Virus record (IMG/VR): IMGVR_UViG_3300028610_000170
Coordinates: 1 to 25,216 of that record
Reading direction: 5' to 3' (one strand)
DNA: 25,216 nt
From: a virus
A program made the position numbers and the translations under genes. Positions 1-25,216 of this stretch are shown piece by piece. A model generated the notes under the pieces. It was not told the origin of the DNA. It made no database searches and saw only the letters and a program-made list of their open reading frames with translations. The first letter of the stretch is position 1, and every line of letters begins with the position of its first letter.

Positions 1-142
1 CACCAACACTTAACACAACCCACAACCATCTCTCACCCCCCAAGAACCGCCCCCAAAGTATACCCTTCACAGTATACAGTAATACCCATAACATATAATA
101 ACCATTAATAGTACTATAGTATTATATATTATATTATTATAT

Positions 143-158
143 GGCAGCGTCAGCTGCC
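143..158. repeat. Inverted repeat, 6-bp GC stem with 4-nt loop
   Basis: GGCAGC, loop GTCA, GCTGCC forms a perfect 6-bp stem inside a nearly pure A/T stretch. GGCAGC recurs at 188-193. It is followed by TATATTA rather than a T-run, so it is a poor intrinsic terminator. An operator or origin hairpin is equally possible. Confidence 0.5.
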
Positions 159-283
159 TATATTACTACAAGATTACCCAGTTAATCGGCAGCATATTAC
201 ATAATAAGTCAAGCATAAATAAAAAGAAATACGCAATAATGTATAGTAATATGCACATACTTATACTAATACTATACAGTATT

Positions 284-362
284 TATATTAGATATACTTA
301 TTAACTCATATCATTACTCATTGATTAGTATACTTATGTTCATATATTAGATATTCTTATTA
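284..362. repeat. Iteron-like direct repeats in the leader
   Basis: TATATTAGATATACTTATTA at 284-303 recurs at 343-362 with one mismatch (A296 versus T355). A shorter related copy, ATTAGTATACTTAT, lies between them at about 324-337. Copies are in the same orientation, with the two long ones 59 bp apart. Such spacing suits protein-binding iterons or operators, but low-complexity A/T sequence raises the chance of coincidence. Confidence 0.45.
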
Positions 363-371
363 CATTTAGTC

Positions 372-399
372 TTGACATAAGGGGGGAGGGGGTTACAGT
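372..399 (+). promoter_or_regulatory. Candidate sigma70-like promoter for the small-gene chain
   Basis: A perfect -35 hexamer TTGACA (372-377) is followed after 16 bases by TACAGT (394-399), a 4/6 match to TATAAT. The spacer is an unusual G-tract (GGGGGGAGGGGG, 381-392). It lies upstream of the first gene of a gap-free same-strand chain, where a promoter is expected. The weak -10 and G-rich spacer suggest that activation or a phage factor may be needed. Confidence 0.45.
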
Positions 400-483
400 A
401 TACATATGTTCACTAATAGTGGGCCGATAACAACACCCAGAGAAATTATTTACTAAAACATAATAGGGGCATATGAATATAAT

Positions 484-756
484 ATGAGAGTTATATATAA
501 ATATCCGCTAGAAGTAGCGAAGAGGAATAAGATAGAGATGCCAGAGGATTGGATTCCTAGATTATTTGAAGGCCAAGATGGGGTTCCTACGTTATGGGCT
601 GAGGTGGACTTAAGTTACAAGAAAAAAGAGTTTAATTTTTTAATCTCAAAGACAGGCAAAGATGTGACAATGGGATCTTTAAGCGGTGCTGTTGACTTTG
701 TAGGCAGCTGTATCATTGGGAAGAACGTATTATTTCTGTATAGGGATTTAGGTTAA
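484..756 (+). CDS. DUF7352-like small phage protein
   Basis: This 90-residue protein opens with a KYPLE...IEMP block (residues 6-20) followed by GVPTLWAEVD (33-42). That resembles a widespread small phage family, remembered as DUF7352, which typically has KYPLE, IEMP, a PxLWAxVD strand and a closing TG-containing strand. The biochemical role of the family is unknown to me. The start is not clear-cut. AGGGG (465-469) is 14 bases upstream of this ATG but only 3 from another ATG at 473, which opens a four-codon reading frame whose TGA overlaps this start. It is the first gene of the chain and ends one base before the next. Confidence 0.8.
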   Translation: MRVIYKYPLEVAKRNKIEMPEDWIPRLFEGQDGVPTLWAEVDLSYKKKEFNFLISKTGKDVTMGSLSGAVDFVGSCIIGKNVLFLYRDLG

Positions 757-757
757 T

Positions 758-994
758 ATGAGTAAGGACGATAAAGATAAGTTAGAACAGTTAGGAACCT
801 GGAATTACCGAGTGTTCAAGGCTGTTCATGCGGGTGTAGAAGAGTTTTCGATTCGCGAGGTGTATTATGACAAGGCTGGTAATGTTTCTGGCTATACTAA
901 GAGTGCTGTTGATCCTTACGGGCAGAGTATTCAAGAGTTGAGAGATGATTTGCATAAGATGTTAGAGGCAACTGATAAGGGGGTATTGAGCTGA
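758..994 (+). CDS. Small conserved phage protein, WNYRVF/IREVYYD type
   Basis: A 78-residue acidic protein. It has the pattern WNYRV (residues 15-19), IREVYYD (32-38), a loop with a DPYG turn, and a terminal helix LRDDLHKMLEA. This arrangement (beta strands, then an LxELxxDLxxMLxA helix) recurs in short hypothetical proteins of phages and bacteria; no function is known to me. Its stop codon shares one base with the next start (TGATG), implying translational coupling. Confidence 0.75.
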   Translation: MSKDDKDKLEQLGTWNYRVFKAVHAGVEEFSIREVYYDKAGNVSGYTKSAVDPYGQSIQELRDDLHKMLEATDKGVLS

Positions 995-1191
995 TGCCTG
1001 TTTGGAATTGGCCCAAGCATGACGATGCATCTAGGTTAGCTAGGTATTTAGCTGCTACTTGTAGGCATATAGAATATCATGGTTTAAAAGTTGCTGATGT
1101 TAACGAGCAAGTAAGCATTTGGTGGGAGGACCATAAAAAATTTGATAAATTAAGAAAAAAGGAGTCAAGAGATGGAACAGAAGGAGAATAA
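994..1191 (+). CDS. Hypothetical small phage protein
   Basis: 65 residues, tryptophan-rich (WNWPKH at 4-9, WWEDHKK at 43-49), with a basic helix and a charged tail. The WWxxHKxxD motif resembles short phage hypotheticals, but I cannot assign a function. The ATG overlaps the previous stop by one base. The 3' end overlaps the next gene by 20 bases and supplies its Shine-Dalgarno sequence (AAGGAG near 1158). Confidence 0.7.
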   Translation: MPVWNWPKHDDASRLARYLAATCRHIEYHGLKVADVNEQVSIWWEDHKKFDKLRKKESRDGTEGE

Positions 1192-1366
1192 GATAATTAC
1201 AGAAGGCTTAAATAAGCCCCTAGAAAGCTATTTAGCGTCTCAGGGGCATATTGGTATGCCCAAGGAGCTCAAAACGCCTTCAGCGGCATCTCAGGGGCAT
1301 CCAAGCGGCTTAGACATACTTAACTACACACCAGAATTTAACGGAACCAAAGAAACGGAGGAATAA
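1172..1366 (+). CDS. Hypothetical small protein with a duplicated ASQGH motif
   Basis: 64 residues, unrecognised, probably mostly disordered. The pentapeptide ASQGH occurs twice (residues 22-26 and 39-43), each followed by a short Pro/Leu stretch (HIGMPKEL and HPSGLDIL). This looks like an internal duplication or two short binding motifs. A good AAGGAG Shine-Dalgarno sequence precedes the ATG although the start lies inside the previous gene. It ends two bases before the next start. Confidence 0.65.
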   Translation: MEQKENKIITEGLNKPLESYLASQGHIGMPKELKTPSAASQGHPSGLDILNYTPEFNGTKETEE

Positions 1367-1368
1367 TT

Positions 1369-1485
1369 ATGATAATGTTAGACTTATACCAGCTAATTAT
1401 AGCTGTTTGTGTTGGGAGTGCTGTATCTGCAGTAATCGGAGAGTTGGCTAAAGCAGTATTTAAGGGTTTACGTAAAAAAAGATGA
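1369..1485 (+). CDS. Tiny single-span membrane protein
   Basis: A 38-residue frame opened by ATG at 1369 with GGAGG about 7 bases upstream, one of the better ribosome sites in this region. Residues 5-24 form one hydrophobic helix with small residues (VGSAVSAVIG). A strongly basic end (KGLRKKR) predicts the C-terminus in the cytoplasm. Its TGA overlaps the next ATG as ATGA (1482-1485). The function is unknown; short phage membrane peptides may act as holins, antiholins or host-modifying factors, but nothing here distinguishes these. Confidence 0.65.
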   Translation: MIMLDLYQLIIAVCVGSAVSAVIGELAKAVFKGLRKKR

Positions 1486-1628
1486 TAGACGACACAATAG
1501 AAATTGATTTATCAAACTTTTCAAAACAAGACCTAATAAATATAATAGGAGACATGCATTCACTAAATGTAACCTTTAATCAATATGTGGTTTTGGCATT
1601 AGAAAAATTAATAAAAGATAAAAATTAA
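1482..1628 (+). CDS. Small phage protein, DLSNFSKQDLI type
   Basis: 48 residues: MIDDTIEIDLSNF followed by two predicted helices (SKQDLINIIGDMHSL and TFNQYVVLALEKLI). The pattern, an acidic strand followed by S/T-K-E-D-L and an H..xxTxNxxxxxAL helix, resembles short conserved phage proteins of unknown function. It might adopt a ribbon-helix-helix-like fold, but I would not insist on it. The start overlaps the previous stop (ATGA) and its TAA overlaps the next ATG (TAATG), which strongly supports real coding despite the size. Confidence 0.65.
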   Translation: MIDDTIEIDLSNFSKQDLINIIGDMHSLNVTFNQYVVLALEKLIKDKN

Positions 1629-1777
1629 TGAACTTTAGAGTAATATATACAGGTCTAGGTATGGCTTCAATAGCAGATGAGTATGGAGAAGTTTACATGT
1701 GTAATCTTACCGATGAAAGAGCAGCAGAGATTGTAATTGCTTGGAATATGCAAGAATACGAAGGTATTGATGACTGA
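1628..1777 (+). CDS. Hypothetical small protein
   Basis: 49 residues, acidic, beginning MNFRVIYTGLG. It appears to be a strand-helix protein with EEx-like repeats (DERAAEIVIAW). Unrecognised. It starts in a TAATG overlap with the previous gene and ends inside the next gene (overlap 1770-1777). The support comes from the unbroken stop/start chain rather than from homology. Confidence 0.6.
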   Translation: MNFRVIYTGLGMASIADEYGEVYMCNLTDERAAEIVIAWNMQEYEGIDD

Positions 1778-1997
1778 ATTATCAGAGTATTATAGAGTAA
1801 TGTATGACGGAACGCTAACCCCTGTTGACGTTAAGGACATCCCAAAGAGCAACCTTAAAGATTTGGAAGATAAAATAAGAAAAGAATATGAGAGCTTTAT
1901 TAATGAAATGAAAGAAAGGCATGAGGGTGAAATCAAAAGATTACAAGCAAGTAACCGCAAGCTTGTTGACGAGCGAAGAGCTAGAGCTTCTAGATAG
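1770..1997 (+). CDS. Hypothetical coiled-coil protein
   Basis: 75 residues from ATG 1770. A short beta-like start (SEYYRVMYDG) leads into a long charged helix from about residue 28 to the end (LKDLEDKIRKEYESFINEM...), most likely a coiled coil. AAGG at 1761-1764 sits 5 bases upstream of ATG 1770, so I prefer it to the TTG at 1737. The first 8 bases overlap the preceding stop, and the last 71 bases overlap another probable small gene in a different frame. The role is unknown. Confidence 0.65.
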   Translation: MTELSEYYRVMYDGTLTPVDVKDIPKSNLKDLEDKIRKEYESFINEMKERHEGEIKRLQASNRKLVDERRARASR

Positions 1998-2076
1998 AAT
2001 CCATCATATCATTCCTTCAGCAGACTTTAAAATAGTTGTAAATAAAAAAATTTTTAAAAACTTTAATTTAAAATAA
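1927..2076 (+). CDS. Hypothetical small protein, GTG start, nested in the end of the previous gene
   Basis: 49 residues from GTG 1927, with GAAAGG (1914-1919) seven bases upstream. The product has a plausible composition: a helix TSEELELLDRIHHIIP (residues 15-30), then a basic strand. Its TAA overlaps the ATG of the next gene (TAATG at 2074-2078), the same junction used elsewhere in this chain, which argues for real coding. It overlaps the preceding coiled-coil gene by 71 bases in another frame. It fills a stretch that would otherwise be an unexplained gap. Unrecognised. Confidence 0.55.
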   Translation: MKSKDYKQVTASLLTSEELELLDRIHHIIPSADFKIVVNKKIFKNFNLK

Positions 2077-2351
2077 TGAGATATATAGACGCAAAAAATA
2101 GGGTTATAGAATCTGAAAAATCGAGATATAAAATGAATAATTTAATTTTTTTAGATGAAATAGCCCCTGAAGAGCTATTTAATGAAAATATTCCACCACA
2201 TGAAAGGCATAACGTAATTATAAGGATGGCAGATCGAATGCGAAAGGCTATAGAAGAGGATGTTGCTCTTTGGTATGAACAGGCAACAGAAGGCGATGAT
2301 TCTATAAAATACGCACAGCTAAAAGATGCATTTAAGGAGCTTTTAAAATAA
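2076..2351 (+). CDS. Hypothetical small helical protein
   Basis: 91 residues with an acidic, helical character: an N-terminal basic helix, NLIFLDEIAPEELF (22-35), IPPHERHNVIIRMADRM (39-55) and a C-terminal amphipathic helix. No family is recognised. The ATG overlaps the preceding TAA. Its own TAA overlaps a 16-codon frame (2351-2401) that precedes the next gene. An antisense frame over it is a shadow. Confidence 0.6.
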   Translation: MRYIDAKNRVIESEKSRYKMNNLIFLDEIAPEELFNENIPPHERHNVIIRMADRMRKAIEEDVALWYEQATEGDDSIKYAQLKDAFKELLK

Positions 2352-2375
2352 TGAAAAAGGCGCAAATTATTAATT

Positions 2376-2570
2376 ATGACTCGAAAGAGACGGACACTTA
2401 AAGAGATTAACGCTGACCTCAAGCAAGAGAATGCAGATCTCATAGAGGAAAACAACCGTCTAAGAGGAGAGATTGAGGCATATATGACTGATAGGCAATT
2501 CTATCCTGTTCCAGAAATATTTATACAAATGTTATTTGACGCAAATAAAGACAAACCAGCAAACCAATAA
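2376..2570 (+). CDS. Small basic coiled-coil protein
   Basis: 64 residues. A basic start (MTRKRRTLKE) is followed by a leucine/asparagine heptad helix, about residues 8-38 (INADLKQENADLIEEN...), typical of a short parallel coiled coil, perhaps DNA-binding like a mini-bZIP by architecture only. There is no clear Shine-Dalgarno sequence, so translation may depend on coupling to the 16-codon frame that overlaps its start. Unrecognised. Confidence 0.55.
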   Translation: MTRKRRTLKEINADLKQENADLIEENNRLRGEIEAYMTDRQFYPVPEIFIQMLFDANKDKPANQ

Positions 2571-2571
2571 G

Positions 2572-2841
2572 ATGAATAAAAAGCATACTTCAATCAATGT
2601 TAACAATCTTCAGCGTGAAATAAAATTTATGGCATTGGATAATGTTTTATACGAAAAAACGCATGAAATATTAAAGTCTGGAGTTCAGGAGATATTAAAA
2701 AACCCAAATCTAGACACAAATCTAAGAAATCATTTAGAATCAAAAATCGCAGAGTCTGAAGTATTTTTTTCCGGTGGGCATGAGTCACTTAGGGGCAAAA
2801 GAGATGTTTCTGGTAATTTAATAAAAGTAGGCATAAAATGA
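2572..2841 (+). CDS. Hypothetical small protein
   Basis: 89 residues from ATG 2572, one base after the previous stop; an upstream TTG at 2536 would lie inside the previous gene and is not preferred. The middle is helical (LYEKTHEILKSGVQEIL, then a second helix LRNHLESKIAE) and the C-terminus is Gly/basic. No family is recognised. Its TGA overlaps the next ATG (2838-2841), continuing the coupled chain. Confidence 0.6.
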   Translation: MNKKHTSINVNNLQREIKFMALDNVLYEKTHEILKSGVQEILKNPNLDTNLRNHLESKIAESEVFFSGGHESLRGKRDVSGNLIKVGIK

Positions 2842-3047
2842 ATCAAGAAGATCAACAGGAGGCGTTCTGGTTTGAGCTACAGAGCCTTATTAACCGCTTT
2901 AGAAGAGAATATGATATGACATATGCATCATTTATAGGCGTATTAGAAATGATAAAAATGGAGCTAAATACTGAAGCTGATGAAATTTTAATTGAAGAAT
3001 TGGATGAAGACGACAGAGAGGACTGGCAAACAGATGAAGAAGAATAA
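2838..3047 (+). CDS. Small acidic phage protein, YASFIGVLEMIK type
   Basis: 69 residues. Helix FWFELQSLINRFRREYDM (11-28), then YASFIGVLEMIKMELNTEA (29-47) and a very acidic tail (EELDEDDRED...EEE). The RREYDxTYASxIGVLExIK signature resembles a short conserved phage hypothetical that I have seen without a function. The start overlaps the preceding stop (ATGA) and the end overlaps the next gene by 14 bases. Confidence 0.65.
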   Translation: MNQEDQQEAFWFELQSLINRFRREYDMTYASFIGVLEMIKMELNTEADEILIEELDEDDREDWQTDEEE

Positions 3048-3489
3048 CGAAGATAAAAAGAAAACCAGAGGTCAGCAAAAGACCTGGGATGTTAATTACG
3101 TTCGCGGCAAGTATAACCTTAATCAGCAACAGGTTCAAGAGGTTATTAAAGCATGTCTTAAGCCAGGAAAGCACTTAGAAGGCGGCAGAATAAAAAAGAT
3201 TGGTCTTATTGAGATTGGGAAGTATATGAAGGCTAATCCACTCGAGAAGCCAACAGTAAAACCAAACAAAGAAGGTGTTTTCGTTGAGCTACTTCATACA
3301 ACGGTAAGCAAACCACCAAACAGGCGCAAGCTATGGGTTTATAGGATGGAAGACAATGGTTTACCATCAGAAAAGATGCTTTGCAATGTAAAAGAGCAAA
3401 TTTGGGAGAACTGGAAGCCTCACATGCCGCTTGAGTGCGAAAGAATCTCAGAGGGCTTATATGTATTTCCACCACACCGCGATAAATGA
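3034..3489 (+). CDS. Putative DNA-binding protein upstream of terminase
   Basis: 151 residues from ATG 3034; the frame extends upstream to TTG 2992, but the Met start fits the chain. The N-terminus is highly basic (KKNNEDKKKTRGQQK). It is followed by a helical segment (YNLNQQQVQEVIKACLK, about residues 25-41) and a Gly/basic loop that could be a winged-helix-like domain. The C-terminal half is strand-like with several tryptophans. Its position two genes before terL makes it one of two small-terminase candidates, but I recognise no terS signature. Calling it hypothetical is safer. Confidence 0.6.
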   Translation: MKKNNEDKKKTRGQQKTWDVNYVRGKYNLNQQQVQEVIKACLKPGKHLEGGRIKKIGLIEIGKYMKANPLEKPTVKPNKEGVFVELLHTTVSKPPNRRKLWVYRMEDNGLPSEKMLCNVKEQIWENWKPHMPLECERISEGLYVFPPHRDK

Positions 3490-3683
3490 GTAAAAAAGAT
3501 TCAGATATAGATAAAGCCTTAGAGTATATGGAGAAATACCACCCTGGACCTCACGACCTCAAAACGATTGCTGATTTCTGCGGAATGTCACACCAAGCAC
3601 TAAGGGAGACATACGACAAAGCACTTAAGAAGGTTCAATGGAGATTATTAGACGAATTAAAAGAGTGGAATGGAGAAGAATAG
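3486..3683 (+). CDS. Sigma-region-4-like helix-turn-helix protein
   Basis: 65 residues. Residues 24-52 (LKTIADFCGMSHQALRETYDKALKKV) follow the region 4.2 pattern of sigma70 factors: a TxxEIA helix, a CGMS turn, a recognition helix with xxIRxxxxKAL, then KK. Only this HTH is present, with no sigma region 2. It may be a transcription regulator, an anti- or appropriator-type sigma mimic, or a DNA-recognising small terminase subunit, given that it overlaps the terL start by 14 bases. The ATGA overlap at 3486 ties it to the preceding gene. The HTH call is firm; the role is not. Confidence 0.65.
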   Translation: MSKKDSDIDKALEYMEKYHPGPHDLKTIADFCGMSHQALRETYDKALKKVQWRLLDELKEWNGEE

Positions 3684-5313
3684 TATAAGAGACCTTCTTG
3701 ACTGGACACCACACCCAGTATTAAAAATACCAACAGATGACTTTATTGTTAGTCAAGGTTGGGGTGCTGAAGATATCGTGAACTATCATGCTGACTACCA
3801 CAAGGCTATTCAGAACGAAATAGAAGACCCGTATTCTTTTGGATTTGAACTTGATCATTGGAGGCTAGCAGACGAAACTTTTGCAAGTTGTTCTGAGTTA
3901 CATATTTATGGAGGCAATCGCTCAAGCAAATCAGAGTATTGCGCCAAAAGGGTTATCGAAGCGGGAATGAATAATCCAAACTCGGTGATATGGTGCTTTC
4001 AGACGACAAATGATAATAGCATTCAGATGCAACAAAAGATTATATACAAGTATTTGCCTAAAGAACTCAAGGAAGGTAAAAAGTCAAAGGTAACGTATAT
4101 ATCGTATTCACAGAAAAATGGATTTTCTGATAATAAGCTAGTTCTTCCTAACGGCACAGAAATAATATTTCGTAACTACGCACAGGATATATCAACGATT
4201 GAGGGTGGTGAAGTCGGCTCTATGACTCCTATGACTGGCGACCCTCGTGTGCATAATATTGGGGTTTGGGCTGATGAGCTTATTCCCCAAGACTTTTTAA
4301 ATACATTGCGATACCGTCTTGTCACGCGAGATGCAAAGATGCTTGTAAGTTTTACAGCTGTTGAAGGTTATTCACCTGTTGTAAAGGAAATGATTACAGG
4401 CGCAAGGACCATTGAAGATAAGCAAGCTGAGTTATTGCCGGGTTATCGAGTGCCGATAATACAGCAGCCTACCCGTAAGGATTCAAAGATAATGTATTTC
4501 CATACAGCAGACAACCCCTACGGTGGCTTTGAACGTATCAAAAAGACGCTAGATGGCGCGCATAGGGATGATATACTATGTAGAGCTTATGGAGTGCCGA
4601 CAAAGCCCATGGCGGGCAAATTTCCGCGTTTTAGCGATAAGCACAATGTTGTTAAGCATGAAGATATTCCATTCATCAAAGATAAACACTCTCCAGTCAC
4701 TCATTATATGGTGATTGACCCATCGGGTTCTAAGCCTTGGTTTATGCTTTGGCTAGGAGTTACGCCTATGCAAGAAATATATGTCTGGGCTGAATATCCA
4801 GATATAGCCTATGGCGATTGGGCAGATATGACAAAGGGTAAACGTGGTAGACCTGGAGACGCAGCAAGACCTAACGGATTTGGATATGACGATTATATCG
4901 AGGTTATTAACCAGATAGAAGAAGATGTGTCGATATTTGAACGATTAATCGACCCAAGGCTAGGAGCAGCCAAATATCAAAAAGAGGATATGCAAACAAG
5001 CATCATTGACGAACTCATATATAGAGATATCAATGTTATACCAGCACCCGGATATGACGAAGACCAAGGAATACAGGCAATTAACAAGCTTTTAGCGTGG
5101 GATGACCGTCAGGATATGGATTTAGGTAATAAGCCTAGATTATTTTTCTCTGATAGGGTTGAGCAAACAATTTATGCAATGACAGAATACACTGGCGAAC
5201 TAGGAAAAGATGAACCCACCAAAGATCCAATTGATTGTGTTCGTTATGCTGCCATTGCAGATATTATGTATATTGACAATACTGAAGTCAAATTAATAAC
5301 TAAGCGCAGGTAA
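3670..5313 (+). CDS. terL: Terminase large subunit (ATPase and nuclease)
   Basis: 547 residues, normal for the family. It is the DNA-packaging motor: an N-terminal ATPase translocates DNA into the prohead through the portal and a C-terminal RNase H-like nuclease cuts the concatemer. The Walker A-like loop GGNRSSKSE lies at 81-89 with Lys87. Walker B is IGVWADE at 197-203 with Asp202/Glu203. A coupling motif SFTA follows at 227-230. Likely nuclease acids are Asp350 (HYMVIDPSG), Asp428 (LIDPR) and Asp522 (PIDCVRYA). The start overlaps the HTH gene. The subfamily, and hence pac versus cos packaging, cannot be decided by eye. Confidence 0.93.
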   Translation: MEKNSIRDLLDWTPHPVLKIPTDDFIVSQGWGAEDIVNYHADYHKAIQNEIEDPYSFGFELDHWRLADETFASCSELHIYGGNRSSKSEYCAKRVIEAGMNNPNSVIWCFQTTNDNSIQMQQKIIYKYLPKELKEGKKSKVTYISYSQKNGFSDNKLVLPNGTEIIFRNYAQDISTIEGGEVGSMTPMTGDPRVHNIGVWADELIPQDFLNTLRYRLVTRDAKMLVSFTAVEGYSPVVKEMITGARTIEDKQAELLPGYRVPIIQQPTRKDSKIMYFHTADNPYGGFERIKKTLDGAHRDDILCRAYGVPTKPMAGKFPRFSDKHNVVKHEDIPFIKDKHSPVTHYMVIDPSGSKPWFMLWLGVTPMQEIYVWAEYPDIAYGDWADMTKGKRGRPGDAARPNGFGYDDYIEVINQIEEDVSIFERLIDPRLGAAKYQKEDMQTSIIDELIYRDINVIPAPGYDEDQGIQAINKLLAWDDRQDMDLGNKPRLFFSDRVEQTIYAMTEYTGELGKDEPTKDPIDCVRYAAIADIMYIDNTEVKLITKRR

Positions 5314-5335
5314 AACCCCCTGCATATGAGGGTAT

Positions 5336-5365
5336 TTGTGATAAAATGTATATGAATTTTATAAA
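5336..5365 (+). promoter_or_regulatory. Candidate promoter between terL and portal
   Basis: TTGTGA (5336-5341, 4/6 match to TTGACA) and TATAAA (5360-5365, 5/6 match to TATAAT) are separated by 18 bases. Transcription would begin near 5372, within or just after the ATG at 5371 but upstream of the ATG at 5428. It is in one of the few intergenic gaps of the head region. No experimental support is visible. Confidence 0.4.
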
Positions 5366-5427
5366 AATATATGCAAAGTTTATCAAATAGAGAAGAAATA
5401 CGAAGAAATACCGATGAAGGCCCAGAC

Positions 5428-7503
5428 ATGGACCGTCTTAAATCGGCATTAAAGGAAACGGCAAGCGATTTGTCATTTTTTGCGAACCAAACCAATTGTA
5501 ATTACGATCAACGGAACCAATTATGGCCCGGCCAAGATATTGAAAGCGGCAGAAAGAAAGGTAGTCCAAGCGAGCCTGCTTATCCGTGGGAAGATGCAAG
5601 TGACATTAGACCTTTTGTTTCAGATTCGATTATAAGGGAAAACAAAGCTTTATTCTCTAAGGCATTATTAAAGGGAAACTTAACAGCGATACCAACAGAA
5701 GGTAATGATATTGAGAGAGCTAAAATGGTTTCTCAATTTATGAAATGGATGCTAGCGCAAACCGAAGATATTGATCGTTGTGCCGACATCGTTGCAGATT
5801 ACCAAGAGGAAAAGGGCATTGGGGCTGTAGGCATATTCTGGGAAACAAAAGTCGAAGAGGTTATGCAAACGATTAACCTAGAGCAGCTTTTAAGTGTAGA
5901 GCCAGAAGTCCCCGAACAAGGTGCGCAGCTAGTGGCACTTATTCAAGAGCCTGATACAACAGGCGAAGCAACAGATTTATTACAGCAATATTTTCCAGAC
6001 CTTTCAAGGCGTAAAGCTCGTAAGATGGTAAATGAGCTTAGAAAAACAGGTCAAACCAGCGTTGGAAGGCCTGAAATTATACATAATAAGCCTGTATTAA
6101 AGCCCTATACATTTGATGAAGATTTATTTGTTCAACCAAATATAATAGACATTCAAGATGCACCATATATATTTCAAAGGGTTTATTATACACCAGAAGA
6201 GCTTAGAGCTAAGGTTTTAGTTGAAGATTGGGATGAAGAATGGGTAGATGATGTAATTGAGAATGCTACTGGTAATGAACCTGATAGCATATTTAATAAT
6301 AGTGAATTTAAGTTTGGTAGCCGTAGAGCGCAAACAGAAAACAGGACTGATGATGCAAGCGGGTTTGTAGCGGTATACTTTGCATATGAAAAGGCTACAA
6401 CAGAAGACAATGTACCGGGTGTATTTATTACAGCAATGCACCCAGACATTGAGAACTATGGGATGAGCAAGCTTTTGGATTATAAGCCTGCTAGATATCC
6501 ATTTGTTGTATTTCCTAGAGAATATAGAACAAAGAGATTGTTTGACTCGAGAGGTGTTCCCGAACTTGCTAAGGGGTTTGAGGACGAGATTAAGGTTCAA
6601 CAAGATTCTAGAGTTGATAGAACTCAATTAAGCACATGTCCAGCAAGAGAGCACCCATTAGGTAGGCCAGCATTAAACTTTGGTCCGGGTGACTCAGTTC
6701 CCGTAAGAAGACAGGGAGAATATGGATACATACAAGCACCTCCGGGCAATATTGGAGATTCTATTGAGATCGAAAAAACTGTTCGCGAAAATATGATGCG
6801 AATGTTTGGTAGACAAGTCCCAGGGGAAGATCCGCAACATGCATTAGATGTTTTACAGAAATCCGTAGATCAATGGCTAAGATGTTGGAAAAAAGTTATG
6901 GATCAAATGTGGGATTTGCATCAACAATTTGGCAATGACACAGAGTTTTTTCGCGTTATTGGTTCTAACACACCTGAAGCAATGCAATTTGTTCGTGCTC
7001 AAGGAAGTGAAAGATTTGACTTTTATTTAGATTATCCAGTAGTAAACTCAGATGCCGCTTCATTATTTGACAAGCTTAATGCTATGGGTGATGTGGCTGC
7101 AAAGCTTGATAGGCAGGGCAGATTTGATTATGACGAGCTACTAAGTGCGATGGCTTCAACCATTGATACTTCTTACGCTGACAGATTCATGAAACCGTTG
7201 CAAGTGGCTACAGAAGAAGAGATAAGGAAAACTCAAGAAGATATTGCTAAAATCTCATCTGGCCAATCAGTTAACGCACCACCGAATGCAAACGTAGATT
7301 TAAGAATGAAAGTAGTTCAGGAGTATCTACAAGGCACAGAGGATATTCCGGCAGATGACGTTCAGGCTAGATTACAAAATGACGAATTCTTTCAGTCAAG
7401 GATTAATAAATATTTAGAGCAATTACAGTTCCAAAAGGTCCAGCAACAAAACGCCATTATAGGACAACTAGGAACACAACCAGGAAACGCACTACCAAGC
7501 TAA
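5428..7503 (+). CDS. Portal protein
   Basis: 691 residues from ATG 5428 (710 if ATG 5371 is used). A dodecameric portal forms the DNA channel at one capsid vertex and docks the terminase and later the adaptor. Its place immediately after terL and before a scaffold and capsid gene, and its size, fit a podovirus-type portal. The N-terminal block YDQRNQLWPGQ (residues 26-36) and PWEDASD (53-59) followed by a helix is the pattern I associate with this portal family. The C-terminus is a Gln-rich helix. I prefer 5428 because GAAGG (5416-5420) is seven bases upstream and a candidate promoter would start transcription near 5372; ATG 5371 has no Shine-Dalgarno sequence. Confidence 0.82.
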   Translation: MDRLKSALKETASDLSFFANQTNCNYDQRNQLWPGQDIESGRKKGSPSEPAYPWEDASDIRPFVSDSIIRENKALFSKALLKGNLTAIPTEGNDIERAKMVSQFMKWMLAQTEDIDRCADIVADYQEEKGIGAVGIFWETKVEEVMQTINLEQLLSVEPEVPEQGAQLVALIQEPDTTGEATDLLQQYFPDLSRRKARKMVNELRKTGQTSVGRPEIIHNKPVLKPYTFDEDLFVQPNIIDIQDAPYIFQRVYYTPEELRAKVLVEDWDEEWVDDVIENATGNEPDSIFNNSEFKFGSRRAQTENRTDDASGFVAVYFAYEKATTEDNVPGVFITAMHPDIENYGMSKLLDYKPARYPFVVFPREYRTKRLFDSRGVPELAKGFEDEIKVQQDSRVDRTQLSTCPAREHPLGRPALNFGPGDSVPVRRQGEYGYIQAPPGNIGDSIEIEKTVRENMMRMFGRQVPGEDPQHALDVLQKSVDQWLRCWKKVMDQMWDLHQQFGNDTEFFRVIGSNTPEAMQFVRAQGSERFDFYLDYPVVNSDAASLFDKLNAMGDVAAKLDRQGRFDYDELLSAMASTIDTSYADRFMKPLQVATEEEIRKTQEDIAKISSGQSVNAPPNANVDLRMKVVQEYLQGTEDIPADDVQARLQNDEFFQSRINKYLEQLQFQKVQQQNAIIGQLGTQPGNALPS

Positions 7504-7504
7504 T

Positions 7505-7741
7505 ATGAGTAAAGAAGTAAAGCCAGCTATACAAGATCTATTTGAAAGACTACAATCTAATGGAGACATCAAAATACTTGAAGAGTATTTAAATGACATG
7601 AAGTCACGATCAGATGCAGCAAGGGATGAACAGGCAATATACTCTAATTCCTCTGCTCTTGCTCATTGGAATGGCTACGACACTGCTATTAGAGATGTGA
7701 TAATGGACATGAACGTGGCACTGGGAAAAGCATCATATTAG
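7505..7741 (+). CDS. Hypothetical helical protein between portal and scaffold
   Basis: 78 residues, all helical by composition, with a central helix LEEYLNDMKSRSDAARDEQ and a C-terminal block AHWNGYDTAIRDVIMDM. Short proteins with an (L/A)xxxG-x-x-x-A-I-x-D-x-(L/I/V) ending are common next to phage packaging and head genes, with no known function. It starts two bases after the portal stop and is probably co-translated. It is followed by the capsid-unit promoter. Confidence 0.65.
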   Translation: MSKEVKPAIQDLFERLQSNGDIKILEEYLNDMKSRSDAARDEQAIYSNSSALAHWNGYDTAIRDVIMDMNVALGKASY

Positions 7742-7757
7742 CCATAATATTTTCACC

Positions 7758-7785
7758 TGCACACATATAGCGACTTTGCTATAAT
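7758..7785 (+). promoter_or_regulatory. Extended -10 promoter upstream of the scaffold gene
   Basis: TGCTATAAT at 7777-7785 is a perfect extended -10 element. TGCACA at 7758-7763, 16 bases upstream, is a 4/6 -35. It sits in the 82-base gap before the scaffold gene. With the terminator at 10385-10414 it would bound a scaffold/capsid/decoration transcript, the proteins needed in the largest amounts. Confidence 0.6.
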
Positions 7786-7823
7786 TTCAGTATGGGTTCT
7801 GTAACCTTAAAATACTGGAAAAT

Positions 7824-8891
7824 ATGAGTAAAGAAGATGATGGTGACTTTGCGACCGAAAACGCAATGGAAACATCCTCTAGGGGAATGGGTGAATTAGA
7901 TTTAGTTAACATGCTTAAAGGCACTACTCATGCCAAGGCAGAAGACGAATCTGAGGAAGTTCAAGACCAACAAGAGGAAATCGAAGAAACGCAGGAAGAA
8001 GAAACTGAAACAGTTACTGAAGCCCTCTCGACGGAGAAGGCAGAAGAAATTGAGGAAGAATCTGAAACCGAAGAAGAAAATGTTCTTTCAAAGGAAGATA
8101 GGTCTATCGAGAAGATGCGAAAACGTATCGACGAGACTACTTATAAATGGAAAAGTGCTGAAGAAAAGGCTGAAGCTCTTGAAAGGGAAAATGAAGAATT
8201 ACGTAGAAAAGTTGATTCTCCTCAATCTCCCAAACAAGATGCTCCCAAGGGTTTTGCTGAAAAAGTTGAATCTGCCGAAAACATGGACCAGTTACAAAAG
8301 CTATATGATGAGGCTAAACTAGTCAAGTCTAATGCTAAAAAGCTGTTACGTAAAATGGATGATGCAGGAGAAAGCGAAATTGAGCATAACGGCCAAACTC
8401 TTTCAAGAAATGAAATTTATAATGCCCTAGATGACGCTGAGTCAGCTATGGATGGCGACATTCAGAATAAGGCTAATTTATTTCAACAAAAGAGAGAGTA
8501 TGATAAGGTTGCAATAGATACCTTTGATTTTTTTCAAAACACTAAATCTGAATACCATAAAAAGGCACAAGAGTTTTTATCTGACAGCAGCTTAGACAAG
8601 TTTCTAAGAGGCAGAGCAGATGAATACTTTATCTTGGGCTTATTGGTAGAGGGCCAACGTTCGCTTGATTTAAAACAAAAAGCAGCGGAAGCCAAGGAGC
8701 AGGGTAAAACCGATGTTCAAGCAAAGCTAGAATCAACTCCTAAGATAGCACCGGAAGTTCCAGGACTCTCCGGGAAAGTAGCACCAAAACGTCTGACTAA
8801 GGAAGAGAGTAAGATCAAGAAGAAAAGATCTGTTCTTAATCAAAACAAATTAAACGTAAACGACTTAGCAAGTCTACTTTCTAAAAAATAA
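7824..8891 (+). CDS. Capsid scaffolding protein
   Basis: 355 residues lying directly before the major capsid gene, the usual site of scaffold genes. Residues 38-95 are almost continuous Glu with few hydrophobics. 89-130 form a charged coiled coil. 150-290 are helical. The last 40 residues are basic (KRLTKEESKIKKKRS), resembling the capsid-binding C-terminal region of P22-type scaffolds. It would assemble inside the prohead and leave or be degraded before packaging. No protease domain is seen here. The acidic region makes a Lys/Arg-rich frame on the same strand, which is a shadow. Confidence 0.82.
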   Translation: MSKEDDGDFATENAMETSSRGMGELDLVNMLKGTTHAKAEDESEEVQDQQEEIEETQEEETETVTEALSTEKAEEIEEESETEEENVLSKEDRSIEKMRKRIDETTYKWKSAEEKAEALERENEELRRKVDSPQSPKQDAPKGFAEKVESAENMDQLQKLYDEAKLVKSNAKKLLRKMDDAGESEIEHNGQTLSRNEIYNALDDAESAMDGDIQNKANLFQQKREYDKVAIDTFDFFQNTKSEYHKKAQEFLSDSSLDKFLRGRADEYFILGLLVEGQRSLDLKQKAAEAKEQGKTDVQAKLESTPKIAPEVPGLSGKVAPKRLTKEESKIKKKRSVLNQNKLNVNDLASLLSKK

Positions 8892-8907
8892 CTAAAATCA
8901 TAATAAA

Positions 8908-9879
8908 ATGGCTAAAGCAGAATCATTTAATGTGGTAAATAACGAGGAAGATAAAACTGATCTATATACAGTTGTTTCTCCTGAACAAACACCAATTCTA
9001 TCAGGGATGCCGAAGTTTCGTTCTCAAAAGGCAACTCTATTAGAGTGGACAGCGGACAATCTTGACAATGTTACCTTTGAGGGAACACGTGAAGGTGTAG
9101 ACCAAACCACTCACAAGGATAAAACAGAAAATCGTGTATTACTAGACAACAGACACCAAGAGGAGCGTAAGCCTTACGCTGTATCTAACATCCAAAATAA
9201 AGTTGATGTTGCGGGTGTAAGTGACGAGGTTGCATTTGCACAAGCTCGCTCAATGCTAGAACTCAAGCTTAATATGGAGTCAGCTATTGGTTCAGACAAT
9301 GAATCTCAAGCTGGCACAGGCGCAGTTCCTGCTAAATTAAGAGGTCTAGGTAAATGGATTGATAACACAAACGCAAACATCGATCCAAGCGTTCAAACTC
9401 CAGAAAACTCAATTGGAACAACTTCAACTCTTACTGAGTCTACATTTAACGATGTATTACAAAGTGTTTATGAAGCTTCTGGTTCGTTTATGGATATGCG
9501 CTTATATGCTGGTCCTGAACTACAAAGAAAAATCTCTGACTTCACACGCGCAGAAGGCACAGTAACTCCTACTCCTTTCATCGTTAATAGCGATCAAAGC
9601 AGCCGTGAAATTGTGTTCTCTGTTCAATTCTACAGAGGTGACTTTAGCAACGTTCAGATTATCAGCGACCTATTCTTAGGACGCACAAGCGGAAGTGGTG
9701 TTACTACTCAATCTAAAGAGCGCGGTTACTTACTAACTCCAGAAATGTTTAACGTATCAGTATGGGAAGAGATGAACATCTTCGAACAAACTGATGATGG
9801 TGGTGGTCCACGCGGTTTCGCAAGAGGTATTATTACAACTGTTTGTAAGAATCCTAAGGGACTAGGTAAGTTTGCTTAA
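8908..9879 (+). CDS. Major capsid protein, SU10/DUF5309 family
   Basis: 323 residues. The run of features FRSQKATLLEWTADNLD, then a loop with DKTENRVLLDNRHQEERK, then SNIQNKVDVAGVSDEVAFA and AIGSDNESQ matches the major head protein family of Escherichia phage SU10 (remembered as Pfam SU10_MHP / DUF5309), which has an HK97-like fold. The first half carries the E-loop/N-arm-like section and the spine helix (ARSMLELKLNMESAIG, about 112-127). The second half has the A-domain strands and a terminal GGGPRGFARGI segment. It follows the scaffold gene with a 16-base gap and should be the most abundant virion protein. Confidence 0.88.
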   Translation: MAKAESFNVVNNEEDKTDLYTVVSPEQTPILSGMPKFRSQKATLLEWTADNLDNVTFEGTREGVDQTTHKDKTENRVLLDNRHQEERKPYAVSNIQNKVDVAGVSDEVAFAQARSMLELKLNMESAIGSDNESQAGTGAVPAKLRGLGKWIDNTNANIDPSVQTPENSIGTTSTLTESTFNDVLQSVYEASGSFMDMRLYAGPELQRKISDFTRAEGTVTPTPFIVNSDQSSREIVFSVQFYRGDFSNVQIISDLFLGRTSGSGVTTQSKERGYLLTPEMFNVSVWEEMNIFEQTDDGGGPRGFARGIITTVCKNPKGLGKFA

Positions 9880-9909
9880 TTTTAACAACGAATAAAGGAG
9901 ATAAATACA

Positions 9910-10374
9910 ATGGGCGGTGTTAACACACAAGCAGCACAAGACGGTTTCAACGAAGTGGCGGTAATTAAAGCGTCACAACTTACTGAAACAGCTTCAGCGA
10001 CAGCACAAACTATTGATATTGCTAAGATTCCAGCAGATGCATATGTCGAAAAAGTATCTTATTACTTGATCGATGAAATGGATGGCGGATCAGTATCAGC
10101 ACTAACTGTTACCCTCGGTGACGAAGATGATGCAGATGGTTATGTTACAGCAAAATCAATTCTAGCAGGTGCTACACCTGTATCTTCAGCTATCAACGAC
10201 GGTGCGTATCTTAACGATGGTACTACTGCAAATACAGTCAACGGAAAGCACTATGACAATGCTTCTGAAAAGACTTTACAAGCGGTATTTACACCAACAG
10301 GAGATTCTCTCGCTAACATTAACGAGGGTAAGATTCTAATTAAAGCTAAAATCGTTGATCTAAGCTTAAACTAA
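9910..10374 (+). CDS. Putative capsid decoration protein
   Basis: 154 residues, Ala/Thr/Asp-rich and strand-rich with no Cys, consistent with a beta-sandwich. It immediately follows the major capsid gene and precedes an intrinsic terminator, the usual spot for a head-decoration or cement protein. A strong AAAGGAG (9894-9900) nine bases before the ATG suggests high expression, as expected for a capsid component. There is no specific motif, so the call rests on position, composition and expression signal. Confidence 0.65.
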   Translation: MGGVNTQAAQDGFNEVAVIKASQLTETASATAQTIDIAKIPADAYVEKVSYYLIDEMDGGSVSALTVTLGDEDDADGYVTAKSILAGATPVSSAINDGAYLNDGTTANTVNGKHYDNASEKTLQAVFTPTGDSLANINEGKILIKAKIVDLSLN

Positions 10375-10384
10375 TAAAATTTAT

Positions 10385-10416
10385 GTGGAGGGGCTTATGG
10401 CCCCTCTGCTTTTTCT
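10385..10416 (+). terminator. Rho-independent terminator after the capsid genes
   Basis: GTGGAGGGGC (10385-10394) pairs with GCCCCTCTGC (10400-10409) around the loop TTATG, giving ten pairs with seven perfect inner pairs and two wobble pairs. A run of five T follows (10410-10414). It lies 11 bases after the decoration gene stop and closes the scaffold/capsid/decoration unit. Confidence 0.88.
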
Positions 10417-10427
10417 AAATATTAATT

Positions 10428-10754
10428 ATGAGTGAAATTATAGTTCCAAACTTTGGCAATGTCCCGCAAAAGGTGTGGGATGTTTTTTACAAATGGGCAC
10501 AAGACGAGCAAATGGCAGATAAGGTTCGCTCTAATTCGTATTTAGAAAGAGTAAAGGCAAGCAATAAGGGCATCGGAGAAAAGTCAATAAACGGCATTGG
10601 TGAATGCTTTGGGCAGATAGATAGCAGAATGTATCACCGTCAAATGCAAAATGACAAAGATTTTTGGAATGATCCATCTAATGTAAAGAAATTCTTCAAG
10701 GATAACCCTCAATATTTAAATCAAACAAAATCAGGATCAACCTATAAGATTTAA
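10428..10754 (+). CDS. Hypothetical head-region protein
   Basis: 108 residues, alternating helix and loop, with many aromatic/Asn residues (VPQKVWDVFYKWAQDEQ at 12-28, FFKDNPQYL near 88-96). No family is recognised. It follows the capsid terminator and ends in an overlap with the adaptor gene (10754 shared base). Its location suggests a head or head-completion role but nothing more specific. No clear Shine-Dalgarno sequence precedes the ATG. Confidence 0.6.
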   Translation: MSEIIVPNFGNVPQKVWDVFYKWAQDEQMADKVRSNSYLERVKASNKGIGEKSINGIGECFGQIDSRMYHRQMQNDKDFWNDPSNVKKFFKDNPQYLNQTKSGSTYKI

Positions 10755-11590
10755 TGGCTAGGACTGAAACATTACAAGTAGTTAGAGATAGGTGGGCTGT
10801 TTTATGCGGATTAGACAGTGACAACCTTATAGATGATGACGCTAGAGATTTCTTTGATTTAGCTAATATAGCCTTAAATAAGGCTTGGCCTAGATCTGAA
10901 TGGCCTTTTTCTATGAAAACATTTCCTAAGCTAAATGATAAGTATGGATTTGTTGATCTATCAAGCGATACAGAAATAAGCGAGGTTTTAAGAGCTTATG
11001 ATTCATATCCTTATAGGTTTAGAACTACAAGAGAATTTAATAGAGTAATACCAGTAGAAGACGCTATGTTTGATGGCGTTTATGTTCCTGGTGTGTCAGA
11101 ACCAGTTGTGGTTTCTGTTACATCAATAACAAGATCAGGAACAACGGTAACCGTTACAACTACTACAGACCACGGATTGCAAGAAGGTCAAGCGGTAGTA
11201 ATCGCAGGCGCAGTAGAAACGGATTATAATGGGACTTTTGACGTAGCTTCAGTGACAAGCAGCACAGTGTATACATATGAGATCTCAACAACTCCAACTA
11301 CTCCGGCAACTGGTACCATAACTAGCACTGGAGCTACGGTTTATTTACTAAGCAGAATTAGGGAAACAGTATTAAGCTCATTGAGTGATACGGTTCCTTA
11401 TAAGCTTTGGAGATATATTGCTTATAAAGCATCTGCAGATTGGCTAAAAGCTGAGGGACAAGAAGAAAAGTCTAGGCTTAGGGACCAAGAAGCAGAAGAC
11501 GTAATTTTAGATGAAATCGATCGATTAGAAAGACAACAACAATGGTTACCACCATTGAATGCAAACCCAAGGGTAAAAGGTATAAGATAA
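10754..11590 (+). CDS. Head-to-tail adaptor with an inserted ~70-residue beta module
   Basis: 278 residues. The N-terminal half (about 1-100) and C-terminal half (about 200-278) are helical: an ALNKAWPRSEWPF helix/turn, then RYIAYKASADWLKAEGQ and a long charged helix. This is like P22 gp4/T7 gp11-type adaptors that bind the portal ring. Between them, residues 119-191 are a Thr/Val-rich beta module (SGTTVTV..DHGLQEGQ..IAGAVETDYNGTF). The same module occurs three times in the nozzle gene at 16544. By hand count the module region is about 45% GC against about 34% in flanking lines, so it looks inserted. It overlaps the previous stop by one base. Confidence 0.75.
   Translation: MARTETLQVVRDRWAVLCGLDSDNLIDDDARDFFDLANIALNKAWPRSEWPFSMKTFPKLNDKYGFVDLSSDTEISEVLRAYDSYPYRFRTTREFNRVIPVEDAMFDGVYVPGVSEPVVVSVTSITRSGTTVTVTTTTDHGLQEGQAVVIAGAVETDYNGTFDVASVTSSTVYTYEISTTPTTPATGTITSTGATVYLLSRIRETVLSSLSDTVPYKLWRYIAYKASADWLKAEGQEEKSRLRDQEAEDVILDEIDRLERQQQWLPPLNANPRVKGIR
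11108..11326 (+). repeat. Shared beta module, copy in the adaptor
   Basis: Residues 119-191 of the adaptor. It shares ITRSGTTVTV, HGLxxGDxVxIxGA, xYNGTF and TPATGTITS with the three nozzle copies. The GAVETDYNG run is identical to nozzle copy 2. It resembles the ubiquitin-activating-E1 FCCH-type domain that automatic annotation often assigns to phage proteins. Confidence 0.7.
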
Positions 11591-11591
11591 T

Positions 11592-11933
11592 ATGGCAAAC
11601 GTAAGAATTAATAATTTATCAAGCGAATACAAGCCATCTAAGAATTTAGACGGAACGATTGTAGCTGACAGGCGCGTGGTAGTGGGGGCTGGCGCAGCAC
11701 CACTAATTGTAGACCCACTAGCTCAAACAACGACACATGTTGAATGCGATACACATCTATCGTCAATATACTATACATTAGATGGTAGCGATCCGGCAGA
11801 CGGATCTAATGGACACTTCATCGCGCAGGGTCGTGACTGGATTTGGAATAGGGAATTAGCTCAGGCCGCAAGGGTTATCAGAGGCAATGGAACTGATGCT
11901 AATATACACGTAAGCGAGCTTCAACATATTTAA
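11592..11933 (+). CDS. Small virion protein with a chitobiase-like TLDGSDP motif
   Basis: 113 residues, beta-rich. IYYTLDGSDPADGSNGHF (57-74) followed by a WIWNRELAQAARVIRGNG helix/loop and IHVSELQ matches a family of ~100-residue phage proteins placed between head and tail genes. Its first part recalls chitobiase/beta-hexosaminidase C-terminal-like strands. It is probably a minor structural protein. One base separates it from the adaptor stop. No enzymatic residues are apparent. Confidence 0.65.
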   Translation: MANVRINNLSSEYKPSKNLDGTIVADRRVVVGAGAAPLIVDPLAQTTTHVECDTHLSSIYYTLDGSDPADGSNGHFIAQGRDWIWNRELAQAARVIRGNGTDANIHVSELQHI

Positions 11934-11935
11934 TT

Positions 11936-12823
11936 ATGAGTTTATTATCACAGGGACTTATAGGGCCAGGAGGTGGTGGAGCAGCGGCATCAGATAGAGC
12001 CGGAACGGGTAATCTCGACGGTGATGCAAATGGACTAATTGATACTGCAGAATTTGGAGTAGCATTAGGTTCTCAACCATCATCATCTTTATTAGCAGGT
12101 GCTAAATCTGTTAACGTGGATGGGTCTACTGCATTAAATACGCTAGGAACTGAATCTGTAACCATACAGGCTAATACCACAGCTGCAAGTAGAGCTTCAA
12201 CAGGCACTAGAGCAATCACAATCGGGTATAACTCTGGGGGCAATGGAAATACATCTATTGCTATCGGTCAAAATACGACCGCAGGAGGAACGAACAGCAT
12301 TGCCATTGGTCAGACTGTTACTTTATCAACCCAATCAAATACGGTAGCTATTGGGCAAAGCATATCTTCAATGAACCAAGGTTCTGTTGGTATAGGTTTT
12401 ACTGCTCAAGGTAACGGTCAGCAAGCAGTAGCCATTGGAAATAACCCTACAGCATCAGGCAATAGAGCTATTGCAATTGGAAGGCTAACAGACGCAACTC
12501 AAGAGGGTGCAATTGCTATCGGTGGTGCGGATACTCCTAATGATGGTGCTCAAGCAACAGGTTTAGGTTCTATCGCACTTGGTGGTAAGGACGGAACTAA
12601 TCTTGCGGCAGTAGCGTCTGGAGATCAATCTATTTCTATTGGAACAGGGTCAAATGCAACTGCATCAGCTGCAATTCAACTCGGAGATGGAACCAATTCA
12701 ACTGCAGATAGTTGTCAAATCGGATCATCTACAAATCCACTAGAAATATTTTTAAATCTACCAACATCAGCAGGCACAACAGGGTCATTATGGAATGACT
12801 CAGGAACAGTCAAGGTTTCATAA
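11936..12823 (+). CDS. YadA-head-like repeat fibre protein with an EF-hand loop
   Basis: 295 residues. From about residue 95 it repeats the AIAIG-type motif at roughly 14-residue intervals (SIAIGQ, SIAIGQ, TVAIGQ, AVAIGN, AIAIGR, AIAIGG). This is the signature of YadA head left-handed beta-roll repeats, which trimerise in adhesins. Residues 28-39 are DGDANGLIDTAE, fitting every ligand position of a canonical EF-hand loop (D28, D30, N32, D36, E39). The tail LPTSAGTTGSLWNDSGTVKVS is a recurrent phage C-terminal block. A trimeric host-binding or connector fibre is likely. No signal peptide is seen, so it is not a surface adhesin of the host. Confidence 0.78.
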   Translation: MSLLSQGLIGPGGGGAAASDRAGTGNLDGDANGLIDTAEFGVALGSQPSSSLLAGAKSVNVDGSTALNTLGTESVTIQANTTAASRASTGTRAITIGYNSGGNGNTSIAIGQNTTAGGTNSIAIGQTVTLSTQSNTVAIGQSISSMNQGSVGIGFTAQGNGQQAVAIGNNPTASGNRAIAIGRLTDATQEGAIAIGGADTPNDGAQATGLGSIALGGKDGTNLAAVASGDQSISIGTGSNATASAAIQLGDGTNSTADSCQIGSSTNPLEIFLNLPTSAGTTGSLWNDSGTVKVS

Positions 12824-12840
12824 CTTTAAAATTTAATAAT

Positions 12841-13137
12841 ATGGCATTACAAAAAACAATACAAGGCATAGGTGACGCAGACGCATCATATCACCTAATT
12901 CACGAGGGATCTTTGGTAAAAGACTTAGATAGCAACACTTATAAGATCCATTTCACATTGGTTGGTTATAAGGATAAAGACACTAGAGACAACAAACCAG
13001 AGGTAGGACCATTAAGCCATAAGCATTTTAGTAAAAATATTACTGAGGCTGAAATGGGAAAAATTATTTCAGATCTAGAATTATATGATTATGTGAAGGC
13101 AAACGATAGTGATATGTCTTCAGCTACAGATGTTTAA
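12841..13137 (+). CDS. Hypothetical small fibre-region protein
   Basis: 98 residues. The N-terminal part looks strand-rich (SLVKDLDSNTYKIHFTLVGY at 24-43), with a basic loop and a C-terminal helix (EAEMGKIISDLELYDYVKA). Unrecognised. It lies between the two fibre genes with 17- and 3-base gaps, so a fibre-assembly or attachment role is plausible but unproven. Confidence 0.6.
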   Translation: MALQKTIQGIGDADASYHLIHEGSLVKDLDSNTYKIHFTLVGYKDKDTRDNKPEVGPLSHKHFSKNITEAEMGKIISDLELYDYVKANDSDMSSATDV

Positions 13138-13140
13138 TAG

Positions 13141-15147
13141 ATGGCATATAAAGGCAACGACAAGCAGTTAAGAAACATTAACGAGTCGCTTTCGGTTGAT
13201 GAAGCAACAACTGAAACGCTTGGAATCGTTGAACTTGCCGAAAACAACGAAAATGCTCCAAAGGTTGTCGTCCAGGGCAATGACGATAGACTGTCAAATG
13301 AGCGTATTCCTGTAGATAATAGCGCAACCAACGTAAAGTTGGCTGATATGGATCCTCAAACAATCAAGGGTCGTATCATTGGCTCTACTGGCGACCCACA
13401 AGATCTTACCGCATCTCAGGTGCGAAGCATTATTAATGTGGAAGATGGTGCTAATAATTACGTCCATCCTAACCATAGTGGCGACGTTGTGTCAGCGGGT
13501 GATGGAGCCACTACAATACAGCCAAACGTCGTGGATAACAGTAAGGCTGATGATATGGCTGTAAACACCATAAAGGGCCGTATAACGGCAGGAACGGGCG
13601 ACCCTGAAGACCTTACAGCAACACAAGTTCGCACGATAATTAACGTACAAGACGGGGCCAACAATTATACGCACCCTGATCATACTGGAGACGTGGCAAG
13701 TGTTGGTGATGGTGCAACAACAATTAATAATGACGTTGTTAATAATGCCAAGCTTACCAATATGGCAGAAGATACGATTAAAGGTCGTATCACAACAGGA
13801 ACGGGTGATCCAGAAGATCTTACAGCATCACAGGTAAGAACGATTATAAATGTTGCTGATGGCGCAAACAATTATGTTCACCCAGACCATAGTGGGGATA
13901 TTGTTTCTGTTGGTGATGGCGCAACCACCATACAGGATGACGTAGTTACAAATGCTAAAGCAGCGAACATGCCTGCAAACACAGTAAAGCTAAACAATAC
14001 AAACGCAGCATCAGACCCAAATGATTTATCTATGCCTGCGTCTACGATATTGGCTAGACTTTCAACAGGAGATATAATAGCAGCAAACCCAACCCAAGTA
14101 AAAGATTTACTTGATATTGAAGAAGGACCGTTGCCTATAATCGTTCTATCTTCTACAGATACATCGACAACTATAAGTCAATCTACAGCACAAATTTTAT
14201 CATGGGATGTCGAAACTGAAAAAGATAGCGCATTTACGCATGACAACTCAACAAACAATAGCAGAATAACAATTGTAGATGATGGCACTTATAAAATTCA
14301 AGCAAATATAAGAGTTGAATCGTCAGGGCAACGATTGCAGCTTGTTTCAAAGATTTTAATAAATGGCGTAGTGCAATCTCAGCCTTTTGGGTCTGCATAC
14401 ATTAGAAACGCTGGAAATGCTTCTGATTTTTGGACATGCGTAGTCAATCCACCTCCTATAAAATTAAGCGCAGGAGACTACGTTGAAGTACAGACACAAG
14501 TAGAGTCTCAAACAACAACAGCAATTACAGGAACTTTTCAAGGAACAGATTCGAGTTTTTCTGTTACTTATCTTAAAGCTTTAAAGGGTGATAAAGGCGA
14601 CGCTGGAGCAGGCTCAAATATTATAGTTCAAGAAGATGATTCAACAATAGGAACCGTAACAGATACTTTAAACTTTGAAGGGAATGTAAGCTTAACAGAT
14701 GAGGGCTCAAATAAAACAACGGTTAATGTAGATGCGAGTAAAATTGTTTTTTCAGACTATATAATTGGTGTTACATCGGACCCTAGCACTACTGCAACGT
14801 CTAGCGGTGCTGCTCCTGTTATTTCTGAAATGACAAAAACATTTACGCCAGCCAGTGCAAGCAACAAAATTGAAGTTTATTTTAGTGGAACATTTACAAA
14901 TACAAATTTTGCATCAGATGAAAATGCAAGAATAGCAATTTTTATTGATGGAACAATAGAGCCAGAAACAGAAAGAAGAACTTTTGTATATCCTGGAGAT
15001 GAATATTTTGGCAATTTGACAACTTTTTGGCAGGGATCATTAAGCGCATCATCACACACAATTACGATTAGAATGTGGGGTAGTGGTGGAACTACAGAGG
15101 CCGAGGGTGTTTTAAGAAACCTGCTTATTAGGGAAATTCAAGAATAG
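13141..15147 (+). CDS. Long tail fibre with 69-residue repeats and two jelly-roll-like domains
   Basis: 668 residues. Residues 74-280 are three exact-period (69-residue) copies opening TIKGRI and containing GDPxDLTAxQVRxIINVxDGANNYxHPxHxGD. A fourth starts at 281 but breaks down. Residues about 333-480 form a Thr/Ser-rich beta domain resembling phage C1q/TNF-like jelly rolls. A short collagen-like KGDKGDAG follows (482-489). Residues 538-668 form a second beta domain, probably the receptor-binding tip. N-terminal residues 1-70 would attach to the tail. It is the best candidate for the host-specificity fibre. It is followed by a small protein with one short gap. Confidence 0.82.
   Translation: MAYKGNDKQLRNINESLSVDEATTETLGIVELAENNENAPKVVVQGNDDRLSNERIPVDNSATNVKLADMDPQTIKGRIIGSTGDPQDLTASQVRSIINVEDGANNYVHPNHSGDVVSAGDGATTIQPNVVDNSKADDMAVNTIKGRITAGTGDPEDLTATQVRTIINVQDGANNYTHPDHTGDVASVGDGATTINNDVVNNAKLTNMAEDTIKGRITTGTGDPEDLTASQVRTIINVADGANNYVHPDHSGDIVSVGDGATTIQDDVVTNAKAANMPANTVKLNNTNAASDPNDLSMPASTILARLSTGDIIAANPTQVKDLLDIEEGPLPIIVLSSTDTSTTISQSTAQILSWDVETEKDSAFTHDNSTNNSRITIVDDGTYKIQANIRVESSGQRLQLVSKILINGVVQSQPFGSAYIRNAGNASDFWTCVVNPPPIKLSAGDYVEVQTQVESQTTTAITGTFQGTDSSFSVTYLKALKGDKGDAGAGSNIIVQEDDSTIGTVTDTLNFEGNVSLTDEGSNKTTVNVDASKIVFSDYIIGVTSDPSTTATSSGAAPVISEMTKTFTPASASNKIEVYFSGTFTNTNFASDENARIAIFIDGTIEPETERRTFVYPGDEYFGNLTTFWQGSLSASSHTITIRMWGSGGTTEAEGVLRNLLIREIQE
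13360..13980 (+). repeat. Three tandem 207-bp repeats in the fibre gene
   Basis: Copies run 13360-13566, 13567-13773 and 13774-13980, all exactly 207 bp, and a degenerate fourth begins at 13981. The encoded 69-residue units are very similar in protein, yet their codons have drifted, so the duplication is old or was kept by selection. Confidence 0.85.
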
Positions 15148-15152
15148 TTGTT

Positions 15153-15662
15153 ATGGAAAATTTAAAAACATACAGAATTGATTCTGATATAGCATCTCAA
15201 AGCTTAAATCCAGCAAAGCTAAGCAATGAGATTAATGATTCTTTATCCGTCAATGGTCTTGAAGCTATAAACACTGAAGGCAACTTTTTTCACATAATAG
15301 GAACAAGCATTGAAAACGAATCTTCATTAGATCAAGTCGTGAATGAACATGTTTCTTCAAGTCAATCAGATGATTTGCTTTCAGAGTATGTAAAATACGA
15401 AAAAGACGGAAAAAAGTATTTTAATGAAATCAGGGCAAGGCTTGTATCCGATTATCATAACGGGACCAAATCTTCATTAGATATCTATACTATTGAGGAT
15501 AAGCTTGAAAAGGTTACAGCAAGAGTTAGGCGAGGCGACTGGATGACAGCAGCTTACGAATTGTCAAATATATTGCCAGAAGATATAATAGATCAAACTC
15601 TGTATAATGACATATCCACGGGAATAGCAACATATATTGTAAATAATTATACGCAAACTTAA
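15153..15662 (+). CDS. Hypothetical fibre-associated protein
   Basis: 169 residues, soluble and helical. It has an N-terminal segment (YRIDSDIASQSLNPAKLSNEIND), an acidic Ser-rich middle and helices near 110-135 (VRRGDWMTAAYELSNILP). Placed right after the long fibre and before the membrane cassette, it may be a fibre chaperone or tail-fibre partner. No family is recognised with confidence. Confidence 0.55.
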   Translation: MENLKTYRIDSDIASQSLNPAKLSNEINDSLSVNGLEAINTEGNFFHIIGTSIENESSLDQVVNEHVSSSQSDDLLSEYVKYEKDGKKYFNEIRARLVSDYHNGTKSSLDIYTIEDKLEKVTARVRRGDWMTAAYELSNILPEDIIDQTLYNDISTGIATYIVNNYTQT

Positions 15663-15663
15663 G

Positions 15664-16110
15664 ATGATTGAAGTATTACTAACAATATTTACAGGAGGTG
15701 GCGCAGTAGGACTAGGTTCTATTTTTAAAATATTTGCTGGTTGGATGGACTCTCGAGCACACCTCAAAGAGTTAAAAGAAGCAAGAAAGGCTAGAAATGA
15801 AGAAATATTTATTAAGTCTCAAGATAATCTGTTTACTCGGACTACTCGCAGGATGCTCGCTATCATTGGAATCTCAACGCTCGCGATCGTTACAATCCAC
15901 TGCACCCTTATACCAGACCAAACAATTATCACACTTAAATCAGTTGCCAGCGGAGGAGACAAAACTCCTTGGTCGTTATTATGGGGTTTGGTTACGATAC
16001 CACCAAGTAATGATCCAGTACAAGTCACGACTGGGCATTTAGCTATAATGAACTGCGTAACCTTTGGAATGATCATAGGTTACTATTACACACCAGGAGG
16101 AAGAAAGTAA
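15664..16110 (+). CDS. Putative holin-like multi-span membrane protein
   Basis: 148 residues. The N-terminus is hydrophobic and Gly-rich (VLLTIFTGGGAVGLGSIF, 4-21). A charged helix follows (HLKELKEARKARNEE). There are then three hydrophobic stretches: 64-83 (RMLAIIGISTLAIVTIHC), about 100-112 and 121-141 (AIMNCVTFGMIIGYYYT). This is like GTA-type 3-TM holins. It may let the endolysin cross the membrane, but no endolysin is in the window. A second gene (15797-16042) is encoded inside it in another frame. The TAA overlaps the next ATG (TAATG). Confidence 0.6.
   Translation: MIEVLLTIFTGGGAVGLGSIFKIFAGWMDSRAHLKELKEARKARNEEIFIKSQDNLFTRTTRRMLAIIGISTLAIVTIHCTLIPDQTIITLKSVASGGDKTPWSLLWGLVTIPPSNDPVQVTTGHLAIMNCVTFGMIIGYYYTPGGRK
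15797..16042 (+). CDS. Nested lipoprotein, o-spanin (Rz1)-like
   Basis: 81 residues in the +1 frame of the holin-like gene, starting at its codon 45. AGAAAGG ends six bases before the ATG. The product begins MKKYLL with a hydrophobic run and an LLAGC lipobox, so Cys20 should be lipidated after signal peptidase II cleavage. The mature 62 residues (C20-I81) are soluble, Ser-rich at first. An out-of-frame nested outer-membrane lipoprotein is the lambda Rz1 arrangement, but the enclosing gene is a multi-span protein rather than an Rz-like inner-membrane spanin. A real nested gene is likely. The spanin role is inferred, and it lacks the Pro-rich character of lambda Rz1. Confidence 0.6.
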   Translation: MKKYLLSLKIICLLGLLAGCSLSLESQRSRSLQSTAPLYQTKQLSHLNQLPAEETKLLGRYYGVWLRYHQVMIQYKSRLGI

Positions 16111-16547
16111 TGCAAGGCGAATCTAGTGAAAAATTAGACTCTTTAATGGTTGAGATCGTTAAGGTTTCAGGCCTTATGAACGACGTTTCGAAAGAGGTCC
16201 ACAAGTTAAACAATAGAATGATTGGCATTGAAACTGTTTTAAATGGAATAAACGGAGTCGGAGGCGTTGTAGATGACATTAAGAATATGGGGCAGAAGCT
16301 TCATAGACACGGTAATCAAATGAATAAATTTCAAAAAGATATTAGTGTCTTAGAGAACGATCACGAGAATTTAAAAAGCGTAGTTAAAGACCATAATGAA
16401 AAGATAAAAACCCTATTCATAGAAAATAATAATAATAAAGTAAACTCTGCCGGAATTAGCGCAAAATTAGCAATGATAATAACTTTTATATCAACAATTA
16501 TGGCAGCGATAGTCGGACTCGGAATCAAATACATAGAATCGAAATGA
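16110..16547 (+). CDS. Coiled-coil protein with C-terminal membrane anchor, XhlA-like
   Basis: 145 residues. A long polar helix, about 5-110 with heptads (LDSLMVEIVKVSGLMNDV..., VLENDHENLKSVVKDH), ends in one membrane helix at 119-140 (KLAMIITFISTIMAAIVGLG). This resembles the architecture of phage XhlA-type holin partners, or of a tail-anchored inner-membrane spanin. It is translated from AGGAGG upstream of an ATG that overlaps the previous stop, and its end overlaps the nozzle start (ATGA). Placement beside a holin-like and a lipoprotein gene supports a lysis role. Confidence 0.6.
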   Translation: MQGESSEKLDSLMVEIVKVSGLMNDVSKEVHKLNNRMIGIETVLNGINGVGGVVDDIKNMGQKLHRHGNQMNKFQKDISVLENDHENLKSVVKDHNEKIKTLFIENNNNKVNSAGISAKLAMIITFISTIMAAIVGLGIKYIESK

Positions 16548-18874
16548 CTAGAAGAAGAGATAGAGCCAATTTTGACGACCCAATAACACCTTCACTAGAT
16601 ACTGGTTTTATTGGTTTTGAAACAAGACGAGATCCAGGGCTATTAGAACCTGGCGTTATGTCTTTTGCTCAAAACATAAGAATAGAAGATAGCAACGCTG
16701 AGGTTAGAGCTGGAGTCGACAGATTAACAGCTGATATCTTAGATGAGGGAGATCCTTTATTTTTACCGTTTACGCTTGCAGGGGAGAGAGCGGTAGCATC
16801 TATCACCAGAAGCGGCTCTACGGCCACTGTAACGCTTTCTGATACGCCTATAACGCCATATGCTAATGGCGATGAGGTAGAGATAAAAGGAGCCGACCAA
16901 AGCGAGTATAACGGAAGCTTTACGCTTACATTTGTATCAAGCACAGTGTTTACAATTACCGTAGCTGGAACGCCAGCAACACCAGCTACAGGAACAATAA
17001 CATCATCTCCAGTATTAGGACCACCAACAGACGGAGTATTTGCATCTACACTTTTTAGTGATGTTGATACAAATAAAGAGTATGTTGCAATGGCTACGCT
17101 GGATAAAGTTATTTTGGTAGATCCAGATAATCCTACAGATACATTAGATATTTTTTATGCTGAAGATAGTCCAGTAGAAGAGCAATTTGAGATTACTGAC
17201 AATGGAGATATGCTTCAAGTTGGTAACGGTTTATTAATTAATAGGGGTAAATTTAAAAAGGCTTTAGAATGGGATGGAAACTTATCACCGACAGAGGCAA
17301 GAAACGTTACATCGATGACTCGATCAGGAACGACCGTAACAGTGAATACGGACTTAGAGCACGAATACAGACTCGGAGATATCATAACAATAGCAGGAGC
17401 GGTAGAGACGGATTACAATGGAACACACACAATAACGAATATTGTGGACGACGACACCTATGAATTTGAAATAGCTACTACACCGACATCACCAGCGACA
17501 GGCACAATAACTAGCGCATTAAGACCTCAGTTTGAAATAAGAAAAGATACTAATTTTCCTGGGTTTCTTAGTATGCCAGATGCTGAGTTTAGCGAATATC
17601 ACCCATTTGCAAGGCTTGCAATTCCATTAAGGGTTCTAGAACAAGACCTTATAAGCATTACAAGAAGCGGAGCCGTAGCAACCGCAACAACAGCAAATAA
17701 CCATGGATTACTAAAGGGTGACAGAATTAATATTTTGGGTGCTGGCCAAACAGAATATAATGGAATATTTGAAATCACCGACACAACAGAAAAGACATTC
17801 GATTATTTAGTCGTAGGAGCTCCCGTGACGCCCGCTAGTGGGTCTAAAAAGCGCGTTCGTGTTGATGTAAGGGATCAGTTCATAGTTTCGGACATCTACG
17901 ACCACAGGACGTATGATCCGGTAAACAACCTATTTAGAATTAATAGAGGAACAGCAGACTCTTTAGTGGGACTGAAAACTTTTCAAAATGACAATTTCTT
18001 AGCTTTATATGAAAAAAGCATACATGTCATAACAGATATATCTTCTCCTAACTTAGACCAAGACGCAAGTATATATCTTATTACTGACGAGGTAGGTGTT
18101 GTTGCTAGGAAGACAGCTGAAATAATTGGCAGAAATCTTATATTCCTTTCTGAGCAAGGGGTTTATATGCTAGAGATTACTCCTGAGATTAACTTAAGAG
18201 GTCGAGAAATACCGCTAAGCGAAGACATTCAGGATGAATTTAGCAAAGAAAAGCTTAATTATAATAAGATTACAGATTCAGTTGCTACCTATTTTAACAA
18301 TAGATATTACATTGCAGTGCCTGCAGCAGGTAGCGACCGCAACAACATTGTCTTTGTTTATAACTTTATAAATAATAAGTGGGAATCAAAAGACACCTTT
18401 GGATCTGATAACTTTATCGATAATTGGGTTGTATGTAAAAAGGACGGTAAAGATCGTTTATTTGCAACATCACTAGAAGGTAGCCTTCAATTATACGAAG
18501 AGCTTGATCATGATGAGCTTGGTAGTGTTCCGACAGACACAGAAATACCTGCACAAATCATCACAAGAGAGTATAATGGTGCTGGACCAATGGGACGCAT
18601 GGAAGTCAAGAAATTCCATAGAGGTTCTTTGAATATTACCTCTAAAAACGGAGACGACATTGATGTTACTGCGATTACCAGAGATCCAGATTCTACGGTA
18701 ACTTCTGCTAATTATGCATTTACCGCAGATGAAGAGTGTTTAAAAAGATTTAGAATTAATAAAAGAGGAACAGGATGCCGAATACAAGTAGATGTCAATG
18801 CTGGACGACCAAAGATAAGGTCTTCTTCAGTAGAGCATTCCGAGACTCAAAGAGCTAATAAAACATTTGAATAA
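16544..18874 (+). CDS. Tail nozzle protein with three inserted beta modules
   Basis: 776 residues. The start (FETRRDPGLLEPGVMSFAQNIRI) and the region 440-776, with repeated strand-turn units, a KTFQNDNFLALYEKSIHVIT run and NNKWESKDTF, resemble tail tubular protein B/P22 gp10-like nozzle proteins of the short tail. Three ~70-residue Thr-rich modules interrupt it (about 82-155, 254-325, 369-436), each opening with an (I/M)TRSG motif. The modules are GC-richer than the adjacent gene. It would sit below the adaptor, closing the tail until ejection. The distance from the adaptor gene (5 kb, with fibres and membrane genes between) is unusual for the family. Confidence 0.75.
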   Translation: MTRRRDRANFDDPITPSLDTGFIGFETRRDPGLLEPGVMSFAQNIRIEDSNAEVRAGVDRLTADILDEGDPLFLPFTLAGERAVASITRSGSTATVTLSDTPITPYANGDEVEIKGADQSEYNGSFTLTFVSSTVFTITVAGTPATPATGTITSSPVLGPPTDGVFASTLFSDVDTNKEYVAMATLDKVILVDPDNPTDTLDIFYAEDSPVEEQFEITDNGDMLQVGNGLLINRGKFKKALEWDGNLSPTEARNVTSMTRSGTTVTVNTDLEHEYRLGDIITIAGAVETDYNGTHTITNIVDDDTYEFEIATTPTSPATGTITSALRPQFEIRKDTNFPGFLSMPDAEFSEYHPFARLAIPLRVLEQDLISITRSGAVATATTANNHGLLKGDRINILGAGQTEYNGIFEITDTTEKTFDYLVVGAPVTPASGSKKRVRVDVRDQFIVSDIYDHRTYDPVNNLFRINRGTADSLVGLKTFQNDNFLALYEKSIHVITDISSPNLDQDASIYLITDEVGVVARKTAEIIGRNLIFLSEQGVYMLEITPEINLRGREIPLSEDIQDEFSKEKLNYNKITDSVATYFNNRYYIAVPAAGSDRNNIVFVYNFINNKWESKDTFGSDNFIDNWVVCKKDGKDRLFATSLEGSLQLYEELDHDELGSVPTDTEIPAQIITREYNGAGPMGRMEVKKFHRGSLNITSKNGDDIDVTAITRDPDSTVTSANYAFTADEECLKRFRINKRGTGCRIQVDVNAGRPKIRSSSVEHSETQRANKTFE
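16787..17008 (+). repeat. Shared beta module, nozzle copy 1
   Basis: Residues 82-155 of the nozzle, about 46% GC over the 200 bases counted (16801-17000). SITRSGSTATVTL, NGDEVEIKGADQSEYNG and PATPATGTITS align with the other copies. Confidence 0.7.
17303..17518 (+). repeat. Shared beta module, nozzle copy 2
   Basis: Residues 254-325, 92 of 210 bases GC (44%), against about 32% in the preceding 240 bases. It contains GAVETDYNG, identical to the adaptor copy, so these two copies are the most alike. Confidence 0.72.
17648..17851 (+). repeat. Shared beta module, nozzle copy 3 (diverged)
   Basis: Residues 369-436 (SITRSGAVATATT, HGLLKGDRINILGA, TEYNGIFE, TPASGS). The most diverged copy; the closing TITS is replaced by SKKR. 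GC is about 39-42%. Confidence 0.65.
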
Positions 18875-18876
18875 TT

Positions 18877-19275
18877 ATGGGATTTACGATTACACCTGGA
18901 AGAACTTGGGTAACAGGAGAGACAGTTACTGCCGCAAAGCTTAACTCGTTTTTAACTGGTGCATTTGCTGATTCATCATCTTACCAAGAAGCTTCTGGTA
19001 CGTTCAATGCGCAGAATGGTGATTTTGTTTGGATCGGAGAGAGCGACACTGTTAACTTGCCTACAAGCCCAAATGACAACGACGAAGTTACTATTGCTCA
19101 GTTAGATGGTGATCTATCTACAACACCAGCAACAATCAACGCAGACACAATAAATATTAACTTTAACAACTTTAATCAGGTGGCTGCCGACACATCAATA
19201 AACATGAACAAGAACTTTATAGGGGCACTTAGATTTGTTTATAACAGCTCTAATAATCAATGGAAGATAGCATAA
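18877..19275 (+). CDS. Small fibre-like virion protein
   Basis: 132 residues. TPGRTWVTGETVTAAKLN (6-23) followed by strand-rich repeats with LPTSPNDNDEVTI and a final FVYNSSNNQWKI is the pattern of short phage fibre or baseplate-appended proteins, in which a conserved N-terminus leads into a beta-helical tip. It is probably a minor tail fibre or appendage. It begins two bases after the nozzle stop, with no clear Shine-Dalgarno sequence. Confidence 0.65.
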   Translation: MGFTITPGRTWVTGETVTAAKLNSFLTGAFADSSSYQEASGTFNAQNGDFVWIGESDTVNLPTSPNDNDEVTIAQLDGDLSTTPATINADTININFNNFNQVAADTSINMNKNFIGALRFVYNSSNNQWKIA

Positions 19276-19276
19276 C

Positions 19277-19588
19277 ATGGCAAACTTATCAGCACTACTA
19301 GGAGGGGGCGTAAAAAGCGTCACAAGATACACAATACCAAAGGCATCTGTTACCGAGAATAATGATTGGTCGCAGTCCTTTACAATTACTGCGGTTGCCG
19401 ATGTCAACAAGACAAGTCTTAACCTACTCACAGCGCAACATGGCAAGTGGGACGGGGCTACAAACTTTTTTGCAGGAGCCTTGCTAGGGATTAGGTTGTC
19501 TAATACAACTACAGTAGAATACATATCTACAACAAATGCAGATGGCGGAGAAACAGAAATCGCATTTGAGGTAATAGAATATAATTAA
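19277..19588 (+). CDS. Small beta-rich virion protein
   Basis: 103 residues, strand-rich with a Gly-rich N-terminus (ALLGGGVKSV), a VNKTSLNLL strand and a final VEYI...EVIEYN. It resembles ~100-residue phage structural proteins with a conserved SVxR start and a terminal VxE-aromatic strand. The ligand and function are unknown. It overlaps the sulfotransferase-like start by one base. Confidence 0.6.
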   Translation: MANLSALLGGGVKSVTRYTIPKASVTENNDWSQSFTITAVADVNKTSLNLLTAQHGKWDGATNFFAGALLGIRLSNTTTVEYISTTNADGGETEIAFEVIEYN

Positions 19589-20133
19589 TGGAACCATTTG
19601 TCATTATATCATTACCAAGGTCAATGTCAGCATGGGTTGCCAACTGGTTCACTCAAGATGGCGTTTTGTGCTATCACGAAGGTAACAGTGATTATTTCAC
19701 ACTTGGTAATTTATATATGAATAATGATAACCACAAAAAAAGGTTAGGAGATTGCAGTTCATCACTAGCCTTAATGAATTTAGACGAAATACTTTCTGAT
19801 AAATTTACTGGCAAAATAGGATATATCGAGCGCGACAAAGAAGAATGCATACAATCATATGATAAGGTTAACCCAGTAAAAGACCAGCATGACACTCGTC
19901 TTATTATTAATGTTGTTAAAGAGTGTATTGATAAAATTTTATCAAAAAAGAAACATTTTAAAATTAATTACAAAGACTTACTAAAAGAAGACAAGTTTAA
20001 ACTTTTTCATGAGTATTTAACCCCAGAGGTATTATTCTCAAGTGAAAGATATAATATGTTAAAAGATTTAGTAGTAACTCAAAAAGTAGAAGAAGTTTAT
20101 AATAGGAAGGTTAAACAATGGCAGCAGCATTAG
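19588..20133 (+). CDS. Sulfotransferase-like protein
   Basis: 181 residues, shorter than most soluble sulfotransferases (250 or more). IISLPRSMSAWVANWF (6-21) fits the 5'-phosphosulfate loop of the family (PRSxTxW), and IGYIERDKEECIQSYDK fits the 3'-phosphate motif (RDxxxxxxS). Such enzymes move a sulfuryl group from PAPS to a hydroxyl or amine. Related PRSRTAW-containing proteins occur in phage tail regions. Met13 and Ser14 differ from the more usual Arg/Gly and Thr, so binding may be altered. It could modify a virion or host glycan, or have lost activity. No signal peptide. The stop lies inside the next gene. Confidence 0.72.
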   Translation: MEPFVIISLPRSMSAWVANWFTQDGVLCYHEGNSDYFTLGNLYMNNDNHKKRLGDCSSSLALMNLDEILSDKFTGKIGYIERDKEECIQSYDKVNPVKDQHDTRLIINVVKECIDKILSKKKHFKINYKDLLKEDKFKLFHEYLTPEVLFSSERYNMLKDLVVTQKVEEVYNRKVKQWQQH

Positions 20134-21215
20134 CATTAGGCATTGGATCGTTAGCTTCTGGGCTAGGAGGTTCTTTTTTATCCTCAAGAGCACAAAGAAA
20201 TGCAGGCCGCGAGGCAGCACGAAGGCTAGCATCAACAGCATCACCTGAAGAAATCGCACAAAGATCTGTCAATGTAAGACGATTTGAGGCTTTTCCAAGG
20301 ATCTTAGAAACAAGAAGAGATTTTGATAATCAATTTTTAGCAGCAGATTTAGCTCAATTAGAACGTGCTGATTCTGCGAGAAGGCGTATACTTGAAGATG
20401 ATGTAATACCAAGTATATCCAGACAGCGCAGAGCTTTATTTGGTAGAGATGTTAATGACTTTAACCAAATACTAAATCAACAGGGAGCTGGTTTTAGACA
20501 AGGATTGTTAGCATTATCTCCATCACTAGGCATTGCTGAAGAGGGACTTCAAAGAGATGAAGGATTATTAAGCACTTTAAGAGGTCAAGCTGAAGCAGAC
20601 TTAGCACTTGGTTCTGACTTATCACAAGAGGATATTAGGGCTATTGAGCAGCAAACAGCATCAGCAGTAGGTAGACGAGGCAGAGGCGCGGGAGCATTTT
20701 CAGTTGGACAGCTCGCATTAGCTAGACAAGGCGCAAGAGATGCAAGGGAGGCACAAAGAAGGAACTTTGCAGCTAATATATTTGGATTAGGTGGAGAAGC
20801 ACAAAGAAGAAGACTTGCTCAATCTCAACAATTTACAAGTCCATTTTTAAATTTATTATCACAATCACAACAAGCTAATAGAAACCTTGTAGGTAGTCCA
20901 GGTCAACAGCTTGGACAATCAAGAGCTATCGCATTACAAGCGACTCCTGACATACCTGCTATAGATCCTAGTATATTACAGCTAGAATCGCTTAGACTAG
21001 GCCAGGGTGCTACGGCAGCAAACTTAGGTCAGCAAGCAAACCTAGCGGCAGCTAATACCCTTGCTGGAGGCTTTGCGGGTGCATCAGCATTTGGTGGAAA
21101 CCTAGCAGCTCAGTTAATTTCTCAAAACAACACACAACCAGTAACCATCCCATCGGGAGGCGGTGGATTCGGTGCCTTAGCTGGAGGCATTCCATCTGGA
21201 GGACTATCTATATAA
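20118..21215 (+). CDS. Internal/ejection protein with N-terminal glycine-rich membrane segment
   Basis: 365 residues. Residues 2-22 (AAALALGIGSLASGLGGSFLS) form a glycine-zipper hydrophobic helix. The middle is Arg/Gln/Ala-rich and helical. The end is Gly-rich (SGGGGFGALAGGIPSGG). A membrane-penetrating helix in a P22 gp7/16/20- or T7 gp14-like internal protein fits the position after the tail genes. AGGAAGG (20104-20110) seven bases upstream decides the start despite the 16-base overlap with the previous gene. The exact family is not recognised. Confidence 0.7.
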   Translation: MAAALALGIGSLASGLGGSFLSSRAQRNAGREAARRLASTASPEEIAQRSVNVRRFEAFPRILETRRDFDNQFLAADLAQLERADSARRRILEDDVIPSISRQRRALFGRDVNDFNQILNQQGAGFRQGLLALSPSLGIAEEGLQRDEGLLSTLRGQAEADLALGSDLSQEDIRAIEQQTASAVGRRGRGAGAFSVGQLALARQGARDAREAQRRNFAANIFGLGGEAQRRRLAQSQQFTSPFLNLLSQSQQANRNLVGSPGQQLGQSRAIALQATPDIPAIDPSILQLESLRLGQGATAANLGQQANLAAANTLAGGFAGASAFGGNLAAQLISQNNTQPVTIPSGGGGFGALAGGIPSGGLSI

Positions 21216-21224
21216 GGAGGTATC

Positions 21225-22364
21225 ATGGGAGCAGGTAATTTAATATTTCAAGCACTTTCTCAATCGGGCCAAAACATTGCACGAGGTTTAGAAAAAAGAG
21301 AAACTAGAATACAGCAAGAACAAAACGAGCTTAAAAGGGCTAAAACTATACAGTCTTTATTACGACAAAGCCCAGAACTTACACAATCTTTAGGGATAAG
21401 TGAAGATACTTTAAACCAAGCTTCTGCTGGCGACCTTAACGACACATTTAATGCATTATTAAGTGTTCAGCCATTATTACAACAACAGCAAGAAATTGAG
21501 ATTAAGAGGCAACAGGCTGAAACATCAAGACTTCAAGCTGAAACTGCTGCAGAAGAATTAAGGGTGAAATCAGATCCAGAGAGCTTTCTAAACGAAATAA
21601 AGAAAAAAGAGCTAGACTTGAAAATACAAGGCTTGAAGGACAAGAGTGGGGATGACAAGCTTAAGTCGGAGCGAGAGTTACGTAATGACTTCAATAAATT
21701 AGCCCCAATCAGAAACCTCAGACTAGCGCAAACGGGGGCTAAGAAAGTTGCGGCTATAGGTGGCAAAGTTCGCAAAGCTTTAAACCTGCCAGAGGGTACA
21801 GAGCTTACAAACGAGCAATTTAAGCAAGCTTTAATTGACAATCCAAGTTTAGTATCAGCAGCAGATGACCTATCAATGGTTTTCAATTTTATGAAGACAT
21901 TAGACCCTAACTCTGTTGTTCGTGAAAGCGAGTTCAGGACTGCGGCAGATGCGAAAGCGTGGGTTGATAAGAATGAAGATTTGGCTAATCAGCCAGTAGT
22001 TAAGGCAATATTTGCAAAGGTATTAACAGGTCAAAGATTGCTACCAGCCCAAAAAGCAGAAATGATCAGGTCAGCAAAACTTAACTTAGATCAACAGATC
22101 AAAGCGGCTTCTCCTACTATTAGGCAATATAGGAATATTGAGGAGCGCGGAGATTTTGACAAGGGGTTCATCGTTCAAGATGAATTAGCTGCGCTTCTAC
22201 CCAGTGACGAAGTTGTAGAGGAAACCCAAGCCACAACAGTTTCCCCATCAGAACCAATTGAAATCTCTGACACATCAGAGTTGCCAGCAATAATAGAATC
22301 CAGCCAACCCGGACAAGTAATATTCCTTAATGGAAAGCCAATAGGGAGAGTTCCTAGCAGATAA
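21225..22364 (+). CDS. Internal virion protein with LDPxSVVRExE motif
   Basis: 379 residues. Residues 12-145 are a coiled coil rich in Gln/Glu/Lys. The region 205-290 contains ADDLSMVFNFMKTLDPNSVVRESEF (key block LDPNSVVRESEF at 226-237) and a VLTGQRLLPAQKAEMI helix; I recognise this pattern from internal virion/ejection proteins of many phages. The tail (320-379) is acidic and ends VIFLNGKPIGRVPSR. It is probably carried in the capsid and ejected. A perfect AAGGAGG (21214-21220) overlaps the previous stop. Confidence 0.78.
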   Translation: MGAGNLIFQALSQSGQNIARGLEKRETRIQQEQNELKRAKTIQSLLRQSPELTQSLGISEDTLNQASAGDLNDTFNALLSVQPLLQQQQEIEIKRQQAETSRLQAETAAEELRVKSDPESFLNEIKKKELDLKIQGLKDKSGDDKLKSERELRNDFNKLAPIRNLRLAQTGAKKVAAIGGKVRKALNLPEGTELTNEQFKQALIDNPSLVSAADDLSMVFNFMKTLDPNSVVRESEFRTAADAKAWVDKNEDLANQPVVKAIFAKVLTGQRLLPAQKAEMIRSAKLNLDQQIKAASPTIRQYRNIEERGDFDKGFIVQDELAALLPSDEVVEETQATTVSPSEPIEISDTSELPAIIESSQPGQVIFLNGKPIGRVPSR

Positions 22365-22366
22365 AT

Positions 22367-25216
22367 ATGGCTCAAGAATTAAATGAGTTTGGCTTAGAGC
22401 CAATGCCTACTGAATCGCTAAACGAGTTTGGGCTTGTTCCCATGGATGAATCTAGCTCTAGTTTAAACGAGTTCGGTTTAGATCCACTAAACTCAGAACA
22501 AGAGCAGCAGCTATTACCGGGTATTGACGCAGAAGATATTCCTGATGTTGGTCCAGCTGTAGAGTTAAGCGAAAGGGACGCTGCTTTTCAAATATTTAAA
22601 ATGAATCGTAAGATCGAAGAAAATAAATCTTTCGGTCAAAAAGCTAAAGAATTTGGAACTAGCGCATTAAGCGTATTACAATCAGCAAAAGAAAAAATAC
22701 CTGAGTTTTTAGAAGAAGGCGCAACCCTAGCCGTTGATGATCCTGAAAGATTAGCTAAATCATTAATTGAAGGCGGTGCAAGAGGTGCAATAGGAACACT
22801 TGACTTAATTAAGGATATTGTTGGGTCTACGGGTGACTTATTTGTTGATGAAGCCGAAGAGCTTGAAAGAGAATTTGAAAGACAAAGGTTTGATGAGCTC
22901 ACACAAAGATTTATTGATAAAAATTCAGCTATCAATCTTTTGACAGGACGCTTGGTAGAGGGTTTTGATCAGTCAGAGCTTAGTGATGTCATAGTTCAAG
23001 GAGGTGAGATTATTGGAGATCCATTTAATGTGGTAGGACTAGGCGCACCCGGAAAAATAAGTAAAGCACTAAAAAGAACATCAGAAGTTTCAAAAAAGCT
23101 CGGTGCTCAGAAGCTTTCAAATGTTTTACAAACCGGATCTAAGGCACTAGAAGAAACATCTGGCGTAACAGACATTCCCAATAGACTAATCAAGAGTGGC
23201 TTAAGAAAAGGAACTAAAGGTGTATTAAGCGCAACAGCATTACCCTTAAAAATAACAAGCAAAGTAACTGGCACGGCAGGTAATGTTGTTGGATTGCCAA
23301 GAAGGGGAATCCAGTCCTTAGCTCAAAAGCTAGGCATTAATAAGGGTTTATCTAATCTTGGAGTTGCATCAATTGCAGCTTCAATAGACGGAGGTGTTAC
23401 TCTTGGGGCTTTAGCAACTGAGGCTGGGCTAAAAACTACTGCTTCTTCAGTAAACTTAATGTCTGATTTAGCAACGATACTATCTAAGCCATCTACTCAA
23501 ATTAGATTTCTAGAAAGAATAGCTACCGATGATAAGCTACCTAAGAATGTGAGGAGGTTCGCCTCACTAGCTGCAGCATCTGGAGCAACTAAGGCTATGG
23601 ATACAGCTTTTGATGCAATAGCTGATGGTGTTAGTGCTGGAACCATACAGTCGGCACTATCCTTTGCGGCACAAGACCTTACAGCAGAACAACTAGGCCA
23701 ACAATTTGGAACTGGGTTTGCTTTTGGTTCTACGATTGGAGCGGTTGCAGGAGACAGAGGCGCGGGTAAATCACAAAAAGCCAGAGAAGACACGCAAATT
23801 AGAACCTTCTTGGGTCAAAAAGCCAATGCCTTACAAATCCCAGAGATTAAAAAACTACCAAAGGAATCTAAAGTATTACTCGCTGGTTTGTCAGATGCTG
23901 GATTTAGAAGCGATATTCAGGTATTAAACAACCAAGACTTTAAAAGTGTATTATCTAAAGAGTTAGGAGACGCTAATATTGTATTAGATAATGACATTGT
24001 TCCTGCAGTATTCACAACAGCAGATGGAACTATATTTGTAAATAATCAGCCTAAAAACAAATCTGACATTGTAACTGGTATAACGCATGAAATAAGCGAA
24101 CGTGTTGCAAGAGATATCATAGGTGATGACACTATACAGGGAACCAATCCAGCATTATTACAGTCTATAAGGAATGATATTATTGATGACAATGGAGTGA
24201 ATGTTAATTTTTCATTTGAAGGAGATCAAAAGATTAGTAAAGAAGCTGCAGCAGTTCTTAACGAGCATAATAGACAGAATCCAGACACTAAGATTGAAAG
24301 TATTAATGAATTGGCACATAAAATAGTTTCTGAGGATATTGCTCAAGTAATTGCAAATAACAACTTTGATTTAACAAATTTATCAACCAAAAGCAGGTCT
24401 ATCAATGCAGCAACATTTAAGGTGCTTGATAGTATATTTGAAAGAATTGGCTTGGTAAGTCCTGAGACTGGGGCTGTATTATCAAATATCCCTGGATTTG
24501 GTAGAAATTCTAAGGTTAATAGAATTTTACAAAACCATATAAAAAACAAAGAAGCATTATTTGATGGTAAGATTAAAGACTTAGACTCCCGTAAGGATAT
24601 TCCTTTGGCTAAAGGTCAGTCTGCATCACAAAAAGTATCACAATTAGACCCTGACGCAGAAATAATAAGTGCTAGTGATGTTGACCCAGGTGTTAAAAGT
24701 CCTGCAAGCGTAACAAAAAAATTCTTTGCTAATATTACGCTTTTTAATTTGGCTCTAGGAAGACGTAAGGCGCAAGAAAACGCGCTTGGGCGAGAAACAT
24801 TACCGGGCAGAAATAATAATGGACAGTTTATTAATCCTTTACTATTAGATAATCTTAATATAAGTAATAAAGGGAAAAGAATTATTAATAATATTACTGA
24901 TTCTATTCAGGGCTTTAATAAGATTAAGATATGGAGAAAAGGTAAAAACTCACTTAAACCTGATATTGACATCGTTCCTTATGCTTTTGAAATTAATAAA
25001 CAAGGTGGTATCAATATTAAAGCTTGGGATCAAAATAAAGTTATGAGATCTATTGAGAAGCTAATAAATAAAAGAGATCAACTTGGATCAATAGACGATG
25101 TTTTAAATCGAATTAATAATGCTCGTTTAAGGCAAGCAGAGGGCCAGCCTATTAATGATGATTTGGTTAAAGCATTACTTGGCGGAAGACCAGAAAACAT
25201 AAGGAATAGAGACTTT
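22367..25216 (+). CDS. Large internal/ejection-type protein, 3' end outside the window
   Basis: ATG 22367 opens a frame of 950 codons with no stop to the last base, so the gene is cut by the window edge and the protein is at least 950 residues. The N-terminus repeats LNEFGLxP three times (residues 5-12, 18-25, 33-40). A hydrophobic Gly/Ala region lies at about 331-375, and QFGTGFAFGSTIGAVAG at about 446-462. Around 555-580 an IFVN strand is followed by HEISER (574-579), resembling a metallopeptidase HExxH helix with the last His missing. The gene order and glycine-rich helices point to a capsid-internal DNA-ejection protein. It starts two bases after the previous stop. Frames on the reverse strand and +23706 are shadows. 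Confidence 0.75.
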   Translation, partial: MAQELNEFGLEPMPTESLNEFGLVPMDESSSSLNEFGLDPLNSEQEQQLLPGIDAEDIPDVGPAVELSERDAAFQIFKMNRKIEENKSFGQKAKEFGTSALSVLQSAKEKIPEFLEEGATLAVDDPERLAKSLIEGGARGAIGTLDLIKDIVGSTGDLFVDEAEELEREFERQRFDELTQRFIDKNSAINLLTGRLVEGFDQSELSDVIVQGGEIIGDPFNVVGLGAPGKISKALKRTSEVSKKLGAQKLSNVLQTGSKALEETSGVTDIPNRLIKSGLRKGTKGVLSATALPLKITSKVTGTAGNVVGLPRRGIQSLAQKLGINKGLSNLGVASIAASIDGGVTLGALATEAGLKTTASSVNLMSDLATILSKPSTQIRFLERIATDDKLPKNVRRFASLAAASGATKAMDTAFDAIADGVSAGTIQSALSFAAQDLTAEQLGQQFGTGFAFGSTIGAVAGDRGAGKSQKAREDTQIRTFLGQKANALQIPEIKKLPKESKVLLAGLSDAGFRSDIQVLNNQDFKSVLSKELGDANIVLDNDIVPAVFTTADGTIFVNNQPKNKSDIVTGITHEISERVARDIIGDDTIQGTNPALLQSIRNDIIDDNGVNVNFSFEGDQKISKEAAAVLNEHNRQNPDTKIESINELAHKIVSEDIAQVIANNNFDLTNLSTKSRSINAATFKVLDSIFERIGLVSPETGAVLSNIPGFGRNSKVNRILQNHIKNKEALFDGKIKDLDSRKDIPLAKGQSASQKVSQLDPDAEIISASDVDPGVKSPASVTKKFFANITLFNLALGRRKAQENALGRETLPGRNNNGQFINPLLLDNLNISNKGKRIINNITDSIQGFNKIKIWRKGKNSLKPDIDIVPYAFEINKQGGINIKAWDQNKVMRSIEKLINKRDQLGSIDDVLNRINNARLRQAEGQPINDDLVKALLGGRPENIRNRDF
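22379..22486 (+). repeat. Triplicated LNEFGLxP motif
   Basis: Three 8-residue copies with 13- and 15-residue periods and different codons in each copy, so the protein motif rather than the DNA is conserved. It could be a docking motif for the capsid core or another ejection protein. Confidence 0.8.

Follow-up and report, generated by a model that had tools for sequence, protein, structure and literature searches.

Spanin gene layouts

Two-component spanins are encoded by embedded, overlapped or separated genes, and an embedded o-spanin lies within the gene of its own i-spanin (PMC6139136, PMC9636201). Among 677 surveyed phages with Gram-negative hosts, two-component spanins fall into these three layouts, and 91 phages lack a recognizable spanin (PMC6139136). 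Unimolecular spanins (u-spanins) are defined by an N-terminal lipobox combined with a C-terminal transmembrane segment (TM) (PMC6139136). Spanins are usually traced through phage lipoprotein genes, which are described as rare, while embedded o-spanins usually stay unannotated; the same study allows for a type I protein with its TM at the C-terminus acting as an i-spanin (Kongari 2018, PMC6139136).

The window described here, a virus record of 25,216 bases analyzed over its whole length, contains a tailed-phage structural region. One of its genes, here called the host gene, surrounds a lipoprotein open reading frame (ORF) read in the +1 frame. The features of this locus are listed below.

15153..15662, + strand: upstream neighbor adjoining the host gene, 169-residue acidic protein without a TM
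15664..16110, + strand: host gene, 148-residue membrane protein with an N-terminal hydrophobic Gly-rich stretch, a basic helix, a clear TM at residues 65-83 and a weaker C-terminal hydrophobic segment
15787..15790, + strand: possible Shine-Dalgarno sequence AAGG of the nested ORF, 6 nt 5' of the ATG
15797..16042, + strand: nested lipoprotein ORF of 81 residues in the +1 frame, proposed to be o-spanin-like
15845..15856, + strand: lipobox L-A-G-C of the nested ORF, with the Cys20 codon TGC (15854-15856) made from the host M64-L65 codons and Ser at +2
16110..16547, + strand: downstream gene, 145-residue coiled-coil-like protein with a single C-terminal TM, a candidate unconventional partner unlike a classical type II i-spanin
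16544..18874, + strand: syntenic anchor gene marking the same locus in relatives; its homolog in phage C75C1 is annotated "head closure Hc3"

The locus resembles the embedded pairs Rz/Rz1 of lambda and 18.5/18.7 of T7 in several respects. A small predicted signal peptidase II (SPase II) lipoprotein lies wholly within a membrane-protein gene in the +1 frame, the nested start falls in the first third to half of that gene, the residue at +2 is not Asp and there is some enrichment of Pro. In contrast to these pairs, the host protein appears to have several TMs and no periplasmic coiled-coil C-terminus, instead of being a type II single-TM i-spanin, and the candidate i-spanin is a separate upstream gene, found in a sister clade. 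The o-spanin frame of gp105/gp106 from Caulobacter phage phiCbK also overlaps the gene of a protein that has at least two TMs; there, however, the i-spanin carries a periplasmic helical C-terminal domain, whereas the TMs come after the helical part here. Unimolecular spanins such as T1 gp11 and the cobavirus spanins are comparable because a gene of that topology apparently substitutes for the function at the same position in sister phages, but the nested gene has no TM after its lipobox, and the u-spanin-like family is unrelated to it in sequence. The nested gene looks o-spanin-like yet lacks the defining feature of embedded Rz/Rz1 genes, a host gene that encodes the i-spanin. A search of the open-access literature found no published case in which a holin gene or another multi-TM gene contains a gene for an o-spanin or lipoprotein, and the layout has probably not been described before.

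The nested frame and its host gene

The nested ORF starts 133 nt after the host start and thereby lies in the +1 frame. Its product, MKKYLLSLKIICLLGLLAGCSLSLESQRSRSLQSTAPLYQTKQLSHLNQLPAEETKLLGRYYGVWLRYHQVMIQYKSRLGI, begins with MKKYLLSLKIICLLGLLAGC, followed by Ser at +2. The predicted signal peptide contains K2 and K3 in the n-region, a hydrophobic core of ∼15 residues and the LAGC motif with Cys20. The original prediction of a signal peptide and LLAGC lipobox in an ORF at 15797-16042, in the +1 frame of 15664-16110, is correct in coordinates and frame; the Shine-Dalgarno sequence it proposed is present as well, although AAGG is a modest one. On both strands of the window, this is the sole lipobox ORF found. 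Ser at +2 leads to an expected sorting of the product to the outer membrane.

The host protein is less clear in its topology. Hydropathy shows an evident TM at residues 65-83. Both terminal spans come out weak in the window protein, and the earlier description as "multi-span" is only partly firm. The host homolog of the related contig L037 shows two clear TMs, including the C-terminal span, with the N-terminal span again weak; class I holins have three TMs in an N-out/C-in arrangement. By hydropathy, the host is not a single-TM type II protein, and its C-terminus following the hydrophobic segment is basic; it does not have the character of an i-spanin surrounding its own o-spanin. The GTA_holin_3TM family (PF11351) shares with it a Gly-rich hydrophobic N-terminus, a charged helix, a TM, a loop and a C-terminal TM. 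The homolog L147 shows a weak full-length match to PF11351 (E = 0.02, 15.8 bits, below the cut-off of 24.8); the window protein and all other family members show none, no protein reaches the curated cut-off, and a PF11351 search of seven relative genomes gives no match. A nested lipoprotein is not known from GTA holins. The term "holin-like" applied earlier to the host draws on the topology and the weak Pfam match of one homolog, and the host is a possible holin.

Neither the host nor the nested product of the window has a meaningful family match in Pfam or PHROG, and a PDB sequence search gives no match. The AlphaFold model of the host is poor and uninformative (pLDDT 58, pTM 0.31). A fold search with this low-confidence model returns no match below E = 0.001, and its weak matches to Rz proteins probably reflect the long helix. 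Phage C75C1 and Verrucomicrobia phage P8625 encode 3-TM-like proteins at the syntenic position that share a GFYF motif with the host, but a profile comparison gives no support for homology (hhalign probability of 5.6%). Because this homology is unsupported, the lack of a nested lipoprotein in the C75C1 and P8625 proteins is not scored as a loss.

Several further observations concern other parts of the window. The anchor gene at 16544-18874 contains several internal repeats of the segment SITRSGTTVTV...YNG...TPATGTITS, and a similar segment is also found in 10754-11590. A gene of the phage structural region at 11936-12823 contains YadA-head repeats (PF05658, E = 6e-13). The protein encoded at 19588-20133, starting with MEPFVIISLPRSMSAWVANWF, shows by eye a likeness to sulfotransferase-type P-loops and has no Pfam match. 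A highly basic out-of-frame ORF of 130 residues at 7930-8322, within a putative scaffold gene, looks artefactual, with Glu-rich codons in another frame.

Conservation of the nested frame in relatives

As a lone query, the window protein finds no relative in viral contigs or phages. Relatives were reached through synteny with the contigs L020 and L037, followed by a search with the window/L037 pair alignment. L037 encodes a 154-residue host homolog with 42% identity to the window protein and a +1 lipobox ORF. L020 carries a 190-residue gene in the same slot with 24% host identity and a +1 ORF with an LLLACS lipobox. The pair-alignment search yielded 134 loci, of which the best 80 were taken, from viral contigs and one contig of a metagenome-assembled genome (MAG). 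The latter, L147 from a Candidatus Arcticimaribacter MAG, is the lone match in the genome collection and contains the nested lipobox frame.

A long open +1 frame occurs in all of these best 80 of 134 loci, and a lipobox-type Cys is located where the second hydrophobic segment begins in 66 of 69 distinct homologs. The original prediction had named homologs without the nested frame or the lipobox as evidence against itself; the homologs keep both. At +2, the nested products contain Ser, Leu, Gln, Val or Ala, with Asp in 0 of 69 homologs. The predicted mature part has a median length of 62 residues with ∼5 Pro.

More distant phages, related through their terminase or capsid genes, encode separate lipoproteins of 48 residues with FLAGC, FLASC or LTSC lipoboxes (L008:20941-21087, L015:20257-20403, L025 [minus strand] 13832-13978 and L054:14424-14570); these are a possible stand-alone counterpart of the nested gene. 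A 36.5-kb genome of the sister clade encodes an integrase-family protein (L149:5527-6510; PF00589, E = 1.4e-7), and the clade may be temperate.

Selection on the nested frame

A lipobox frame of this kind could in principle be an echo of host conservation. TM-coding DNA read in the +1 frame is rich in Leu, Cys and Ser, and Met-Leu or Met-Phe codons give a Cys automatically. Direct reading confirms that the TM codons are rich in Leu, Ser and Cys in the +1 frame, and the lipobox Cys indeed derives from host Met-Leu or Met-Phe codons. Synonymous shuffling, in which codons are permuted within each gene and the host protein is left unchanged, argues strongly against such an echo. The open +1 run of 88 codons in the window exceeds the expectation from 500 shuffles of the window gene (null mean of 31; P = 0.002), and none of these shuffles contains a signal-peptide-II motif. 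Under a strict rule, 13 of 18 representative real genes show the signal-peptide motif, compared to 0 to 0.6% of their host-preserving shuffles. The same strict rule applied to 787 distinct ORFs of at least 100 residues from the fetched loci and the window gives 50 matches, all of them in the host gene and in the +1 frame; the pattern is seen in no other gene.

Among 66 distinct homologs of 154 codons, +1 stops are absent from codons 39-130 and frequent outside this region, at codons 5, 9, 21 and 28 and at codons 131, 138 and 142. The synonymous difference amounts to 0.204 in the mature region compared to 0.380 outside (33 independent pairs; 95% confidence interval of the difference, -0.239 to -0.115). 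The lowest local synonymous rate, 0.48 of the expectation, is found at codons 115-125; the constraint is thus strongest in the mature part and outside the TM, contrary to what an echo of the membrane segment predicts. Across lineages saturated in synonymous changes, the +1 proteins are closer than the shuffles allow (window/L140, z = 4.2; L147/L067, z = 4.0), with the exception of the pair L147/L140 (z = 0.3). The substitution tests concern the sister clade; direct support for selection in the window itself comes from the shuffle test and the cross-lineage similarity.

Site-level evidence comes from the residue preceding the lipid-accepting Cys. Two Cys residues are usable as the lipid site, at +1 codons 72 and 78. 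All 57 homologs with Cys78 encode host Gly77 by GGG or GGC, the only glycine codons giving Gly or Ala before Cys78, although GGA and GGT together account for 64% of the glycine codons outside the overlap. On a tree built without codon 77, this site has switched independently between GGG and GGC no fewer than 11 times, whereas other glycine sites range over two to four codons. The Gly77 codon is free in the nine homologs without Cys78; here, Arg71 is encoded by AGG or CGG in 9 of 9, giving Gly before Cys72. The codons at Gly77 and Arg71 therefore fit whichever Cys is used. The shuffles, the scan of 787 ORFs and these codon tests refute chance or a TM echo for the family, leaving this explanation hardly any probability. 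The nested ORF is real and conserved, its codon choice is tuned to the lipobox, and it is not a product of chance, because shuffles fail to recreate the signal peptide, +1 stops are absent and synonymous change is depressed.

Exchange of the cassette in the sister clade

The genes of the sister clade follow the order p114, p74, the host gene with its nested lipoprotein, p50 and the homolog of the window gene 16544-18874. p114, present in 74 of 80 loci, shows a single N-terminal TM followed by a negatively charged C-terminal part, an i-spanin-like topology. p74, a protein of 74 residues with a TM and a helix, has a weak and non-specific PHROG match to "Rz-like spanin" (E = 0.0075), and the PHROG match of p50 to "holin" (E = 0.038) is likewise weak and non-specific. 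The flanks of the window differ from this arrangement, with a soluble protein of 169 residues upstream and a coiled-coil protein of 145 residues with a C-terminal TM downstream.

Other phages of the sister clade lack p114, p74 and the host gene and contain one lipoprotein gene of 151 to 153 residues in their slot. The replacement gene L065:12002-12463 codes for an N-terminal MASC lipobox and a TM at residues 102-120 of 153, which is the topology of a u-spanin. It represents an unannotated u-spanin-like family with a lipobox, a Gly-rich segment and a C-terminal TM, found at 125 or more loci in viral contigs (further examples are L039:6623-7078 and L155-L234) and without a match in the phage collection. 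This family alternates with the nested-lipoprotein cassette. In a scan with the replacement protein, host, p114 and p74 occur in 0 of the best 80 of 125 loci, and the replacement gene occurs in 0 of the 80 host loci (best 80 of 134), so that the two cassettes never co-occur in these 80 plus 80 loci. L122 and L221 have 99.6% identical anchor genes despite different cassettes. Between L109 and L222, a segment of 1.1 kb is cleanly swapped for one of 0.67 kb, and the sequences on either side are 94% and 97% identical. Both pairs combine nearly identical surroundings with distinct lysis-type cassettes, which shows that cassettes were recently exchanged between these phages.

Probable function of the nested lipoprotein

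The nested gene probably encodes the outer-membrane subunit of a two-component spanin-type system, overprinted on a gene for a multi-TM inner-membrane protein. This functional assignment is drawn from sequence features and gene context. If the ORF is translated, as we infer, SPase II would cleave the product at Cys20, and the lipidated protein would end up in the outer membrane, in its inner leaflet. Once an endolysin has opened the peptidoglycan, the lipoprotein would engage an inner-membrane partner, leading to fusion or disruption of the outer membrane. The best candidate partner in the large sister clade is p114, the type II single-TM protein encoded two genes upstream, perhaps together with the 74-residue protein. 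No single N-terminal-TM type II protein adjoins the nested gene in the window, where no classical i-spanin was seen, and no endolysin was recognized among the scanned proteins of the window or its relatives.

The block containing the nested gene is read as a spanin-type outer-membrane disruption block because it is interchangeable with a gene of u-spanin topology. The original prediction had offered either a new spanin layout or another class of nested lipoprotein, and the retained frame and lipobox with their tuned codons bear this out; the exchange for a u-spanin-like gene favors the spanin branch. p114, p74 and the host disappear in the swap as well, so that any one of them could carry the function common to both cassettes. 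For the same reason, the host could belong to the spanin system instead of being a holin, and p50, which is kept by both cassette types, would then be the better holin candidate.

A real lipoprotein with a role other than that of a spanin is an unlikely but sensible alternative: a lipid-anchored, antiholin-like regulator of lysis timing acting on the protein of the surrounding gene, or a lipoprotein of superinfection exclusion or of the envelope. Co-encoding with a multi-TM holin-like protein suits such a regulator, antiholins are often encoded within or overlapping holin genes (PMC9025707, PMC7182436), and the missing classical i-spanin beside the nested gene in the window points the same way. 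Against this stand the replacement of the cassette by a lipoprotein of u-spanin topology in the same slot and the mature part of the nested product, which is short, contains Pro and does not have Asp at +2, like outer-membrane o-spanins. Another proposal accepts the o-spanin role, thus overlapping with the preferred explanation, and differs only in the partner: the host itself would be an unusual multi-TM i-spanin with the o-spanin embedded in its +1 frame, a classical embedded architecture. The i-spanins of phiCbK-like phages, with extra N-terminal TMs and an overlapping o-spanin (PMC3556154), provide a precedent; the swap removes the host along with the nested gene, and the window shows no other i-spanin candidate. 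The host, however, has no periplasmic C-terminal domain but a basic C-terminus after a hydrophobic segment, and the basic helix preceding its clear TM is expected in the cytoplasm. In the sister clade, the host is accompanied by p114, a type II protein with a gene of its own, and the low-confidence host model yields no significant fold match, which together make a host i-spanin rather improbable.

Within the preferred assignment as an outer-membrane subunit, a more specific arrangement is put forward tentatively, at somewhat less than even confidence: the gene overprinted by the subunit may be that of a holin, or of some other membrane protein of lysis, and not that of an i-spanin, an architecture beyond the embedded, overlapped and separated layouts. 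A pore former and an outer-membrane disruptor would then share the same DNA, with the whole block exchanged in nature as a single unit for a unimolecular spanin.

Implications for phage lysis genes

The locus, shared by a family of uncultured phages, provides a clean case of overprinting with site-level evidence of selection on a lipobox. The alternation of cassettes amounts to a natural experiment in which a two-component-like block and a single u-spanin-like gene replace each other. Annotation pipelines that penalize overlapping genes are likely to miss the nested lipoprotein gene, and outer-membrane disruptors that seem to be missing may be hidden in this way, as selected lipoprotein frames within other lysis-type genes.
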